The notes below the pieces were generated by a model, which did no database searches, was not told where the DNA came from, and saw only the letters and a program-made list of their open reading frames with translations. The position numbers were made by a program, and so were the translations under genes. DNA of 64,000 nucleotides from Rhizobium sp. Q54 (lineage in GTDB: Bacteria > Pseudomonadota > Alphaproteobacteria > Micropepsales > Micropepsaceae): contig CAMCWK010000014.1 of the NCBI GenBank assembly GCA_945882615.1, positions 1 through 64,000 on the forward strand. The letters are read 5' to 3'. Positions 1-64,000 of the stretch are shown here, piece by piece; within the stretch, counting starts at the first letter, position 1; every line of letters begins with the position of its first letter.

Positions 1-82
1 TCGATTTGCCCTGTGACGTCGCAACCTCTATCTGCCGCAGCAACGTCACTATCTGCTCCGGCGTCGGTCTCTTCTTCCGCAT
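1..82 (-). CDS. IS3-family transposase OrfA, N-terminal fragment (runs off window)
   Basis: The minus strand from the ATG at 82-80 encodes 27 residues beginning [20 protein letters not shown]. This matches the usual start of IS3-family OrfA proteins: a basic N-terminus followed by a TPEQIV..LRQ.EV helix that opens the helix-turn-helix. A purine-rich AAAGGAGC sits 7 to 14 bases upstream of the start and is a good ribosome binding site. OrfA binds the inverted repeats and normally works as an OrfAB fusion made by programmed frameshifting. Only the first third of OrfA is visible, so intactness cannot be judged. Confidence 0.75.
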
Positions 83-147
83 CTCCAAGCTCCTTTCCAA
101 GCCAATTTCTATCAATTCGCTTGGTACAAAAAGAGCCGGGCAGGTCA
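1..147 (-). mobile_element. IS3-family insertion sequence, one end (partial)
   Basis: The left edge of the window carries the terminal part of an insertion sequence. Read on the minus strand it starts at 147 with TGACCTGCCCGG, an end of the TGACCTGCCC type seen in IS3-family (IS407-like) elements, runs through a short leader and enters a transposase orfA at 82. The junction at 147/148 falls inside an oxidoreductase reading frame, so the element interrupts that gene. The rest of the element, its other inverted repeat and the target duplication lie outside the window. Family assignment rests on the end sequence and the first transposase residues. Confidence 0.75.
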
Positions 148-325
148 ACTGGACCAGCTCTTCTCCAACCGGCCGATGCTGGGCCATGCCGATTATCGCA
201 TGCCGGTGCCGGGACTGTATTTGTGCGGTGCGGGTGCCCATCCCGGCGGCGGCGTCACTGGCGCCCCCGGCCATAACGCCGCCCAGGCGGTGCTCAAGGA
301 TCGCAAGAAACTCGAGCGCTTCTGA
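148..325 (+). pseudogene. FAD-dependent oxidoreductase (phytoene desaturase / PYROXD2-like), 3' remnant cut by IS
   Basis: The frame ending with the stop at 323-325 encodes a C-terminal tail containing [18 protein letters not shown] followed by [16 protein letters not shown]. This is the characteristic end of phytoene-dehydrogenase-like / PYROXD2-like flavoproteins, where the GLYLCGAG segment helps close the FAD site. Homology starts directly at the insertion sequence end (147/148), and the frame upstream of that is IS sequence with a stop at 14-16. About 59 residues of a protein usually above 500 remain here. The 5' part may lie on the far side of the element, outside the window. No start codon of its own is apparent. 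Confidence 0.8.
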
Positions 326-402
326 ACGTCCTTTTTAATAAAATCATGGACCGGGCCTCGATTTCACGGTCATCTGGCGAAAATTCGGCACGGAGCGCCC
401 TC

Positions 403-1455
403 TTGAAAATGTCCTTCCGTTGGTTTGGCGATAGCGATCCGGTTTCGCTCGCCTATATCCGCCAGATTCCCGGCATGCATGGCATCGTTTCGGCCATCTA
501 TGATGTGGCGGTGGGCGAGGTCTGGCCGATGGAGCGGATACTCGAACTGAAAGCCAAGGTGGAAGCACATGACCTGGCGCTGGATGTTATCGAGTCGGTT
601 CCCGTCCATGAAGACATCAAGCTGGGCAAGCCCAGCCGCGATCACCTGATCGCCAATTACCAGCAGACCATCCGCAACCTGGGCGCCGCCGGTATCAAGG
701 TGATCTGCTACAATTTCATGCCGGTGTTCGACTGGACCCGCACAAGCCTCGCCAAGCTGCTGCCCGATGGTTCCACCACGTTGACCTTCAGCACCAGGGA
801 AGTCGAAGCCATCGACATCAGCAAAGGCATTTCGCTGCCCGGCTGGGATTCCAGCTACAAGCCCGACGAGCTCAAGGCGCTGCTGGCGGAATATTCCAAA
901 ATCAACGAGGAAAAGCTCTGGCAGCATCTGGCCTATTTCCTCAAGGCCATTGTGCCGGTTGCGGAAGAAAGAAACATCCGCATGGCGATCCATCCCGACG
1001 ATCCGCCGCGCCCGATCTTCGGCCTGCCGCGCATCGTCAAGAACCGCGACGATCTGGAGCGTTTGCTGCGCATCGTCGACAGTCCGGCCAATGGGTTGAC
1101 GCTATGCTCAGGTTCGCTGGGTGCTGGCCCGGAAAATAATGTCGAGGCGCTGGTGCGCGAATTTGGCGGGCAGGGGCGCATCCATTTCGCGCACCTGCGC
1201 AACGTCAAGGTCAATGCCGCCGGCGATTTCGAGGAAACCGCGCATAAGTCCGATTGCGGTTCGCTGGACATGGCCGCGATCGTGAAGGCCTATCACGATG
1301 TCGGTTTCGAAGGGTATGCCCGTCCGGATCATGGCCGCATGATCTGGGGCGAAAAGGGCAAGCCAGGCTACGGCCTGTACGACCGGGCGCTGGGCGCGGT
1401 CTATCTGAACGGCCTGTGGGAAGCGATCGACAAATTCGCGCCCGCGCGCAGGTAA
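403..1455 (+). CDS. uxuA: Mannonate dehydratase UxuA
   Basis: UxuA dehydrates D-mannonate to 2-keto-3-deoxy-D-gluconate, the committed step of glucuronate catabolism, using a metal ion in a TIM-barrel of the xylose-isomerase-like superfamily. The product is about 350 residues, the family's usual size. Recognisable segments are MSFRWFG at the N-terminus, [54 protein letters not shown] and [11 protein letters not shown]; the His, Asp and Cys in these are the metal and catalytic region. I place the start at TTG 403, which gives the common (M)KMSFRWFG start and has GGAG seven bases upstream; ATG 409 is the alternative. It opens a sugar-acid catabolic region. Confidence 0.93.
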
Positions 1456-1467
1456 GCTCGCCAGAGG

Positions 1468-2235
1468 CTAGTCAAGCCTCCGCATCCAGCCCAGGCCGGC
1501 GAGCGTGCCGCCTGCGGGATTGTATTCGCAGCCGATATGGCCGGCATAGCCCAGCCGTTCGATAAGCTGAAACACGCGCCGGTCATCCAGTTCGCCGCTC
1601 ATGGGTTCGTGGCGCAAGGGCGCGGAGGAAACCTGGATATGTCCGGTGATGGGCATCAGGTCTTCCAGAGCGCGCGTGACATCACCATGGATGATCTGGC
1701 GATGATAGATGTCGAACTGCAATTTCAGGTTCGGCCGCTTCAGCTCATCGATCAGCACGGCCGCCAGTCCGAAATCATTCATCAGATAGAAGGGGACATC
1801 GCGGTTGTTGATCGGTTCCAGCAGGATGTCGATGCCGTCCGCGCCTGCCGCGTCGCAGGCCCACAGAATCGCGTCGCGATAGGCCGCCAGCGCGGGGGCT
1901 CCGGACCCGATGCCCGACATCAGATGCAGGCGGGGCGTGGCGGTAGCGCGCGCATAGGTGAGGGCGGTTTGGACCGAGGCGCGGAACGCGTCCCGACGCT
2001 CGGGCAGGCAGGCCAATCCCTTTTCTCCTGCCGCCCAGTCGCCGGGCGGCATGTTGAACAGGACCTGCTTCAGGCCGTGCCGCGACAGCAGCCGGGCGAT
2101 CTCGTCCGGCTCATATTCATAGGGAAAGAGATATTCCACCGCCTTGAACCCGGTATCGGCCGCCGCGGCAAAACGGTCCGGGAAGGACCATTCCTTGAAC
2201 ATCCAGGACAGGTTGGCGGCGAATTTCAGGGGCAT
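1468..2235 (-). CDS. Hydroxypyruvate isomerase / 2-oxo-tetronate isomerase family protein
   Basis: A 255-residue TIM-barrel protein of the Hyi/OtnI family (AP endonuclease 2-like fold). Members interconvert hydroxypyruvate and tartronate semialdehyde, or act on 2-oxo-tetronates in four-carbon acid-sugar pathways. Matching segments are the N-terminal FAANLSWMF, the metal-ligand strands LLEPINNRDVPF and LQFDIYH, HIQVSS.P.RHEPMSGELD, and IGCEYNPAGGT near the C-terminus. It lies tail-to-tail with uxuA, with 12 bases between stops. A glycerate kinase at 10868-11965 would be the logical downstream partner, since tartronate semialdehyde can be reduced to glycerate. The exact substrate cannot be told from sequence. 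Confidence 0.85.
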   Translation of the reverse strand: MPLKFAANLSWMFKEWSFPDRFAAAADTGFKAVEYLFPYEYEPDEIARLLSRHGLKQVLFNMPPGDWAAGEKGLACLPERRDAFRASVQTALTYARATATPRLHLMSGIGSGAPALAAYRDAILWACDAAGADGIDILLEPINNRDVPFYLMNDFGLAAVLIDELKRPNLKLQFDIYHRQIIHGDVTRALEDLMPITGHIQVSSAPLRHEPMSGELDDRRVFQLIERLGYAGHIGCEYNPAGGTLAGLGWMRRLD

Positions 2236-2381
2236 GTCCGGTTCATACGGTTTTGCTGGAACCTAGCGCCAGTCCGACTTTCTGTCATGCCCGCCTTTGC
2301 ATCTGCACAAAAAGCTCAAAAGCGATAGACTCTGTCTATACAGGCGGCCAACCTGTCTGAAACATAAGGGAAGACCTTCGC

Positions 2382-2951
2382 ATGCTGACGTCCAACCGGC
2401 GCGAGCTCATGATCGGCGCTGCCGCCCTGTTCGGATCGTCCCTGGCCGCACCTTTGGCCCGCGCCGCGACGGCGGCGCAAGCAGGCACACCGGCGGGCTT
2501 CACCACCTCGCGCGCGCTCTTCACCGACGAGCAGCGCGCCCTGGTGGCAGCGCTGAGCGAAGCGATCATCCCTACCACCGACACGCCAGGCGCCATCGCG
2601 GCAGGAGTTCCCGGTTTTATGGAAATGATGCTGGCCGACTGGTACGAGCCCACCGACCGCAACGAATTCATGGCCGGGCTTGGTGTCGTGGAAGGCTATG
2701 CGCGCGTGCGTTACGGGCGGCCTTTCGCAGGGCTGAACCCGGCGGCACAGGATGCGATCCTGACCCTGGCGATGGAGAAAGCCATACCGGGATTGTCCAG
2801 CCGCTTCTTCGAGCATTGCCGCCAGATGGTGATCCTGGGCTATTACTCCTCCGAGATCGGCTGCAAGCAGGAGCGTATCTATCTGCCGGTGCCGGGCCGC
2901 TATGACGGCGCCTACCCTTACGCCGAAGTCCGGCGCGTCTTCTCCTCCTGA
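2382..2951 (+). CDS. Gluconate 2-dehydrogenase subunit 3 family protein, Tat-exported
   Basis: A 189-residue protein with an N-terminal SNRRELMIGAAALFG twin-arginine-type signal and an ARA cleavage site near residue 28. The body (LFTDEQRALVAALSEAIIPTTDTPGA, then PGFMEMMLADWY) is typical of the small subunit of membrane-bound FAD gluconate/sorbitol-type dehydrogenases. That subunit carries the folded flavoprotein partner through the Tat system. The large GMC subunit starts 14 bases downstream, so the two are almost certainly co-transcribed. AAGGGAAG upstream of ATG 2382 is a reasonable ribosome binding site. The role is structural or export-related rather than catalytic. Confidence 0.9.
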   Translation: MLTSNRRELMIGAAALFGSSLAAPLARAATAAQAGTPAGFTTSRALFTDEQRALVAALSEAIIPTTDTPGAIAAGVPGFMEMMLADWYEPTDRNEFMAGLGVVEGYARVRYGRPFAGLNPAAQDAILTLAMEKAIPGLSSRFFEHCRQMVILGYYSSEIGCKQERIYLPVPGRYDGAYPYAEVRRVFSS

Positions 2952-2965
2952 TCGAAAACACACAC

Positions 2966-4657
2966 ATGGCGACATACGATTTTGATGCGATTGTCATCGG
3001 CTCCGGGGTCAGCGGCGGCTGGGCAGCCAAGGAACTGTGCGAAAAGGGTATGAAGGTTCTGATGCTGGAGCGCGGCCGCATGGTCGAGCACCAGACCGAT
3101 TATGTCACCGAAGGTCTGGGACCGTGGGAGCTGCCCTATCGCGGCACCCTGCCGCCCGCCCAGGTGGAGCGCGACTATCGCCTGGCCAAATGGGGCGGCG
3201 CCGCCAACACCGCCCAGACGCATTTCTACAGCAACGACCGCCTCAACCCCTTCGACTATGAAGGCTCCAAACCCTATCGCTGGGTACGGCCCAATCAGGT
3301 TGGCGGCAAGTCGCTGATCTGGGGCCGCGTCTCGCTGCGCTGGAGCAAGATCGACTTCGAAGCCAATGCGCGCGACGGCCATGGCAGCCCCTGGCCGATC
3401 AGCTATGACGAAATCGCGCCCTGGTATTCCTATGTCGAAAAATATGCGGGTATTGCCGGGTCGAAAGAGGGATTGCCGCAGCTCCCCGATGGCGAATTCC
3501 AGCCGCCGCATCCCTTGAACGTGGCGGAGCTGTGGGCGAAGGAACGGCTGGAAAAGGCCATGCCGGGCCGCAAGCTGATCTCGACCCGCACCGCCAACAT
3601 GACCGAGGACAAGCCGGAGCAGGGGCGGACGCGCTGCCAGAGCCGTTCGCAATGCGCGCGGGGCTGTTCCTTCGGCGCCTATTTCTCGACCCAGGCCGTG
3701 ACGTTGCCGGCGGCACGCGCCACCAACAACCTCACTCTGCTGTCGGATCAGGTGGTGACGAACCTGGAATATGATCCGGCGACCAAGCGGGTCACGGGTG
3801 TGCGGGCGATCGATACCAATACCATGCAGGCGAAGGTCTATCGCTCGCGCATCGTCTTTCTGTGTGCGTCGACCAATGCCTCGGTCCAGATTCTGCTCAA
3901 TTCGCGGCTCTCGGGCAGCACTCGCAGCTTCGCAGATTCCAGCGGCACCCTGGGCCGTTACATGATGGACCACGCCTTCCGCACCTATACCTGGGGATCG
4001 GTACCGCAGGGCGAGCTCGATCCCTATATCGCCTATGGCCGGCGTCCCAACGGCGTCTATATCCCGCGCTTCCGCAACATCAACGGCCAGGATCCCGACG
4101 CCGATTTCGTGCGCGGCTATGGCCTGCAGGGTGCCGCCAGCCGCAACATCGCCGCGCCGGTCGGTTTCGGCAAGGCGATGAAGGAAGGTCTGCGCAGCTA
4201 TGGTCCCTGGACCTTGCGCTTCACCACCTTTGCCGAATGTTTGCCCTACCGTGACAATAGCCTGACGCTGCATCCCACCAAGGTCGACCGGTTCGGCGTG
4301 CCGCTGGGGGTGTTCGACGTCACCTTCCGGTCCAACGAGATGAAGCTGCTGCGCGACTCCGCCATCGAGGGCCAGAAGATGCTGCGGGCCGCGGGGCTGG
4401 TGAATGTGGGTTCCTCCAGCGAGGAGCATGTGCCGGGTGACGCCATTCACGAGATGGGCGGCGCCTGCATGGGCAACGATCCGACGGCTTCGGTGGTCAA
4501 CCGCTGGAGCCAGGCGCATGACGCGCCGAACCTGTTCATCACCGACGGGTCGCAGATGGCGTCCACCAGCTGCGTCAATCCGTCGATGACCTTCATGGCG
4601 CTGACGGCGCGCGCGGCCGATTACGCCGTCAAGCAGGTGAAGGCCAACGCGATTTAG
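2966..4657 (+). CDS. GMC family FAD oxidoreductase (sugar/polyol dehydrogenase large subunit)
   Basis: A 563-residue glucose-methanol-choline oxidoreductase. The ADP-binding fold VIGSGVSGGWAAKEL sits at about residues 10-24, NQVGGKSLIWGRVSLRW near 110-127 is the FAD-attachment region, and HEMGGACMGND and SCVNPSMTFMALTARAA near the C-terminus form the GMC_C domain with the catalytic His region. A Cys-rich stretch (RCQSRSQCARGCSFGAYF) around residues 218-235 is typical of gluconate 2-dehydrogenase-like members. It pairs with the Tat-guided small subunit just upstream, so it probably oxidises a sugar or sugar acid in the periplasm and passes electrons to a cytochrome. No cytochrome subunit follows, so the acceptor is unknown. 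Confidence 0.93.
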   Translation: MATYDFDAIVIGSGVSGGWAAKELCEKGMKVLMLERGRMVEHQTDYVTEGLGPWELPYRGTLPPAQVERDYRLAKWGGAANTAQTHFYSNDRLNPFDYEGSKPYRWVRPNQVGGKSLIWGRVSLRWSKIDFEANARDGHGSPWPISYDEIAPWYSYVEKYAGIAGSKEGLPQLPDGEFQPPHPLNVAELWAKERLEKAMPGRKLISTRTANMTEDKPEQGRTRCQSRSQCARGCSFGAYFSTQAVTLPAARATNNLTLLSDQVVTNLEYDPATKRVTGVRAIDTNTMQAKVYRSRIVFLCASTNASVQILLNSRLSGSTRSFADSSGTLGRYMMDHAFRTYTWGSVPQGELDPYIAYGRRPNGVYIPRFRNINGQDPDADFVRGYGLQGAASRNIAAPVGFGKAMKEGLRSYGPWTLRFTTFAECLPYRDNSLTLHPTKVDRFGVPLGVFDVTFRSNEMKLLRDSAIEGQKMLRAAGLVNVGSSSEEHVPGDAIHEMGGACMGNDPTASVVNRWSQAHDAPNLFITDGSQMASTSCVNPSMTFMALTARAADYAVKQVKANAI

Positions 4658-4697
4658 CTGTACCGGGCGTCGAAAAACACAAGTGGGGGAAATAATA

Positions 4698-5747
4698 ATG
4701 GGCTGGGCTGACAAACGCATTCTCTTTGCCGCGGGCTTTTTGCTGACCGCCACCGCCGCGCTGGCGCAATTGCCGCCGGTGCCACCCGCGCAGGGCATTC
4801 CCAAGCCCGGTCCGGTGGTCAAGGGCAAGCCGTACCAGCCGCAGACGCTGCTGCCCGGCGGCATCGTGATGCCGCTCTATCCGGCGGGCTCGTCCTTTCT
4901 GAATGCCAAGCGGGTGTCGGAAGCGGAAGTCTACACCATGGACGCATTCGTGCCGGGCCGGGTCGAGCGTATCGTCAACATCCATAATCCGTCGATTGAA
5001 GTGCATCTGGCGCGGCAGGCCGACAATACCGGCGCCGCGATCATCCTGGTGCCGGGCGGCGGCCACCGAACACTGGTGGTCGGCATTGAAGGCATCGATC
5101 CGGTGCCGTTCTTCTTCAATTATGGCGTCACCACCATCATCCTGCGCCACCGCCTGCGTCAGGATGGCTACGATGCCAAGGTCGACGCGGTGTACGACCT
5201 GCAACAGGCCATCCGGTTGGTGCGCGCCCATGCGGCGGAATGGAAGCTCGATCCCAAAAAGATCGGCGTAATGGGCTTTTCGGCGGGCGCCGAGCTGACC
5301 ATGGCGGCGGCCATCCAGTATCCCGAGTTCGACGCGAAGAATAACGCGCCCAGCGATCCGCTGGCGGGCATCACCTCGCGCCCCGATTTCGTCGGTTCGA
5401 TCTATCCGGGCCCGTCGCTCTTCACCAAGGGGGGCACGCCGCCGATTCCCAAGGATGCGCCGCCGTCCTTCCTCGTCTGCCCCGGTTGGGGCGACAAGGT
5501 TCACGCGGTCTGGGCCACGGAGTATTTCTCGGCGATGCTCAATGCCGGCATTCCCAATCTGGAAATGCATATCTACGCCATCGGCACCCATGGCCGTGGC
5601 CTCAGCTATCGCGAGGGCACATCGCTGGGCACCTGGCCGACCCGCTTTACCGACTGGTTCCGCGACCTGGGGTTTCTGAACAAGCCGGGCGTGGAGACAC
5701 TGGCGGCGCGCGATGTGGCGGCCTTCGTCAAGCAGCCGCCCAAGTGA
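4698..5747 (+). CDS. Secreted alpha/beta-hydrolase, putative carbohydrate esterase
   Basis: A 349-residue protein with a signal peptide (hydrophobic residues 8-20, ALA|Q cleavage at about 23). The core is an alpha/beta-hydrolase: VPGGGHRTL near 119-126 is the oxyanion-hole region and GFSAGAEL gives the nucleophile Ser at about 195 in a GxSxG elbow. HGRGLSYREG toward the C-terminus supplies the likely catalytic His. Similar proteins are annotated as acetyl-xylan or feruloyl esterases of the BD-FAE type. Its stop overlaps the GTG start of the GH43 gene, so the two are translationally coupled, which supports removal of side groups from hemicellulose. The start at ATG 4698 is chosen because GGGGGA lies directly upstream; GTG 4683 is possible. 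Confidence 0.85.
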   Translation: MGWADKRILFAAGFLLTATAALAQLPPVPPAQGIPKPGPVVKGKPYQPQTLLPGGIVMPLYPAGSSFLNAKRVSEAEVYTMDAFVPGRVERIVNIHNPSIEVHLARQADNTGAAIILVPGGGHRTLVVGIEGIDPVPFFFNYGVTTIILRHRLRQDGYDAKVDAVYDLQQAIRLVRAHAAEWKLDPKKIGVMGFSAGAELTMAAAIQYPEFDAKNNAPSDPLAGITSRPDFVGSIYPGPSLFTKGGTPPIPKDAPPSFLVCPGWGDKVHAVWATEYFSAMLNAGIPNLEMHIYAIGTHGRGLSYREGTSLGTWPTRFTDWFRDLGFLNKPGVETLAARDVAAFVKQPPK

Positions 5748-7435
5748 AGGGCGCGCGGCGCATTCTTGCGGGGCTGTCGCTGGCGTTGCTCGCGGCAATC
5801 CCGGGCAGGGCGCAGGGCCCCGAGACCGCCAGCTTCGACTGGTTCGAATATGCCGGGAACGACACCACCTTCAATTTCCCGAAGGGAGCGAATGAGTATC
5901 GCAATCCCGTCCTGGCGGGCTTTTATTCCGATCCCAGCATCACGCGGGTGGGGAATGATTATTATCTCACGGCTTCCACCTTCACCTATTTTCCCGGCCT
6001 GCCGGTGTTCCGCAGCCGCGACCTGGTGAACTGGACCCAGATCGGCAACGCCATCGACCGGCCCGGCATGCTGGATTTCGACGGGCTCGGCCTGTCGCGC
6101 GGTGTCTTCGCGCCGTCCATTTCGCATCACGACGGCATCTTCTATATCGTCAATACCTGTGTGGATTGCGGCGGCAATTTCATCATCACGGCGAAGAATC
6201 CCGCCGGCCCCTGGTCCGATCCGGTCTGGATTGCGGACGTCCCCGGCATCGATCCCTCGTTGTTCGTCGATGACGATGGCTCGGCCTGGCTGATGAACAA
6301 TGCCGCGCCGGCCGGGCCTGCGCTCTATGAAGGCCATCGCGCCATCTGGATACGACGCTTTGATCTCAAGGCGCTGAAGACCAGCGGTCCTTCCACCATG
6401 ATCGTCGATGGCGGCGTGGATATTTCGCAAAAACCGATCTGGGCCGAGGGGCCGCACATCTTCAAGCGCGACGGGCGCTATTACCTGATCACCGCCGAAG
6501 GCGGCACCGCCATCAACCATTCCCAGGTGGTCTATCGCGGCGACCGTCCCGAAGGGCCGTGGACGGCTTACCCCCGGCCCATTCTCACCCAGCGCGATCT
6601 CGAGCCCCAGCGGCGCTATCCGGTGACCTCCGCCGGACATGCCGACTTTGTCGAAACCCAGAATGGCGAATGGTGGGCGACTTTCCTGGCCATCCGTCCC
6701 TATGGCGACGATCTGTACAATACCGGCCGCGAGACCTTCCTGCTTCCGGTGCATTGGCGCGACGGCTGGCCCATCCTCACCGCGCCGGGACAGGCGATTG
6801 CACCGGTGGTGCGCTATCCCGACCTGCCGCGCGAAAAGCCGCCGGCCATTCCCACCAGCGGCAACTTCGTTCTGCGCGAAGAGTTCGACCACAAGGCGCT
6901 GGCGCCCTACTGGATGACCCCCCGCGTTCCGAAATCCGCCTGGCACCGGTTGCGCGGGGGAAGGCTGGAACTGAACCCGCGCGCCGCGCGCATCAGTGAA
7001 AGGTTGCAGCCCAGCTTTATCGCCCGCCGCCAGCAGCACCTCACCATGACGGCTTCCACCAGCCTCAGCTTCGCCGCGCCCGTGGCCGGCGATAAGGCGG
7101 GCCTCGTGGTCTATCAGGATGATGCGCATTACTATTTCATCGGCATCGTCAATGACGGCGGACAGCGGATGCTACGGGTCGAGCGCCGCGCCGGCGCAAG
7201 CGACCCCGCGGATGGCGTGGTGCTGGCATCGGCGCCGCTGGCCGACAAGGCGCCGATGCGCCTTCGTATCGCGGCGCGGGGCGGACGCTATGATTTCAGC
7301 TATGGCGGCGATGGACAGGGCTGGACTCCGCTGCTGATGGATGCCGATGGCACCATCCTGAGCACCAAGGTGGCCGGCGGGTTCGTTGGCGCCATGATTG
7401 GCCTTTACGCCCATTCGCTGTCAGGCCCGCACTAG
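5744..7435 (+). CDS. GH43 family glycoside hydrolase (beta-xylosidase / arabinofuranosidase type), secreted
   Basis: The 563-residue product starts at GTG 5744, overlapping the esterase stop by GTGA. A signal peptide covers about residues 1-23 (LALLAAIPGRAQG). The five-bladed propeller carries all three GH43 acidic residues: Asp63 in YSDPS, Asp170 in PGIDPS and Glu235 in WAEGPHI. Further blades include GVFAPSISHHDGIFYI and GHADFVETQNGEWWA. The C-terminal ~200 residues (from FDHKALAPYWM) form a concanavalin-like beta-xylosidase C-terminal domain, ending GAMIGLYAHS. The enzyme releases xylose or arabinose from xylo-oligosaccharides, fitting the adjacent esterase and sugar-acid genes. Subfamily specificity cannot be set by eye. 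Confidence 0.93.
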   Translation: MKGARRILAGLSLALLAAIPGRAQGPETASFDWFEYAGNDTTFNFPKGANEYRNPVLAGFYSDPSITRVGNDYYLTASTFTYFPGLPVFRSRDLVNWTQIGNAIDRPGMLDFDGLGLSRGVFAPSISHHDGIFYIVNTCVDCGGNFIITAKNPAGPWSDPVWIADVPGIDPSLFVDDDGSAWLMNNAAPAGPALYEGHRAIWIRRFDLKALKTSGPSTMIVDGGVDISQKPIWAEGPHIFKRDGRYYLITAEGGTAINHSQVVYRGDRPEGPWTAYPRPILTQRDLEPQRRYPVTSAGHADFVETQNGEWWATFLAIRPYGDDLYNTGRETFLLPVHWRDGWPILTAPGQAIAPVVRYPDLPREKPPAIPTSGNFVLREEFDHKALAPYWMTPRVPKSAWHRLRGGRLELNPRAARISERLQPSFIARRQQHLTMTASTSLSFAAPVAGDKAGLVVYQDDAHYYFIGIVNDGGQRMLRVERRAGASDPADGVVLASAPLADKAPMRLRIAARGGRYDFSYGGDGQGWTPLLMDADGTILSTKVAGGFVGAMIGLYAHSLSGPH

Positions 7436-7489
7436 CCATGGGACAATATAGCGGTTGAACCGGCGCGCCTTGCCGGATAGCTGCATATC

Positions 7490-8647
7490 ATGTCTGCGGC
7501 AAAACAGTCCCATCCCGATCTGGTTCACTTCGCGCTCGCGGTTGGCGGCTTTGCCATTGGCACCACAGAATTCGCCACCATGAGCCTGTTGCCCTATTTC
7601 GCGCGCGACCTGGGCATTGACGCGCCGACCGCCGGCCATGTGATCAGCGCCTATGCCCTGGGGGTGGTGATGGGCGCCCCGCTGATCGCGGTGCTGTCCG
7701 CCAAGATCGCGCGCCGCACGCTGCTGATCGGGCTGATGCTGGTCTTCGCGCTGGCCAATGGATTGACGGGGTTGGTGCAGTCCTATCCCGAGATGTTGCT
7801 TCTGCGCTTTCTCAGCGGGTTGCCGCATGGCGCCTATTTCGGCGTGGCCATGCTGGTGGCGGCATCGCTGGTGTCGCATCAGCGCCGCGCCCAGGCTTCG
7901 GCGCGTGTCCTGATGGGGCTGACGGTCGCCACCATCATCGGCGTGCCCGCCGCCAACTGGCTCGGACAGGCGATCGGCTGGCGCTGGGGCTTTGGCATCG
8001 TGGCGCTGCTGTCTTTGTTGACCGCAACGCTGGTGGCGCTCCATGCCCCGCACCAGCCGCCCGCCAAAGGCGCCAGTCCGCTCACCGAACTCAAGGGACT
8101 GAAGAACAAGCATGTCTGGTTGACATTGGGCGTAGGCGCGGTTGGCTTTGGCGGGCTGTTCACGGTCTACACTTATCTGGCCGACACGCTGCTGGAAGTG
8201 ACGCAGGTGCCGCCATCCTGGGTGCCGCCGGTATTTGCGGTGTTCGGCTCGGGCATGATGGCCGGGCTGTTGCTGGTGCCGCCTTTCGCGCATCGCAACC
8301 TGATGAAGGCGGCGGGCTGGCTGCTGTTATGGTTCGCAGCCACGCTTTGCCTTTATAGTTTCATGACCGGGAATATCTGGACCATCACCCTGGCCGTTTT
8401 CCTGATCGGGCTGGGTGGGGCGATGGGCCCGGTGTTGCAGACACGATTGATGGATGTGGCGGGTGAATCCCAGACGCTGGCCGCCGCGTTGAATCATTCG
8501 GCCTTCAATGTCGCCAATGCGCTGGGGCCGCTGCTCGGTGGTATCGCCATTGCCCAGGGCTTGGGCCTGTCCGCTACCGGCTTTGTCGGGGCGGGCCTGG
8601 CGCTGGGCGGGCTGGCGATCTGGGCAATCGCCTATCGTCAGAGATAA
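7490..8647 (+). CDS. MFS transporter, AraJ/DHA1-like sugar efflux or uptake family
   Basis: A 385-residue major facilitator with twelve hydrophobic segments. The N-terminal GGFAIGTTEFATMSLLPYFARDLGI and AYALGVVMGAPLIAVLSAKIARR segments match the AraJ/YdhP-type arabinose-efflux permease group, including the loop 2-3 basic motif (AKIARRTLLIG). It follows the GH43 gene by 54 bases on the same strand and may move pentoses or export excess sugar. The substrate remains a guess, because this MFS group also contains drug exporters. The 3' end overlaps the convergent cardiolipin synthase gene by 10 bases. Confidence 0.88.
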   Translation: MSAAKQSHPDLVHFALAVGGFAIGTTEFATMSLLPYFARDLGIDAPTAGHVISAYALGVVMGAPLIAVLSAKIARRTLLIGLMLVFALANGLTGLVQSYPEMLLLRFLSGLPHGAYFGVAMLVAASLVSHQRRAQASARVLMGLTVATIIGVPAANWLGQAIGWRWGFGIVALLSLLTATLVALHAPHQPPAKGASPLTELKGLKNKHVWLTLGVGAVGFGGLFTVYTYLADTLLEVTQVPPSWVPPVFAVFGSGMMAGLLLVPPFAHRNLMKAAGWLLLWFAATLCLYSFMTGNIWTITLAVFLIGLGGAMGPVLQTRLMDVAGESQTLAAALNHSAFNVANALGPLLGGIAIAQGLGLSATGFVGAGLALGGLAIWAIAYRQR

Positions 8648-10068
8648 GGCAGCAACAGGCGCGCCGCCGCATTGCGCAGGCGCAGCCATATCGGTTCCGC
8701 TGCCAGGCATTCGGGCTCCAGCCGGGCGCCCCGCGCGATCTTTTCATCGATGATCAAGTCCAGCCGGGCGGTGAAATCCCGGTTGACGCATTCCACATCC
8801 AGCTCGAAATTGAGCCGGAGGCTGCGCACATCCCAGTTGGATGAGCCGATCCAGCTCCATTCCCCGTCCACGGTGCAGAGCTTGGCGTGATCGAAGGGCT
8901 CCGGCGTGGCGAAGATGCAGGCCTTGATGTGCAGGAAAAAGCGCAAGTGCCCGCGCATCGCCCAGTCCATCACCCGCTGGTCGCTTTTCTTCGGGACGAC
9001 AATTTGCACTTCAACGCCGCGCAGCCCGGCTTGGGCGATTGCGAATTGCAGCCGCGGATCTGGCAGGAAGTAGGGTGTGACGATTCGGATGCGCTTCCTG
9101 GCCAGCGACAGCGCCGCCCCCAGGATCATTTCGGACTTGTAGATGTCGGCGTCGGGGCCCGAGCGGACGGCTCGCGCAAAAACGTCACCCATGGGCGTCA
9201 AGGGCGGCCACCAGCATGCGTCATCCAGCAGCTCTTCGGTGGTGAAGGTCCAGTCGCGGGCGAACGCATCCATGATCACCCGCACCACGGGCCCTTCGAT
9301 GCAAAAATGCATATCGGTGATGGCCTTCGGACCGAACCGGCGCCGGGAGTTCTCGATCCCGATATTCATGCCGCCAGTGAAGGCAATGCGCCCGTCCACC
9401 ACCAGCACCTTGCGATGGTTGCGCATGTTGAGGAACGGCATGCGCCAGGGCAGGCAGGTGTGCAGGAAGCGCTCGCAGTGAACGCCGCCCGCGCGCATCC
9501 GGCGCAGGATAGGGATGAAGAAATATCCGGCGCCAACACCGTCCAGCAGCACCCGCACCTTTACGCCGCGCCGGGCGGCTTCGATCAGGGCGTCGGCGAA
9601 TTCGCGGCCCGTATCGTCGTTGCGGAAGATGTAGGAGGTCAGGCCGATGCACTGCCTGGCGCCGCGGATCGCCTCCAGCATGACGGGATAGGCCTCGTCG
9701 CCGTTGTTCAGCGCCGTCACGGCATTGCCCGCTGTCAGCGGCTCGCCCGTCACGCGTCCACTGGCGTCGCAAAGCAGGGCGATGTTTTCCGCCGTTTGCG
9801 GACAGGCGGGACCGGGGCCGCCGGCCCGGGCGTCCAGCCAGCGCATTTTCACGGCCCGTCGCGTCACCCGGTTGATGCCAAACAGGTAATAGAGCAGGGA
9901 GCCGAAGATCGGCGCCAGCCAGACCAGCCCAATCCAGCCCAGGGCCCGGGGTACGTCGTTCTTCTTGAGCAGGATGTCGACCGTCACCAGCCCCGCCAGC
10001 AGGACGTAGACGCTCAGTGCTACCCCCTCCAGCAGCGGGGTCGACCATTCTATGGGGATTGGAAACAT
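8638..10068 (-). CDS. cls: Cardiolipin synthase (phospholipase D superfamily)
   Basis: A 476-residue membrane enzyme that condenses two phosphatidylglycerols, or PG with a second phospholipid, into cardiolipin. Two N-terminal membrane segments (about residues 12-33 and 40-65) precede two PLD domains. The first HKD motif is HRKVLVVDGRIAFTGGMNIG; the second is HAKLCTVDGEWSWIGSSNWD. Between them lie LTSYIFRNDDTGREF and ILLGAALSLARKRIRIVTPYF-type segments typical of ClsA. Length matches the family. It converges with the MFS gene, overlapping by 10 bases, and has its own upstream region at 10069-10178. Which Cls paralogue it represents is not decidable here. Confidence 0.93.
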   Translation of the reverse strand: MFPIPIEWSTPLLEGVALSVYVLLAGLVTVDILLKKNDVPRALGWIGLVWLAPIFGSLLYYLFGINRVTRRAVKMRWLDARAGGPGPACPQTAENIALLCDASGRVTGEPLTAGNAVTALNNGDEAYPVMLEAIRGARQCIGLTSYIFRNDDTGREFADALIEAARRGVKVRVLLDGVGAGYFFIPILRRMRAGGVHCERFLHTCLPWRMPFLNMRNHRKVLVVDGRIAFTGGMNIGIENSRRRFGPKAITDMHFCIEGPVVRVIMDAFARDWTFTTEELLDDACWWPPLTPMGDVFARAVRSGPDADIYKSEMILGAALSLARKRIRIVTPYFLPDPRLQFAIAQAGLRGVEVQIVVPKKSDQRVMDWAMRGHLRFFLHIKACIFATPEPFDHAKLCTVDGEWSWIGSSNWDVRSLRLNFELDVECVNRDFTARLDLIIDEKIARGARLEPECLAAEPIWLRLRNAAARLLLPYL

Positions 10069-10178
10069 TTTCCCGTAAGACCGTTTTTCTTATGCTATTC
10101 GAAGGGTTAGACTTGAAACTTGTTCGAAATTCGCCAGTTTAAATAAGCATAGTGTCTATAACGCATTCAGGGCCGAAT

Positions 10179-10871
10179 ATGGCGCCGTCTTTTCCGAATC
10201 ATTCCGCAGACACTTCCCTGCGCGTGGTGAGCTGGAATCTGTTGCGCCGGGTCGGCGCGGGCGTGGAAGACGTCGCCAAGCTGGTGAAGAGCCATCATCC
10301 CGACCTGCTGCTGCTGCAGGAATGCACCGAGGATATCATCACCCTGCCGTCGCTGGTGGGAGGGCATTTCTTCCGCCATCCCATGCAATCGCGCATCTAT
10401 GGCCTGGCCGCGTGGAGCCCGCATCCCTTTGCCGCCTCCACCGAAATCCGTCTGCCGGCCTCCATCCTGCCGGGCCGGGTGCCGCCCCGCCTGGCACAGC
10501 TCATCGTCTTTCGCGACATCACTTTCGCCAATGTGCATCTGAGTCACGGCCAGTTCCTCAATCGCTTCCAGCTGCGCCACATCATCGAACAGATGGAAGG
10601 CCCCGCCGCCATCATCGGCGACTTCAATGCGGTGGGCCCGGTGGGCTTGCAGGGGTTCAGCGATATCGGCCCGCGCCGCCGCACCCATCGCGCCGGCAAG
10701 ATCGTCAATCTGCGGCTGGACCGCTGCATCGCGCGCGGTCTGGTCTGCTCGGCGTCCGAAGTGCTCGACAAGGGGCCCAGCGACCATCACCCCATGGTGC
10801 TGAACATCACGGCCTCCGGCGCCTTCCGCACGCCGTCGCTGGAAGACAGCGCGCTGATTGGGATTCACTAG
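10179..10871 (+). CDS. Endonuclease/exonuclease/phosphatase family protein
   Basis: A roughly 230-residue EEP-fold hydrolase. Diagnostic pieces are VVSWNLLRR (Asn ligand), PDLLLLQECTED (metal-binding Glu), AIIGDFNAVGP (Asp/Asn pair) and GPSDHHPMVLNI (catalytic Asp-His). The fold serves DNA-repair nucleases, inositol phosphatases and sphingomyelinases, and the actual substrate is unknown. Being beside a cardiolipin synthase on the opposite strand allows a lipid-related role, but this is weak. I prefer ATG 10179; an in-frame GTG at 10152 would add nine residues. No signal peptide is visible. It overlaps the convergent glycerate kinase by 4 bases. Confidence 0.82.
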   Translation: MAPSFPNHSADTSLRVVSWNLLRRVGAGVEDVAKLVKSHHPDLLLLQECTEDIITLPSLVGGHFFRHPMQSRIYGLAAWSPHPFAASTEIRLPASILPGRVPPRLAQLIVFRDITFANVHLSHGQFLNRFQLRHIIEQMEGPAAIIGDFNAVGPVGLQGFSDIGPRRRTHRAGKIVNLRLDRCIARGLVCSASEVLDKGPSDHHPMVLNITASGAFRTPSLEDSALIGIH

Positions 10872-11965
10872 AGGGCGAGCTTCGCCGCGGTCTTTTCCAG
10901 ATTTCTGGCAGTGCTCGCCAGCATTTCCGCCAGCGGTTTTTCCCCGTCATTGATGCAATAGGCCGCTTTCAGTCCAATGTTGCGCAGCTGTTCGGGTGAC
11001 GCGGACAGCTTGCCGCTCAGCGCGATCACCGGGGTTTTTCCGGCGCGGCCACACAGGCCCTGGATCAGTTTTCCCTGCGCGCTCTGGCCGTCGAGATGGC
11101 CTTCGCCGGTGATGATCAAGTCGGCCTCGCGCGCGGCCGCGTCAAAGCCGGTCATGTCCAGCACGATTTCGATGCCGCGCCTTAAGGTGGCGCCAAAAAA
11201 CGCCATCGCTCCGAAGCCCAGCCCGCCGGCGGCACCAGCGCCTGGCGTCTGGGCGATGTCGCGGCCAAGCTGGTCTTTCACCAATTCTGCAATGTGTCGC
11301 AATCCGCCATCCAGGAAGGTGAGGCTTTCCTTCGTGCCGCCCTTTTGCGGCCCATAAATCCAGGCGGCGCCGGTGGGACCGAAGAGCGGATTGGTCACGT
11401 CACATAACACTTCCATGCTTTCGAACGGCGTCGGCGCGGGGACGAGGGTGACGATATTTTTCAGCTCCCCGCCATTGGGCGTCACGGGCCTGCCATGCGC
11501 ATCCAGAAAGCCCCAGCCCAGTGCCGCCGCCGCGCCGATGCCGGCGTCATTGGTGGCGCTGCCGCCGATCGCCAGAATGGCGCGCTTGGCGCCATGCGCC
11601 TTGGCGTCGGCCAGCAACTGTCCGGTGCCGAAGGTGGAGGCTTTGAGCGGGTCGCGTTCCGCCAGGCTCAGACGCTGCAACCCGCTGGCCTCGGCCATTT
11701 CCACCACGCAGGTTGCGGCATCCGCCGACAGGCCATAGCGCCCTTTGATGGGGCGGCCCAGAGGATCGGCGACTTCCTTTTCCATCCAGTTCAGGCCGAG
11801 GGGGCCGCGCAGCACGTCCAGCAGGCCTTCGCCGCCATCCGACAGTGGCATTTCAGTAATGCGCGCATCGGGATGGCTTTGGCGCAGGCCGCTGGCGATG
11901 GCGCGGCAGACATCATCGGCGGCAAGCGCGTCCTTGAAGGAGTCACAGGCGATCAGGATATTCAT
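10868..11965 (-). CDS. Glycerate kinase (type I, GarK/GlxK family)
   Basis: This enzyme phosphorylates D-glycerate (to 2-phosphoglycerate in most members of this family). The 365-residue length and landmarks are typical: MNILIACDSFKDAL at the start, EMPLSDGGEGLLDVL, AKRAILAIGGSATNDAGIGAAAALGW, and DLIITGEGHLDGQSAQGK, which contributes to the active site. It would complete the route hydroxypyruvate, tartronate semialdehyde, glycerate, glycolysis that begins with the isomerase at 1468-2235, although no tartronate semialdehyde reductase appears in the window. The DUF924 gene lies 24 bases upstream on the same strand and may be co-transcribed. Confidence 0.93.
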   Translation of the reverse strand: MNILIACDSFKDALAADDVCRAIASGLRQSHPDARITEMPLSDGGEGLLDVLRGPLGLNWMEKEVADPLGRPIKGRYGLSADAATCVVEMAEASGLQRLSLAERDPLKASTFGTGQLLADAKAHGAKRAILAIGGSATNDAGIGAAAALGWGFLDAHGRPVTPNGGELKNIVTLVPAPTPFESMEVLCDVTNPLFGPTGAAWIYGPQKGGTKESLTFLDGGLRHIAELVKDQLGRDIAQTPGAGAAGGLGFGAMAFFGATLRRGIEIVLDMTGFDAAAREADLIITGEGHLDGQSAQGKLIQGLCGRAGKTPVIALSGKLSASPEQLRNIGLKAAYCINDGEKPLAEMLASTARNLEKTAAKLAL

Positions 11966-11989
11966 GGGGCGCGGTTATAGAGGGATGTT

Positions 11990-12535
11990 TCAGCCCGCGA
12001 AACCACCCTGTGCGAGGTAGGCAATTTCTTCGGGCGTCGAGACGCGTCCCATCACGGCATTGCGGTGGGGAAAGCGGCCGAAACGCGTGATCAGGTCCGC
12101 ATGGAGTTTTGCATAATCCAGCCCCAGTTTGTCGCCAAGCTTTTCAAACAGCGCCACCGCCCGCGCCTGGGACCCGGCATCCTCGTGATGCTCAAAGGGC
12201 AGATAGAAGAAGGCGCGCAGGCCTGGCTCGGTCTGGGCGTCGAAGCCGCGCGCCAGCGCCCGCTCCGCGATCTCGCGCGCCATGGCGTCGGTGGCGAAGG
12301 CATGGGCGGAGTGCCGATAAAGGTTGCGGGGAAACTGGTCGGTCAGCAGCAGCAAGGCGAGCGCGCCTTCCGCCGCGTTTTCCCAATCCGCCAGATCGCC
12401 CCGCGCCGCGATCAGGTGTGCCTCGCCAAAGCGTTCCTGTATCTGCGCGTCGAACGCCGCGCCGCCGCCGAACCATTTTTTGGGTCCGGCTTCGCGCCAG
12501 AAGGCAATGACATCCGATGGGGTGATTTCGCTCAT
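11990..12535 (-). CDS. DUF924 family protein
   Basis: A 181-residue protein matching DUF924, an all-helical TPR-like family common in proteobacteria. Typical segments are VIAFWREAGPKKWFGGG, LLLTDQFPRNLYRHSAHAFATD, FFYLPFEHHED and GRFPHRNAVMGR. No enzymatic function is established for the family; conserved His and Arg residues suggest binding of a small ligand. It is predicted to be cytoplasmic, since no signal or membrane segment is present. It is followed by the glycerate kinase gene and diverges from the SUMF1-like gene, with about 54 bases between starts. Confidence 0.9.
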   Translation of the reverse strand: MSEITPSDVIAFWREAGPKKWFGGGAAFDAQIQERFGEAHLIAARGDLADWENAAEGALALLLLTDQFPRNLYRHSAHAFATDAMAREIAERALARGFDAQTEPGLRAFFYLPFEHHEDAGSQARAVALFEKLGDKLGLDYAKLHADLITRFGRFPHRNAVMGRVSTPEEIAYLAQGGFAG

Positions 12536-12589
12536 GATGTCCTTTCTTTAAGCGGAAAACACGTTGCACGGCCGCGGGTTCCTGTTCTT

Positions 12590-13489
12590 ATGCACGCCAT
12601 GACCTGGTTGCGCATCACTCTCGTGCTGGTTGCCGTCCTGATTTTGGGCGCGCAGGCCAAGGAAGACCGCAGTTTCACCGAATGCCCGGAATGCCCGGAG
12701 ATGGTGGGCATTCCGGCGGGAAAATTTCTGATGGGCAGCCCGGCGCGGGAAGCCGGACGGTTTGATTCCGAAGGGCCGCAGCGCGCGGTGACGCTCAAGG
12801 CCTTTGCGCTGGGAAAATATCCTGTCACCAGCGGGCAGTTCCTCACTTTCCTCAATGCCACCGGCTACCGGCCCAAGCCCTGCAACGAAATGCTGGGGCT
12901 GGGCTGGAAGCAGCTGTTTCGCGGTCAGGCCGCCACCCCCACCGATGTCGAGCCGCCGCTATGGCCGGCGGTGTGTCTGGACTGGAAAGACGCCGAAGCC
13001 TTTATCGCCTGGATCAATGCCCGCGCCCGTGCCGCCCGCCCCGCCCTGGGCGCCCGCAATCCCTATCGCCTGCCCAGCGAGGCGGAATGGGAATATGCCG
13101 CCCGCGCCGGCACCAATACCGCGCGCTGGTGGGGCGAGGAGATCGGTCAGGGCAATGCCAACTGCAATGGCTGCGGCAGCCAGTGGGACAACAAGCTGCT
13201 GGCGCCGGTGAGCAGCTTCGCGCCCAATCCCTTCGGTATCGTCGGCATGTTGGGCAATGTCTGGGAATGGACCGCGGACTGCTGGCATCCGTCCTATGTC
13301 GGCGCACCCACCGATGGCCGTGCCTGGACAGAATCTTTCTGCGTCCGGCGCAGCATTCGGGGGGGCTCGTGGAACAATGTCCCGATCTTCATCCGCAGCG
13401 CCGCACGGGCCGGGGCCGCGGAAAACGGCGCCGGCGATTATGATTATTCAACCTTGACCGGATTTCGGCTCGCGCGGGATTTACCGTAG
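12590..13489 (+). CDS. SUMF1 / formylglycine-generating-enzyme-like protein, exported, lacking the active-site cysteine pair
   Basis: A 299-residue protein with an N-terminal hydrophobic signal (WLRITLVLVAVLILGAQA) followed by a SUMF1/FGE-sulfatase domain. Landmarks are MVGIPAGKFLMGSP, KYPVTSGQFLTFLNATGY, YRLPSEAEWEYAARAG, GNVWEWTADCW and RSIRGGSWNNVPIFIRSA. True formylglycine generators have a cysteine pair just after the RGGS segment; here that stretch reads SWNNVPIFIRSAARAG with no Cys, so sulfatase activation is unlikely. The related EgtB/DGR-type proteins show that the fold has many roles. The start is ATG 12590, or ATG 12599. It overlaps the convergent TonB-like gene by 9 bases. Confidence 0.85.
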   Translation: MHAMTWLRITLVLVAVLILGAQAKEDRSFTECPECPEMVGIPAGKFLMGSPAREAGRFDSEGPQRAVTLKAFALGKYPVTSGQFLTFLNATGYRPKPCNEMLGLGWKQLFRGQAATPTDVEPPLWPAVCLDWKDAEAFIAWINARARAARPALGARNPYRLPSEAEWEYAARAGTNTARWWGEEIGQGNANCNGCGSQWDNKLLAPVSSFAPNPFGIVGMLGNVWEWTADCWHPSYVGAPTDGRAWTESFCVRRSIRGGSWNNVPIFIRSAARAGAAENGAGDYDYSTLTGFRLARDLP

Positions 13490-14182
13490 GACTGCTTTGG
13501 GATCGAGATCGATAGTCAACACCGTGACGCGGTCATAGCGTCCCGGCGGCAGCCGGATAGGAGACGACAGCAAGGCGGCGTTGCGCGCGCTTAGCGCCAT
13601 GTTGCGAAACGCACCGTCGCTGTGAAAGCGCGCCTGGTCCACAACGGTAACCTCGTCGATCACGCCGCTGCGCAGCAGCCGCACCCGCACCACCACCGGC
13701 AGGTCGCGTGCGCCCGCGATGCCAAGATCGGGTAGCCAGCGCCGCAAAATCTGCGCCCGTATGAAATCCCGGAGGGCATAGTTGCCTTCGCCGCCGCCCG
13801 CGCCGCCGCTGTTCAGCGTGCCGCTATTGTCGGCGTCGGGCAGTGCCCTATCGGGGGCTTTCAGCTGTGCCAGCGCGCGCAGTCTGGCCGACAGAGGATC
13901 GACCGGCTCGCGCACACTGTCCGGCCTGGTTCCTGCGGGCGCGGGGGCGCTGTCGGGACGGGCCACGGCCGTCTGCAATCGCGCTGCCGGCGCGGTGCTG
14001 CCTTGGCCCCGCGTGCCCCCGATCACCAGATCCACGGGAAGGGCGCGAAATATCGTCGGCTGCATTTGGGAGCGGTGCGCGAGATACCACAACGCGGCCA
14101 GCAGCAGCGCCCCATGCAGCAGCAGCGAAAAGCCGATCCCGCCCCATCGCTCCCGGATTTGCCTGACCCGACTGGTGTCCAT
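13481..14182 (-). CDS. TonB/TolA-like C-terminal domain protein, inner-membrane anchored
   Basis: The 233-residue protein has a single N-terminal membrane anchor (about residues 16-36, GIGFSLLLHGALLLAALWYLA), the arrangement of TonB and TolA. A low-complexity Ala/Pro/Arg linker of some 80 residues and a Gly-rich patch (GGAGGGEG) follow. The C-terminal 90 residues (FIRAQILRRWLPDLGI, VVVRVRLLRSGVIDEVTVVD) resemble TonB/TolA-type periplasmic domains. No exbB/exbD or tolQR genes are nearby. An energy-transducing or scaffold role across the periplasm is inferred from the architecture only. Confidence 0.7.
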   Translation of the reverse strand: MDTSRVRQIRERWGGIGFSLLLHGALLLAALWYLAHRSQMQPTIFRALPVDLVIGGTRGQGSTAPAARLQTAVARPDSAPAPAGTRPDSVREPVDPLSARLRALAQLKAPDRALPDADNSGTLNSGGAGGGEGNYALRDFIRAQILRRWLPDLGIAGARDLPVVVRVRLLRSGVIDEVTVVDQARFHSDGAFRNMALSARNAALLSSPIRLPPGRYDRVTVLTIDLDPKAVLR

Positions 14183-14227
14183 CGGGCCAGTCTATGAATT
14201 TAACCCTTCCTGCGCTATTGAGCCGTG

Positions 14228-14839
14228 ATGAAGATCAAGCTCCATCAGAATGACCTGCCGGACGGCCTGAATCTGGGCCCGGTCGTGGCGATCGACACCG
14301 AAACGCTGGGTCTCAACCCTTTTCGCGACCGGCTCTGCCTGGCGCAATTGTCGTCGGGCGACGGGGTCTGCCATGCGGTGCAGTTCGCAGCCGGAAATTA
14401 CGCGGCGCCCAATCTGAAAAAGCTTCTGGCCGATCCCGCCACCACCAAGCTGTTCCATTTCGCCCGCTTCGACATCGCCATGTTCCGCCGCTATCTGAAT
14501 GTGGAGTGCAAACCGGTCTATTGCACCAAGATCGCCTCCAAGCTGGTGCGCACCTATACCGACAGGCATGGCCTCAAGGATCTGGTGCGCGAACTGTTGG
14601 GCGTCGAATTGTCGAAGGAGCAGCAATCCTCCGACTGGGGCGCCAAGGCGCTGACGGAGAAGCAGCTCTCCTATGCCGCCAATGACGTCGCCCATCTGCA
14701 CCAGCTGAAGGCGGCACTGGATGCGATGCTGGCGCGCGAGGGCCGCACCAATCTGGCCAAGGCCTGTTTCGACTTCCTGCCGAGCCGCGCCGAGCTGGAT
14801 CTGGCGGGCTGGGAAGACGTTGACCTTTTTGCGCACTGA
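14228..14839 (+). CDS. rnd: Ribonuclease D-type 3'-5' exonuclease (single DEDDy domain)
   Basis: A 203-residue exonuclease consisting only of the DEDDy catalytic domain, the short form common in alphaproteobacteria, without the HRDC domains of E. coli RNase D. Exo I is VAIDTETLGLNPFRDRLCL (Asp and Glu ligands), Exo II lies in FHFARFDIAMFRRYL (Asp), and Exo III is YAANDVAHLHQL (Tyr and Asp). LKDLVRELLGVELSKEQQSSDWGA is a typical connecting segment. It trims 3' ends of tRNA and other structured RNAs. I use ATG 14228; GTG 14225 precedes it directly. It is divergent from the TonB-like gene. Confidence 0.9.
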   Translation: MKIKLHQNDLPDGLNLGPVVAIDTETLGLNPFRDRLCLAQLSSGDGVCHAVQFAAGNYAAPNLKKLLADPATTKLFHFARFDIAMFRRYLNVECKPVYCTKIASKLVRTYTDRHGLKDLVRELLGVELSKEQQSSDWGAKALTEKQLSYAANDVAHLHQLKAALDAMLAREGRTNLAKACFDFLPSRAELDLAGWEDVDLFAH

Positions 14840-14936
14840 TGTGCGCGGGGGCATCTTAGCCCATTGATGCTCCGTAGTCGGAGCGTTTGCACCGTAAACC
14901 GGCCCGCCTTGCGGTCGGTCCCATTTCGCGCGAAAC

Positions 14937-14953
14937 TTGGCACGAAATTCGCT
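14937..14953 (+). promoter_or_regulatory. Candidate sigma-54 promoter upstream of kdsD-lptCAB-rpoN
   Basis: The sequence TTGGCACGAAATTCGCT has the GG and GC elements (14939-14940 and 14951-14952) separated by exactly ten bases, as in TGGCACG-N4-TTGC promoters, with one deviation (TC for TT before the GC). It lies about 70 bases ahead of the kdsD start. Because rpoN is the fifth gene of this run, it could provide autoregulation. This is a visual match to a short motif, and no activator site was identified. Confidence 0.4.
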
Positions 14954-15022
14954 TAACGCCTCCGTAACCTGGGTGGCCTAAGCTGGCGCGTATGTAAATA
15001 CGCAATAATATCAAAGGCTTGA

Positions 15023-16027
15023 ATGTCACCCTCCAAGGCAAACCTGACACCCGTGACGGTCGATAACGCGGCCAGCGATTTGGCGGCTGCCCGCCGGGTG
15101 CTGAGCACGGCCGCGGCGGCGCTGGAGAGCCTGGCCGACTGCCTGGACGCAGACTTTACCCGGGCCGTGGGTCTGATCCTCGGTGTCAAAGGCCGCGTCA
15201 TCGTCAGCGGCATGGGCAAGTCGGGCCATATCGCCCGCAAGATCGCCGCCACCCTGTCCTCGACCGGGACCCCGGCCTATTTCGTTCATCCCGCCGAAGC
15301 CAGCCATGGCGACATGGGTGCCATCACCCGCCAGGACGCGCTGCTGCTGCTGTCCTGGGGCGGGGAGACGGCGGAGCTTTCCGACCTCATCACCTATGCC
15401 AAGCGCCACGGCCTTCCCATCATCGCCATCGGCGCCAATCCGGACTCAACCCTGATCAAGGCGGCGGACGTAAAGCTGCTGCTGCCGCGCGCCCCCGAAG
15501 CCTGTCCCATGGGGCTGGCGCCCACCACCTCGACCACCATGATGCTGAGCCTGGGCGATGCCCTGGCGGTGGCGCTGATGGAGCGCAAGGGTTTCTCGCC
15601 CGACCAGTATCGCGATTTTCATCCCGGCGGATCGCTTGGCCGGGCCCTGGTGCGGGTGTCCGACCTGATGCATAGCGGCGGCGAGATCCCGCTGGCCGCG
15701 CAAGGCGCCGGGATGCGCGAGGTTCTGCTGACCATGGCCTCGGGCCGGATGGGCTGTGTCGGCATCGTGGACGGCGACGGCAATCTTGTCGGCATTGTCA
15801 CCGATGGTGATGTCCGCCGCCACGCGGAAAAAGGCTTCGAGAACCGCGCCGCGCGCGATGTGATGACCAGGGGCCCCCAGATCGCCAATCCCGATCAGCT
15901 GGCGGCCGAGGCCCTCAGCCTGATGACAGAAAAGAAAATCACCCAGCTTTTCGTGCTGGAAGAAGGCGGCGGCAAGCCGCTCGGCATCCTGCACATCCAT
16001 GACTGCCTGCGCGCGGGGCTTGCATAA
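15023..16027 (+). CDS. kdsD: Arabinose-5-phosphate isomerase (KdsD/KpsF/GutQ family)
   Basis: KdsD isomerises ribulose-5-phosphate to arabinose-5-phosphate, the precursor of Kdo for lipopolysaccharide. The 334-residue protein has an N-terminal SIS domain (VIVSGMGKSGHIARKIAATLSSTGTPA, SWGGETAELSDL, LAPTTSTTMMLSLGDALA) and two C-terminal CBS domains (VSDLMHSGGEIPL, then ARDVMTRGPQIANPDQLAAEAL). The FHPGGSLGR junction is typical. It is the first gene of a run into lptC, lptA, lptB and rpoN, consistent with coordinated LPS synthesis and export. Confidence 0.95.
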   Translation: MSPSKANLTPVTVDNAASDLAAARRVLSTAAAALESLADCLDADFTRAVGLILGVKGRVIVSGMGKSGHIARKIAATLSSTGTPAYFVHPAEASHGDMGAITRQDALLLLSWGGETAELSDLITYAKRHGLPIIAIGANPDSTLIKAADVKLLLPRAPEACPMGLAPTTSTTMMLSLGDALAVALMERKGFSPDQYRDFHPGGSLGRALVRVSDLMHSGGEIPLAAQGAGMREVLLTMASGRMGCVGIVDGDGNLVGIVTDGDVRRHAEKGFENRAARDVMTRGPQIANPDQLAAEALSLMTEKKITQLFVLEEGGGKPLGILHIHDCLRAGLA

Positions 16028-16037
16028 TGGAGATGGC

Positions 16038-16694
16038 ATGAGCATGGCAGCGGATGAGAACCGCCCGCAGTATGACTGGTCGGCACGGGTCCGCACCACC
16101 GCCAGAGAAGCACTGCGTTATTCCAAATTCGTCTATCTGATGAAGCGGCTGCTGTCGCTGGGCGCGTTCCTGATTATCGCGGCGGTGCTGGCCTTCTTTT
16201 TCGTCCAGCGCCAGCCGCGCCAGCTCTCCATGTCTTATGAAAAGTTGGGCCGCATCGAGAACGATCTTGCCATGGTCAAGCCCCGGTTGACCGGTGCTGA
16301 CGCCAAAGGCAATCCGTTTGTGATCACCGCTGACATGGCGGTGCAGGATTCCCAGAACGCCAAGAAAGCCAGCCTTCAGAATCTCGAAGCCGATCTGGCA
16401 ATGGACAAGACCAGTTGGGTCAATGCCCGCGCCCGCGCCGGCATGGTGGATATGGCGGCGGGCAGGCTGGAGCTGACCGGCGGCATCGATATCTTCACCG
16501 ACACGGGCTATGAACTGCACAGCCAGAGCGCCTCGATGAACCTGAAACAGAGCGTGGTGCACGGCCACCAGCCGGTAACCGGGCAGGGCCCCGACGGCAC
16601 CTTTCGCGCCGACGGCTTCCACGCCGACCGCAACACCAATCTCCTGACCCTCAGTGGCAATGTGCGTATGACGCTTCACGGATCCGGCAAATGA
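16038..16694 (+). CDS. lptC: LPS export protein LptC
   Basis: LptC is the bitopic component that passes LPS from the LptBFG ABC transporter to LptA. The 218-residue protein has a cytoplasmic start of about 40 residues, one membrane segment (RLLSLGAFLIIAAVLAFFFV) and a beta-jellyroll periplasmic part with SYEKLGRIENDLAMVKPRLTG and repeated short strands ending GNVRMTLHGSGK. The start at ATG 16038 has GGAGA just upstream and begins 11 bases after the kdsD stop. The stop overlaps the lptA start as ATGA. Confidence 0.88.
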   Translation: MSMAADENRPQYDWSARVRTTAREALRYSKFVYLMKRLLSLGAFLIIAAVLAFFFVQRQPRQLSMSYEKLGRIENDLAMVKPRLTGADAKGNPFVITADMAVQDSQNAKKASLQNLEADLAMDKTSWVNARARAGMVDMAAGRLELTGGIDIFTDTGYELHSQSASMNLKQSVVHGHQPVTGQGPDGTFRADGFHADRNTNLLTLSGNVRMTLHGSGK

Positions 16695-17242
16695 AAAAAA
16701 TTCTCGCTTTCACCTTTTCATTCACACTGGCTTTTGCGTTCGGCGCCGCCATCAGCGGCACGCTTCAGGCGCAGACCCCGACCGCCAAGCCGGCGGCAAA
16801 GCCCGCGCCCAAGCGCAACAATGCCAACGCCGATATCAATATCAATTCCGACTCTTTCCAGGCTGACCTGAACGGCAAGACCGGTACCTGGCAGGGCAAT
16901 GTGGTCGTCACCCAGGGCGACATCAAGATGCGCGCCAACTCCGTGCGCGTGACCACGCTGGATGGCGATGCCGACAAGGTGAACGCCACCGGCAATGTGG
17001 TGGTGGATTCTCCGGCCAGCGGCACCGCCACCGGCGACAATGGTGTCTATGACGTCCCGCGCAAGATCGTGACCATGAACGGCAATGTCGTGCTCAAGAA
17101 GGACAAGAACGTGATGCGCGGCTCTCAGCTCACCGTCAATCTCGTCACCGGCCAGGCCACGCTGGGAGGCGGGGTAAAAAGCCAGGCCACGACCGGCGGC
17201 CGCGTCCAGGCGGTGTTCAGCCCCAGCGGAAACAAGCAGTAA
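16691..17242 (+). CDS. lptA: LPS transport periplasmic protein LptA
   Basis: LptA forms the periplasmic bridge for LPS. The 183-residue protein has a clear signal peptide (LAFTFSFTLAFAFGAAISGTLQA, about residues 4-27), a short Ala/Pro/Lys-rich linker and an OstA-type beta-jellyroll: SDSFQADLNGKTGTWQGNVVVTQGDIKMRAN, GNVVVDSPASGTATGDNGVYD, and MRGSQLTVNLVTGQATL. Translation is coupled to lptC through the ATGA overlap. Length and strand periodicity fit the family. Confidence 0.92.
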   Translation: MKKILAFTFSFTLAFAFGAAISGTLQAQTPTAKPAAKPAPKRNNANADININSDSFQADLNGKTGTWQGNVVVTQGDIKMRANSVRVTTLDGDADKVNATGNVVVDSPASGTATGDNGVYDVPRKIVTMNGNVVLKKDKNVMRGSQLTVNLVTGQATLGGGVKSQATTGGRVQAVFSPSGNKQ

Positions 17243-17269
17243 TTCACGGTTCCTTAAACACGAACAGGC

Positions 17270-18079
17270 ATGATTTTTGCGATGACAGACGCAAGCACAG
17301 AAAACGGGCAGACAAGCGGCGAGAACACCGCGGACTCCCTGCGCCTTGTCGAAGGCGGCAAGGGGCTGGTGGTCACGCGCATCGGCAAGAGCTTCAACAA
17401 ACGCCCGGTCGTGCGGTCGGTTTCCCTTTCGTTAAAGCGCGGCGAAGCGGTGGGCCTGCTCGGTCCCAATGGCGCGGGCAAGACCACCTGCTTCTACATG
17501 ATTACCGGCCTGATCCCGGCCGATACCGGCAGCATCGAAGTCGACGGCCATGACGTGACGCGGCTGCCGATGTATCGCCGCGCCCGGCTGGGCATCGGCT
17601 ACCTGCCGCAGGAAGCCTCCATTTTCCGTGGCCTCACCGCCGAACAGAATATCCGCGCCACCGCCGAACTGCTGGAGCCCGATGGCGCACGGCTGGAAGC
17701 CATGGTCGAATCCCTGCTGGCCGAATTCGGCATCACCCATATCCGCAACACGCCCTCGGTGGCGCTGTCGGGCGGCGAACGCCGCCGCGTCGAGATCGCG
17801 CGCTGCCTGGCGACGCATCCCTCCTACATCCTGCTGGACGAACCCTTTGCCGGTATCGATCCCATCGCGGTGGGGGAAATCCGCGATCTGGTCAAGCATC
17901 TCAAGAACCGCGGCATTGGCGTTCTGATTACAGACCATAATGTCCGCGACGCGCTCGATGTGATCGACCGCGCCTATATTCTTCATGACGGCCGTGTGCT
18001 GAAGGAAGGCACTCCGACCGAGATCGTCAGCGACCGCGATGTGCGGCGCGTCTATCTCGGAGAAAAATTCTCGCTGTAG
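17270..18079 (+). CDS. lptB: LPS export ABC transporter ATP-binding protein LptB
   Basis: LptB powers LPS extraction from the inner membrane as a dimer with LptFG, which are not in this window. The 269-residue protein has Walker A GPNGAGKTTCFYM, a Q-loop within GIGYLPQEASIFR, the signature LSGGERRRVEIARCLA, Walker B YILLDEPFAGIDP and the switch His in LITDHNVRDAL. LptB's characteristic GYLPQE.SIFR segment supports the specific assignment over the livG group. It carries about 30 extra N-terminal residues before VVTRIGKSF. ATG 17270 or 17282 could be the start. Confidence 0.95.
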   Translation: MIFAMTDASTENGQTSGENTADSLRLVEGGKGLVVTRIGKSFNKRPVVRSVSLSLKRGEAVGLLGPNGAGKTTCFYMITGLIPADTGSIEVDGHDVTRLPMYRRARLGIGYLPQEASIFRGLTAEQNIRATAELLEPDGARLEAMVESLLAEFGITHIRNTPSVALSGGERRRVEIARCLATHPSYILLDEPFAGIDPIAVGEIRDLVKHLKNRGIGVLITDHNVRDALDVIDRAYILHDGRVLKEGTPTEIVSDRDVRRVYLGEKFSL

Positions 18080-18085
18080 GTCGTC

Positions 18086-19615
18086 ATGGCAGGGGTTGGA
18101 CAGAGACTTGAAATTCGGCAGGGCCAGTCGCTGGTCATGACGCCGCAATTGCAGCAGGCCATCAAGCTGCTGCAGCTGTCGAACATCGAACTGGCCGAAT
18201 ATTGCGAATCCGAGCTGGAAAAGAACCCGCTGCTGGAGCGCGACGACCGCGAGGCCGCGCCCGTGCAAGAGGCCGCCGACAGCACTGCGGATGCCGCCGG
18301 CGAACGCGCCGATGAAGCCCTGTCGCGGGACGATTTTTCCAAGACCGCCGACATGGATCAGGCGGCGCACGAGAATATGTATGACGGCGACATTCCCGCC
18401 ACCCGCGCCGCCGAGGGGCCGCAATCGGGCTCGCTGACCGACTGGACGACGGTGAAGTCGGGCAATGCCTATGAAGGCGAGGACGGGCTGGAATCCTCCG
18501 TCGCCGCGCAAGCGTCACTCAAGGATCATCTCGAAGGCCAGCTTTCCATCGCCGCCCTGTTGCCGGAAGATCGCATGATCCTACTGGCGCTGATCGATGC
18601 GGTGGACGAGACCGGTTATCTGCGCGCCGACCTGATGGACGTTTCCAACCGCCTGGGCTGTGAAATCGAGGACGTGCAGGCGGTGCTGGGCGTGCTGCAG
18701 GGTTTCGATCCCGTCGGCGTGGGAGCCCGTGACCTGGCCGAATGCCTGAGCCTGCAATTGAAGGCGAAAGACCGCCTCGATCCCGCCATGGAAGCGCTGA
18801 TGACCCGGCTGGATCTGGTGGCCCGCCGCGACATGGGCCAGCTGACGGCGCTGTGCGGCGTCGATGCCGAAGACATTGCCGACATGATCTCCGAGATTCG
18901 CCAGCTCAATCCCAAGCCGGGCCTGGCTTTCGGATCGGAACCGGTGACGCCGGTGGTGCCCGATGTGTTCGTGAAGGTCGGTCCCGATGGCGGCTGGCTG
19001 ATCGAGCTTAACTCCGACACCCTGCCGCGCCTCCTGGTCAACAACCAGTATTACGGCACCGTGTCGAAAACCGCGCGTGACAAGGACAGCAAGAATTATC
19101 TCGCCGACTGTCTCAATAACGCCAACTGGCTGGTCAAGAGCCTGGACCAGCGCGCCCGCACCATCCTGAAGGTCGCCAGCGAGATCGTGCGCCACCAGGA
19201 TGCATTCCTCACCCATGGCGTGCGCCACCTGCGACCGCTCAATTTGCGAATCATCGCCGACGCGATCTCGATGCACGAATCCACGGTCAGCCGCGTCACC
19301 TCGAACAAGTATATCTCGACGCCGCGCGGGCTGTTCGAGCTGAAATATTTCTTCACCGCCTCGATCCAGTCGGTGAATGGCGCCGAATCGCACAGCGCCG
19401 AAGCGGTGCGCGATCGCATTCGCGAAATGATCGAGAATGAGGAACCGCGCGAAATCCTTTCCGACGACCGCATTGTTTCGCTGCTGACCGCCGACGGCGT
19501 GAACATCGCGCGTCGCACGGTGGCGAAATATCGTGAGGCCTTGCGCATCCCGTCTTCTGTCGAACGCCGCCGCCTGAAAGCGGGCGAGGCGCCGCAAGCC
19601 GCGAGTTATCGCTGA
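18086..19615 (+). CDS. rpoN: RNA polymerase sigma-54 factor RpoN
   Basis: A 509-residue sigma-54. Region I is the Gln/Leu-rich activator-contact region (EIRQGQSLVMTPQLQQAIKLL, then LELSN-type helices). Region II is acidic and variable at about residues 50-130, and region III holds the core-binding and HTH parts (TVSRVTSNKYISTPRGLFELKYFF). The RpoN box ARRTVAKYREALRIPSS lies near the C-terminus and recognises the -24 element. It begins 6 bases after lptB, a standard alphaproteobacterial arrangement. The RpoN box is intact, so the protein should be functional. Confidence 0.97.
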   Translation: MAGVGQRLEIRQGQSLVMTPQLQQAIKLLQLSNIELAEYCESELEKNPLLERDDREAAPVQEAADSTADAAGERADEALSRDDFSKTADMDQAAHENMYDGDIPATRAAEGPQSGSLTDWTTVKSGNAYEGEDGLESSVAAQASLKDHLEGQLSIAALLPEDRMILLALIDAVDETGYLRADLMDVSNRLGCEIEDVQAVLGVLQGFDPVGVGARDLAECLSLQLKAKDRLDPAMEALMTRLDLVARRDMGQLTALCGVDAEDIADMISEIRQLNPKPGLAFGSEPVTPVVPDVFVKVGPDGGWLIELNSDTLPRLLVNNQYYGTVSKTARDKDSKNYLADCLNNANWLVKSLDQRARTILKVASEIVRHQDAFLTHGVRHLRPLNLRIIADAISMHESTVSRVTSNKYISTPRGLFELKYFFTASIQSVNGAESHSAEAVRDRIREMIENEEPREILSDDRIVSLLTADGVNIARRTVAKYREALRIPSSVERRRLKAGEAPQAASYR

Positions 19616-19651
19616 AACTCTGCACTTTATTTGCCGTGACCTAAGTCAAGA

Positions 19652-19680
19652 TTGACATTGCCGGGGGGGCGGCTTATGAA
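19652..19680 (+). promoter_or_regulatory. Sigma-70-type promoter for ptsN
   Basis: TTGACA at 19652-19657 and TATGAA at 19675-19680 are separated by 17 bases, a near-consensus housekeeping promoter. It sits in the 157-base gap between rpoN and ptsN, about 90 bases ahead of the ptsN start, implying that ptsN can be transcribed independently of the lpt-rpoN operon. Confidence 0.6.
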
Positions 19681-19772
19681 CCCGCCGCTTTTGAGCAGCA
19701 CCCTGCCGGGAATGCAGGGCGGTAATATCTCTCCGCGCGGAACATATCGCGTGGACCTCACCGGGACTGTTG

Positions 19773-20246
19773 ATGAACATCGCCGATCTGCTCGCGCCCG
19801 ACGCCGTTCTGCCGGCGCTGAAAGCGCAGTCCAAGAAGCAGTTGCTGCAGGAACTGGCGGCACGCTGCCATGGCCTGACCCACATTTCCGAACGCCGCAT
19901 CTTCGAGACGCTGGTGGAACGCGAGCGCCTTGGCACCACCGGCGTGGGGGCGGGCATTGCCATTCCGCATGGCCGGATGAGCGAAGCCAAATCCATCATG
20001 GGCATCTTCGCGCGGTTGGAAAATTCCATCGATTATGAAGCGGTCGACAGTCAGCCGGTGGATCTGGTGTTCATGCTGCTGGCCCCGGAAAATGCCGGCG
20101 CCGATCATTTGAAGGCGCTGGCCCGGGTCTCGCGCCTGCTGCGCGACAAGGCGATCTGCGAAAAGCTGCGCGCCGCCTCCACGCCCGAAGCGATCTACGC
20201 GATCCTGACAGGCGACAAGAACGGCGCGGCTTCGTCCGCAGCCTGA
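19773..20246 (+). CDS. ptsN: PTS IIA-like nitrogen regulatory protein PtsN
   Basis: EIIA-Ntr is the phosphate-accepting end of the regulatory PTS-Ntr relay (EI-Ntr, NPr, EIIA-Ntr) and controls potassium transport and carbon/nitrogen responses rather than sugar import. The 157-residue protein carries the phosphorylated His in GAGIAIPHGRMSEAKS (about residue 70), an N-terminal IADLLAPDAVLPAL start, and VDLVFMLLAPENAGADHLKALA. I start it at ATG 19773, with TTG 19770 adjacent. A ribosome hibernation factor gene usually found between rpoN and ptsN is absent here. Confidence 0.94.
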   Translation: MNIADLLAPDAVLPALKAQSKKQLLQELAARCHGLTHISERRIFETLVERERLGTTGVGAGIAIPHGRMSEAKSIMGIFARLENSIDYEAVDSQPVDLVFMLLAPENAGADHLKALARVSRLLRDKAICEKLRAASTPEAIYAILTGDKNGAASSAA

Positions 20247-20249
20247 TCG

Positions 20250-20900
20250 TTATTTCACGACCGCAATTCGCTTGATCAGGATGGGCGTCACCGGCGCCTG
20301 GCCCGGCATCGGGCCATTATCGCCCACCGGCACTTTGCCGATGGCATCCACCACATCCATGCCCGCGATCACCTGACCGAATACGGCATAACCGGTATTG
20401 TTGCCCGGATCGTTGGGGTTGCGGTTCAGGTTCATATTGTCGACCAGGTTGATGAAGAACTCCGCCTTGGCGGTGTCGGGCCCTTCCTCGCGCGCCAGGG
20501 CGACCGTGCCGCGCAGATTGGAAAGGCCGTTATTGGCTTCCAGCGCCACCGGCGCCGGGCGAACGCCGCGTCCTTTGCCGCCCGCTTCCCAGCTTCCCAT
20601 CTGGATCACAAAGCCAGGCGCAACCCGGTAGACGATGGTGCCGTCGTAATGCTTGCGTTTCACATAGTCGAGAATGTTGGCGACGCTCTTGGGCGCGCGT
20701 ACTGAATCCAGCTGCAGGGTGATGTCGCCCATGGCGGTGGAAATCAAAATCCTGGGCCCGGTCATGGGCGGGTTGCTGGGCGCCGCCATTACGGCCGGTG
20801 GCGGCGCGGGATTGACCGCTTCCGGTTCGGCATTCTGGGCCAGGGCAGGGGCGGCGAAGAGCAGGGCGAGGGCGGTGAGCCCGAACAGTGTGGTGCGCAT
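20250..20900 (-). CDS. Peptidylprolyl isomerase, cyclophilin type, exported
   Basis: A 216-residue cyclophilin with a signal peptide (TTLFGLTALALLFAAPALAQN, cleaved at about residue 21) and a short Pro/Ala linker, so it should act on periplasmic proteins. The catalytic domain contains YDGTIVYRVAPGFVIQMGSWEAGGKG (the FHRVI-like active-site segment), the RGTVALAREEGPDTAKAEFFINL core and YAVFGQVIAGMDVVDAIGKVP. Several ATG or TTG codons are in frame (20900, 20909, 20927); 20900 gives the cleanest signal peptide. It converges with ptsN, 3 bases apart. Confidence 0.93.
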   Translation of the reverse strand: MRTTLFGLTALALLFAAPALAQNAEPEAVNPAPPPAVMAAPSNPPMTGPRILISTAMGDITLQLDSVRAPKSVANILDYVKRKHYDGTIVYRVAPGFVIQMGSWEAGGKGRGVRPAPVALEANNGLSNLRGTVALAREEGPDTAKAEFFINLVDNMNLNRNPNDPGNNTGYAVFGQVIAGMDVVDAIGKVPVGDNGPMPGQAPVTPILIKRIAVVK

Positions 20901-20931
20901 GGCGACCATACTAGCAAGCTTTGCCAAACAA

Positions 20932-20959
20932 AAAAGCCGGACCCGAGGGCCCGGCTTTT
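20932..20959 (-). terminator. Rho-independent terminator after the DUF1150 gene
   Basis: A GC-rich hairpin (AAAAGCCGG pairing with CCGGCTTTT, with an inner CCC/GGG pair) lies 19 bases beyond the DUF1150 stop. On the minus strand it is followed by a T-run, separating DUF1150 from the cyclophilin gene. Confidence 0.8.
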
Positions 20960-20977
20960 ATTGTTCATGCCGCAGCG

Positions 20978-21232
20978 TCAGTGGACGCTGACGGGGGTGA
21001 GCTCGTTCTGCACCGCGGCGCCATAGGCGGAAGCATAGCCATCGGTGAAACCCAGCACGCTGCCGTCTTCGGCGTGCAGCACATAGAGCTTCATCCCGGC
21101 AGGCAGATCGATATTGGCCGGAAGCAGACCCAGCCGGTGCGCTTCGTCGCTACCCGTGGGCTTGATGTAGGCGATGCGGCCGGCCACAGTGCGGGCCTCT
21201 TCACCATCGTCGATTTCAAATCTGTCCGTCAT
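20978..21232 (-). CDS. DUF1150 family protein
   Basis: An 84-residue acidic protein matching DUF1150, a small alphaproteobacterial family. Typical pieces are GRIAYIKPTGSDEAHRLGL, GMKLYVLHAEDGSVLGFTD and YASAYGAAVQNELTPVSVH. In this class it usually sits directly downstream of an hsp20 small heat-shock gene and is presumed to be stress-related; its biochemical role is unknown. Here the upstream sequence is an hsp20 remnant that overlaps it by 4 bases, and a terminator follows. DUF1150 itself looks intact. Confidence 0.85.
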   Translation of the reverse strand: MTDRFEIDDGEEARTVAGRIAYIKPTGSDEAHRLGLLPANIDLPAGMKLYVLHAEDGSVLGFTDGYASAYGAAVQNELTPVSVH

Positions 21233-21558
21233 GATAAGCCTCCAGTCTTGTTTTCTACGGTCCGCGCGCTCGGTTGGATCTGCCTGCGGGCCAAATCGGC
21301 CTTGAGCAATCCATTTTCCAACGCGGCTGTCCTCACTTCGATGCCCCCGCGCCGGACGAAGCCGCGCAAAAAATGTCGCGCCGCATTGCCGCGGTGAAGG
21401 AACGTTTTGCCATCGGTCTGCACCTGCCTACCGATGAACCGCCAGCGGGCGGTCCTGTGCGATGACGCTGATCGCGTCGTTGAAGGCCTGTCACCACCGG
21501 ATCGCGCAGTCCCAAAAGCCAGCAGATAAGGGCGCGCGAATGTCGTATGCCTGTTCAT
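21229..21558 (-). pseudogene. Decayed Hsp20/IbpA-type small heat-shock protein gene
   Basis: The single open frame encodes 109 residues that do not form a normal protein, but two parts resemble alphaproteobacterial IbpA. The start reads MNRHTTFARPYLLAFG. The end reads KTFLHRGNAARHFLRGF and then IEVRTAALENGLLKADLAR, which is the end of an alpha-crystallin domain (FLHRGIAAR.F, ALENGLL..DL). In another frame the middle gives AFNDAISVIAQDRPLAVHR, resembling the ED(D)L.V..EDRQLVIRG strand pair, and is interrupted by stops. The domain's first half is missing. The pattern fits deletion plus frameshifts. Location directly before DUF1150 is where an hsp20 gene is expected. Confidence 0.6.
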
Positions 21559-21689
21559 GTCCAGCCCTCCCTTGAGCGGCTGCGGACCGCTTTGAGCCCC
21601 CTTTCGGGCGGCGCGGTCCTGATCTGATATGGTGCCATTTCGTTCTCGTTCAAGGCGTTTTCCTGTGAGGAAACAACCAAAGGTTGCAT

Positions 21690-23369
21690 ATGCTGGTACT
21701 CCTTGATGACGCGTCCGGACGGCGGGCTTTCGCCGCCCCCCGGCAGGTCATCCGGGCGGACCGGCCGGCGGAGGTACCAGCGGCGTTGGCGGCCCTGGAA
21801 GGCGCGCTGGCGGCCGGCCGGCATGTGGCGGGCTGGCTGGGTTATGAGCTTGGCGCCGTTCTGGAGCCGAAACTGGCCGGCCTGGCCCCTGAAAACGCGC
21901 CGTTGCTGCGGCTGGGGGTGTTCGATGGGCCCGGCCAGGCGCCTGCGACGGTCGGCCGGGCCTATGCCGGCCCCCTGACAGCGGAATGGGACGAAGCCGC
22001 TTATGCCCTGCGCTTTGCGGCGGTGAAGGACTACATCGCCGCCGGTGACATCTATCAGGCCAATCTCAGCTTCCGTGCCGGCTTTGCTTTTGCGGGGAAC
22101 CCGCGCGCGCTTTACGAACAGCTATTGGCAAAGAGTGGTGCGCTGCATTGCGGTTTTGTCGATGCCGGGGACCGCCAGATCCTCAGCCTGTCGCCCGAAT
22201 TGTTTTTCGAACTGACCGCCGACGGCCGGCTGACCACGCGCCCGATGAAAGGCACGACGCCGCGCGGGGATGATGCGCGGGACGAACGGATGCGGCTGTC
22301 TGCCAGCGCCAAGGATCGCGCCGAGAACCTGATGATCGTGGACCTGATCCGCAACGATCTGTCCCGCATCGCGCAAGGCGGCAGCGTGGAGGTATCGGAC
22401 CTGTTCCAGGTCGAAACCTATCCCACCCTGCACACCATGGTCTCGACGGTCACGGCGAAAAAGCGCGCCGGTGTGGGCGTGGCCGATATCCTGCGCGCCT
22501 TGTTTCCCTGCGGTTCGGTCACTGGCGCGCCCAAGATACGCGCCATGGAAATCCTGCACGAACTGGAAACCTCCCCGCGCGGCGTCTATTGCGGCGCGGT
22601 CGGCTATTTCGCGCCCGACGGTTCCGCGCGGTTCAATGTCGCCATTCGTACCCTGACAATTGCACAAGGCCAGGGCGAACTGGGGATCGGCGGCGGCGTG
22701 GTGCAGGATTCGCGCGCCGACAGCGAATATGCCGAGTGTCTGCTCAAGGCCCGCTTCTTCGCGCAGGACCGCCGCCCGCTGGAGCTGATCGAAACTCTGC
22801 GCTGGCAAAATAACTTTGTCCGCCTGGGCCGGCATTTCGCCCGCATGGAAGCGTCGGCCAGGGTCTTCGGCCTGCATTTCGATTCCTGCACCGCCCGGAT
22901 CGCCCTGCATCACGCGGTGGCGGGCAAGTCGGGCGCCCAGCGTGTGCGTCTTACCTTGAACGAGCAGGGCGATCACGACGCCGTCGCCTATGATCTGGGG
23001 ACCGATCCACCCCATTGGAACTATGCGATTTCGCGCGAACGCACCCACAGCGCCGACATCCTGCTGCGTCACAAGACAAGCTGGCGCGACTTGTATGAAA
23101 GCGAGGTCAAGCGCCTGGCAATGGATGAAGTGGTGTTCTGCAATGAGCGCGGCGAACTGACCGAGGGCGCGCGCAGCAATATCTTCGTCGAGCAGGGTGG
23201 CGTCTTGCTCACCCCGCCGATTGACGCGGGGGTGCTGGGCGGCTGTCTGCGCGCCGAATTGATTGAACAGGGCAGGGCGCGCGAGGCGACACTGACGCCC
23301 GGCGATCTGAAAAATGGCTTCTATTTCGGCAATTCGCTGCGCGGATTGATCCCGGCCAAACCCGTCTAG
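21690..23369 (+). CDS. pabB: Aminodeoxychorismate synthase component I fused to 4-amino-4-deoxychorismate lyase (PabB-PabC)
   Basis: A 559-residue bifunctional enzyme for para-aminobenzoate. The N-terminal ~360 residues are a chorismate-utilising PabB domain: AVKDYIAAGDIYQANLSFR, TTRPMKGTTPRG, RAENLMIVDLIRNDLSR, FPCGSVTGAPKIRAMEIL and GIGGGVVQDS. The C-terminal ~190 residues are a PLP-dependent PabC lyase related to branched-chain transaminases: LRHKTSWRDLYE (PLP-lysine region), DEVVFCNERGELTEGARSNIF and NSLRGLIPAK. The fusion is known in many bacteria. Glutamine amidotransferase PabA is not nearby. ATG 21690 is preferred to TTG 21684. Folate synthesis continues with folC at 45236. Confidence 0.94.
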   Translation: MLVLLDDASGRRAFAAPRQVIRADRPAEVPAALAALEGALAAGRHVAGWLGYELGAVLEPKLAGLAPENAPLLRLGVFDGPGQAPATVGRAYAGPLTAEWDEAAYALRFAAVKDYIAAGDIYQANLSFRAGFAFAGNPRALYEQLLAKSGALHCGFVDAGDRQILSLSPELFFELTADGRLTTRPMKGTTPRGDDARDERMRLSASAKDRAENLMIVDLIRNDLSRIAQGGSVEVSDLFQVETYPTLHTMVSTVTAKKRAGVGVADILRALFPCGSVTGAPKIRAMEILHELETSPRGVYCGAVGYFAPDGSARFNVAIRTLTIAQGQGELGIGGGVVQDSRADSEYAECLLKARFFAQDRRPLELIETLRWQNNFVRLGRHFARMEASARVFGLHFDSCTARIALHHAVAGKSGAQRVRLTLNEQGDHDAVAYDLGTDPPHWNYAISRERTHSADILLRHKTSWRDLYESEVKRLAMDEVVFCNERGELTEGARSNIFVEQGGVLLTPPIDAGVLGGCLRAELIEQGRAREATLTPGDLKNGFYFGNSLRGLIPAKPV

Positions 23370-23707
23370 CTTTTGGCCGCCAGTGCCGCGAGCAGCGCCA
23401 CGCTCTGCGGCAGCAGCCAGCCTTGCACTTCCAACAGCCGGCCCGCCGCAATATCGGCCTCTGCCGCCGCCGCCAGGTCGCCCGTCATGCCGGCCCTCAG
23501 CTGCGCCGCCAGTGCGGGCGCGTCCGGCGCGTCGCGCACAGCGGCGCCCAGCTTGGCGGCCTGCTCGCGGTCCGTCAGCTGGGTCAGCAGATCGTCATAG
23601 GGCGTGGACGGGTAGGGCTTGCCGAAAATGTCGGTGAAACGATAAAGCCCGGCGGCCACCACCGCGCCCGCCGCCGCCAGCCCTGCCAGGAGCGCGCGGC
23701 GGTTCAT
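23366..23707 (-). CDS. Small Tat/Sec-exported protein paired with a GMC oxidoreductase
   Basis: A 113-residue protein starting MNRRALLAGLAAAGAVVAAG, a twin-arginine-like signal. The mature part is short and Ala-rich, containing YDDLLTQLTDREQAAKLGAAV. Its start overlaps the stop of the upstream GMC gene (ATGA), so translation is coupled. By position and size it probably plays the role of the gluconate-dehydrogenase subunit 3 family, carrying the flavoprotein to the periplasm, but I see no convincing sequence match to that family. It overlaps the convergent pabB stop by 4 bases. Confidence 0.75.
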   Translation of the reverse strand: MNRRALLAGLAAAGAVVAAGLYRFTDIFGKPYPSTPYDDLLTQLTDREQAAKLGAAVRDAPDAPALAAQLRAGMTGDLAAAAEADIAAGRLLEVQGWLLPQSVALLAALAAKS

Positions 23708-25218
23708 GTCGCGACCCTTTTCAGATGGTCGGCCAGCCGCAAGGTCAGGGCGATCAGGTTCAGGGTCGGATTGGACGCGCCATAGGTGGGAAACACCGCG
23801 CTGCCGGCGACGAACAGGTTGGCGATGCCATGAACCTTGCCGTCGCCGTCCACCACGCCCTGTTTGGGATCCGTATGCATGCGCACCGTGCCCAGATGGT
23901 GATGGCCCCAGTCCATGTTCTTCAGCCAGTCCGCGCGCGTGCTGCAGTTGAGCCGCAGCAGGCCGGCCCTGGAGGCCAGCACCTGCCGCCCCAACTCGCT
24001 GAGGGTCTGGCGGTACAAGGCGAAATCGGTATCGCTGATGATGTTGTGCAGGTTCAGGCGCGGCAGCCCCAGCGCGTCCTTGTCGCCCGTCAGGGTCAGG
24101 CGCCGGTCAGGGTCCGGCAGCAGCTCCATGCCGCAGCCCACCGAATAGGCCTGCGCGCTTGAGGCATCCACGCCCAGCGCGCCCGCAGTTGTGATCACGG
24201 CCGCCTTGCCGGTTTCATCCAGTTCCACCGGATATTCCACCGTGGTCAGCGAGCCCATCACGCGGCGGCTGCGGGCGAAGCCGGGGGTCGGTGCGAAGAC
24301 GGCGCGCATCCGCGCGCCCCCCATATTCTGGGTGCTGACGTAATAGGAGGCGGCCTTGCCCGGGAACACGACCAGGGTCGCGACATTGCGCGGAATGGGA
24401 TTGTCCCCAAAGAAGCGACCCACCAGATCGTTCTGGTTGCCCACGCCCGCCGTCATCACGTCATTGGAGGCCAGCAGCAGCCGCGCATTCTCCATGCCGC
24501 CGGCCGCCATCACGACGTGGCGCGGCTTGACCGTGAAGCGGTTGTTGATGCTGCCAGTGGCATTGAGGCTGGCGACATCCAGCCGCTCGACCTGCATTGC
24601 ATTGGGCGTCAGGCGGATGGCGGTGACATTGGCGTTCAGCAGCGGCCTGATGTTGGCGGCGGCTTTCAGGTCTGCCTCATAACGCACGCCGAAACGGGTC
24701 GGCAGCACATCGCCGCGCATCTTGGAGAACTGGAACCAGCTGGTGTAGAGGCCGCCATCGCCCAGAGGCAGCATCGGACCCTGGCTGGACGCAAAATCGT
24801 CGCCCCGATCGTAAATCCACGGACCCGCTTCAATCAGCTGTTGGGCGCGCGGATAATAAGGCTCCAGCGCGCTGCGCGGGAATGGCCAGCCCGAATGGGG
24901 TACCCAGTCGCGCGTTTCGAAGTCGATGGTATCCAGCGGGCGCGACCAGCCGCCCCAATGATTGGTGCCGCCGCCCAGGGTGCGCAGTCGTCCCGCATCC
25001 AGCGGCGCATAGGCGACGCCCGACTGGCTGCCGGAATAAAGCGCCTGAACATTGGGATCCAAATTCGCCGATCCCGATTCCAGCAGCAGGATGTCGAGCT
25101 TTGTCGAGGCCAGCGCCAATGCGAGGCTGATGCCAGCCGGTCCGCCGCCCACAATGGCGATATCGGGCGTCAGCACCGTGCCGGGGGCAAGCGTACGGGC
25201 GTCGACAAATTCGCTCAA
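23704..25218 (-). CDS. GMC family FAD oxidoreductase
   Basis: The second GMC oxidoreductase of the window, 504 residues. The nucleotide-binding motif is DIAIVGGGPAGISLALALA (about residues 18-36), followed by a Glu-containing strand LLLESG. RLRTLGGGTNHWGGWSRPLD is the FAD-contact loop, and the C-terminal domain has HHHLGTVRMHTD and ASNPTLNLIALTLRLADHL. The protein lacks its own signal peptide but is translationally coupled to a downstream small exported protein, as in dehydrogenases exported by hitch-hiking. An SDR gene starts downstream in the same direction. The substrate is probably an alcohol or sugar, unassigned. Confidence 0.9.
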   Translation of the reverse strand: MSEFVDARTLAPGTVLTPDIAIVGGGPAGISLALALASTKLDILLLESGSANLDPNVQALYSGSQSGVAYAPLDAGRLRTLGGGTNHWGGWSRPLDTIDFETRDWVPHSGWPFPRSALEPYYPRAQQLIEAGPWIYDRGDDFASSQGPMLPLGDGGLYTSWFQFSKMRGDVLPTRFGVRYEADLKAAANIRPLLNANVTAIRLTPNAMQVERLDVASLNATGSINNRFTVKPRHVVMAAGGMENARLLLASNDVMTAGVGNQNDLVGRFFGDNPIPRNVATLVVFPGKAASYYVSTQNMGGARMRAVFAPTPGFARSRRVMGSLTTVEYPVELDETGKAAVITTAGALGVDASSAQAYSVGCGMELLPDPDRRLTLTGDKDALGLPRLNLHNIISDTDFALYRQTLSELGRQVLASRAGLLRLNCSTRADWLKNMDWGHHHLGTVRMHTDPKQGVVDGDGKVHGIANLFVAGSAVFPTYGASNPTLNLIALTLRLADHLKRVAT

Positions 25219-25227
25219 ACCGAAATC

Positions 25228-25932
25228 CTAAATGTCTTCGCTGTGGCCGACATTGAAGCCGCCATCCACCGCGATGGCCTGGCCGGTGATCCATGACGCC
25301 TGATCGGAAATCAGGAACAGCGCCATATGGGCGATGTCCTCGGGCTCGCCCATGCGGCCCAGCGGGTGCAGGGCGGTCAGCTTGGCGCGGCGTTCCGGCG
25401 GCAGGTTGGCCAGCAGCGGCGTGTTGACGAAGCCCGGACAGATGCAGTTCACCCGCACCTTGTCCTGCGCATAGTCCAGCGCCATGTTCCGGGTCAGCGA
25501 CACGATGGCGCCCTTGCTGGCGCTGTAGACGGCGCGGTTGCGCGTGCCGGTGGTGGCCACGCCCGACGACAGATGCAGCACCGATCCGCCAAAGGCCCGC
25601 AGATGGGGCAGGGCGTATTTCGACACCAGGAAGGCACCGCGCACATTCACGGCCATCACCGCATCGTAATCGGCCATGTCGGTCTCATCGACCTTGGCGC
25701 GGCGGGCGATGCCGGCGCTGTTCACCACCGCGTCGAGGCGGGGCAGCTCCGACAGGGCCCGCTTGACCTGTTCCTCATCGCTGATATCGCAGATGCGGCT
25801 GGTGGCAAAGGGCGCGGCGACGCGGTCGATGGCGGTGATGGTGGCGCCTTCGGCCTCGGCGGCCTTGGCGATGGCAAGGCCCAGCCCGGAGGCTGCGCCG
25901 GTGATGACGATGTGTTTGTTGGTGAAGCGCAT
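25228..25932 (-). CDS. Short-chain dehydrogenase/reductase
   Basis: A 234-residue classical SDR. The cofactor motif is ITGAASGLGLAIAKAA (TGxxxGxG), with DR following beta-2 in a pattern compatible with NAD. The NNAG-like motif reads NSAG, and the catalytic YxxxK is in YSASKGAIVSLTRNMA, with Ser on the preceding strand (HLSSGVA). The C-terminus WITGQAIAVDGGFN is standard. It is upstream of the GMC module on the same strand, 9 bases before it, so all three genes may form an operon oxidising an alcohol or sugar. The start is taken at ATG 25932; the upstream extension is not family-like. Confidence 0.9.
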   Translation of the reverse strand: MRFTNKHIVITGAASGLGLAIAKAAEAEGATITAIDRVAAPFATSRICDISDEEQVKRALSELPRLDAVVNSAGIARRAKVDETDMADYDAVMAVNVRGAFLVSKYALPHLRAFGGSVLHLSSGVATTGTRNRAVYSASKGAIVSLTRNMALDYAQDKVRVNCICPGFVNTPLLANLPPERRAKLTALHPLGRMGEPEDIAHMALFLISDQASWITGQAIAVDGGFNVGHSEDI

Positions 25933-26086
25933 GGCGGGAGAGTAGCGGCACGGATAGATTGAGTCACCCTCACCATCATTGTTTCGGCAGGGTGCCTGCG
26001 CGCCTCGCACGCCGCGCGCGGCCAGCGGCGGCGCGCTACGCTGGCGCTAGCGCCGCCTCGGCCGCAATAGCGCGGTGTAGGCGAGG
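25933..26086. other. Intergenic spacer, GC-rich
   Basis: Between the SDR start and the tRNA-associated palindrome lies about 150 bases of GC-rich DNA with small self-complementary stretches (for example GGCGCTAGCGCC at 26044-26055). I see no gene in it. It should contain the SDR promoter, which I could not pick out. Confidence 0.5.
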
Positions 26087-26170
26087 CCGCTTGGCTCCAC
26101 CAATTCCCGCAATCCGCAGTGGTGATGAGTGGTCTCCGCCGGGTGGGCGGGAATTGGTGGAGCCAAGCGG
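26087..26170. repeat. 24-bp perfect inverted repeat containing the tRNA-Ala 3' end
   Basis: The arms 26087-26110 and 26147-26170 are exact reverse complements over 24 bases, separated by 36 bases. The right arm (minus strand) includes the last 16 bases of the tRNA, with the encoded CCA, plus eight downstream bases. The left arm is therefore an inverted copy of the tRNA tail. In RNA it would form a long hairpin reaching into the acceptor and T-arm 3' strand. It could be a terminator-like structure without a T-run, or a footprint of recombination at the tRNA. Confidence 0.85.
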
Positions 26171-26230
26171 GATCGAACCGCTGACCTCCTGCATGCCATG
26201 CAGGCGCTCTCCCAGCTGAGCTATGGCCCC
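26155..26230 (-). tRNA. tRNA-Ala (anticodon GGC)
   Basis: Read on the minus strand, 76 bases fold as a complete cloverleaf. The acceptor is GGGGCCA with TGGCTCC, including the G3-U70 alanine identity pair; the D arm contains AGCTCAGCTGGGAGAGC; the anticodon stem CCTGC/GCAGG closes the loop ATGGCAT (anticodon GGC); the variable loop is AGGTC; and the T arm contains GGTTCGATCC. CCA is encoded. It reads the GCC and GCU codons. A palindrome overlaps its 3' end. Confidence 0.97.
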
Positions 26231-26274
26231 GTACCAATGACAGGCCGGTCTGGTGTCCGGCCCGAACTTATAAC

Positions 26275-26778
26275 CTAGGGTTCGTCCTTGGCGATGCCGG
26301 GATCGATGATGCCGGAGACATCGTCTTCCTCGTCTTCCACTTCGCCCAGAAGATCGTTGTCTTCCTCGTCTTCGTCGTCCTCGATATCCTCGATGCCGTC
26401 GGCTTCGTCGGCATCGACCACCGACATGCCCGATTCCGCTTCGGCTTCTTCTTCCTCGGCCTCTTCGTCCTCGTCCTCGCCGGTGGCCGCGACCTTCAGC
26501 GGCGCCTCGACAACGGCTTCGGCTTCTTCTTCCTCGTCCTCGGAATCGCCGTCCTCGTCTTCGTCCTCGTCGTCTTCATCCTCGTCTTCGGTATCGGCCG
26601 CGACGACCTTGCTGGCTTCTACGGTCTCGGCCACGCGGCTGCGGCGCTGCTTGAACAGCGCTTCGGGCTCATAGCTGAAACCGCACTTGGGGCATTCGAT
26701 CGGGCGCTTGGTGAGGTCGTAAAACCTCGCCGCGCAGCTCGGGCACGCCCGTTTGGTTCCAAGATCTGCCTTGACCAA
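26275..26778 (-). CDS. TIGR02300 family protein: zinc ribbon plus acidic tail
   Basis: A 167-residue alphaproteobacterial protein of the FYDLN-acid type. The N-terminus has two CPxC knuckles around the name-giving segment: ACPSCAARFYDLTKRPIECPKCGF. After about residue 55 it becomes extremely acidic, with long Asp/Glu runs to the C-terminus. The zinc ribbon suggests contact with nucleic acid or protein, and the tail an intrinsically disordered polyanion; no function is established. The start is TTG 26778, giving the family-typical MVKADLGTKRA; no in-frame ATG fits. It diverges from aroA, with promoters sharing 86 bases. Confidence 0.88.
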   Translation of the reverse strand: MVKADLGTKRACPSCAARFYDLTKRPIECPKCGFSYEPEALFKQRRSRVAETVEASKVVAADTEDEDEDDEDEDEDGDSEDEEEEAEAVVEAPLKVAATGEDEDEEAEEEEAEAESGMSVVDADEADGIEDIEDDEDEEDNDLLGEVEDEEDDVSGIIDPGIAKDEP

Positions 26779-26864
26779 GATGATGCTTCCCGCAAGAAGA
26801 GGGTTGTTGGAGGGGCGCGTTTGCCACGGGTTGCCCCGCCTGTAAAGGTCTTTTGAAGCCCCTG

Positions 26865-28211
26865 ATGCACAACGCCAATTCCGCCCCATTGCGTGCCCGG
26901 CGCGCCGCCCCCCTGACCGGGACGGCCCAGATACCCGGTGACAAATCCATTTCCCAGCGGGCGCTGATCTTGGGCGCGCTGGCGGACGGTGAAACCCGCA
27001 TCACGGGTCTGCTGGAATCCGGCGACGTTCACTCCACCGCAGGCGCCCTCAGCGCCTTTGGCGCCACCCTGACCCAGGAGGGCCCGGGCCGCTGGCGGGT
27101 CCTGGGTACCGGGGTGGGGAACTGGACAAGCCCGGCGGCGCCGCTCGACTTCGGCAATTCGGGCACCGGCTCGCGGCTGGTGATGGGGGCGATGGCCACC
27201 ACGCCGATCACCGCCACCTTCACCGGCGATGCCAGTTTAAGGTCGCGTCCCATGGCGCGGGTGGTTGAACCGCTGTTGGCCTTCGGCGTGACCTATGAAG
27301 GGCAGGGCGAAAAGGCGCTGATGCCGCTCACCCTGCATGGCGCCAAGGCGGCCAAGGCCATCACCACCCATGTCGCCACCGCGTCGGCCCAGGTGAAATC
27401 GGCGCTGCTGCTGGCGGCACTGAACGCGCAAGGCACCAGCCGTATTTCCCAGGATGCCCTGACCCGCGATCACAGCGAAAAGATGCTGGCGGCGTTCGGC
27501 GCCAAGATCAGCGTTTCGCCGCGCGCTGAAGGTGGCGAAGTCATCACGGTGGAAGGCCCGGCCAGATTGACCGGCTGCAATGTCGAAGTGCCGCGCGACC
27601 CCTCCTCGGCGGCGTTCGCCATCGTGGCGGCCTTGGTCGTGCCGGGCTCTGAGATCGAGCTGCCCGCCATCCTGCTCAATCCCCGCCGCACCGGCCTGAT
27701 CCAGACCCTGCTGGAAATGGGTGCCCAGATTGACGTGCGCAACAAACGCACCAGCGGCGGCGAGGAGATCGGCGACCTGGTGGTGCGCCGTTCCCAATTG
27801 AAAGGCGTCGAAGTGCCGGCCGACCGCGCGCCCTCGATGATCGACGAATATCCCATTCTTGCTGTTGCTGCCGCTTTCGCCACCGGCAAGACCGCGATGC
27901 GCGGGCTGGAAGAATTGCGGGTCAAGGAAAGCGACCGTCTTGAGGCGGTTGCGCTGGGCCTGATGCTGAATGGCGTGCGCTATGAGATCGAAGGCGACGA
28001 CCTGGTGGTCGAAGGCATGGGGCCTGACGGCGTGCCGGGCGGCGGCACGGTCCCGACCCACATGGATCACCGCATCGCCATGAGCTTTCTCACCATGGGG
28101 CTCGCCTCGCAACAGCCGGTGACGGTGGACGACGTCACCATGATCGCGACATCCTTTCCCGAGTATCAGGATTTGATGAAAGGCCTTGGCGCGGTTATGG
28201 AAGCGCCATGA
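26865..28211 (+). CDS. aroA: 3-phosphoshikimate 1-carboxyvinyltransferase (EPSP synthase)
   Basis: AroA joins shikimate-3-phosphate with phosphoenolpyruvate in aromatic amino acid synthesis. The 448-residue protein shows [21 protein letters not shown] (PEP/S3P Lys and Ser), [60 protein letters not shown] (catalytic Asp-Glu) and [13 protein letters not shown]. The pattern resembles class II, glyphosate-tolerant-type bacterial AroA, but I have not tested this. ATG 26865 is used; TTG 26853 is an alternative with an AAAGG nearby. The stop overlaps the cmk start by ATGA. Confidence 0.96.
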
Positions 28212-28888
28212 ACAAAGTCAGCAGCATCGTCATCGCGGTGGACGGCACCGCCGCGTCCGGCAAGGGCACCCTGGCCAAGAAGCTGGCGGCGCATTTCGGT
28301 TTCGCCCATCTGGATTCCGGGGCGCTTTACCGGCTGGCCGCTTTCAGCGTGCTGGAATCGGGCGGCGATCCGTCCAACGAGGCCGACGCCCTGCGCGGCG
28401 CCCAGACCATGGATTTCAACCTGGCCGGCGACCCGCGCATCCGCACCGATATTGTCGGCAAGGCCGCCTCCTATGTTGCCGCCATCCCGGCGGTCCGCAG
28501 CGCGCTGTTCGACTTCCAGAAGAACTTCCTGGCCAGCCCGCCCGGCGGGGGGCCCGGCGCGGTGATGGACGGGCGCGATATCGGCACCGTGATCTGCCCC
28601 AGCGCCACCGCCAAACTCTATGTCGATGCCAGGCTGGAAACCCGGGCCCGCCGCCGCTGGGCGGAACTCAAGGCCATGGGAATCCGCCGGGCCGAGCAGG
28701 ATGTGGTGGCCGAACTGGGCGCCCGGGACGAGGCCGACAAGAACCGTCCCATTTCGCCCCTGAAACAGGCCCCGGACGCCGACTTGCTGGATACCTCCGA
28801 TTTGGGTATAGACGCCGCGTTCGCGGCAGCCCTCGCTTTGGTTTCTCCCAAGGTCGAAGGCGCGCTCAAGGACCGCCACAGGGGCTAA
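28208..28888 (+). CDS. cmk: Cytidylate kinase
   Basis: Cmk phosphorylates CMP and dCMP for nucleic acid and phospholipid synthesis. The 226-residue protein has the P-loop [21 protein letters not shown], the substrate segment [34 protein letters not shown] and [10 protein letters not shown] in the lid, with [25 protein letters not shown] toward the C-terminus. It sits between aroA (4-base overlap) and rpsA, a very conserved order. A second small insert typical of long-form bacterial Cmk is present. Confidence 0.95.
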
Positions 28889-28940
28889 GGAGGCCCGGCG
28901 GCCTCAAGAGCATCCCGCTTACTTTCTCAAAACCCAATCG

Positions 28941-28958
28941 CCCAGGCATTCTCCTGGG
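28941..28958 (+). promoter_or_regulatory. Small hairpin in the rpsA leader
   Basis: CCCAGG (28941-28946) and CCTGGG (28953-28958) can pair across a six-base loop about 60 bases ahead of the rpsA start. No purine-rich Shine-Dalgarno precedes the rpsA ATG, which is common for S1 messages in which leader structure and S1 autoregulation set translation. Whether this hairpin participates is a guess. Confidence 0.3.
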
Positions 28959-29016
28959 AAGTCCGCCGATGGCCAGAAGCCGCCGGTTGGCATGAACGAC
29001 TGTTAGGACTCACTTT

Positions 29017-30786
29017 ATGGCTCGCGCCGCAACCAAAGAACGTACCGACTCCTCCATTTCCGCTCCCTCGCGCGAAGACTTCGCCGCGATGCTTGAGCAG
29101 AGCTTCGAAACCCAGTCCCCCCAGGAAGGCCAGGTCATCAAGGGCACCATCGTCGCCATTGAGAACGACTTCGCCATGGTCGATGTCGGCCTCAAGACCG
29201 AAGGCCGCATTTCCCTCAAGGAATTCGCGATGCCCGGCATTCCCGCCGACATCAAGGTGGGCGACACCGTCGAGGTTTACCTGGAGCGCGTCGAAAATGC
29301 GCTCGGTGAAGCCGTTCTCTCCCGCGACAAGGCCCGCCGCGAAGAAAGCTGGGTCAAGCTTGAAAAGGCCTTCACCGATGTCACCCGCGTCACCGGCGTG
29401 ATCTTCGGCCGCGTCAAGGGCGGCTTCACCGTCGATCTCGACGGCGCCGTGGCCTTCCTGCCCGGCAGCCAAGTTGACGTCCGCCCGATGCGCGATGTCG
29501 GCCCGTTGATGAACCAGCCGCAGCTGTTCCAGATCCTCAAGATGGATCGCCGCCGCGGCAATATCGTCGTGTCGCGCCGCGCCGTTCTGGAAGAACGCCG
29601 CGCCGAAGAGCGCACCTCGCTGGTCGCCAGCCTGCAGGAAAAGCAGATCGTCGAAGGCGTGGTCAAGAACATCACCGATTACGGCGCCTTTGTGGACCTG
29701 GGCGGCGTGGACGGGTTGTTGCACGTCACCGATATCGCCTGGCGCCGCGTCAGCCACCCGACCGAAGTCCTGTCGGTAGGCCAGACCGTCACCGTGCAGA
29801 TCATCAAGATCAACCACGAAACCCAGCGCATCAGCCTGGGCATGAAGCAGCTGCAGACCGATCCCTGGGAAGGCGTCGCCGCCAAGTATCCGGTGGGCGT
29901 GCAGTTCAAGGGTAAGGTCACCAACGTCACCGACTATGGCGCCTTTGTGGAGCTGGAGCCGGGCGTCGAAGGCCTGGTCCATGTCAGCGAAATGTCCTGG
30001 GTCAAGAAGAACATGGCCCCGTCCAAGCTGGTCACCCCCGGCACCGATGTGGATGTCGCCGTGCTGGAAGTGGATTCCAACAAGCGCCGTATCAGCCTTG
30101 GCCTGAAGCAGACCCAGGAAAATCCCTGGAACGCCTTCACCGCCAATCATCCGGCCGGCACGATCATCGAGGGCGAGGTCAAGTCGATCACCGAGTTCGG
30201 CCTGTTCATCGGCCTGGATTCGGACATCGACGGCATGGTCCACCTCTCCGACCTCAGCTGGTCGGTGGCGGGCGAAGAAGCCATCAAGACCTATGAAAAG
30301 GGTCAGATGGTCAAGGCCAAGGTGCTGGACATCGACGTCGAGAAGGAGCGCGTCAGCCTGGGCATCAAGCAGCTGGACGGCGACCCGATCGAGAAGGCCG
30401 GCCCGTCGGGCGGCGCCCTCAAGAAGAACCAGGTCGTCACCGGCACGGTCACCGAAGTCAATGACGGCGGCATCGAAGTGGAATTGGAGGGCGGCGTGCG
30501 CTCCTTCATCCGCCGCGCCGACCTGGCCCGCGACCGCAACGACCAGCGCCCGGAACGTTTCGGCAAGGGCGACAAGGTGGATGCGCTGGTGACCAGCATG
30601 GACAAGGCCAGCCGCAAGGTCAGCCTGTCGATCAAGGCCCGCGAGATCTCGGAAGAGAAGGAAGCCGTGGCGCAGTTCGGCTCGTCCGACTCGGGCGCGA
30701 GCCTCGGCGACATTCTAGGTGCGGCCCTCAAGAAGAAGACGCCCAAGAAGAAGGCCGGCGCTGCGGAAAGCGACGACGAAGAGTAA
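29017..30786 (+). CDS. rpsA: 30S ribosomal protein S1
   Basis: S1 binds mRNA leaders and helps load structured messages onto the 30S subunit. The 589-residue protein has six S1 (OB-fold) repeats. The first two, degenerate, start with GQVIKGTIVAIENDFAMVDVGLKTEG and VTGVIFGRVKGGFTVDL. The canonical ones are EGVVKNITDYGAFVDLGGVDGLLHVTD, GKVTNVTDYGAFVELEPGVEGLVHVSE, EGEVKSITEFGLFIGLD and TGTVTEVNDGGIEVELEGGVRSF. A Lys-rich tail follows. It is preceded by cmk and followed by a strong terminator; ihfB, usually next, is displaced almost 10 kb downstream. Confidence 0.97.
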   Translation: MARAATKERTDSSISAPSREDFAAMLEQSFETQSPQEGQVIKGTIVAIENDFAMVDVGLKTEGRISLKEFAMPGIPADIKVGDTVEVYLERVENALGEAVLSRDKARREESWVKLEKAFTDVTRVTGVIFGRVKGGFTVDLDGAVAFLPGSQVDVRPMRDVGPLMNQPQLFQILKMDRRRGNIVVSRRAVLEERRAEERTSLVASLQEKQIVEGVVKNITDYGAFVDLGGVDGLLHVTDIAWRRVSHPTEVLSVGQTVTVQIIKINHETQRISLGMKQLQTDPWEGVAAKYPVGVQFKGKVTNVTDYGAFVELEPGVEGLVHVSEMSWVKKNMAPSKLVTPGTDVDVAVLEVDSNKRRISLGLKQTQENPWNAFTANHPAGTIIEGEVKSITEFGLFIGLDSDIDGMVHLSDLSWSVAGEEAIKTYEKGQMVKAKVLDIDVEKERVSLGIKQLDGDPIEKAGPSGGALKKNQVVTGTVTEVNDGGIEVELEGGVRSFIRRADLARDRNDQRPERFGKGDKVDALVTSMDKASRKVSLSIKAREISEEKEAVAQFGSSDSGASLGDILGAALKKKTPKKKAGAAESDDEE

Positions 30787-30803
30787 TCGTCACCGTCTCA
30801 ATG

Positions 30804-30837
30804 CAAAAAAGGGCGCGCCGCAAGGCGCGCCTTTTTC
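30804..30837 (+). terminator. Rho-independent terminator after rpsA
   Basis: GGCGCGCC at 30812-30819 pairs with GGCGCGCC at 30824-30831 around a GCAA tetraloop, flanked by an A-run and followed by TTTTTCTTT. It is a strong, probably bidirectional terminator 18 bases past the rpsA stop. Confidence 0.92.
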
Positions 30838-30879
30838 TTTGGTTCGGGCATGTCTGACCGACAATTGTCCACAGAGATT

Positions 30880-30907
30880 TTGATTGCGTTCAGAATCACG
30901 GTAGATT
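30880..30907 (+). promoter_or_regulatory. Candidate sigma-70 promoter for the Lys-rich protein gene
   Basis: TTGATT (30880-30885) and TAGATT (30902-30907) lie 16 bases apart and about 37 bases ahead of the start codon at 30944. The match is moderate but well placed downstream of the rpsA terminator. Confidence 0.4.
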
Positions 30908-30943
30908 CGCGCCATCAACGTTGATGTTAGAGGGAGTTGAGTC

Positions 30944-31153
30944 ATGGCGAAGAAGAGCAAGCTGGCTAAGCGCGCGGCGGAACTGGAAGCCGCGGTCGCG
31001 GGCCTGTTCACCGGCAAGCCGGCGAAGAAGAAGAAGCGTAAGGCCAAGAAGGCCAAGGTGGTGAAAGCCGCCAAGAAGGTCGTGAAGAAGGCCAAGAAGA
31101 CCGCGAAAAAGGCCACCAAGAAGAAGGCCAAGCGCAAGACCAAGAAGCGCTAG
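30944..31153 (+). CDS. Small lysine-rich histone H1-like protein
   Basis: A 69-residue, extremely basic protein: nearly half the residues are Lys, with Ala next. A short N-terminal helical part (MAKKSKLAKRAAELEAAVAG) precedes a tail of AKK/KKAK-type repeats. This resembles the C-terminal domains of eukaryotic H1 and bacterial H1-like proteins (AlgP, Hc1/Hc2, BpH1), which bind DNA non-specifically and compact it. GAGGGAG upstream is a strong ribosome binding site and the gene has its own terminator, so it is a real monocistronic gene. Binding to RNA or ribosomes is an alternative role. Confidence 0.8.
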   Translation: MAKKSKLAKRAAELEAAVAGLFTGKPAKKKKRKAKKAKVVKAAKKVVKKAKKTAKKATKKKAKRKTKKR

Positions 31154-31174
31154 AACTTTCGCAACTGCGTAAGG

Positions 31175-31213
31175 AAAGGGCGTGGACCGTTGGGTCTGCG
31201 CCCTTTTTCCGTT
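31175..31213 (+). terminator. Rho-independent terminator after the Lys-rich gene
   Basis: AAAGGGCG (31175-31182) pairs with CGCCCTTT (31199-31206), with an inner GACC/GGTC pairing, followed by a T-rich stretch. It lies about 20 bases past the stop. Confidence 0.85.
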
Positions 31214-31296
31214 TTTCAGCTCAGGGCTTTTGTCGGCGCTGGCTTTTCGGCGGGGCAGGGCTAAAGTTCCCTTAAAATAACAACAAGGGGGACGTT

Positions 31297-31824
31297 ATGC
31301 GCTTCTACGGATTTCCGGCGGCCATCGCACTGACGGTGACTTTTGCTTCGCCAGCTCTGACCCAGACACCGCAACCCGCCGCGCCGCTCACTGCCCAGAC
31401 CGCGACGGCGGGCACCTTGCGTGCCACCCCGCCCGATCCCTTCGTCTACCAGTCCGCCGCCGAGGTGAAGGCCCTGACTCAGTGGCCCGACCGTAAGACC
31501 CATTCCAAGGTGGTGGCCGATCACGAAAGCTATTTCGTCGAATATGTCACCCGCGGCGACAGCGGCAACAATCCTGAAACCCATGGCCACTGGTACGACT
31601 ACATCCATGTGCTGGACGGCGAAGGCACCATCACCTATGGCGGCACCCAGGACGGGGCGCGCGATGTGGGCAATATGGAAACCCGCGGCGGCACCCTCAA
31701 TGGCGGCAAGGTGATCACGCTGCATTCCGGCGACCGGCTGGTGCTGCCGCCCGGCCTGCCGCATCTCTTCACCGCCACCAAGGGCAATACGTTCACCTAC
31801 CTGATCTTCAAGCATAAACACTGA
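31297..31824 (+). CDS. Exported cupin-domain protein (first of a tandem pair)
   Basis: A 175-residue protein with a signal peptide (about residues 1-22, AIALTVTFASPALTQ). The mature part is a single small cupin: HGHWYDYIHVLDGEGTITYGG contains the first motif with possible metal-binding His residues, and GDRLVLPPGLPHLFTATKGNTF the second motif (PxGxxH). The cupin fold supports metal-dependent isomerases, dioxygenases and binding proteins, so the reaction is open. The next gene, 11 bases on, encodes a related exported cupin; the two may form a heterodimer or act on the same substrate. Confidence 0.82.
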   Translation: MRFYGFPAAIALTVTFASPALTQTPQPAAPLTAQTATAGTLRATPPDPFVYQSAAEVKALTQWPDRKTHSKVVADHESYFVEYVTRGDSGNNPETHGHWYDYIHVLDGEGTITYGGTQDGARDVGNMETRGGTLNGGKVITLHSGDRLVLPPGLPHLFTATKGNTFTYLIFKHKH

Positions 31825-31835
31825 GGGAAACGTCC

Positions 31836-32312
31836 ATGAACAAGACAATCGCCATTGCCGCCGTACTGACCCTGCTGCCGCTTGCCGCCATCGCCCAGAC
31901 CAAGACCGAGGGCGACAAGGCTGTGCGCCACATCACAGGCCGCACGCTGGACGCGGAACTGAAGAAGGGCATGACCAAGGATGCCTTCTATTCCGAGATC
32001 ATCATCACCCAGGCGCCCGCCTACCGGGTGATCAACACCACCCGCGACAAGCCGGGCGAGGCGGAAATCCACGACGGCTGGACCGATCATATCTTTGTGC
32101 AGGAAGGCGAAGCCACCTTCGTCACGGGCGGCAAGATCGATGGGTCCAAGGTCACGGCGCCGGGCCAGCATCGCGGCAAGTCCATCACCGGTGGCACCAG
32201 CCGCCCGATGCGGCCGGGCGACTACTTCCTGATCCCGGCCGGCACGGCGCACCAGATGCTGCTGGACCCCGGCAAGCGCATCAAGTTCATAGCCTTCAAG
32301 ACTGTAAAGTAG
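31836..32312 (+). CDS. Exported cupin-domain protein (second of a tandem pair)
   Basis: A 158-residue protein with signal peptide KTIAIAAVLTLLPLAAIAQ (cleavage at about 20). The cupin motifs are IHDGWTDHIFVQEGEATFVTGG and RPGDYFLIPAGTAHQMLLDPG. Compared with the preceding cupin it shares the layout (exported; long insert between motifs with GGK.DGSKV versus GGTLNGGKV; C-terminal IKFIAFK versus FTYLIFK), so the pair looks like an old duplication. GAGGGAAACGTCC just ahead of ATG 31836 gives a ribosome binding site. Catalytic metal ligands are fewer than in typical cupin enzymes; the function is unknown. Confidence 0.82.
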   Translation: MNKTIAIAAVLTLLPLAAIAQTKTEGDKAVRHITGRTLDAELKKGMTKDAFYSEIIITQAPAYRVINTTRDKPGEAEIHDGWTDHIFVQEGEATFVTGGKIDGSKVTAPGQHRGKSITGGTSRPMRPGDYFLIPAGTAHQMLLDPGKRIKFIAFKTVK

Positions 32313-32325
32313 TTCAACCCCCTCC

Positions 32326-32402
32326 GGTTTCAGCTTTCGCGCGGCTTTGCCGCGCGAGCTGAAACCACCTCCCCCTTTTCTTGCTTCGCAAGAAGGGGGA
32401 GG
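32326..32402. repeat. Two adjacent long hairpins (REP-like palindromes)
   Basis: Hairpin one: GGTTTCAGCT...CGCGCGGC (32326-32345) pairs with GCCGCGCG...AGCTGAAACC (32349-32366), with a two-base bulge and a three-base loop. Hairpin two: CCTCCCCC...CTTGC (32368-32384) pairs with GCAAG...GGGGGAGG (32388-32402). Together they fill most of the gap between the cupin gene and the convergent EamA gene. They may act as a bidirectional terminator or be dispersed palindromic elements. Confidence 0.7.
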
Positions 32403-32432
32403 CGGGGCTGCGTTTGCGTCGTCCTTTAGGGA

Positions 32433-33356
32433 TTAGCCCGCTTCGCCGCTCACCAGCGTCTTGCGGGGCCGCCACAACAGGTTGATGCCGACGCCCGCCA
32501 TGATCAGCAGGGTCGCTACCAGCTTCCACGCCGGCAGCGGCTCGTACATCATCAGGGCCGAGGCCCCCATGCCGAACACCGGCACCAGCAGCGACATGGG
32601 GGCTACCGTCGCGGCCGGATAGCGCGACAGCAGCCAGGCCCACATGGTGTAGCCGAACAGGGTATTGGCCGCGCTTTGCCACACCAGGGTTGGCCAGATG
32701 GTCCATTCCGATGTGGCCATCGCCTGGGCCACCCGCGCCGGGCCTTCCAGCAGCAGCGACATCAAAAGCAATCCGGGCATGGCGAACAGGCTGGCCCACA
32801 CCACAAACGCCAGCGGGTTCATGGGATGGCCGCGGCTGGCGGACTGATGGGCGGCTTCGCGCGCCGCCTGGTTGCTGGCGCCCCAGCAGATCGCGCCGCC
32901 CAGCACCAGGGCCAGCCCGGCAACGGTGATGTCTTCGCCATTGTGCGTCAGGATCAGGATCAGTCCGGCGGTGGCCGGCACCAAGCCCAGCAGGTGATGC
33001 AGCTTGGGCTTCTCGCCGGTGCGCTGGGCCGCGATGGCGATGGTGAAGAAGACTTGGGTCTGCATCACCACCGAGGCCATGCCCGGCGAGATGAACCCGT
33101 CCATGGCGAGATACAGCATCCCGAACTGCCCCGTCCCCAGGCAAAAGCCGTACAGCGCCAGAATGCGCCAGGACACGTCAGGTTTTTTCAGGAAGAAGAT
33201 GGCGGGAAACAGCACCAGCGTGAAGCGGATCGCCGCCATCATCAGTGGCGGCAGCATGTCCAGGCCCCAGCGCACCACCACGAAATTGGTGCCCCAGATG
33301 AACACCACCAGCACCGCCAGCAGCGTGTCACGCAGGGAGAGGTGGGAAGAGGTCAT
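32433..33356 (-). CDS. EamA/DMT-family transporter
   Basis: A 307-residue drug/metabolite transporter with ten hydrophobic segments in two EamA repeats, beginning RDTLLAVLVVFIWGTNFVVVRWG, the characteristic first helix. MMAAIRFTLVLFPAIFFLKKP and GMLYLAMDGFISPGMASVVMQTQVFFT follow. The group resembles E. coli EamA/RhtA-type exporters of amino acids and metabolites. The substrate is not predictable. The gene stands alone on the minus strand, converging with the cupin pair across the palindromes. Confidence 0.9.
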   Translation of the reverse strand: MTSSHLSLRDTLLAVLVVFIWGTNFVVVRWGLDMLPPLMMAAIRFTLVLFPAIFFLKKPDVSWRILALYGFCLGTGQFGMLYLAMDGFISPGMASVVMQTQVFFTIAIAAQRTGEKPKLHHLLGLVPATAGLILILTHNGEDITVAGLALVLGGAICWGASNQAAREAAHQSASRGHPMNPLAFVVWASLFAMPGLLLMSLLLEGPARVAQAMATSEWTIWPTLVWQSAANTLFGYTMWAWLLSRYPAATVAPMSLLVPVFGMGASALMMYEPLPAWKLVATLLIMAGVGINLLWRPRKTLVSGEAG

Positions 33357-33429
33357 GAAAGCCCCGAGTCGGGGGCATCATAGGCCCACGCAGCCCGGGC
33401 CGCCCTGCAAAGTCTACATGGGCGTCACG

Positions 33430-33753
33430 TCAGTTCGCGTTGGCAGCGGCGACGGCGGCCCGGATTTCCTGGATGTCATGGTTGGCCCTGGCGGCGTAAT
33501 CCTGGATGCAGGGATTGAAGTCTTCCATCGCCTTGTTATAGGCGCGGATTTTCTCGTTATAGGCCTCCACGGCCTTGAAATTGCGCTGGTCCGGCTTGCG
33601 GCCGAAATCCGGTGGCCCCGGCTTGATGCAGGGTGATCTGGGATAGAAGCCGGCCGGCAGGTTACCGCTCGCTGCGGGCTTGGCGACGATCGGGGCGGTC
33701 TGCGCCTGTGCCGTTATGGTCATCAAAATTAACAACAGTGCCGCAGTACGCAT
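33430..33753 (-). CDS. Small exported protein of unknown function
   Basis: A 107-residue protein with signal peptide MRTAALLLILMTITAQAQT (about 18 residues). The mature part has two cysteines (PRSPCIKPGPPDFGRKPD and MEDFNPCIQDYAARA) likely to form a disulfide, and a helix-rich middle (NFKAVEAYNEKIRAYNKAMEDF). A strong GGAGGAAAG precedes ATG 33753, and that ATG overlaps the upstream gene's stop as TGATG, so translation is coupled. I do not recognise the family. Confidence 0.72.
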   Translation of the reverse strand: MRTAALLLILMTITAQAQTAPIVAKPAASGNLPAGFYPRSPCIKPGPPDFGRKPDQRNFKAVEAYNEKIRAYNKAMEDFNPCIQDYAARANHDIQEIRAAVAAANAN

Positions 33754-34148
33754 CACTTTCCTCCACACACTGCGCGGTTCACCGCCGGGTTCTGATCCAG
33801 TCCGGTCCAGCGCACCGTCTGTAAATTTGCGTTCTTCTTGCTCTCGCCGGGATTGGTGCTGTCGATGAAGCGGGCGGCGAAGCGGCGATTGGCGCAGTCC
33901 ACCGCGAATTTCTGCGACCAGATGTAAAGCTGTCCCCCGGAGCTGATGGCCACCGGCTGCTTGTCTTTCCAAACACGGCTCCAGAAGGTCTTGTAAGCCC
34001 CTTCCTGCTTGATGGTGCCACGATCAACCTGGTGCTCCGTCCTGCCAAACGCGTCCTGCACCGTTCGGAAGGTGGCATAGCGGCTCTCCTGGGCGAGGGC
34101 CGGCGCGGCGCAGAGCGCGCAAAGGATGATGGCGGCTGTTCGCGTCAT
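33753..34148 (-). CDS. Small exported protein of unknown function (partner of next gene)
   Basis: A 131-residue protein with signal peptide RTAAIILCALCAAPALAQE. The mature region is polar with Cys residues in AVDCANRRFAARF and AVNRAVCGGK, perhaps disulfide-linked. It contains SGGQLYIWSQKFAVDC and WTGLDQNPAVN. The last resembles the C-terminal part of surface-adhesin E-like proteins (cell envelope proteins of about 130-150 residues with RFDCANRRYR and a terminal Cys), a tentative similarity only. It is co-translated with the downstream small exported gene. Confidence 0.72.
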   Translation of the reverse strand: MTRTAAIILCALCAAPALAQESRYATFRTVQDAFGRTEHQVDRGTIKQEGAYKTFWSRVWKDKQPVAISSGGQLYIWSQKFAVDCANRRFAARFIDSTNPGESKKNANLQTVRWTGLDQNPAVNRAVCGGK

Positions 34149-34335
34149 GAAAATTCTCCTATGACCATAGTAGATCGAAAAATGTCCGCAAACAACGGCG
34201 GTTTTTTACCGCGCCGCAACATGCTTTACCGCGTTCCCAAACTTGCCGCCGGGCGTCCGGCCACTTACGGTCGCGCCAACAACAAGCGGGCCTCAGCCGC
34301 GATGCGGCGGGTCATTTTAAGGGGGAGTTTCAAGT
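34149..34335. other. Intergenic region upstream of the ManD-like gene
   Basis: These 187 bases separate two divergent genes and should hold both promoters. A short frame on the plus strand continues through it into the next gene without family resemblance, and I treat it as non-coding. AAGGGGGAG at 34319-34327 is the ribosome binding site of the downstream gene. Confidence 0.5.
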
Positions 34336-35667
34336 ATGCGCAGGCGTGAACTGATCGGTGCGGCGGTGGCAAGCAGCGCAGCGTTGCTGGCGACAAAGGA
34401 AGCCAAGGCCCAGGAGCGGGTGGAGCAGGTCGGCCGCGGCATGAAATCCCCCATCATCCGGGACATCAGCGTCATCCAGTGTTCGCCCCAGGGCGTGCGC
34501 CTGGTGATCGTCAAGGTCACCACCGACCAGGCCGGCCTGTATGGCTATGGCTGCGCCACCTTCACCCAGCGCGCCGACCTGATCCCGATCGCGGTCGAGA
34601 AATATCTCAAGCCGCTGCTGGTGGGGAAACCCGCCGACCGTATCGAGGATACGTGGCAGATGGCCTACAATTCCTCCTACTGGCGCAACAGCGGCGTTCT
34701 GAACAACGCCATCAGCGGCGTCGACCAGGCGCTGTGGGATATCAAGGGCCGCCAGGCCGGCATGCCGGTCTATCAGCTGCTGGGCGGCAAGGCCCGTCTG
34801 GCCGCTGACTGCTATGCCCATGCCAGCGGAAGCGAGATCAAGGACGTGGTGGACCAGGCCAAGCGCCACATGGCCAACGGCTTCCGCCATATCCGCGTCC
34901 AGGTCGGCGTGCCCGGCATGGCCGGCTATGGCGCCGGCCCCAGCAAGACCCAGCGCATTCCGGCGCTGCATGACGCCCCGGTGTTCGAGCGCGAAGGCTA
35001 TATCCGCCGCGCGATGCAGCTGTTCGAAACCTGCCGCAAGGAACTGGGCATGGAGGTTGAACTGCTGCACGACGTGCATGAGCGCATCACCCCCACCCAG
35101 GCGGTCAAGATGTGCAAGGATGTGGAACAGTTCCGTCTGTTCTTCCTGGAAGACCCGGTGTCGCCCGAAGACATTGCCTGGTTCCGCAACATCCGCGCCC
35201 AATGCGCCACGCCGCTTTCCATGGGTGAGCTGTTCAATTCACCCCATGAGATCGTGCCCCTGATCGCCGAACGCCTGATCGACTATATGCGCATGCATGT
35301 GTCGCAGATGGGGGGCCTCACCCCCTGCCGCAAATATGCGGCGATGGGCGAGATCTTCAACGTCCGCACCGCCTGGCACGGTCCGGCTGACACCTCCCCG
35401 GTCGGCCATGCCGCCAACCTGGCGCTGGATCTTTCCTGCACCAATTTCGGCGTGCAGGAGAACGCCTTCTTCAACGATGCGGCGCACGAAATCTTCTCAG
35501 GCCTGCCGGTGACCAAGGGCGGTTACATGTATGCCAACGAGGCGCCGGGCTGGGGCATCGAGATCAACGAGGCGGCGGTCGCCAAGTATCCCTGGAACCG
35601 CAATCATCCGCTGAACGGCGGCTGGGGCGAAGTGCGCCTGCCCGACGGCCAGATCATCAAGCAGTAA
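34336..35667 (+). CDS. Enolase-superfamily dehydratase (D-mannonate dehydratase / RspA family), with N-terminal signal
   Basis: The 443-residue protein belongs to the ManD/RspA branch of the mandelate racemase group. Landmarks are NNAISGVDQALWDIKGRQAGMPVYQLLGGK, GFRHIRVQ.GVPG, the metal-ligand strands LLHDVHER, FFLEDPV and SMGELFNSP, AWHGPADTSPVGHAANLALDL and YANEAPGWGIEI. Such enzymes dehydrate D-mannonate or D-gluconate, with high to marginal efficiency. Unusually, the first ~28 residues (MRRRELIGAAVASSAALLATKEAKA) form a twin-arginine-like signal, implying export. AAGGGGGAG is the ribosome binding site. UxuA at 403-1455 is an unrelated family for the same reaction. Confidence 0.88.
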   Translation: MRRRELIGAAVASSAALLATKEAKAQERVEQVGRGMKSPIIRDISVIQCSPQGVRLVIVKVTTDQAGLYGYGCATFTQRADLIPIAVEKYLKPLLVGKPADRIEDTWQMAYNSSYWRNSGVLNNAISGVDQALWDIKGRQAGMPVYQLLGGKARLAADCYAHASGSEIKDVVDQAKRHMANGFRHIRVQVGVPGMAGYGAGPSKTQRIPALHDAPVFEREGYIRRAMQLFETCRKELGMEVELLHDVHERITPTQAVKMCKDVEQFRLFFLEDPVSPEDIAWFRNIRAQCATPLSMGELFNSPHEIVPLIAERLIDYMRMHVSQMGGLTPCRKYAAMGEIFNVRTAWHGPADTSPVGHAANLALDLSCTNFGVQENAFFNDAAHEIFSGLPVTKGGYMYANEAPGWGIEINEAAVAKYPWNRNHPLNGGWGEVRLPDGQIIKQ

Positions 35668-35680
35668 CCGTCACTGCGCA

Positions 35681-35721
35681 AAAAAAGCCGCCGTTCCCAA
35701 AACCGGAACGGCGGCTTTTTT
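35681..35721. terminator. Bidirectional rho-independent terminator
   Basis: AAAAAAGCCGCCGTTCC (35681-35697) pairs perfectly with GGAACGGCGGCTTTTTT (35705-35721). A- and T-runs on either side let it serve both the dehydratase gene and the convergent TSUP gene. Confidence 0.93.
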
Positions 35722-35755
35722 GCGTGCGTTTCTCTGTGCGCTTCAGTGGGGCGCT

Positions 35756-36514
35756 TCAGGCCGCCCGGATAAACAACCCTATGGTCAGCACCACGCCAAT
35801 GGCGACAGCGGCCAGGCGCAGGAATTTCTCGTTGACCTTGTTGACCATGTTGCCCCCGATCCAGCCGCCGATGGTGGCGCCGGCACAGGCGATGGCGCAG
35901 GGGAGCCACTGGACCTGCGGCGAGAAGGCGAAGATCGCCACCGCGCTGGCATTCATCACGCCCGCCAGCACATTCTTGTTGGCGCTTGCGCTGCGGATGG
36001 CAAGGCCGGCCGCGGTCAGCGCCGCCAGCATCAGAAAGCCGATGCCGCCGCCGAAATAGCCGCCATAGACCGCGATGCCGAACTGCGCTGCACCGATGCC
36101 CCATTTGTTCAGCACCGGGGGGCGATCGGCCTTACGCGGCACGAAACTGCCATAGGCGAAGATGGCGGTGGCGAACAGCACCAGCCACGGCACCATCCGG
36201 GCGAAGATGGGCGAGGGCGTCACAAGCAGCAGGAGGGCGCCCAGTATGCCGCCGGCCAGCGACAGTGCGATCAGCCATTTGAAAGAGAGCCCGCCCACGC
36301 CCGTGACATGGCCGCGCCCGCCCCAAGTCGAGGCGATCTGGGCGGGAAACAGCGCAACGGTCGAGGTGATATTGGCCTGCAGCGCGTTCATCCCGGTCAG
36401 CATCAGGGCGGGCAGGGTAATGAAGGTGCCGCCGCCGGCCAGCGCGTTCTGCGTGCCGGCCCATAGCGACGCGATGAACAGGATCACATAGGTCATGGTC
36501 ATGACATCGGCCAT
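35756..36514 (-). CDS. TSUP family transporter (TauE/SafE)
   Basis: A 252-residue membrane protein with about eight hydrophobic segments. The opening SLWAGTQNALAGGGTFITLPALMLTG and the second-half YGGYFGGGIGFLMLAALTAAGL are the duplicated TauE/SafE signatures. The family exports sulfite or sulfoacetate, or transports other small organic anions. No sulfur genes surround it, so the substrate is undefined. It ends before a shared terminator and lies 9 bases downstream of the DipZ gene, so the two may be one transcript. Confidence 0.88.
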   Translation of the reverse strand: MADVMTMTYVILFIASLWAGTQNALAGGGTFITLPALMLTGMNALQANITSTVALFPAQIASTWGGRGHVTGVGGLSFKWLIALSLAGGILGALLLLVTPSPIFARMVPWLVLFATAIFAYGSFVPRKADRPPVLNKWGIGAAQFGIAVYGGYFGGGIGFLMLAALTAAGLAIRSASANKNVLAGVMNASAVAIFAFSPQVQWLPCAIACAGATIGGWIGGNMVNKVNEKFLRLAAVAIGVVLTIGLFIRAA

Positions 36515-36523
36515 GCCATGACA

Positions 36524-38251
36524 TTATCCGAAGGTAAAGGCGAAGGCCTGCACACCAGGGTCGGCAAATTCGATGGTAAAGGTGTGATCGCCAGGACTCT
36601 TCAACCGGATCAGCTGATAGAGCCGGTCTTCGGTCACGCTGCCGCTGCCATCCGCCGCCACGTCCATGCCATGGCCATCACCGGGGGGGCGGCCGTCCAG
36701 CGTCACCTTGAAGCGCACCGGCTTGCCGCCGCCCTCTTTTGATGGCGCCAGCACCAGATGCACGTCGCGGGCATGGAAGCGGAAACTGATCTTGCCGCCG
36801 GGCGCGTCCAGCCGCGACATCTCCTTGCCGATGGTCCATTGCCCATCCAGGCCCCATTGGCCGGGCTGCAATTGCGCTGTGGTCTGATAGTTGGCGCTTT
36901 CATCGGTCCGCGCGGTGCCGGACGCGAAATTCTGGCCCCGGCCATAGCCCAGATAGGTTTCGTGCGATGTTTTCGCGGTGGGCGCGCCGGCGGCCAGGGC
37001 TCCTTCGGCTTTGGGATCAACCGTGCCGCCCGGCACATTCGTGCGGCCGCCTTCGCGCAGCAACTGCTGGATCACCGCTTCGGAGCGTTCATATTCGCCT
37101 TCGCCAAAGTGATGGTGACGTATGCGCCCCTCGACATCGATGAAGTAATGCGCCGGCCAATACTGGTTGTTAAACGCCTGCCAGATGGTCAGGTTGTTGT
37201 CCTGCGCCACGGGATAGGTGATGCCAAGGTCTGATACTGCCCGGCGGACATTGGCTTCTGTTTTTTCAAAAGCGAATTCCGGCGCGTGCACGCCGATCAC
37301 CACCAACCCGTGATTCTTGTATTTCTCCGCCCAGGCCCTGACATAGGGCAGGGCGCGCAGGCAGTTGATGCAGGAGTAGGTCCAGAAATCCACCAGCACC
37401 ACCTTGCCCCGCAGCTGTTCGCGCGTCAGCGGCGGCGAATTCAGCCACAGCGTCGCGCCGGTCAATTCCGGCAAATGTCCTTCCACCGGCAGATCGCTGC
37501 CCGCCACGGCGGTGGATGTCGTCTTGCGCTCGAGGCCAACCGTCTGCAGCAGTGATTGTTCGATTTTATTGGTGCTGGCAGTCGAGAGCTGCGTGAGCAG
37601 TCCGGTATCCAGCCCCAGGGCGATCGCGGCAACACCCGCCAGCACCAGAACGCCCAGCGCGCGCCGTACCCATTCGCTCGCGCCCAGCGAGCGTTTCATG
37701 CCCGCGAACAGTCTTCCGCCGATCAGCAGCGCCGCCGCCAGCGAGGTCGCCGCGCCCAGCGCATAGGCCAGCAACAGCATGCTGGTGTTGACGCTGGCGC
37801 CCTGGATGGCCGCGCCCGTCAGGATCAGGCCCAGGATGGGGCCGGCACAGGGCGCCCATAACAGACCCGTGGCCACGCCCAGCAATGCGGAAGCCCAAAT
37901 GCTGCCGCCATCCGCTTGCTGCGCGCGGCTGGACAGCCGTGATCCCAAGGCCACCAGCGGCCGCGTCAGCCGTTCGGCCAGCGACGGCACCAGCAAAGTC
38001 AGGCCGAACACGGCCAGCAGGATCATCGCGGCGATGCGGCCGGCCTGGTTGGCCTGGATAGCCCAGTTTCCGCCCACCGTCGCAATGGTGGCGATGGCCG
38101 CAAACGCGAGTGCCATGCCGCCCAGCAGCGGCAGGCCAGAGCGCATGAAGGGCTGGTCCGAACGCGCGAAGACAAAGGGCAGGACCGGCAGAATGCAGGG
38201 GCTGAGAATGGTCAGGACGCCGCCCAGATAGGACAGCAGGAACAGGGTCAT
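36524..38251 (-). CDS. DipZ-type thiol-disulfide protein: CcdA membrane domain fused to TlpA-like thioredoxin
   Basis: The 575-residue protein has an N-terminal CcdA/DsbD-like domain of six to eight membrane segments (LLSYLGGVLTILSPCILPVLPFVFA carries one redox Cys; LLWAPCAGPILGLILTGAA the other). A periplasmic thioredoxin-like domain follows with WTYSCINCLRALPYVRAWAEKY (CxxC). The C-terminal ~150 residues are a beta-rich DipZ C-terminal domain (GQWTIGKEMSRLDAPGGKISFRFHARDVHLVL). The architecture moves electrons from the cytoplasm through the membrane to periplasmic targets. CIN C replaces the usual thioredoxin CGPC, as in other DipZ proteins. Confidence 0.92.
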   Translation of the reverse strand: MTLFLLSYLGGVLTILSPCILPVLPFVFARSDQPFMRSGLPLLGGMALAFAAIATIATVGGNWAIQANQAGRIAAMILLAVFGLTLLVPSLAERLTRPLVALGSRLSSRAQQADGGSIWASALLGVATGLLWAPCAGPILGLILTGAAIQGASVNTSMLLLAYALGAATSLAAALLIGGRLFAGMKRSLGASEWVRRALGVLVLAGVAAIALGLDTGLLTQLSTASTNKIEQSLLQTVGLERKTTSTAVAGSDLPVEGHLPELTGATLWLNSPPLTREQLRGKVVLVDFWTYSCINCLRALPYVRAWAEKYKNHGLVVIGVHAPEFAFEKTEANVRRAVSDLGITYPVAQDNNLTIWQAFNNQYWPAHYFIDVEGRIRHHHFGEGEYERSEAVIQQLLREGGRTNVPGGTVDPKAEGALAAGAPTAKTSHETYLGYGRGQNFASGTARTDESANYQTTAQLQPGQWGLDGQWTIGKEMSRLDAPGGKISFRFHARDVHLVLAPSKEGGGKPVRFKVTLDGRPPGDGHGMDVAADGSGSVTEDRLYQLIRLKSPGDHTFTIEFADPGVQAFAFTFG

Positions 38252-38556
38252 GGGGCCTCCGTGCCGTTCTTTCTAGCACGCGCCGCGGCCTTCGCGGTCC
38301 GTTACGGACAAGCATGGCGATATTTTCATCATGCCTGTGATTGCGGCAAATCTGGCCAGTATTTACTCCCCATGCGGGTGCGAAACGCCGCAGACAGGCG
38401 TGCAGAACCGCTATGCGTTGACACTGCTTACTCGTGGTTGTAGCCACACGCCGTTTTTATTGCGGTTGCGAAGTGATTCTTGAGCAACCGCCGACATTTC
38501 ACCCGATTCACATATCCAGCCGCAGGCACATCTCGCCTGCAAAGGTCCGATCTGTC
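38252..38556. other. Intergenic region between dipZ-like and NTF2-like genes
   Basis: These 305 bases separate two divergent genes. I see no convincing coding sequence; a 60-codon frame on the plus strand lacks a ribosome binding site and family resemblance. It should contain both promoters, but none stands out. AAAGGTCC at 38541-38548 precedes the downstream start. Confidence 0.5.
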
Positions 38557-38982
38557 ATGTCCGACGAACTGTCCAACAAGAATTTGATGCTGTCCGTGAT
38601 CGCCGCTTTCAAGGACAGCGATCTGGCGCCCCTGTTCGAGGCGCTGCATCCCGATGTGGTGTGGACGTCCACCGCGCCGCGCCAGTTCTTCCGTTTCGGC
38701 GGCACCCATCGGGGCCTGGCCGGCATGCGCGAATACACCGCGCTGCTGTTCACGCATTATCACTTCGTGCGCTTTGATCCCAAGGCCATCACCACCAAGG
38801 GCGACCAGGTCTGGGGCGTGTTCGCGGCCGAAGCCCGGCATCGTCCCACCGGCCGTTATGTCAAGTCCGACATCTCGATGCGCTGGACCGTCAAGGACGG
38901 CAAGATCACCGAACATCAGGGCTTCTTCGACACTGCCGGGGTTTTGATCCAGCAGGGCGACCTGATGGTCGCGGCCGCCTGA
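38557..38982 (+). CDS. NTF2-like / SnoaL-like domain protein
   Basis: A 141-residue cytoplasmic protein of the cystatin-fold NTF2-like superfamily (SnoaL group): MLSVIAAFKDSDLAPLFEALHPDVVW, FGGTHRGLAGMREYTALLF, and DISMRWTVKDGKITEHQGFFDTAG are typical. Members are ketosteroid-isomerase-like enzymes, polyketide cyclases or small-ligand binders. No catalytic assignment is possible. The start is ATG 38557, chosen for the standard N-terminus; longer forms lack similarity. Confidence 0.85.
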   Translation: MSDELSNKNLMLSVIAAFKDSDLAPLFEALHPDVVWTSTAPRQFFRFGGTHRGLAGMREYTALLFTHYHFVRFDPKAITTKGDQVWGVFAAEARHRPTGRYVKSDISMRWTVKDGKITEHQGFFDTAGVLIQQGDLMVAAA

Positions 38983-38997
38983 CCGATTGCAGCGGGT

Positions 38998-40317
38998 CTA
39001 TTTGAACCAGTCGATATCCACCGCGTCGGCCATCGCCTGATAGCCGGCATCGTTGGGGTGCAGCTTGTCGCGCAGATTATATTCGGGCGCGAAAGTCAGC
39101 GGATTGGTCTTGTCCGCCGTGGCGGTGGCGAAATCGATCACCCCATCAAAGGCCCCGCTGCTGCGGATCCAGTTGTTCAAGCCCGTGCGCACCGCTTCGC
39201 CCGCCGGCGAAGCATAACCGGCGCCCTGATAGGGCGTCAGCAATCCGCCATAGACCTTGATGCCATGGGCGCGGCAGCGCTCGATGATCTGCTTGTTGGC
39301 GGCGATCAGGGCTTCCAGGGTAACGGGTTCCTGCGGTCCCAGCGGGGTGAAGCCGCGGCCGATGTCATTGATGCCTTCCAGCACGATCACTGCCTTCACG
39401 CCCGGTACGCCCAGCACGTCGCGGTCCAGCCGCGCCAGCGCGCTGTGGCCGGCGCCATGGCGCAGCAAGCGGTTGCCGCCGATCCCGGCATTGACCACTG
39501 ACCATTTGCTGCGGGCGGCGACCAGGCGTTCGGCCAGCCGGTCGGGATAGCTGCGAAAGGCGTTGTTGGTGGCCTGCGCGCCTTCGGTGATGGAGTCGCC
39601 GATCGCGACCACGACGGCGTTGGCGGTGGTGGCGTCGACCTCGACCTGGCTGACCAGGCTGGTGAGCCGCATGATGCGCTGGCTGGGCAATTGCGCGGCG
39701 GCGGTCTGGTCGCCCGGGACGCCAGAGACATACTGATAAAGGCTGTGGCCACCCAGCGCGATCTTGCCGGGCACATAGCTGGTGATGACCAGCTTCTGCA
39801 GCGCCGTCACTTTCATGTTCACCGGATCGGACAGCAGCGGCGCGGCAGCGGGTATGGCAACGCCGCCCCGGCCATCAAAAGTCACGACCTGATCGGTGCC
39901 CGCGACCACGCTGCCATCGGGGCCGGCCATGCCGACATGCACCGCGCCCAGCACCAGCACGTCAGCGCCGGCTTCGTTGGTGAAACGCAGGCGGATGCGG
40001 TTGCCGGCCACCGCCACCCGAACCAGCTGGCTGACAGTGACGTTGCTCGGGTCGCTTTCCGGCGCCACCAGGGGAACATTTCCCGGATTGTCCAGCAGCG
40101 GCGGCGTGGGGGCTGCAACTGCGAGCGGTTGCACGGCAACGGCGGACAGGGGAACGACAGGCGACAAAGCGGGCGACGGGCTCATGCCCGGCGGCGGCGG
40201 GGTCGGCACGAAACCCCAGGCCCCCAGCCAGTTGTCCTTGATACGTACTTGGGCCGAACCCCCCGTCGCGGTGCCCAGAATCAAGGCGGCGGCCAGCGCC
40301 AAATGCCGGAATTTCAT
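38998..40317 (-). CDS. Exported SGNH/GDSL-family hydrolase
   Basis: A 439-residue secreted esterase-like protein with signal peptide FRHLALAAALILGTATGGSAQ. The first ~200 residues are beta-rich (VRIRFTNEAGADVLVLGAVHVGM), and the SGNH catalytic part follows: block I VVVAIGDSITEGAQATNNAF (Ser), Gly in NAGIGGNRLLRHG, Asn in VIVLEGINDIGRG, and the Asp-His pair in NLRDKLHPNDAGYQAMADAV. Such enzymes deacylate polysaccharides, glycolipids or rhamnogalacturonan, consistent with the other carbohydrate genes. The start at ATG 40317 yields the signal peptide; an upstream extension would bury it. Confidence 0.92.
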   Translation of the reverse strand: MKFRHLALAAALILGTATGGSAQVRIKDNWLGAWGFVPTPPPPGMSPSPALSPVVPLSAVAVQPLAVAAPTPPLLDNPGNVPLVAPESDPSNVTVSQLVRVAVAGNRIRLRFTNEAGADVLVLGAVHVGMAGPDGSVVAGTDQVVTFDGRGGVAIPAAAPLLSDPVNMKVTALQKLVITSYVPGKIALGGHSLYQYVSGVPGDQTAAAQLPSQRIMRLTSLVSQVEVDATTANAVVVAIGDSITEGAQATNNAFRSYPDRLAERLVAARSKWSVVNAGIGGNRLLRHGAGHSALARLDRDVLGVPGVKAVIVLEGINDIGRGFTPLGPQEPVTLEALIAANKQIIERCRAHGIKVYGGLLTPYQGAGYASPAGEAVRTGLNNWIRSSGAFDGVIDFATATADKTNPLTFAPEYNLRDKLHPNDAGYQAMADAVDIDWFK

Positions 40318-40549
40318 GTCGACTCCCCATCTCTTATTTGATTGTCCGGACTTTCCCTTGGGGGCGGCCATCCCGCAAGGCGTCATGCAACAGGGCCGGA
40401 AGCGGCAAAAAAACACCGTCTGCGGACCAAATCCGCCAAAAAGCCGAAAAAAGACTGACTTTTCAGATGCTTCCCGTTGACGCGTCCCAACTTCCCTGAC
40501 AGCTTATGTGCAGCCACGGGGACGGCCTTGTCCCTTAAGGGGCTTGGGG
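40318..40549. other. Intergenic region upstream of ihfB
   Basis: These 232 bases separate divergent genes. A TTGACG hexamer at 40477-40482 is a plausible -35 for the ihfB operon, with a weak -10 (GCTTAT at 40502-40507, 19-base spacing). Nothing else stands out. Confidence 0.35.
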
Positions 40550-40843
40550 ATGATCAAGTCAGAACTGGTTGCGCGCCTTACCGCTCGCTATCCGCATCTA
40601 TATCACCGCGATGTCGAGCGCATCGTGACGACGGTGCTCGATTCCATCAGCAAGGCGCTGGCGGACGGCCATCGCGTGGAACTTCGCGGTTTCGGCGCCT
40701 TCTCGGTCAAGGTTCGCCCCAGCCGCATGGGGCGCAATCCGCGCACCGGCGAGCCGGTTTCGGTCGGCCAGAAGCGCGCGCCCTTCTTCCGCACCGGCAA
40801 GGAATTGCGCGAACGCCTGAACGGCGGTACGCCGGAAGCGTGA
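40550..40843 (+). CDS. ihfB: Integration host factor beta subunit
   Basis: A 97-residue DNA-bending protein of the HU/IHF family, which with IHF-alpha folds DNA at specific sites and often supports sigma-54 promoters. Features are [33 protein letters not shown], the beta-arm base [18 protein letters not shown] (here [14 protein letters not shown]), [17 protein letters not shown] with the intercalating Pro, and [12 protein letters not shown]. The position ahead of the trp genes is conserved in alphaproteobacteria, although rpsA has been separated from it. The stop overlaps the pyrF GTG start. Confidence 0.94.
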
Positions 40844-41562
40844 ACACGAATCCGGCCCCTCTTCTGAATCCAGTTTTTGTAGCTCTCGATACCACCGATC
40901 CCGACTATGCCCGCCAGCTGGCGGAGCGTGTGCGCGGCTCAGTGGGCGGGCTCAAGCTGGGGCTGGAATTCTTCAACGCCCATGGTCCGGATGGTGTGCG
41001 TCCCTTCACCGAAATGGGGCTGCCGGTCTTTCTGGACCTCAACTCTCACGACAGTCCCAACACCGTGGCGGGCGCCTGCCGCGCTGCCGCAGCGCTGGGC
41101 GTGTCGATCCTGAATGTCCATGCCCAGGGCGGCGCGGCGATGATGCGCGCGGCGCTAGAGGCGGTGAAGAGCGTCAATCCCGCAACGAAGATGATCGCCG
41201 TCACCATGCTGACCAGCCTGTCCGACGAAGACCTGCCCACGGTCGGGCTGACGCCGCCGGTGGGCGACCAGGTGCTGCGGCTCGCCAGCCTGACCCAGCA
41301 ATGCGGGCTGGATGGCGTGGTCTGTTCGGCGCATGAGATTGAAACCCTGCGCAGGGAGCTTGGTCCCGACTTCCTGCTGGTGGTGCCGGGCATCCGTCCC
41401 GCCGGCAGCGCCGTGGGCGACCAGCGCCGGGTGATGGGCCCGGCGGAGGCGCGTGACGCGGGCGCCAGCCTATTGGTGATCGGCCGCCCGATAACGGCGG
41501 CGCCCGACCCCGCCCAGGCGGCGCGCGACATTGCACAAAGCCTAGGCATTTCAGGGCTTTAA
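40840..41562 (+). CDS. pyrF: Orotidine 5'-phosphate decarboxylase
   Basis: PyrF performs the last step of UMP synthesis. The 240-residue TIM-barrel has [37 protein letters not shown] (substrate Lys), [25 protein letters not shown] with DLNSHD in place of the usual [28 protein letters not shown] and [21 protein letters not shown]. In the classic active site the motif is D-x-K-x-x-D; here the Lys position reads Asn (DLNSHD), a notable change. GTG 40840 is the start because it overlaps ihfB's TGA. It takes the place often held by lapA. Confidence 0.9.
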
Positions 41563-41610
41563 ACCCGGTTCCTTGATTTCCCCACCTTGCAGGGCCATAC
41601 ACCCCAACCC

Positions 41611-42267
41611 ATGCCCATGGCCGTCAAAATCTGCGGAATGACTGGCCCCGACGCGGTCGACGCGGCGGTGAACGCCGGCGCGGTCTATGGCGGGCTGGTG
41701 TTTCATCCCAAGTCACCGCGCTTCGTGACGCTGGAGCAGGCCCGCATGCTGGCGGAGCGGATGCGTGGACGCCTCAAGATCGTGGCGCTGATCGCGGACA
41801 TGGACGATGCGGGGATCGATGCGGTGGTCAAAGGCGCGCGTCCGGATTTCCTGCAGCTTCACGGCAATGAGGCGGTGAAGCGCACAGCGGAAATTCGCCG
41901 CCGTTTTGGTTTGCCAGTGATCAAAGCCTTGCCCGTGGCGGAAGCATCCGATCTCGATGCGGTCGCCGGGTATGAAGAATTCGCCGACATGCTGATGTTC
42001 GACGCCCGCCCGCCCAAGGGCGCGGAGCGGGCAGGCGGCCATGGCGCGGCTTTCGATTGGAAGCTTCTGGCCGGCCGCAGCTTCACAAGGCCCTGGTTCC
42101 TGGCCGGCGGGCTGACGCCCGACAATGTCGCGCGCGCCATTGCCTTGTCCGGCGCCGGCCTGGTCGATGTTTCCTCCGGCGTGGAAAGCGCGCCCGGCAT
42201 AAAGGACGCTGCGCGGATTGCCGCGTTCATCAATGCTACCAAGTCTCCAGCTCCTGCGAGTACATAA
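41611..42267 (+). CDS. trpF: Phosphoribosylanthranilate isomerase
   Basis: TrpF isomerises phosphoribosylanthranilate in tryptophan synthesis. The 218-residue barrel has [20 protein letters not shown] (catalytic Cys), [54 protein letters not shown] (catalytic Asp) and [36 protein letters not shown]. It lies directly ahead of trpB by 4 bases. ATG 41611 (or 41617) fits the family start. Confidence 0.95.
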
Positions 42268-42271
42268 GCGT

Positions 42272-43482
<1,211 letters not shown>

Positions 43483-43486
<4 letters not shown>

Positions 43487-44313
43487 GCCGCCTCAAGGAC
43501 AAGTTTGCCGCGTTGAAGAAGGAAGGCCGTGCCGCCTTCGTGCCCTTCATCACCGCCGGCGATCCCGACATGGAGACCAGCTTCGCCATCCTGGAAAGCT
43601 TGCCGGCTGCGGGCGCCGATGTGATCGAGCTGGGCCTGCCTTTCACCGATCCCATGGCCGATGGACCGGCCGTGCAGGCTTCTTCCGTTCGCGCGCTCAA
43701 GGCCGGCGCCAGCACCGCCAAGGTGCTCAAGATGGTCGAAAAGTTTCGCAAGAAGGACAAGACCACGCCGATCGTGCTGATGGGCTATTACAATCCCGTG
43801 CATGCCTATGGCACCGCCAAGTTCGTCAAGGACGTGGCGCAGGCTGGTGTCGATGGTCTGATCGTGGTGGATCTTCCCATGGAAGAAGACGAAGTGTTGC
43901 GCGTGCCCGCCAGGGCGCAGGGCGTGGACCTGATCCGCTTCGTCACCCCCACCACCGACGACGCTCGGCTCAAGCGCATCGTCGCGGACGCCAGCGGCTA
44001 TCTTTACTATGTCTCGGTTGCCGGCGTGACCGGCACCAAGGCTGTTCCGGAAGAGGAAGTCCGCGCCGCGCTGACACGAATCCGCGCTGCGACGAATTTG
44101 CCCTGCGCTGTGGGATTTGGCATCCGTTCCCCCGAACAGGCGGCCGGCATCGCCCGCATCGCCGATGGCGTGGTGGTGGGGTCGGCGATCGTGGGCCGCG
44201 TCGCCGACAATTTGGGACATGGTAAAGAGCGGGTGGTGGCCGAAGTGCTGGAACTGACCCGCGCTTTGGCCGGTTCCACCCATGCCGCGCGCCATGGTAA
44301 GGTGCCGGCATGA
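43483..44313 (+). CDS. trpA: Tryptophan synthase alpha chain
   Basis: TrpA cleaves indole-3-glycerol phosphate and channels indole to TrpB. The 276-residue barrel has [40 protein letters not shown] (catalytic Glu in the E-L-G loop, Asp in the DPMADGP loop), [27 protein letters not shown] and [30 protein letters not shown] 43483 is the start, overlapping the trpB stop. It is followed by accD through ATGA. Confidence 0.97.
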
Positions 44314-45236
44314 ACTGGATCACCAATATCGTCCGGCCCCGTATCAAGGGCCTGATGGGCGGCAAGGACCGCGGCGATACGCCCGACAATCTGTGGCGCA
44401 AGTGCCCCAGCTGCGGCGAGATGATCTTCCACCGCGATCTGGTCGCGGCGCTGAATGTCTGTCCGCAATGCGGCCATCACCTGCGGATCGGCCCGGCGGA
44501 GCGCTTCGCCTATACTTTCGACCCCGGCAGCTTCACCGAACTTGCGCCGCCCGCCGTGCCGGCCGATCCGCTGCGTTTCAAGGGCGAAAAGAAATATACC
44601 GACGAGATCAAGGCGGCGCGCACCAAGACCGGGCGTCCCGAAGCCTTCACCGCCGCCCGCGGCACGCTGGATGGTCTTTCGGTGATGATCGGTGTGCAGC
44701 CCTTCGATTTCCTGGGCGGCAGCCTGGGATTGGGCGTGGGCGAGGCGCTGGTGGAATCCATGCAGGCGGCGCTGAAGGAAAAGCGTCCCTATATCCTGTA
44801 CGTGGCATCGGGCGGGGCGCGGATGCAGGAAGGCATCCTGTCGCTGATGCAGATGCCGCGCGCCACCATCTGCGTCGACATGCTGCGCGAAGCGGGGCTG
44901 CCCTATATCGTGGTGCTGACCGATCCGACCTTTGGCGGCGTCAGCGCGTCTTACGCCATGCTGGGGGATATCCAGATCGCCGAACCCGGGGCGCAGATCG
45001 GCTTCACCGGCGCCCGCGTGATTGCCCAGACCATCCGCGAGAAACTGCCCGAAGGCTTCCAGCGCGCCGAATATCTGCTGGAACACGGTATGCTGGACAT
45101 GGTGGTGCATCGCAAGGAGATGCGCGGCACCCTGTCGCGGGTGCTCCACCTTTTGCTCAAGCAGGCCAAGCCCAAGAGCAAGATTCTGCCCATGCCGAAG
45201 CGCAACGGAAATGGCAACGCCGCCGCGGCGTCGTAA
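44310..45236 (+). CDS. accD: Acetyl-CoA carboxylase carboxyltransferase beta subunit
   Basis: AccD with AccA moves CO2 from biotin to acetyl-CoA for fatty acid synthesis. The 308-residue protein starts with a four-Cys zinc ribbon (WRKCPSCGEMIFHRDL, then NVCPQCGHHLRIG). The crotonase-fold part has FDFLGGSLGLGVGEALV, VASGGARMQEGILSLMQM (oxyanion Gly-Gly) and DPTFGGVSASYAMLGDIQIAEPGAQIGFTG. Its C-terminus is a short basic Lys/Pro tail. It overlaps trpA (ATGA) and folC (TAATG). Confidence 0.97.
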   Translation: MNWITNIVRPRIKGLMGGKDRGDTPDNLWRKCPSCGEMIFHRDLVAALNVCPQCGHHLRIGPAERFAYTFDPGSFTELAPPAVPADPLRFKGEKKYTDEIKAARTKTGRPEAFTAARGTLDGLSVMIGVQPFDFLGGSLGLGVGEALVESMQAALKEKRPYILYVASGGARMQEGILSLMQMPRATICVDMLREAGLPYIVVLTDPTFGGVSASYAMLGDIQIAEPGAQIGFTGARVIAQTIREKLPEGFQRAEYLLEHGMLDMVVHRKEMRGTLSRVLHLLLKQAKPKSKILPMPKRNGNGNAAAAS

Positions 45237-46555
45237 TGTTATCGCAGACCAGCCGCAGTGACGCGGTTCTGAAACGCCTTCTGACGCTGCATCCCAAGAA
45301 GATCGACCTGGCGCTGGACCGCATCCTGCGGCTGCTGGATGACCTGGGCGATCCGCATCTCAGGCTGCCGCCGGTGATCCATGTCGCCGGCACCAACGGC
45401 AAGGGCAGCGCCTGCGCCTTTGCCCGCGCCATGCTGGAAGCGCAGGGCCTCAAGGTGCATGTCCATACCTCGCCGCATCTGGTGCGCTTTCACGAGCGTA
45501 TTCGCATTGCCGGGCGGTTGATCTCTGAAGAAGCGCTGGTGTCGCTGCTGGAAGAGGTCGAGCAGGTCAATCAGGGGCGCGAGATCACCTTCTTCGAGAT
45601 CACGGGCGCAGCCATGTTCCTTGCCTTTGCCCGCTACCCCGCCGATGTCTGCGTGCTGGAAGTGGGACTGGGCGGCAAGTATGACGCCACCAACGTGGTT
45701 CCCAATCCCGCCATGACGGTGATCCAGCCGGTGGGCCTGGATCACCGCGAATTCCTTGGCGACGACCTGGCGGGCATCGCGGCTGAGAAGGCCGGAATCA
45801 TCAAACAGGGTTCGCCGCTGGTGGTGGGGCCGCAAAGCGAGATCGCGCATGACGCGATCCTGTCCCAGGCCGACCGGCTGGGCGTGACGGTGTTCGAATT
45901 CGGCCAGGATTTCGCCAGCCGCCAGGAACATGGCCGCATGGTCTATGAGGATGAAATCGGCCTGCTGGACCTTCCAATGCCCAAGTTGATCGGCCGTCAC
46001 CAGATCGAGAATGCCGGTGTCGCCATCGCCGCCTTGCGCCACGCCAGGCGCGGCTGGGGCGAAGATGCTGCGGTCGAGAAGGGCCTGGCCCAGGTGGAAT
46101 GGCCGGGGCGGCTGCAGCGCCTGCACAAGGGACCATTGATCGACTATGCGCCGCGCGGCGCGGAAATCTGGCTGGATGGGGGGCACAATCCCCATGGTGC
46201 CGAAGTCGTATCGCGCGCCATGGCCGACATGGAGGAGCATGGCGAACGGCCGCTCTACCTGATCTGCGCCATGCTGGCCAACAAGGATGCGGTGGGCTAT
46301 CTGCGCGCCTTCAACGGGTTGGCGCGGCATGTGGTGACGCTGGCGATTCCGGGCGAGGCCGCCAGCCTGGGCGCGGGCGCGCTTTACGATGCCGCCCGCA
46401 GGGCCGGCCTGGACGCGGCACCGGCCGAAGACTTGGACGATGCCATGCTGCAGGTCACCGCCTGGACGCGATTGGGTGACAATGACGTGCCGCCGCGCAT
46501 CCTGATCTGCGGATCGTTATATCTGGCGGGTAAAGTGCTGGCCGAGAACTCCTAG
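45236..46555 (+). CDS. folC: Bifunctional folylpolyglutamate synthase / dihydrofolate synthase
   Basis: FolC adds glutamate to dihydropteroate and folates. The 439-residue Mur-ligase-like enzyme has PPVIHVAGTNGKGSACAFA (P-loop), VHVHTSPHLVRFHERIRIAG, FEITGAAMFLAFA, LEVGLGGKYDATNVV (metal Glu), VGLDHREFLGDDLAGIAAEKAGI and WLDGGHNPHGAEVV. ATG 45236 shares bases with the accD stop. It ends overlapping the convergent trxA stop by 4 bases. The pathway link is to PabB-PabC at 21690. Confidence 0.96.
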   Translation: MLSQTSRSDAVLKRLLTLHPKKIDLALDRILRLLDDLGDPHLRLPPVIHVAGTNGKGSACAFARAMLEAQGLKVHVHTSPHLVRFHERIRIAGRLISEEALVSLLEEVEQVNQGREITFFEITGAAMFLAFARYPADVCVLEVGLGGKYDATNVVPNPAMTVIQPVGLDHREFLGDDLAGIAAEKAGIIKQGSPLVVGPQSEIAHDAILSQADRLGVTVFEFGQDFASRQEHGRMVYEDEIGLLDLPMPKLIGRHQIENAGVAIAALRHARRGWGEDAAVEKGLAQVEWPGRLQRLHKGPLIDYAPRGAEIWLDGGHNPHGAEVVSRAMADMEEHGERPLYLICAMLANKDAVGYLRAFNGLARHVVTLAIPGEAASLGAGALYDAARRAGLDAAPAEDLDDAMLQVTAWTRLGDNDVPPRILICGSLYLAGKVLAENS

Positions 46556-46869
46556 ATAGAGCTCTCGATCCATTCCTTGATCTTCGACTTGGGCAGCGCG
46601 CCGACCTTGGTGGCCGCGACCTGGCCCTGCTGGAAGATCATCATGGTGGGAATGCCGCGCACGCCATACTTGTTCGGCACATGCGGATTCTCGTCGATGT
46701 TCAGCTTGGCGATGATCACCTTGTCGCCCAGCTCGGTGGACAGTTCGTCCAGCGCCGGCGCGATCATGCGGCAGGGTCCGCACCACTCCGCCCAGAAATC
46801 CACCAGCACGGGCTTCTTGGCATCCAGGACATCGGTCTGGAAGGAGGCGTCGGATACTTTCAGGGGCAT
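46552..46869 (-). CDS. trxA: Thioredoxin
   Basis: A 105-residue thioredoxin with the standard fold and redox motif in VLVDFWAEWCGPCRMIAPALDEL, followed by AKLNIDENPHVPNKYGVRGIPTMMIF with the cis-Pro. It reduces cytoplasmic disulfides. The start is ATG 46869 (MPLKVSDASF), since longer frames extend past the family N-terminus. It lies downstream of addA on the same strand, a conserved alphaproteobacterial order. Confidence 0.97.
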   Translation of the reverse strand: MPLKVSDASFQTDVLDAKKPVLVDFWAEWCGPCRMIAPALDELSTELGDKVIIAKLNIDENPHVPNKYGVRGIPTMMIFQQGQVAATKVGALPKSKIKEWIESSI

Positions 46870-46925
46870 GAGATCAAATCCTGTGACTATCGCGTCACCA
46901 TATCTAGGAACGCACCCCGGCCGGG

Positions 46926-49900
46926 TCAAGGCGGGCTCTTATGGCCCTGCATAACAAGAGAAATAGCCGCCAATCGAGCGTCCAGAACCACATCGGAAAG
47001 CTGTAAAAGACGCGGGCCGTCGGTGAACAGCAAGCCGCAAACGATTCGCTTGTTCGGGAACACGCTCTGCGCCGCGGCGCGGTACAGCGCCATCTGGTCC
47101 AGATAGAGCGGCGCGACATCAGCCTCATTGGCGGGTGGCGGGCGGTTGGTCTTGAAATCCAGGATCAGCACCTCATCGCCCGTCACCGCCAGCCGGTCGA
47201 GCCGTCCGGTGATGGGCGCCTTCAGCCCCAGATCGGGCCGCGCGGCGTGAATGGCGACCTCGGCCCTGCTGCCCGGCCCAAAGGCGGCGGCGAAAAGCGG
47301 ATGATCCAGCACGGCGAGGGTCTCGCGTACCAGCGCCTCGGCATCGCGCTCGGCGAATCCGCTGGCGCGGGCGAACTTCAGGGCGATCTTCTCGCGCGTT
47401 TCCTTTGGTATCTCGGGCAGCCGCGCCAGCAGGGCATGCACCATATTGCCGCGCAGGAAACGGGTTTTGCCCGCACCAAGCGGTGAGAAGGCCGGCGGCG
47501 TGGAGCCGGAAATGTCGGAGGGGCGGATCGGATTGGGGATGGCGGGCTCAGCGGGTGCGTGCTGGCTGATCCAGGCGGGCAGGGGCCCCGGGGTATCAGC
47601 GGCGATGGTGGTTCCGCCATGGGTTTCTTCGACCGTGCCGATGGTGCGGATCACGTCATTGCCGCGCGTCAGGTCCAGGTCGAGCTTTCTGGCTGCAACC
47701 TGCGCCAGGCCATACCAGGAATCCGGCGCAAAAGGCTTCTTGCCTTCAAAGCCGCAGATGCACAGCCGGTCGCGGGCCCGCGTCAGCGCGACATAGAACA
47801 GCCGGCGGTGCTCGCGCTTCAGTTCTTCGTCGGCGGCCGCCTTGGCGGCGCGCGCAATCTCCGGCGCGTCCTGTTTGGGCAAGGGAAACAGCACACCGCC
47901 CTCGGTGTAGAGCAGGCCTTCGCCGCGGTTCAATCCGCCGGGCAGGGAGGTGGTGTCGGGCAGGATCACGATATCGGCTTCCAGCCCCTTGGCGCCATGC
48001 ACCGTCATCACCCGCACTTCGTTGCGGCTGCGTTCCATGTCGCGCTTGATCTCGACGCCGCCGGCCTCCACCCAGTGCAGGAAGCTTTCCAGCGAGGGGG
48101 AGTGGCTACGCTCGTGGGTCAGCGTCAGACTGAGGAATTCCTCGATGGCGTCGGCCGATTCCGGCCCCAGCCGCGCCAGCAGTTTTTCTTTCCCGCCCAA
48201 TGCGGTCAGCGCATGGGAATAGAATTCGAAGGGCGGCGCGTAGTCTGCCCGTTCCAGCATCTGCGACAGGAAGCCATGGGCATCTGCGAACTCGCTCTGC
48301 CGCGCCACCAGCGCCTGCCACAACTCGCCCTTGCGCCCATGCGCCAGGCTGAACAATGCCTCTTCGCTGATGCCGCACAGCGGTGAACGCAGCAGCGCCG
48401 CCAGGTTGAGGTCATCCTCGCGCTGCAGGACAAAGCGGCCAAGCGCGATCAGGTCCATGGCCGCGATCTGCTCGGTCAGCCGCACCCGGTCGGCACCGGC
48501 GACGGGAATGCCGCGTGCCTTCATCTGGCGGATCACTTCGCTGCCGAAGGGTTCGCGGCGCGGCAGCAGGATCATGATGTCGCGCGGCTGGATCGGCGCG
48601 TCGTGGCCAGGCAGCCGCGCGCCGCTGTCCAGCCAGCCGGAAATTTTCGCCACCACCCGCGCCGCCAGGCGAGATGCGGGACTGTCCTTCGGCAAGGCAT
48701 CCACCGGCGCCCAGGGATCGCTGTCGTCCTGCGGGTCCGGCTTCAGCGTGGGCCAGAATTCGATGCCGCCCATGTCGTTTTTGCGATGGGCTTGGTGCTG
48801 GATGGCTTCTCCGCGCGAGGTGAGCCCGGCCCGGGCGCTCTCGCTGGCGAATACCGCGTCCACGAAGCCGAGAATCTCGGGCACCGAACGGCGCGAGGTG
48901 ATCAGCGGCACGCTGCGCAGGTCCTGTCCGGCCGCCAGAACCTTTTCCTCGAAATACTGGCGGTTGATCTCGAACTGGGCGGGGTCGGCGCCCTGGAAGC
49001 TGAAGATGGACTGTTTCTCGTCGCCCACCGCGAAAATCGTGCGGGGATTGCGGCGCTCGCGCCCCGCGCCCGAGAAAAACTCATCGGTCAGCGCCTTCAC
49101 GATCTCCCATTGCTCGGGGCTGGTGTCCTGCGCCTCGTCGATAAGCAGATGGTCGATTCCGCCATCCAGCTTGTAAAGTACCCACTGGGCCGCGCCGCGC
49201 TTTTTCAGCAGGTTGCGGGTTTCCGCGATCAGGTCGTCATAGTCCAGCACCCCGCGCAGCCGCTTGGCGCGGCGGAAGTCCCGGCGCACCGCGTCGATCA
49301 GGATCAAGGCGGCTTGCGCCAGCCCGGCGGCACGCGCGGCGCGGCGGCGCGCGGCGGCATCGCAATAGCGATCTTGAAGGCCCAGAAGATAGGCCAGCAG
49401 GTCCGGGCGCGCGTCAGACAATTTCTTGGTCGCCATCGCCTTGCGCGGTTCACCCTCGCCGGTCAGCAGGAACTGGCCGATGACATCGAAACCGCCGGCG
49501 GAATCCACCAGGAAGGGAGCCAGACGCGCCGCCGCTTTCACATCGTTGGCGGTGCCGCCGCCAAGCCATGTCTGGACATCACGCAATTGCGCGATCTCGC
49601 GGCTCAGCGCGCCGCAGAAAGTCTCCGCGACGGTTTGCGCGGTTTCATCCGGACCAATGTCGAATGGCTGACGCGCCAAGCTGGAAATACTTTCGGCTTC
49701 GTCCAGCAGGACTTCCAGCTTTCGGCGGTCCGCGCCCAAGGCGGCATCCAGTATGCCGGTCAGCCGGGCTTCGCTGGTTTCGGTGACCAGATGCGCCACC
49801 GCATCGGCCAGAACCGCATCGCCCGATCCGGCGCGTTCCAGGATATGCTGTCGTGATCCCGCCACCAGTTCACGCGCCGACTGGTCGTCCAGCACGTCAA

Positions 49901-50309
49901 AAGCGGGCGGTATGCCCGCCTCGATGGGAAAGCGCGACAGCACGATCTGACAGAAGGCGTGCAGGGTCAGCACCTTCAGCCCGCCCGGCGTTTCCAGCGC
50001 ATTGGCGAACAGTCGGCGCGCCTGCGCCAGGTCGCCATGCGCATCGCCGCCGATCTTGACGATGGCGGCGCGCAACTCCTTGTCCGGCAGCATCGCCCAT
50101 TCGCCGAGCTGTCGGAACAGCCGGGCCTGCATCTCCGCCGCCGCCGCCTTGGTGAAGGTCAGGCACAGGATGCGCTCGGGCTTGCTGCCCTCCAGCATCA
50201 GCAGCCGCGCCACCCGGTTGGCGAGGGTATAGGTCTTGCCCGCACCGGCATTGGCGGCGACCCAGGCGGAAATCTGCGGATCGGAGGCGATGACGGAAGG
50301 TTCGCGCAT
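46926..50309 (-). CDS. addA: Double-strand break repair helicase/nuclease subunit AddA
   Basis: AddA is the UvrD-like helicase and nuclease of the AddAB complex, which resects broken DNA ends for RecA. The 1127-residue protein has Walker A ANAGAGKTYTLANRVARLLM near residue 20, Ia CLTFTKAAAAEMQARL, Walker B HLLIDEAQDTSPEQWEIV, III AVGDEKQSIFSFQGADP, VMTVHGAKGLEADIVILPDTT, VI YVALTRARDRLCI, and a C-terminal RecB-type nuclease motif ending in VLILDFKTNRPPP. ATG 50309 follows a GGAGG site and overlaps the addB stop (TGATG), so synthesis is coupled. Confidence 0.96.
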   Translation of the reverse strand: MREPSVIASDPQISAWVAANAGAGKTYTLANRVARLLMLEGSKPERILCLTFTKAAAAEMQARLFRQLGEWAMLPDKELRAAIVKIGGDAHGDLAQARRLFANALETPGGLKVLTLHAFCQIVLSRFPIEAGIPPAFDVLDDQSARELVAGSRQHILERAGSGDAVLADAVAHLVTETSEARLTGILDAALGADRRKLEVLLDEAESISSLARQPFDIGPDETAQTVAETFCGALSREIAQLRDVQTWLGGGTANDVKAAARLAPFLVDSAGGFDVIGQFLLTGEGEPRKAMATKKLSDARPDLLAYLLGLQDRYCDAAARRRAARAAGLAQAALILIDAVRRDFRRAKRLRGVLDYDDLIAETRNLLKKRGAAQWVLYKLDGGIDHLLIDEAQDTSPEQWEIVKALTDEFFSGAGRERRNPRTIFAVGDEKQSIFSFQGADPAQFEINRQYFEEKVLAAGQDLRSVPLITSRRSVPEILGFVDAVFASESARAGLTSRGEAIQHQAHRKNDMGGIEFWPTLKPDPQDDSDPWAPVDALPKDSPASRLAARVVAKISGWLDSGARLPGHDAPIQPRDIMILLPRREPFGSEVIRQMKARGIPVAGADRVRLTEQIAAMDLIALGRFVLQREDDLNLAALLRSPLCGISEEALFSLAHGRKGELWQALVARQSEFADAHGFLSQMLERADYAPPFEFYSHALTALGGKEKLLARLGPESADAIEEFLSLTLTHERSHSPSLESFLHWVEAGGVEIKRDMERSRNEVRVMTVHGAKGLEADIVILPDTTSLPGGLNRGEGLLYTEGGVLFPLPKQDAPEIARAAKAAADEELKREHRRLFYVALTRARDRLCICGFEGKKPFAPDSWYGLAQVAARKLDLDLTRGNDVIRTIGTVEETHGGTTIAADTPGPLPAWISQHAPAEPAIPNPIRPSDISGSTPPAFSPLGAGKTRFLRGNMVHALLARLPEIPKETREKIALKFARASGFAERDAEALVRETLAVLDHPLFAAAFGPGSRAEVAIHAARPDLGLKAPITGRLDRLAVTGDEVLILDFKTNRPPPANEADVAPLYLDQMALYRAAAQSVFPNKRIVCGLLFTDGPRLLQLSDVVLDARLAAISLVMQGHKSPP

Positions 50310-53281
50310 CAGCCCTCCTCGCCGCCGGAAACCGACCATTCGCGCACCCGCGCCAGATGGTCGTAGTCGCCGACACTGTCGGTACGGTAGGGCCGCACCC
50401 GCGAGAGGTAAGGGGTGTCCTTATCGTCGAACCGGGCGATGCGCTGCGCCAGTTTGTGCGCGGCTTCCTCCGCCAGCGCTTGCGCATTGTCGATCTGCAC
50501 CGGGCGGGAGGCTTTCTTGCCGTCCGCCAGCGACAAATAGATCAATTCTTCGGTAAGGCGCTTGCCGATGTCAGGAAATCCGCCTTCCGCCAATATCGCG
50601 GCTTCCAGCGGCAATTGCGGCGCAAGAAGTTCTTCGACCTGCGGCCGTGTCGGCGTCGCGCCGGTCTTGTAGTCCATGATCGCGGCTTTTCCATCCTTGC
50701 GGATGTCGATGCGGTCGGCCTGTCCCGACAGGACGAAGTCGCCACCTTGCGACTTGAAGCTTCGCGTCCCGTGTTTTTCCACGAAGGAGCGGTCGATCCC
50801 GCCGCGCCGTTCGCGCTCCACCGTCATGAAACCCTGCGCAGCGCCTTTAAAGCGTGGCCGCCACACCGCCAGCGCCGCCTTGGGAATGCCCGCCCTGGCA
50901 AAAACCGCATCGGCGATTTCGCCAAGCTTCCCTGCGGCATCTTCCGGCAATTCGCCAGGATACTGAGCGATGAACTCTTCCATCGCCTTGTGCAGCGCCG
51001 TGCCGCGCATCAGCGGCCCGACCGGCTCATCGAGCCTGTCGAGGCGGCGCAGCTTCAGCACATGTTTGGCATAGATCGCATAGGGATCGCGCAGCCAGGT
51101 TTCGATTTCGGTCACCGACAGACGGCGCGGCCGCGCCGCCACCGGCGGCCTGGGGGCGGGACGGGCGATGGGCTTGGCGCGCGGCACCTCCACCATCCGC
51201 GCCGCAATATGCGCATAGTCGCAAGAGGGATTCAGCTCCGCATCCAGCTTCAACCCGCGTGTCAGTTGCTCCAGCCGTTGCAGCCAGCGCGAGGCGATGG
51301 TGGGGGCGCCGTCCGCTTTCAGGGCGCGGGTGAGCAAGACGCAGGGACCCGCCGCCAACATGGCGAAATCATGCGCGGAAAGGCCGATGCCACGCTCGGG
51401 CTGTTCCAGCCCCAGGCTTTTGCGCATGGGACGGGAAAACCAGGGATCGGTCGTGGCAGATGCCGGCCAGCTGCCTTCATTCAGGCCGCCCAGAATGGTG
51501 AGATCGAAATGCTGCAGCCGGGCTTCCAGCGGGCCCAGTATTGCCAGGCGCGGATGCTGGCCGAAGGCGGTGCGCACCGGAATCTTCATCGCCAGGCTGC
51601 GGAAAAGCGATGGCCAGGAGCCCGGCTCGATGGGCGGCAGGCCTTCACAACCGAGCCGCAGCGCCGCGATCAGTTCGGCTGCAGCGAGGCCGTCGCTGTT
51701 ATTCCACAGGATGCAATTTTCGTCCCTGTCGCAGGCCAGAGCTCCGGCGGCGGTGACGTGCACGGTCAACAGGTCGTCCAGCGTGGCGTCTTGCCGGGCG
51801 AAGGCTGCCTCCAGCGGTGACAGGATGGCCGCGACTTCGTTCCACCAGGCGCCAAGCGCCTTCAGCGCCTCGGGTGGCGGCGGGTTGCGGCCCAAGGCGG
51901 CTTTGGCAACCGCCTTGGCTATTCCGGCCAGCCCGGCATCGGGCCGGGGACCACGCAGGCACCAGCGGTCCAGTTCGCGGGCGTGCGCGCGAAACACCGC
52001 GCCGTCCTGGCCGCACCTCGCGAAAGGATGCTTGAGCAGCGCCAGCAACGGCACCGGCGCAAACTGGGCTTCGGCGGCTTCCGCCAGCAGGCACAGGAAT
52101 GCGCCGGCGGTGGTATGGGCCAGTGGGCGACCGGCGGAATCGTCGATGGTGATGCCCCAGCGGCTCATCTCGGCGGCGACACGCCGCGCCAGGTTGCGAT
52201 CCGGCGTCACCAGCGCCGCGCTGCGGTCCGGCGTTTCCAGCGCCTCGCGCAAGGCCAGCGCGATGGCGAGCGCTTCCTGCGCCGGATCGGCGCACGCGAC
52301 CAGCGCGATGTCGTTCAAACCCTGCCGGATTTCTTCGCTTCCGGCCTGCGTCAGCGCCCGCCAGGCATCGGTGGTGGGGGCGGGCCGCAATGTCTCGCGC
52401 AGCAATTTCTCGCGTGCCGCGTTGGGCGGCGCCGCGAACCAGTCTTCCACATCGGCGCGGTCGGCCTTCATGCGTTTCAGCAATTGGCGCAGGCCGAACT
52501 GGGGATGGCCGGGATCGTCTTCCAGCCCGCTCCAGCTTTCCTCGTCCAGGCGCTGGTCCAGTCCCGGCAGCACCACCGCACCGTTGGGCAGCCCGGCGAT
52601 CACGCCCAGCAGCTCGGCCGTGGCGGGGATCGAGCCGGTGGAACCCGCGGCAATCACCCAACCTTGCGGCGGGGCGGCTTGCAGCCGCGCGCCCAATTCT
52701 TTCAGCGCCAGCACGCGCCGCGCGGCAGGCGTCAGCTTGTTCTCCGCCGCCAGCAGGTCCGGCCAGGCGACATGCAGCACGTTCAGAAAGCGGGTGACGC
52801 CTTGCCAGTGTTCCGCCATTTCCGGCGGCAGCAGGTCTTTCAACTTTCCAAGATCGCAGCCCTGGGTTTCGACCTCATCCATCACCCGGGCGAGGCTGTC
52901 TGCCAGTGTCGCGGCCTGGGCGAAAGACAGCGTGGCTTCGCGTCCCTGCCGGTCCCATTCGCGCACAAGCTGCGCCAGCAGCAATTGCCGCCGCAGCGGA
53001 GCGATCGCGGGCAGGGTCTCGAGGCCATCGGTTGCGGCCTGGAACAGGAGGTCTTCCTCGTCGCTGTCACCCAGCGGCTTGAACTGCGGCAGCAGCGCCG
53101 CGCCGCCCATCACACGTGCAAAAGCATCACCAAAAGTGCGCGCCGCACGCTGGGTCGGCAGATAGATGGTGGCGGAAGACAAAGCGATGGGATCGTCGCC
53201 GACCCGCCGCAGTAATCCGCGCGCCAGGCTTTCCGCGAAATGCGCGCTGGCGGGAAGCGTGTAAACCGAAGGGCGCTTCAA
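50309..53281 (-). CDS. addB: Double-strand break repair protein AddB
   Basis: AddB is the structural and nuclease partner of AddA. The 990-residue protein starts with a degenerate helicase-like part (LSSATIYLPTQRAARTFGDAFARVM), followed by AGSTGSIPATAELLGVIAGLPNGAVVLPGLD. The C-terminal nuclease contains LSVTEIETWLRDPYAIYAKHVLKL and KAAIMDYKTGATPTRPQVEELLAPQLPLEAAIL (catalytic D-x-K). The start is TTG 53281 (MKRPSVYTLPAS), with GAGGG seven bases upstream and 10 bases after the preceding stop; no ATG is in frame near there. Alphaproteobacterial AddB commonly lacks the AddB iron-sulfur cysteines. Confidence 0.94.
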   Translation of the reverse strand: MKRPSVYTLPASAHFAESLARGLLRRVGDDPIALSSATIYLPTQRAARTFGDAFARVMGGAALLPQFKPLGDSDEEDLLFQAATDGLETLPAIAPLRRQLLLAQLVREWDRQGREATLSFAQAATLADSLARVMDEVETQGCDLGKLKDLLPPEMAEHWQGVTRFLNVLHVAWPDLLAAENKLTPAARRVLALKELGARLQAAPPQGWVIAAGSTGSIPATAELLGVIAGLPNGAVVLPGLDQRLDEESWSGLEDDPGHPQFGLRQLLKRMKADRADVEDWFAAPPNAAREKLLRETLRPAPTTDAWRALTQAGSEEIRQGLNDIALVACADPAQEALAIALALREALETPDRSAALVTPDRNLARRVAAEMSRWGITIDDSAGRPLAHTTAGAFLCLLAEAAEAQFAPVPLLALLKHPFARCGQDGAVFRAHARELDRWCLRGPRPDAGLAGIAKAVAKAALGRNPPPPEALKALGAWWNEVAAILSPLEAAFARQDATLDDLLTVHVTAAGALACDRDENCILWNNSDGLAAAELIAALRLGCEGLPPIEPGSWPSLFRSLAMKIPVRTAFGQHPRLAILGPLEARLQHFDLTILGGLNEGSWPASATTDPWFSRPMRKSLGLEQPERGIGLSAHDFAMLAAGPCVLLTRALKADGAPTIASRWLQRLEQLTRGLKLDAELNPSCDYAHIAARMVEVPRAKPIARPAPRPPVAARPRRLSVTEIETWLRDPYAIYAKHVLKLRRLDRLDEPVGPLMRGTALHKAMEEFIAQYPGELPEDAAGKLGEIADAVFARAGIPKAALAVWRPRFKGAAQGFMTVERERRGGIDRSFVEKHGTRSFKSQGGDFVLSGQADRIDIRKDGKAAIMDYKTGATPTRPQVEELLAPQLPLEAAILAEGGFPDIGKRLTEELIYLSLADGKKASRPVQIDNAQALAEEAAHKLAQRIARFDDKDTPYLSRVRPYRTDSVGDYDHLARVREWSVSGGEEG

Positions 53282-53291
53282 GCGGGGGCCC

Positions 53292-54014
53292 TCAAGCGGG
53301 AGAGAGCGCGGCGAGATAGTTTTCCGCCTCATCACGCGCCTGCGGTGTGCCGACATGAATCCACACCCCGTCCAGCACGGTGCCGTGCAGCCTTCCGCCG
53401 GCGATGGCGCGGTCCCACATGATGTTGGTAGAAAAGGCGCCGTCCGGCGCGCCGTCAAACAGGCGGGGATGAACGATCTGCACCCCGGGATAGGCATAGG
53501 GCTGCTCGCTGCGATCTTTGGCGCGTGCCACCTTGCCGTCCGCCTCCAGCACGAAGTCACCGCTGCCCTCATAGCCCATCGCGGTTTCCATCTCCGCCAG
53601 CAGCATAAGTCCGTCCATGCGACTGGCATCCCACAATCGCTGCATGGCGGGCAGGGGCGGCGTGCCGCCTTCCGCCCAGATGGAATCGGAATTAATGACA
53701 AAGAAGGGCTCGCCGGCGAAATGCGGCATCGCCTTGACCACGCCGCCGCCGGTGTCCAGCAGCTTCTCTGTCTCGTCGGAAAAGACGATCTCGACATCGT
53801 GGCGCTTGTTCAGATGGGCGCGCAGCACATCGGCCTTGTAGTGAACATTGACCACAATGCGGTTCACGCCTGCTGCGATCAGCCGGTCAATCGCATGGTC
53901 GATCAGGGTACGCCCGGCAACCGTCACCATCGGCTTGGGGCGGTCGTCGGTCAGGGGGCGCATGCGGGTGCCAAGCCCTGCGCCCATGATCATCGCGCGC
54001 GTGACCTTGCTCAT
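53292..54014 (-). CDS. murU: Nucleotidyltransferase, MurU-like (MurNAc-1-phosphate uridylyltransferase)
   Basis: A 240-residue sugar-1-phosphate nucleotidyltransferase with AMIMGAGLGTRMRPLTDDRPKPMVTVAGRTLIDH (nucleotide loop and Lys), VVNVHYKADVLRAHL and FFVINSDSIWAEGG. In the alphaproteobacterial order it is paired with an AmgK-like kinase; the two make UDP-MurNAc from recycled MurNAc, bypassing fosfomycin-sensitive MurA. It overlaps the kinase gene (ATGA). Assignment as MurU rests on this pairing and on similarity, not on a unique motif. Confidence 0.85.
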   Translation of the reverse strand: MSKVTRAMIMGAGLGTRMRPLTDDRPKPMVTVAGRTLIDHAIDRLIAAGVNRIVVNVHYKADVLRAHLNKRHDVEIVFSDETEKLLDTGGGVVKAMPHFAGEPFFVINSDSIWAEGGTPPLPAMQRLWDASRMDGLMLLAEMETAMGYEGSGDFVLEADGKVARAKDRSEQPYAYPGVQIVHPRLFDGAPDGAFSTNIMWDRAIAGGRLHGTVLDGVWIHVGTPQARDEAENYLAALSPA

Positions 54015-55120
54015 GACGTCTCCATCACGCGCAGGCTGCGTTGGGCCTTGGGAATAACCCGGTCATACCAGGCGCGCAGATCGCCGAGCGCTGGATGGCC
54101 CAGGTCGCGTTCCAGGTAATTCCACACCCGCGGCAGGAAACTTAGATAACGCGACCTGCCGTCGCGCTGGTAGAGCCGGGCGAAGATGCCCACGATCTTG
54201 GCGTTGCGCTGCGCCGCCATCACGGCCATCTCGCGGCGGAACGCGGCCTCATCGACCGGCGTGCCCTGCGCCTGCATGGCGGCAAGGTAGTGGCGGGTGG
54301 CCGCTTCCGCCAGTTCGGGACTGACATCGCGCCGCGCATCTTCGGTGAGCGAGATCAGGTCATAGGCGGGGCTGCCCGCGACCGCATCCTGGAAATCGAT
54401 CAGGCCGACGCGGGCCACGCCTTCGCGCTGTGGCAGCCACAGCAGGTTCTGGGCGTGGTAATCGCGATGGACAAAGACGCGGCGCCCGCCTTCGATCTGC
54501 GACAGCGCGGACTTCCATAAATCGCGATGCTCGGCGGCTTCTGCTTGGGTAGTCTCCCGCCCAAGCGCCAGCGGCAGGAACCACTCGGTGAGCAAACTGG
54601 TTTCGGCGATCAGCGCGGTCTGGTCATAGGCAAACAGCGGCTTGTCGGGCGACAACGCGGACGGCGCGTCCTTGGCATGGATGCGCGCCAGCACTTCCAC
54701 CGCGGCTTTGTACAGCGCGTCTTCATCACCGCCCTGCGCCAGCACATCGGCGAACAGCGCGTCGCCCAGGTCCTCGAGTATGGCAAAGCCCTGGGCATGA
54801 TCGGCCGCATGGACTTGCGGCGCCGCCAATCCGTGCCCGCGCAGATAATCCGCGACCGCCGCGAAGCGGGCGCAGTCCGCCCCCGCCAAACGCGCCACGG
54901 CGTTGTAGCCCAGCGCCTGGCGCTCGGCCTCGCTGGCATCCGGCGGCGCGGTAGGGGCTTCGGCGCCCTGCGGCTGGTCCATCAGCATGTGGCTTTCGCC
55001 ATTTCGCGCCAGCCGCGCATAGCGGCGCGTCGATGCATCGCCCGGCAGCGGCGTGACAATGGCGTCGCCCCAGCCGGAAGCGACGAGAAATTCGCGCATC
55101 GCGCTTTGGCGATCAGACAT
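54011..55120 (-). CDS. amgK: AmgK-like anomeric sugar kinase (aminoglycoside phosphotransferase fold)
   Basis: A 369-residue APH-family kinase. Features are GDASTRRYARLA, LMDQPQGAEAP, VFVHRDYHAQNLLWLPQREG (catalytic Asp region) and VGLIDFQDAVAGSPAYDLISLTEDAR (Mg-binding Asp). It is the expected partner of the MurU-like gene, phosphorylating MurNAc (and GlcNAc) at the anomeric carbon in cell-wall recycling. It overlaps tsaE by 8 bases and the murU-like gene by 4. ATG 55120 is used. Confidence 0.88.
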   Translation of the reverse strand: MSDRQSAMREFLVASGWGDAIVTPLPGDASTRRYARLARNGESHMLMDQPQGAEAPTAPPDASEAERQALGYNAVARLAGADCARFAAVADYLRGHGLAAPQVHAADHAQGFAILEDLGDALFADVLAQGGDEDALYKAAVEVLARIHAKDAPSALSPDKPLFAYDQTALIAETSLLTEWFLPLALGRETTQAEAAEHRDLWKSALSQIEGGRRVFVHRDYHAQNLLWLPQREGVARVGLIDFQDAVAGSPAYDLISLTEDARRDVSPELAEAATRHYLAAMQAQGTPVDEAAFRREMAVMAAQRNAKIVGIFARLYQRDGRSRYLSFLPRVWNYLERDLGHPALGDLRAWYDRVIPKAQRSLRVMETS

Positions 55121-55586
55121 CACGCAACACGCTTTCCCAACGCGCCGGACCGGTCAGCCGCGCGGTGCGCGCGCCGTCCTGCATCCCCAGCCGCACATGC
55201 AAGGCATCGGGCGGCAGCACTTCTGGCGCGCGCTCCGGCCATTCCACCAGCACCGCGCCCTGATCCAGCGCATCGTCGAAACCCAGTTCCTGCATCTCGC
55301 GCGATTGCTTCACGCGGTAGAGATCAAAGTGGCTTACCGCCAGGCGCGGCGTGTCATAGCTCTGCACGATGGTGAAGGTCGGGCTGGGCACGTCTTCGGC
55401 GACACCCAACTGGCGCAGTATGGCGCGCGCCAGGGTGGTTTTTCCCGCCCCCAGATCGCCCCACAAGGCCACCGCGTCGCCGGCCCTGAGACCATCGGCG
55501 ATACCCGCGCCCAGACGCGCCGTGGCGTCGAGGTCGGGCAGGGGCATAGCTGCGCGGAAAGTCTCTGATATTTCGGCCATATCCAT
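55113..55586 (-). CDS. tsaE: tRNA threonylcarbamoyladenosine biosynthesis ATPase TsaE
   Basis: TsaE is the ATPase that drives the t6A modification of ANN-decoding tRNAs together with TsaB and TsaD. The 157-residue protein has Walker A ALWGDLGAGKTTLARAIL, SPTFTIVQSYD and HFDLYRVKQSREMQELGFDDALDQGAVLVEWPER. The conserved order tsaE-amgK-murU-addB-addA is seen here. ATG 55586 gives the usual N-terminus; a longer frame upstream does not look like the family. Confidence 0.94.
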   Translation of the reverse strand: MDMAEISETFRAAMPLPDLDATARLGAGIADGLRAGDAVALWGDLGAGKTTLARAILRQLGVAEDVPSPTFTIVQSYDTPRLAVSHFDLYRVKQSREMQELGFDDALDQGAVLVEWPERAPEVLPPDALHVRLGMQDGARTARLTGPARWESVLRDV

Positions 55587-55683
55587 CGTATTTAGCCTGC
55601 CAGTCGCGCGTCCGAAAGAGGCTGGTTGTGGGCCATCCACCGGCATGGTAACCCCGCGCCCGCATCCCGGAATCCAGTCAGAA

Positions 55684-56892
55684 ATGCCCGAAAATATCGT
55701 CATTATCGGCGCCGGCCAGGCCGGCCAGCAGGCGGTCCAGTCGTTGCGCAGCGAAGGCTTCAAGGGCGCCATTACCATGGTGGGCGATGAGGACTATCCG
55801 CCCTATCAGCGCCCGCCTTTGTCCAAGGCGTACCTGCTGGGCAGTTTCGAACGGCCGCGCCTGTTCCTCAAGCCGGACTCCTTCTACGCGGAAGCGGGCT
55901 GCGAACTGCTGCTTTCCACCAGCGCCAAGGCGATCCACCGCGCCGATCGCACCGTCGAGCTGACGGACGGGCGGCTGCTGGCCTATGACAAGCTGCTGCT
56001 GGCGACCGGCGCGCGGGTGCGCAAGCTGAAGTGCCCGGGCGCGGACCTGCCGGGCATCCATTACCTCAAGACCATCGCCGATGTGGACGGGTTGCAGGCC
56101 GTGTTCCAGGCGGGCAAGCGCATCGCCATTGTCGGCGGCGGCTATATCGGGCTGGAAGTCGCGGCGGTCGGTGCCAAGCGCGGGCTGGACGTGACGGTGT
56201 TCGAGGCGATGGACCGGCTGATGGCGCGCGCGGTGTCGCCGCAGCTTTCGGCTTTCTATGCCGCCGAACACGAAAAGGCTGGCGTGAAACTAAAGCTGAA
56301 CACCGGTGTCGAAGGCTTTGAAGGGGGCGCCAAGGTGGAACGCATTAAGGCCGGTGGTCAGACCTATGAGGCCGATATCGTGCTGGTCGGCATCGGCGTC
56401 ATTCCCTGCCAGGAGCTGGCGGAAGCGGCGGGCCTGGCCTGCACGGACGGCATTGTTGTGGATCAGAACGCCCGCACAAGCGATCCCCATATCTGGTCGG
56501 CGGGCGACTGCACCCGTCACACCGGTCGCGAGGGGCAGGAAATTCGCCTGGAATGCGTGCAGAACGCCATTGACCAGGCCAAGCACGCCGCCCTGTCGAT
56601 GACCGGCAAGCCCAAGACGTACAGCGAAGTGCCGTGGTTCTGGTCCGACCAGTATGACCTCAAGCTGCAAATCGCCGGGCTGGCGCGGCCCACCGACCGC
56701 CTCGTGCAGCGCGGCGAACCGGCAAGCCGCAAATTCGCCGTCTTTCACCTGCGGGATGGCGTGGTTGCGGCGGTGGAGGCGGTGAATGCCGCTCCGGAGT
56801 ATCTGGTGGGCAAGAAGATGATCGCGGAAGGCAAAAGGGTCGCGGCCGAAACGCTGGCCGATACCGCCATCCCCATGAAACAGATGGGCTGA
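55684..56892 (+). CDS. FAD-dependent ferredoxin reductase
   Basis: A 402-residue pyridine-nucleotide-disulfide-type reductase without the redox CxxxxC. It has an FAD fold [18 protein letters not shown] at residues 4-21, [24 protein letters not shown], an NAD fold [21 protein letters not shown] near 150, and [10 protein letters not shown]. The C-terminal domain ends with [21 protein letters not shown] and [16 protein letters not shown], typical of the rubredoxin/ferredoxin reductases that feed P450s and dioxygenases. The next gene is a [2Fe-2S] ferredoxin starting at its stop (TGATG), so the two form an electron-transfer pair; the terminal oxygenase is not in the window. Confidence 0.94.
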
Positions 56893-57224
56893 TGCCGCCG
56901 CAGAAGTACAAAGTCACTTACATCGAGGACACCGGCAAGTCGCACACCGTCGAGGTGGCGGAGGGCTGGTCGCTGATGGAAGGTGCGGTCAAGCACCTGG
57001 TCCCCGGCATCGACGCCGATTGCGGCGGCGCCTGCGCCTGCGCCACCTGCCAGGTCTATGTCGCGCCGGAATGGCAGGACAAGCTGCCGCCGAAAGGCGA
57101 GATGGAAGACACGATGCTGGATTTCGCCCCCGATACGCGCCCCAGCAGCCGTCTGTCGTGCCAGATTCGCATGAGCCCGGCGCTGGACGGCATCGTGCTT
57201 AATCTGCCTAAATCACAACATTGA
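56892..57224 (+). CDS. [2Fe-2S] ferredoxin (adrenodoxin/putidaredoxin type)
   Basis: A 110-residue ferredoxin with cluster ligands Cys44, Cys50, Cys53 and Cys90 ([17 protein letters not shown] and LSCQIRMS), the Cx5Cx2C...C pattern of P450-associated ferredoxins. [30 protein letters not shown] is the family's N-terminal part. It is coupled to the upstream reductase (TGATG overlap) and together they should deliver NAD(P)H electrons to a monooxygenase elsewhere. Confidence 0.96.
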
Positions 57225-57488
57225 ATCTCCCCATTCCAATGAGGCAAGCAGTCTGTTTCGCGGCATGCCGTTTAGCCTAGGCAAGCCAAGTCTGGAGGAA
57301 TGTCCGCTTGTGACCCAAAGCGGACATTCGGATTGGCCTGGGTTTTCAGGGCAATGCTGCTGGGCTGGTTTGCTCGGTCCTGTTCCGGCGGCCAACACAA
57401 GCCCTTGGCCGCCAGGGAACTTTTGCTGATGGTGTCAACTTCGCTTTTGCCTTAGGTTTGGCGTGGGGCAAGATTGGGGGCGGTGCCA
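57225..57488. other. Intergenic region before the exported-protein run
   Basis: These 264 bases contain an inverted repeat (listed separately) and no gene I can support. They mark the boundary between the electron-transfer pair and the block of small exported proteins. Confidence 0.5.
57298..57329. repeat. Inverted repeat with 12-bp arms
   Basis: GAATGTCCGCTT at 57298-57309 and AAGCGGACATTC at 57318-57329 are exact inverted copies around an eight-base loop. The stretch resembles dispersed palindromes seen in proteobacterial genomes, but only one copy is present here. A T-run after it is absent, so it is not an obvious terminator. Confidence 0.65.
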
Positions 57489-58328
57489 ATGAAAAATTTG
57501 GCGGGTTGGATTGTGTGCGCGGGCATGATGGCTGTGGGGTTGGCGGGCGCCGCGCAAGCGGCCTATTTCCATCCCGAAGTCCACAAAATCACGACCCAGT
57601 TTCGCGGCGACAAGATGTGTCTTGGGCCTACGATCAACGGCGCCAAAGTCAATCGCGCGCAACTGACCAGCTGCGCCGGAATGGCGGTGCAAAATTTCTT
57701 CATCAAGGCGAACGACAAGTCTGGAAAATTCTTCCGGGTGGAAAGCCAATTTCGCGACGGCATGTGCCTGGACGTGACCAATGGCGGGCCGGGAGACGGC
57801 AAGCTGGCATTTGCCCCATGCGGCAATTATTCGGGACAGGTCTGGGAGTTCAGGCCGCAAGCCGTGCCGGGCAGCTTCCAGCTCGCCAGCACCTTCCGCA
57901 AGGGACAATGCGCCGACATCGTCAATGGTGGCGCGGACAATAACGGTGCGGCGCTGGCGCCCTGTGCCAATGTCAGCGGCCAGATCTGGACCTTCGCGAC
58001 CCTCATTTCGGGGCTGCCCGTGCTGGCGTCCGCGCCAGCTCCTACGCCCAGCAAGTTGGCGATGGACGCCAAAACCAGGGCGATGTTTCTGGCCCTGCCC
58101 AAGAACCGCGACATCATCATCACCTCCGGCGACCAAGAGCTGGAGGAGGACTATGCTTGGGTGGTGTACAAATTCCTCAAATCCCGCGGCTATGACCTGG
58201 ACGAGCCGGACCGGCTGTTGATGACCTCGACGCCGCAAAGCACGATCACCATCAGTGCCAAGGACCCCGAGGCGCCGATCCAGGTGCGGGTGGGGCGCAC
58301 CGCCACCTTCACCCAGATCACGAAGTAA
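57489..58328 (+). CDS. Secreted ricin-type (R-type) lectin-domain protein
   Basis: A 279-residue exported protein: signal peptide KNLAGWIVCAGMMAVGLAGAAQA (about 23 residues), a beta-trefoil R-type lectin of some 140 residues, then an approximately 95-residue domain of unknown type. The trefoil shows the recurring pattern of Cys, Asp/Asn-rich loop and QxW: CAGMAVQNFFIKA, MCLDVTNGGPGDGKLAFAPCGNYSGQVWEF and QCADIVNGGADNNGAALAPCANVSGQIWTF. The C-terminal part (RAMFLALPKNRDIIITSGDQ and EDYAWVVYKFLKSRGYDLD) I do not recognise. The lectin probably binds glycans outside the cytoplasm. ATG 57489 is preferred. Confidence 0.85.
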   Translation: MKNLAGWIVCAGMMAVGLAGAAQAAYFHPEVHKITTQFRGDKMCLGPTINGAKVNRAQLTSCAGMAVQNFFIKANDKSGKFFRVESQFRDGMCLDVTNGGPGDGKLAFAPCGNYSGQVWEFRPQAVPGSFQLASTFRKGQCADIVNGGADNNGAALAPCANVSGQIWTFATLISGLPVLASAPAPTPSKLAMDAKTRAMFLALPKNRDIIITSGDQELEEDYAWVVYKFLKSRGYDLDEPDRLLMTSTPQSTITISAKDPEAPIQVRVGRTATFTQITK

Positions 58329-58332
58329 TCCG

Positions 58333-58890
58333 ATGGGCAGGGTTCTGGACGCCGGAAAGGCTCATCCTGACCGCACGGTTCTCAGCAACCGTTTCCGCAG
58401 CACACGCTATCTGCCGGTCATGGCGATGGGGCTGATGGGCTGGATCATGGTCACGGGCAATGCGTGGAACGCCTGGACGCTGGGCCTGATGGCGGGGCTG
58501 GCGGCGCTCTATTATCTCGTTACGCACACCAAGCGCGCCCAGTTCGACGACCATGCGCTCTATTTCCTGAAAGGCGGCAGGGAAGAGGAGAAAATTCCCT
58601 TCACCGACATCACTGCGATCAAGGCCACCGGCACCAGGATCAATCACCGTGGGGTGTGGCGCATCGAATACAAGGGCCGCGACGGCCAACCACGCAAATA
58701 CCGCTTCCTGCCGCGCACCATGTTCGACTGGCCCTATGCGTCGTCGAACTTCATTGGCTGGCCAGCCGATTTCATGACCGCAGTGGAAGATGCCAATCCC
58801 GACGTCACAATCTGGTGGCACCCCTTCTTTTTTCACGACCAGCCTTGGGCGGGCGGCTTCGGGGGCGGAATGAAGCGACCGAAAAAATGA
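58333..58890 (+). CDS. Membrane-anchored protein with a PH-like domain, unknown function
   Basis: A 185-residue protein with two adjacent hydrophobic segments (LPVMAMGLMGWIMVTG and WTLGLMAGLAALYYLV, about residues 28-60), then a beta-rich cytoplasmic or periplasmic part. HALYFLKGGREEEKIPFTDITAIKATG followed by WRIEYKGRDGQPRKYRFLP resembles bacterial PH domains (DUF304-like), an assignment by pattern only. It begins four bases after the lectin stop and ends in an ATGA overlap with the cystatin-like gene. Confidence 0.7.
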   Translation: MGRVLDAGKAHPDRTVLSNRFRSTRYLPVMAMGLMGWIMVTGNAWNAWTLGLMAGLAALYYLVTHTKRAQFDDHALYFLKGGREEEKIPFTDITAIKATGTRINHRGVWRIEYKGRDGQPRKYRFLPRTMFDWPYASSNFIGWPADFMTAVEDANPDVTIWWHPFFFHDQPWAGGFGGGMKRPKK

Positions 58891-59228
58891 AGCGAAAAAT
58901 CCTTTCCTCGACCTTCATGATCTTGGCTACCACCGTGGCACTGGCGCAGCTGCCCGACCACCGGGTGATCGCCGGCGGCTGGGAAAAATCCGTGGTTGAT
59001 GCCGAGGCGCGCCAGGCGGCCGCCCTGGCCATCACCGCCATCCGGATCAAACAGCCCAAGGCGAAGCTCGCCCGGATCACCGCAGTGGAAACGCAGGTCG
59101 TAGCAGGCCTCAATTATCGCCTGCATCTCACACTTGCCGACAAAAGCCGCTGGGAGGCAGTGGTGTGGAAAAAGCTGGACAGGGAAATGGAGGTCGTCGC
59201 CCTCACGCCCATCAGGCGAAAACCATGA
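58887..59228 (+). CDS. Exported cystatin-like protease inhibitor
   Basis: A 113-residue protein with signal peptide MKRKILSSTFMILATTVALA|Q. The mature domain matches the cystatin/stefin family (MEROPS I25) in all key places: Gly-Gly-Trp at residues 30-32 (the N-terminal Gly that enters the protease cleft), a long helix, the diagnostic first hairpin QVVAG at 70-74 in TQVVAGLNYRLHLTLAD, and a second hairpin with Trp in WEAVVWKKL followed by VVALTP. Animal and plant cystatins inhibit papain-type cysteine proteases. It overlaps its neighbours by 4 bases on each side (ATGA), so it is part of the operon. Confidence 0.85.
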   Translation: MKRKILSSTFMILATTVALAQLPDHRVIAGGWEKSVVDAEARQAAALAITAIRIKQPKAKLARITAVETQVVAGLNYRLHLTLADKSRWEAVVWKKLDREMEVVALTPIRRKP

Positions 59229-59857
59229 GACAGATGATGGCGCCCCTGCTGGTCGCGCTTGTTTTGTGCGGCTGCGACGACAAGCCCGCCAAACCGCCCG
59301 CCGCCTCGTCCAAACCAGCCGCGGTGCAGACGGCGCTGAAAACATCGATCGCAGAGGAGCGCGACTGGACCGATGACGAACTGCATGAATACGGCCAGGT
59401 CACGAAGGTGGTGGACATGCGCCATCCACATTACCTGATCATCTTCGATCTCCAAAGCGGCGCGAAGGATTTCGCATTCTTGGCCAATGTCGAGACCTTG
59501 GGCCTGACCACCCCGCCGGAAAAACTGGTCGGCGGCGATTATATCCCCTTCTATTACATCAGTTCGGAATCGCCGCCCCTGCGCGACCTGCGGCTGGACG
59601 GCAAATCGTTGATACCGCCGATGCAAGCGGGCGCCGATCCGAGGTGGAAACAGTTGACCGGCACGCTTGAAGGGGCGGACAAGGCGGCGGCCCCCGGCAT
59701 GCCCGACGCCAATATTCGCATCAAACCCGCCAACGGCAAGGCGATGACATTTTCCATTCATGTCACGTCCGACATCGCGGCGGCCAATGGCAAGACTGTC
59801 ACGGCCTTTTACAAGGAAGGCGAGTTGGACAACCACCTCACCTATCTGAAGCCCTAG
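59225..59857 (+). CDS. Lipoprotein of a local paralogous family, two-module form
   Basis: A 210-residue lipoprotein: signal MMAPLLVALVLCGC (lipobox near LVLCGC) and a DDKPAKPPA linker. It then has two copies of a beta-rich module. The first begins GQVTKVVDMRHPHYLIIFDLQSGAKDF; the second begins LTGTLEGADKAAA and ends with KTVTAFYKEGELDNHLTYLKP. Similar endings occur in the lipoproteins at 62113-62490 and 62520-63146. I do not recognise the family. It overlaps the upstream cystatin-like gene by ATGA. Confidence 0.75.
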   Translation: MRQMMAPLLVALVLCGCDDKPAKPPAASSKPAAVQTALKTSIAEERDWTDDELHEYGQVTKVVDMRHPHYLIIFDLQSGAKDFAFLANVETLGLTTPPEKLVGGDYIPFYYISSESPPLRDLRLDGKSLIPPMQAGADPRWKQLTGTLEGADKAAAPGMPDANIRIKPANGKAMTFSIHVTSDIAAANGKTVTAFYKEGELDNHLTYLKP

Positions 59858-59867
59858 GAGATTCGAG

Positions 59868-60332
59868 ATGAAGCACTTTCTGCTCGGCGTGCTGGCCCTG
59901 TCCGCGATGGTGCTTCCCGCTGCGGGGGCGAGCGTTACGCGCTGCGCCGACAATCCGAATGTGGCGCAGCCGGCCAACGCCGCCCAGCCCCAGGAGAAAT
60001 ACACGCGCCGCTTTTCCAACGGCGCCATACGCGTGAGCGTGATGGATACGGAGGAGCCGGCCTGCTGCTCCTGGCACCTGATGATCCAGAGCCCGGCGGG
60101 CGCAGGCAAGAAAGCCGCGCCCGCCTGCCATATCGTGAGTGATAGCAAGACCGGCGGATTTTCCGGTGTTGATTTCGCCAGGCTGACATCCTCCTACGAC
60201 CCCAAGAAAGGCGTACTGCTGACGGTGCCGGTCAGGATTTACGACATGAAAAAAAGCGACGGGTCCAGCCGGCCAGGCGTCGCCCGGGTGCGGATCAACA
60301 GCGCGACCGGCAGCGTGACGGTGGAAAAATGA
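59868..60332 (+). CDS. Exported protein of unknown function
   Basis: A 154-residue secreted protein with signal KHFLLGVLALSAMVLPAAGA. The mature part has several cysteines (RCADNPN, CCSWHLMI, ACHIVSD), suggesting disulfides, and ends with strands SRPGVARVRINSATGSVTVEK. AGGAG and GAG ahead of ATG 59868 give a ribosome binding site. It is the fifth gene of the run, 10 bases after the previous stop. No family recognised. Confidence 0.7.
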   Translation: MKHFLLGVLALSAMVLPAAGASVTRCADNPNVAQPANAAQPQEKYTRRFSNGAIRVSVMDTEEPACCSWHLMIQSPAGAGKKAAPACHIVSDSKTGGFSGVDFARLTSSYDPKKGVLLTVPVRIYDMKKSDGSSRPGVARVRINSATGSVTVEK

Positions 60333-60354
60333 AAAGCGGACGGAGACGCGCCCA

Positions 60355-60660
60355 ATGGTGAAAAGCCGCTGGTGGCTGCTGCTGTCTCTCGCCTGGGTTG
60401 GCGTGGGGGTGGCGTCGGTGTTCCCCCTGGTAATGCTGTCCATGGCGTTCGACGCGCCGGGGTCCGAGAAAGATATGTGGCTAATAGCGGCGGTCGGCTC
60501 CATGGCCTTCTTCCCGGTTTCCTGCCTGCTGGGGGCGGTTCTGCCCTGGCTGTTCCGGCGCTGGCGCTTCGCCCTCATGCTGTTCGGGGTGCCGGTTCTG
60601 AATGTCGTCCTATCGGCCCTGCTGCTTTGGCTGATGTTCCAACTGGGGATCATGCATTGA
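60355..60660 (+). CDS. Small integral membrane protein, unknown function
   Basis: A 101-residue protein with three strongly hydrophobic segments: WWLLLSLAWVGVGVASVFPLVML, MWLIAAVGSMAFFPVSCLLGAVL and ALMLFGVPVLNVVLSALLLWLMFQL. No charged signature motifs. It is coupled to the next gene (TGATG overlap). No family recognised. Confidence 0.7.
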   Translation: MVKSRWWLLLSLAWVGVGVASVFPLVMLSMAFDAPGSEKDMWLIAAVGSMAFFPVSCLLGAVLPWLFRRWRFALMLFGVPVLNVVLSALLLWLMFQLGIMH

Positions 60661-61175
60661 TGCGCAATCTTCTCTTCGTTCCACTGGTGATCGCGTCGCT
60701 GGCAGGCGCCAGCGCCGCTCCGATGGCGGTCTCCGCGCGGGATCAAACCGCGATCCGGGCGTTTCTAACCCGCGTCTATTCCAGCTACAAGGAATGCAAG
60801 GCCAGCATGGCGAAGTGCGCCGATCCGATGGATCGCAAAAGCGTGTTCACGCCCGGCACCCTGAGCCTGATCGCCACCAACGTGAAGCTCAATCAGGGTG
60901 AAGCGGGCGCCGCAACCGGGTCCGACCCGATCTGCGGCTGCCAGGACCACGGAACCATCAAGGTCAACAGTATCACGCTCACGCCCAGCGCCGACGGCCG
61001 TGTGCTGGTCAAGGTCCGGTTCAAGAACTTCGAGCCCGGCGCCGCGTCGCTTGTGATGGAAAACACGCCGGGCGGATGGCGCGTGCATGATGTTCTGGGA
61101 GAAAGCCCCAGCTATCGCGGCGCCATCATTGCCGAGAACCAGACGTTGGCCAGGCCGGCCACAAAGGGACGCTAG
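60660..61175 (+). CDS. Exported DUF3828-like protein
   Basis: A 171-residue exported protein (signal RNLLFVPLVIASLAGASAAP). The mature domain resembles DUF3828: IRAFLTRVYSSYKECK, SDPICGCQDHGTIKVNSITLTP, VLVKVRFKNFEPGAASLVMENTPGGWRVHDVLG. DUF3828 proteins are envelope proteins of unknown function with an NTF2-like or cystatin-like fold. It starts in the stop of the preceding membrane protein gene. The assignment is tentative. Confidence 0.65.
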   Translation: MRNLLFVPLVIASLAGASAAPMAVSARDQTAIRAFLTRVYSSYKECKASMAKCADPMDRKSVFTPGTLSLIATNVKLNQGEAGAATGSDPICGCQDHGTIKVNSITLTPSADGRVLVKVRFKNFEPGAASLVMENTPGGWRVHDVLGESPSYRGAIIAENQTLARPATKGR

Positions 61176-61209
61176 TCTGCGAAATTTTTAAGATGTGGAG
61201 AAAATCACG

Positions 61210-62085
61210 ATGAAATACCGGACGTGTTTTCCCGTGCTTCTGGCCGTAGCGCTTGCTCTGTCCGCCTGTGACGACAAGCCCGCCAAGCCGCCTGCGGGGC
61301 AGGCAGCGGTGAAACAAGACGCGGCTGCGGCCCAGCCGTCCGGGCCGGCGGATACCAAGCTGGGCGTGACCGGGAGTGACTGGGAGTTGCGCTACAAAGG
61401 CCTGTACCGAAAGGACTACAACCCTGTCACCATGGAGCTGCAAAAGCGCGGGCGGGTTGTCACCGGCTTCGCCACTTACCAGTATGGAGTGCAGCCGCCT
61501 GAACGTCATGAGGTGAAGGGGGAAATCAACGCCGACGGTTCCTTCAGCATTGCAGAGGATATGAGCATTGTGTGGAAAGGAACGGTGGACGCCTCAGGCG
61601 CCCTGTCCGGAAACAGGGACCTTCCCGGCCCGGACGGACACAACTTCAAGAATTCCGTGAACAACTTCCTGCTGAAGCGCATACAGGTGCTATCGCCCGG
61701 CACGGTCGCCGGCGTGATGCCTTTGACGCCCACCACATCCGATTTGCCGGAATTTCTGCAAAGGCTGAAAGCGGGCGTGAAGCAACGAGACCGGACCGCC
61801 CTGCGCGCCTTGATGCATCCGCTATTTACCGCGCGAAACTACGACCCCGGTGCCGATGCCTGGATCAAGGGCATGGCAGACACGACCGATCAACCCTGGG
61901 AGGAACTGGAACGGGCGGTGCGTACCGCGCCCAAGGCGATCGATCCGTCTCCCCTGGGCCGTCCGCAGATGGAAATTTACAGAAAAAGCGCCTGTTCCGG
62001 GTGCCGGTATGGCATTTCCCTGTTGTTTGAGCGCGGCGATGACCTGCACTGGCGCTGGACTTCACTGGATGCGCCGGGAGATTGA
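61210..62085 (+). CDS. Lipoprotein of unknown function
   Basis: A 291-residue lipoprotein with signal RTCFPVLLAVALALSACDDKP and a KPAKPPAG linker as in its neighbours. The body has a beta-rich N-terminal half (SDWELRYKGLYRKDYNPVTMEL, GFATYQYGVQPPERHEVKGEINADGSF) and a helical half (LPEFLQRLKAGVKQRDRTALRALMHPLF). Near the C-terminus ACSGCRYGISLLFER carries a Cys pair. It does not show the small module of the other lipoproteins. GGAGAAAAT precedes ATG 61210. Confidence 0.72.
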   Translation: MKYRTCFPVLLAVALALSACDDKPAKPPAGQAAVKQDAAAAQPSGPADTKLGVTGSDWELRYKGLYRKDYNPVTMELQKRGRVVTGFATYQYGVQPPERHEVKGEINADGSFSIAEDMSIVWKGTVDASGALSGNRDLPGPDGHNFKNSVNNFLLKRIQVLSPGTVAGVMPLTPTTSDLPEFLQRLKAGVKQRDRTALRALMHPLFTARNYDPGADAWIKGMADTTDQPWEELERAVRTAPKAIDPSPLGRPQMEIYRKSACSGCRYGISLLFERGDDLHWRWTSLDAPGD

Positions 62086-62112
62086 TGGTCCGGGCGGGTG
62101 ACCGTGAAATCC

Positions 62113-62490
62113 CTAGGGCGCCGGCCGGACCTTCAGGTAGGTGACATGATTGTCCCCACCGCCGTAATAGACCGTCACCCATTTTCCCATCAGCTTGTCG
62201 CGCCCGCCGTAAGTCTCCAGCGTCTTCGCGCTGGCCGGCAGGTCGAAGCTGACCGCGCCATTGTTGGATTCAAAGGTGACCGTGAAGCCGGAATCGCCGG
62301 CGGGTTTGATGGCGGTGATCTGCCCGGCCCCCTGCACCTCGTCGCTGGCCAGCGCGCGCTCCCCGGCGGTGGCGGTTGCCGCCGCCGTTCCTTGCCCGGA
62401 TGCCTGGCCGGCAGGCTTGGCGGGTTCGCTGTCACAGGCCGACAGAACAAGCGCGGCGGCCAGAAGCGCGGGGATGGAGGATTTCATCAT
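62113..62490 (-). CDS. Lipoprotein of the local paralogous family, one-module form
   Basis: A 125-residue lipoprotein: signal KSSIPALLAAALVLSACDSEP, a KPAGQASGQGTAAATATAGE linker, then one beta-rich module: GAGQITAIKPAGDSGFTVTFES, GAVSFDLPASAKTLETYGG and KWVTVYYGGGDNHVTYLKV. The ending matches the second module of the protein at 59225-59857. GGGAAG precedes ATG 62490; an ATG at 62520 would bury the signal. It is coupled to the next lipoprotein gene upstream (62520-63146) on the same strand. Confidence 0.75.
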   Translation of the reverse strand: MMKSSIPALLAAALVLSACDSEPAKPAGQASGQGTAAATATAGERALASDEVQGAGQITAIKPAGDSGFTVTFESNNGAVSFDLPASAKTLETYGGRDKLMGKWVTVYYGGGDNHVTYLKVRPAP

Positions 62491-62519
62491 GGTTGGCTTC
62501 CCTTTTTCAGTGGCGGGCA

Positions 62520-63146
62520 TCAGCGCCTGACCCGGGTGACGCGGTTTTCGGTGCGCATATCGTAGAAAGCGGTCACCAGTTTGCCGTTGGCCGGGACCAT
62601 CTCGTCATTGATGTAAATATCAAAGCTCACCTTTATGCCATCGCGGCCGGTGACGGTGATCGTGTCGGGCAGGTCCCCGCCGCTGGGCGCGCCGGCATCG
62701 CTGAGCGTGCCGGTGATGTTCTTCCAGGCCGGATCAAAATTCTTGGGCGCGTCGCTGCCCAGCACGGAACGTTCGCCGCCGCGATGATCCACCGTCATGT
62801 CCATCAGATTGGGCTTTTCGCGGCTGATATAGGTGACGGTCACGCCCAGGCCCGGTTTCAGGGCGGCGATCTCCAGCCCAACCAGATCCACGTCTTCCGC
62901 GTTGAGATCGAGGGAAAGCACATCGCCGGCGGCCGGCTGGAGCGTGAGGGTGAACATGGGATAGGGGCCGTCATCCAGCCGGGTGATACTGCCGCTGACC
63001 CGATGTTCGACGGGTTTGGTCTCGGCGATTGGCGCCGCTGGCTTTTGCGTGACGGCGGCTTGCGGCGGGGGCTCGGCGGGCGGCTTTTCATCACAACCGC
63101 TCAAGGCAAGGTAAGCCATGGCCGTTAAAATAACGCGTAATTTCAT
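62520..63146 (-). CDS. Lipoprotein of the local paralogous family, two-module form
   Basis: A 208-residue lipoprotein with signal LRVILTAMAYLALSGCDEKP and a Pro/Ala linker. The first module starts GSITRLDDGPYPMFTLTLQP; the second starts ITGTLSDAGAPSGGDLPD and ends DIYINDEMVPANGKLVTAFYDMRTENRVTRVRR. The layout parallels that of 59225-59857 (ITGTL... / LTGTL..., PANGK.VTAFY / AANGKTVTAFY). It is the first gene of a two-gene minus-strand unit. Confidence 0.75.
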   Translation of the reverse strand: MKLRVILTAMAYLALSGCDEKPPAEPPPQAAVTQKPAAPIAETKPVEHRVSGSITRLDDGPYPMFTLTLQPAAGDVLSLDLNAEDVDLVGLEIAALKPGLGVTVTYISREKPNLMDMTVDHRGGERSVLGSDAPKNFDPAWKNITGTLSDAGAPSGGDLPDTITVTGRDGIKVSFDIYINDEMVPANGKLVTAFYDMRTENRVTRVRR

Positions 63147-63380
63147 TGTTTAGCCCTTGGTGACGCGCATCCCTTCAAAGGTTCCGCGAGTTCCCGCACG
63201 CAGGGAACCACGTTATTGTATCCCCTGACAACTTGTATCGGGCGAACGCGGGAATGTTCCGGCCATGAGAAGGCTAGGAATGGCTGGGGACACAAAGGGC
63301 GCGCGCCCTGTGCACAGCGAATTCGCCAACTCCGTAGGGCGGCGGCATCGACCGGCGGCGCCCTCGGCGCAATATTTGCG

Positions 63381-64000
63381 TTACCGTTTTTCCAGCGCTT
63401 TGGTGAAGTCTGTGTAGGGTACCACGCGTCCGTGCAGGGGCGCGATGGTCGTGACATCCAGCTTCAGCCGCGTGATGTTGCCGTGGAGGGTGTTGCCCAA
63501 ACCTAGAGCCAGCGGCACCAGCGCGGGTCCATTGGGAGCCCCCGGGGTGAAATCGTCTGCTTCGATGAGCATCTTTTCTTTGGGCAGGTACCCGAAGAGA
63601 ATGCTGGCGTTGTGGGTGTCTCCCTCATTGCGGTGCAATTCGAGGCTGCGTATCCCATCGGTCAACACGTACTTGCCTTTGACTTCAATGAAGGAGGCTT
63701 TTTTCGGGCTTTGCGCCAGCTTGTCCGGAGCGAGCGTGCGCGGAGCCTTCCATGCCTGCTCGTAGTAGGCCTTATTGCCGGCGCTGGTAACAATTACCGT
63801 CCCCTCGGCGACATATGTCCGGATGCCGCCTGAGTGGTCGAAGTGGTGGTGCGTATTGATGAGGTATTTTATGGGTTTGCCGGGCACCAGATTTTTCGCT
63901 TCCGCGATCACCGCCAGCGACCGTTCCTCATTATTGGGCGCTTCGACGACGGCCAGGTAATCCTTGTATTCGAGCAGCACACTGTTGTGTGACCCACCGC
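63381..64000 (-). CDS. Metallo-beta-lactamase-fold hydrolase, partial (runs off window)
   Basis: The C-terminal ~200 residues of an MBL-fold protein. The zinc motif INTHHHFDHSGGIRTYVAEG is complete, with downstream ligands likely in HRNEGDTHNASILFGYLPKEKMLIEADDFTPG and LHGRVVPYTDFTKALEKR at the end. The frame stays open to the right edge (GGSHNSVLLEYKDYLAVVEAP), so the start is outside. The group is of the glyoxalase II / SoxH-like kind rather than a resistance lactamase, judged by the motif spacing only. The 234 bases upstream of 63381 (63147-63380) hold no gene I can support. Confidence 0.85.
   Translation of the reverse strand, partial: GGSHNSVLLEYKDYLAVVEAPNNEERSLAVIAEAKNLVPGKPIKYLINTHHHFDHSGGIRTYVAEGTVIVTSAGNKAYYEQAWKAPRTLAPDKLAQSPKKASFIEVKGKYVLTDGIRSLELHRNEGDTHNASILFGYLPKEKMLIEADDFTPGAPNGPALVPLALGLGNTLHGNITRLKLDVTTIAPLHGRVVPYTDFTKALEKR

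What the first reader, a model, noticed from the sequence alone, without database searches (positions are those of the whole stretch)
58887..59228. Bacterial cystatin with complete motif set and signal peptide
GGW at 30-32, QVVAG at 70-74 and a second-hairpin Trp reproduce the inhibitory wedge of eukaryotic cystatins. Bacterial cystatins are rare. Here the inhibitor is exported and translationally coupled to membrane and lipoprotein genes, so it could block cysteine proteases of hosts, predators or competitors, or a self protease.
Basis: partly seen in the sequence, partly recalled or inferred. Interest (0 to 1): 0.75.

Follow-up and report, generated by a model that had tools for sequence, protein, structure and literature searches.

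The report
Secreted bacterial cystatin, a protease inhibitor
This gene makes a small exported bacterial protein with the fold and most of the protease-blocking surface of the cystatins known from animals and plants; it is a genuine but not unprecedented member of a rare, scattered and (in the papers I could search) untested bacterial branch, which probably blocks cysteine proteases of other organisms.

Summary
The ORF (58887-59228, 113 aa) is real and encodes a genuine cystatin. Pfam scores fall just below cut-offs (SQAPI 25.2 of 31 bits; Cystatin 18.6 of 22.2), but a profile of 34 bacterial relatives built without the query finds it at 3e-26, a profile of eukaryotic cystatins finds it too, and a model made from bacterial sequences only matches solved cystatins (Z 11-12). 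GG (30-31) and QVVAG (70-74) are as reported. The "second-hairpin Trp" is not: W89 and W94 lie in strand 4, and the L2 tip is KKLDRE, a Leu-type loop like that of tick sialostatins, not Pro-Trp. So the wedge is two canonical parts plus a variant third. The protein has a plain signal peptide, no cysteine, and ATGA overlaps with both neighbours, inside an island whose cystatin and adjacent membrane gene occur in no other held genome of its order. Relatives occur patchily in Vibrio, Hyphomonadaceae, Verrucomicrobiota, Planctomycetota and Acidobacteriota, mostly as lipoproteins. Bacterial cystatins were described in 2009; this is a new member. No papain-family (C1) peptidase was found in its genome, so an outside target is the best guess. 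Inhibition itself is untested.

The parts
58887..59228 (+). cystatin gene (113 aa, stop included in coordinates)
58887..58946 (+). predicted signal peptide MKRKILSSTFMILATTVALA, cleavage before Q21; no lipobox Cys
   Evidence: sequence and hydropathy; no signal-peptide predictor was available
58974..58982 (+). GGW (30-32): N-terminal part of the inhibitory wedge; G30 35/35 and G31 34/35 in bacterial relatives, columns not used to find them
59094..59108 (+). QVVAG (70-74): first hairpin loop L1
59169..59186 (+). KKLDRE (95-100): second hairpin loop L2, Leu97 in place of Pro-Trp
58333..58890 (+). upstream membrane protein (185 aa), stop overlaps cystatin ATG (ATGA)
59225..59857 (+). downstream lipoprotein (210 aa; LVLCGC lipobox), ATG overlaps cystatin stop (ATGA)
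57489..58328 (+). exported ricin-B-type lectin protein, first gene of the likely operon
   Evidence: Pfam Ricin_B_lectin 7e-11

Best explanation
An exported, soluble, cysteine-free cystatin. After signal peptide removal, the GG trunk, the QVVAG loop and a Leu-type L2 loop form a wedge that enters the active-site cleft of papain-family (clan CA, C1) cysteine endopeptidases as a reversible tight-binding inhibitor; the Leu-type L2 predicts a narrower, cathepsin L-like endopeptidase range. The target is most likely foreign (proteases of eukaryotic grazers, hosts or neighbouring microbes met in the periplasm or outside the cell), because its own genome shows no C1 peptidase. Shown here: the gene, fold homology, conservation of GG and QVVAG, coupling, accessory distribution. 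Inferred: inhibition, target and ecological role.
For: Profile of bacterial relatives matches 49 distinct PDB sequences at E<=0.01, all of the listed matches being cystatins or close kin; the model (pLDDT 86, pTM 0.74), made from bacterial sequences only and without templates, matches cystatin structures including tarocystatin-papain 3ima (Z 12.2, 1.8 A, 79 residues) and cathepsin K-cystatin C 8v57 (Z 11.7). G30/G31 are 35/35 and 34/35 conserved although the search pattern covered only residues 68-77. No C1 peptidase in own genome at E<=0.01 (control genomes rang). Sialostatins, the tick cystatins said to lack the L2 Pro-Trp, still inhibit cathepsin L (PMC8161381; PMC8548845). Precedent in mechanism from another fold: the exported chagasin-like Cip1 of Pseudomonas syringae inhibits tomato papain-like immune proteases (PMC5014320).
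Against: No biochemical evidence for any bacterial cystatin turned up in the library. Cystatin folds can lose or change activity (monellin, SQAPI; PMC2784779), and monellin matches the model about as well as cystatins do. The best Pfam family is SQAPI, an aspartic-protease inhibitor. The Pro-Trp of L2 is missing. No gene context points to a target. A periplasmic protein without a lipobox may never leave the cell.
Confidence: 0.68

Rival explanations
1. Immunity or self-protection: it inhibits papain-fold peptidoglycan peptidases (NlpC/P60, CHAP or secretion-system amidases), either its own or those delivered by competitors.
For: Most bacterial relatives read as lipoproteins, i.e. stay at the cell envelope; one NlpC/P60 gene exists in the genome; accessory, patchy distribution.
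Against: Cystatins are not known to inhibit NlpC/P60 enzymes; the wedge is matched to C1 clefts; no effector or secretion gene recurs among the sampled neighbours (best-represented families occur in 3 of 70, top 25 only shown).
Confidence: 0.12
2. A cystatin fold put to another use: a binding protein or an inhibitor of another protease class (as in SQAPI or monellin), without papain inhibition.
For: SQAPI is the best Pfam hit (2.2e-5); L2 Pro-Trp missing; the query has a very long branch (1.55), so it evolves fast.
Against: GG and QVVAG are retained exactly; SQAPI also matches 23 of the 35 bacterial members, so this hit reflects fold kinship rather than function.
Confidence: 0.15
3. Regulator of an endogenous cysteine peptidase outside family C1.
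For: Operon coupling with envelope genes.
Against: No C1 peptidase in the genome; gene absent from all other 95 held genomes of the order, hard to square with a housekeeping partner. Other clan CA families apart from NlpC/P60 were not searched.
Confidence: 0.05

Closest known systems
Bacterial cystatins of Vibrio, Photobacterium, Geobacter, Polaribacter (Kordis and Turk 2009, PMC2784779)
   Same: Exported single-domain cystatins with GG, QVV(A/S)G and a Leu-type L2; Vibrio members are 23-31% identical to the query in the full-length alignment
   Different: The query has a plain signal peptide and no cysteine; the Vibrio ones compared are mostly lipoproteins with a likely Cys pair; that paper listed no cystatin or stefin in Alphaproteobacteria
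Cystatin of an uncultured alphaproteobacterium, locus L006
   Same: 47% identity over the best segment, sister in the tree (83/95), same VVW(K/R)(K/R)LD L2 region
   Different: Lipoprotein, stands next to a SUKH-1 (SMI1/KNR4) gene, no shared neighbours with the window
Tick sialostatin L2 (PDB 3LH4, family I25B)
   Same: GG, exported, Leu-type L2 (YRNLQGE) without Pro-Trp
   Different: QTVAG instead of QVVAG in L1, disulfides, about 20 more residues between strands; tree does not place the query with it specifically
Phytocystatins (tarocystatin 3IMA, potato multicystatin 4LZI)
   Same: No cysteine, best structural matches (Z 12.2-12.4), VW in strand 4
   Different: Phytocystatins carry Pro-Trp (or Val/Glu-Trp) in L2; 23-24% identity
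Chagasin-like inhibitors (I42), e.g. Cip1 of Pseudomonas syringae
   Same: Exported bacterial inhibitors of papain-family proteases (PMC5014320)
   Different: Different motifs (NPTTG, GxGG, RPW) and a different family; works like, is not a member

Membership tests
Cystatin superfamily (MEROPS I25) | Cystatin fold: helix wrapped by a five-strand antiparallel sheet | tested here: met
   Model E-H-E-E-E-E, pLDDT 86; Z 11-12 to cystatins
Cystatin superfamily (MEROPS I25) | Sequence homology to cystatins | tested here: met
   Eukaryote-only profile E 7e-8 on the window ORFs; bacterial profile matches PDB cystatins down to 3e-18; but Pfam curated cut-offs are narrowly missed by the single sequence
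Cystatin superfamily (MEROPS I25) | N-terminal conserved Gly | tested here: met
   G30 G31; 35/35 and 34/35 in relatives
Cystatin superfamily (MEROPS I25) | L1 motif QxVxG | tested here: met
   QVVAG 70-74 at the strand 2/3 turn of the model
Type 2 cystatins (I25B) | Pro-Trp in L2 | tested here: not met
   L2 is KKLDRE; W89 and W94 lie in strand 4. Sialostatins also lack it
Type 2 cystatins (I25B) | Signal peptide | tested here: met
   Sequence and hydropathy only
Type 2 cystatins (I25B) | Two conserved disulfides | tested here: not met
   No cysteine in the protein
Stefins (I25A) | No signal peptide, intracellular, no disulfide | tested here: not met
   No disulfide, but a signal peptide is present
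SQAPI (Pfam PF16845) | Score above the curated cut-off and aspartic protease inhibition | tested here: not met
   25.2 of 31 bits; inhibition not testable here
Cystatin superfamily (MEROPS I25) | Inhibition of C1 peptidases | not testable with these tools
   Needs an enzyme assay

The most novel reading that the evidence does not exclude
Bacterial envelope cystatins form a widespread, largely unstudied class of surface or periplasmic inhibitors, with a Leu-type L2, that shield bacteria from papain-fold enzymes of predators or competitors (including peptidoglycan amidases), and the family may have arisen or diversified in bacteria rather than being recent gifts from eukaryotes.
Probability: 0.12. 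Interest if true: 0.7.

Novelty: new member of a known kind. Interest (0 to 1): 0.42.

Why it matters
Bacterial cystatins were predicted in 2009 and I found no later biochemical work on them in the library. This one comes with 44 relatives from several phyla, so a simple papain/cathepsin assay on three or four of them would show whether bacteria use the inhibitor fold best known from animals and plants against the proteases of other organisms. The Leu-type L2 gives a precise prediction of specificity.

Tried and rejected
Pfam Cystatin search of whole genomes: no hits even in the own genome, so that model is too insensitive in six-frame searches and its zero counts were not used as absence. Single-sequence search of genome contigs found nothing; the four-row alignment succeeded. 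Viral contigs: 15 pattern matches, none a relative; phage records: no match. PHROGs and PADLOC: nothing for the cystatin; NCBIfam: only noise. Neighbour genes of relatives show no recurring partner in the top 25 families, but rarer families were not listed, so a C1 peptidase beside some relative is not excluded. Tree test of eukaryotic against bacterial cystatins: holding eukaryotes together is not rejected (p-AU 0.44), ticks fall weakly among bacteria, the query has a long branch; direction of transfer undecided. Plasmid hits of a neighbouring gene did not name the host either.

Full report
The observation. The ORF at 58887-59228 is intact and starts with ATG; it encodes MKRKILSSTFMILATTVALA|QLPDHRVIAGGWEKSVVDAEARQAAALAITAIRIKQPKAKLARITAVETQVVAGLNYRLHLTLADKSRWEAVVWKKLDREMEVVALTPIRRKP. 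Its start overlaps the stop of the upstream membrane gene and its stop overlaps the start of the downstream lipoprotein gene, ATGA in both cases. The N-terminus reads as a type I signal peptide and the protein has no cysteine.

Is it a cystatin? As a single sequence it lies just below two curated Pfam cut-offs (SQAPI 25.2 of 31 bits, Cystatin 18.6 of 22.2) and its best solved relative is a tick cystatin (8r28, E 1.5e-4). A search of one-per-species genomes with an alignment of the query and three Vibrio cystatins gave 44 bacterial relatives. In the 35-row alignment A2, 33 members match Pfam Cystatin at E<=0.01, and the profile of A2 matches 49 distinct PDB sequences, the listed ones being cystatins, stefins and close kin. 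A profile without the query finds it at 3.3e-26 in the window; a profile of twelve eukaryotic cystatins alone finds it at 7.4e-8; 20,000 shuffles stay far below. A template-free model built from bacterial sequences only (pLDDT 86, pTM 0.74) has the cystatin order strand-helix-four strands and aligns with potato multicystatin (Z 12.4), tarocystatin in its papain complex (Z 12.2, 1.8 A) and cystatin C in its cathepsin K complex (Z 11.7). The sweet protein monellin, which has the same fold, scores as well; the fold alone does not prove inhibition.

The wedge. G30 is present in 35 of 35 and G31 in 34 of 35 rows; these columns were not part of the search pattern, which covered residues 68-77 only, so their conservation is an independent sign that the wedge is kept. 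The conservation of QVVAG itself is biased by that pattern. One verrucomicrobial relative (L046) has WQPWRTPD there, which shows where Pro-Trp would sit. Most cystatins have Pro-Trp in L2; sialostatins do not (PMC8161381) and still inhibit cathepsin L (PMC8548845). The sialostatin L2 sequence ends VIYRNLQGEKSISSF, close to the bacterial consensus VVYRxLxGxxxxTS. From this I infer a working wedge with narrowed specificity.

Distribution. Of 398 genomes sampled evenly in its phylum, 10 hold a match, its own included; six are of one genus, which is Vibrio since one of its loci is identical in sequence to a named V. splendidus locus. Vibrio is of the same phylum but not of the same class as the window, so the host is probably an alphaproteobacterium; it was not named. 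Among 96 genomes of its order only the window's own has the cystatin, and the adjacent membrane gene is equally unique. The coupled lipoprotein has two paralogues in the same island and one faint match elsewhere in the family, the lectin gene only partial matches in three other genomes. The island has GC 0.617 against 0.642 in the rest of the window. So this is an accessory gene in an accessory island. Relatives come from Hyphomonadaceae, Chitinibacteraceae, Shewanella, Halioglobus, Verrucomicrobiota, Planctomycetota and Acidobacteriota, and most start like lipoproteins. Many of these are metagenome bins, so single taxon labels may be wrong. The query's nearest relative is L006, an uncultured alphaproteobacterium (support 83/95). 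The tree cannot tell one transfer from several, nor its direction.

Function. The genome has no detectable papain-family C1 peptidase (control genomes rang) and one NlpC/P60 gene. With export, accessory distribution and conserved wedge, I judge an outside papain-type protease the most likely target. An exported bacterial inhibitor of papain-like host proteases is known from another family: Cip1 of Pseudomonas syringae, chagasin-like (PMC5014320). Kordis and Turk proposed the same kind of role for bacterial cystatins (PMC2784779). None of this shows inhibition; the family name describes ancestry and fold.

Known or new. Bacterial cystatins were reported in 2009 in Vibrio, Photobacterium, Geobacter and Polaribacter, with none in Alphaproteobacteria (PMC2784779). 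The held library yields only that paper and one review using the term for this subject. This is therefore a new member of a known but experimentally neglected kind, with a broader phylum range than the 2009 list and with a variant L2.

Noticed in passing
window 57230-63150: Island of small envelope genes (ricin-type lectin, membrane protein, cystatin, lipoproteins, DUF3828-like protein) between a ferredoxin gene and a metallo-beta-lactamase-fold gene; cystatin and membrane gene absent from all other held genomes of the order; GC 0.617 against 0.642.
   Followed up: partly
window 59225-59857, 62113-62520 (-), 62520-63146 (-), 61195-62085: Three paralogous lipoproteins, and a fourth unrelated one sharing only the nearly identical signal and tail 'CDDKPAKPPA', suggesting local duplication and leader exchange.
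   Followed up: partly
L049 5980-7101 and window 60660-61175: A Pyrinomonadaceae relative fuses a cystatin to a DUF3828-like domain (E 0.0027, below cut-off); the window's island holds a separate DUF3828-like protein weakly similar to it (pairwise E 6e-5).
   Followed up: partly
L014 5950-7251: Cystatin domain fused to a BNR (sialidase-like) domain in a Verrucomicrobiaceae bin.
   Followed up: partly
L039 4234-6255: Amidohydrolase fused to a C-terminal cystatin domain in Halioglobus pacificus.
   Followed up: partly
L046 4201-4578: One verrucomicrobial cystatin has a Pro-Trp L2 (WQPWRTPD), unlike the other bacterial members.
   Followed up: no
L006 519-1046 (-): Nearest relative of the query lies beside a SUKH-1 (SMI1/KNR4) gene, a family known for immunity proteins.
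   Followed up: no
whole genomes, Pfam PF00031: The Pfam Cystatin model found none of the bacterial cystatins in six-frame genome searches, so annotation probably undercounts them.
   Followed up: partly
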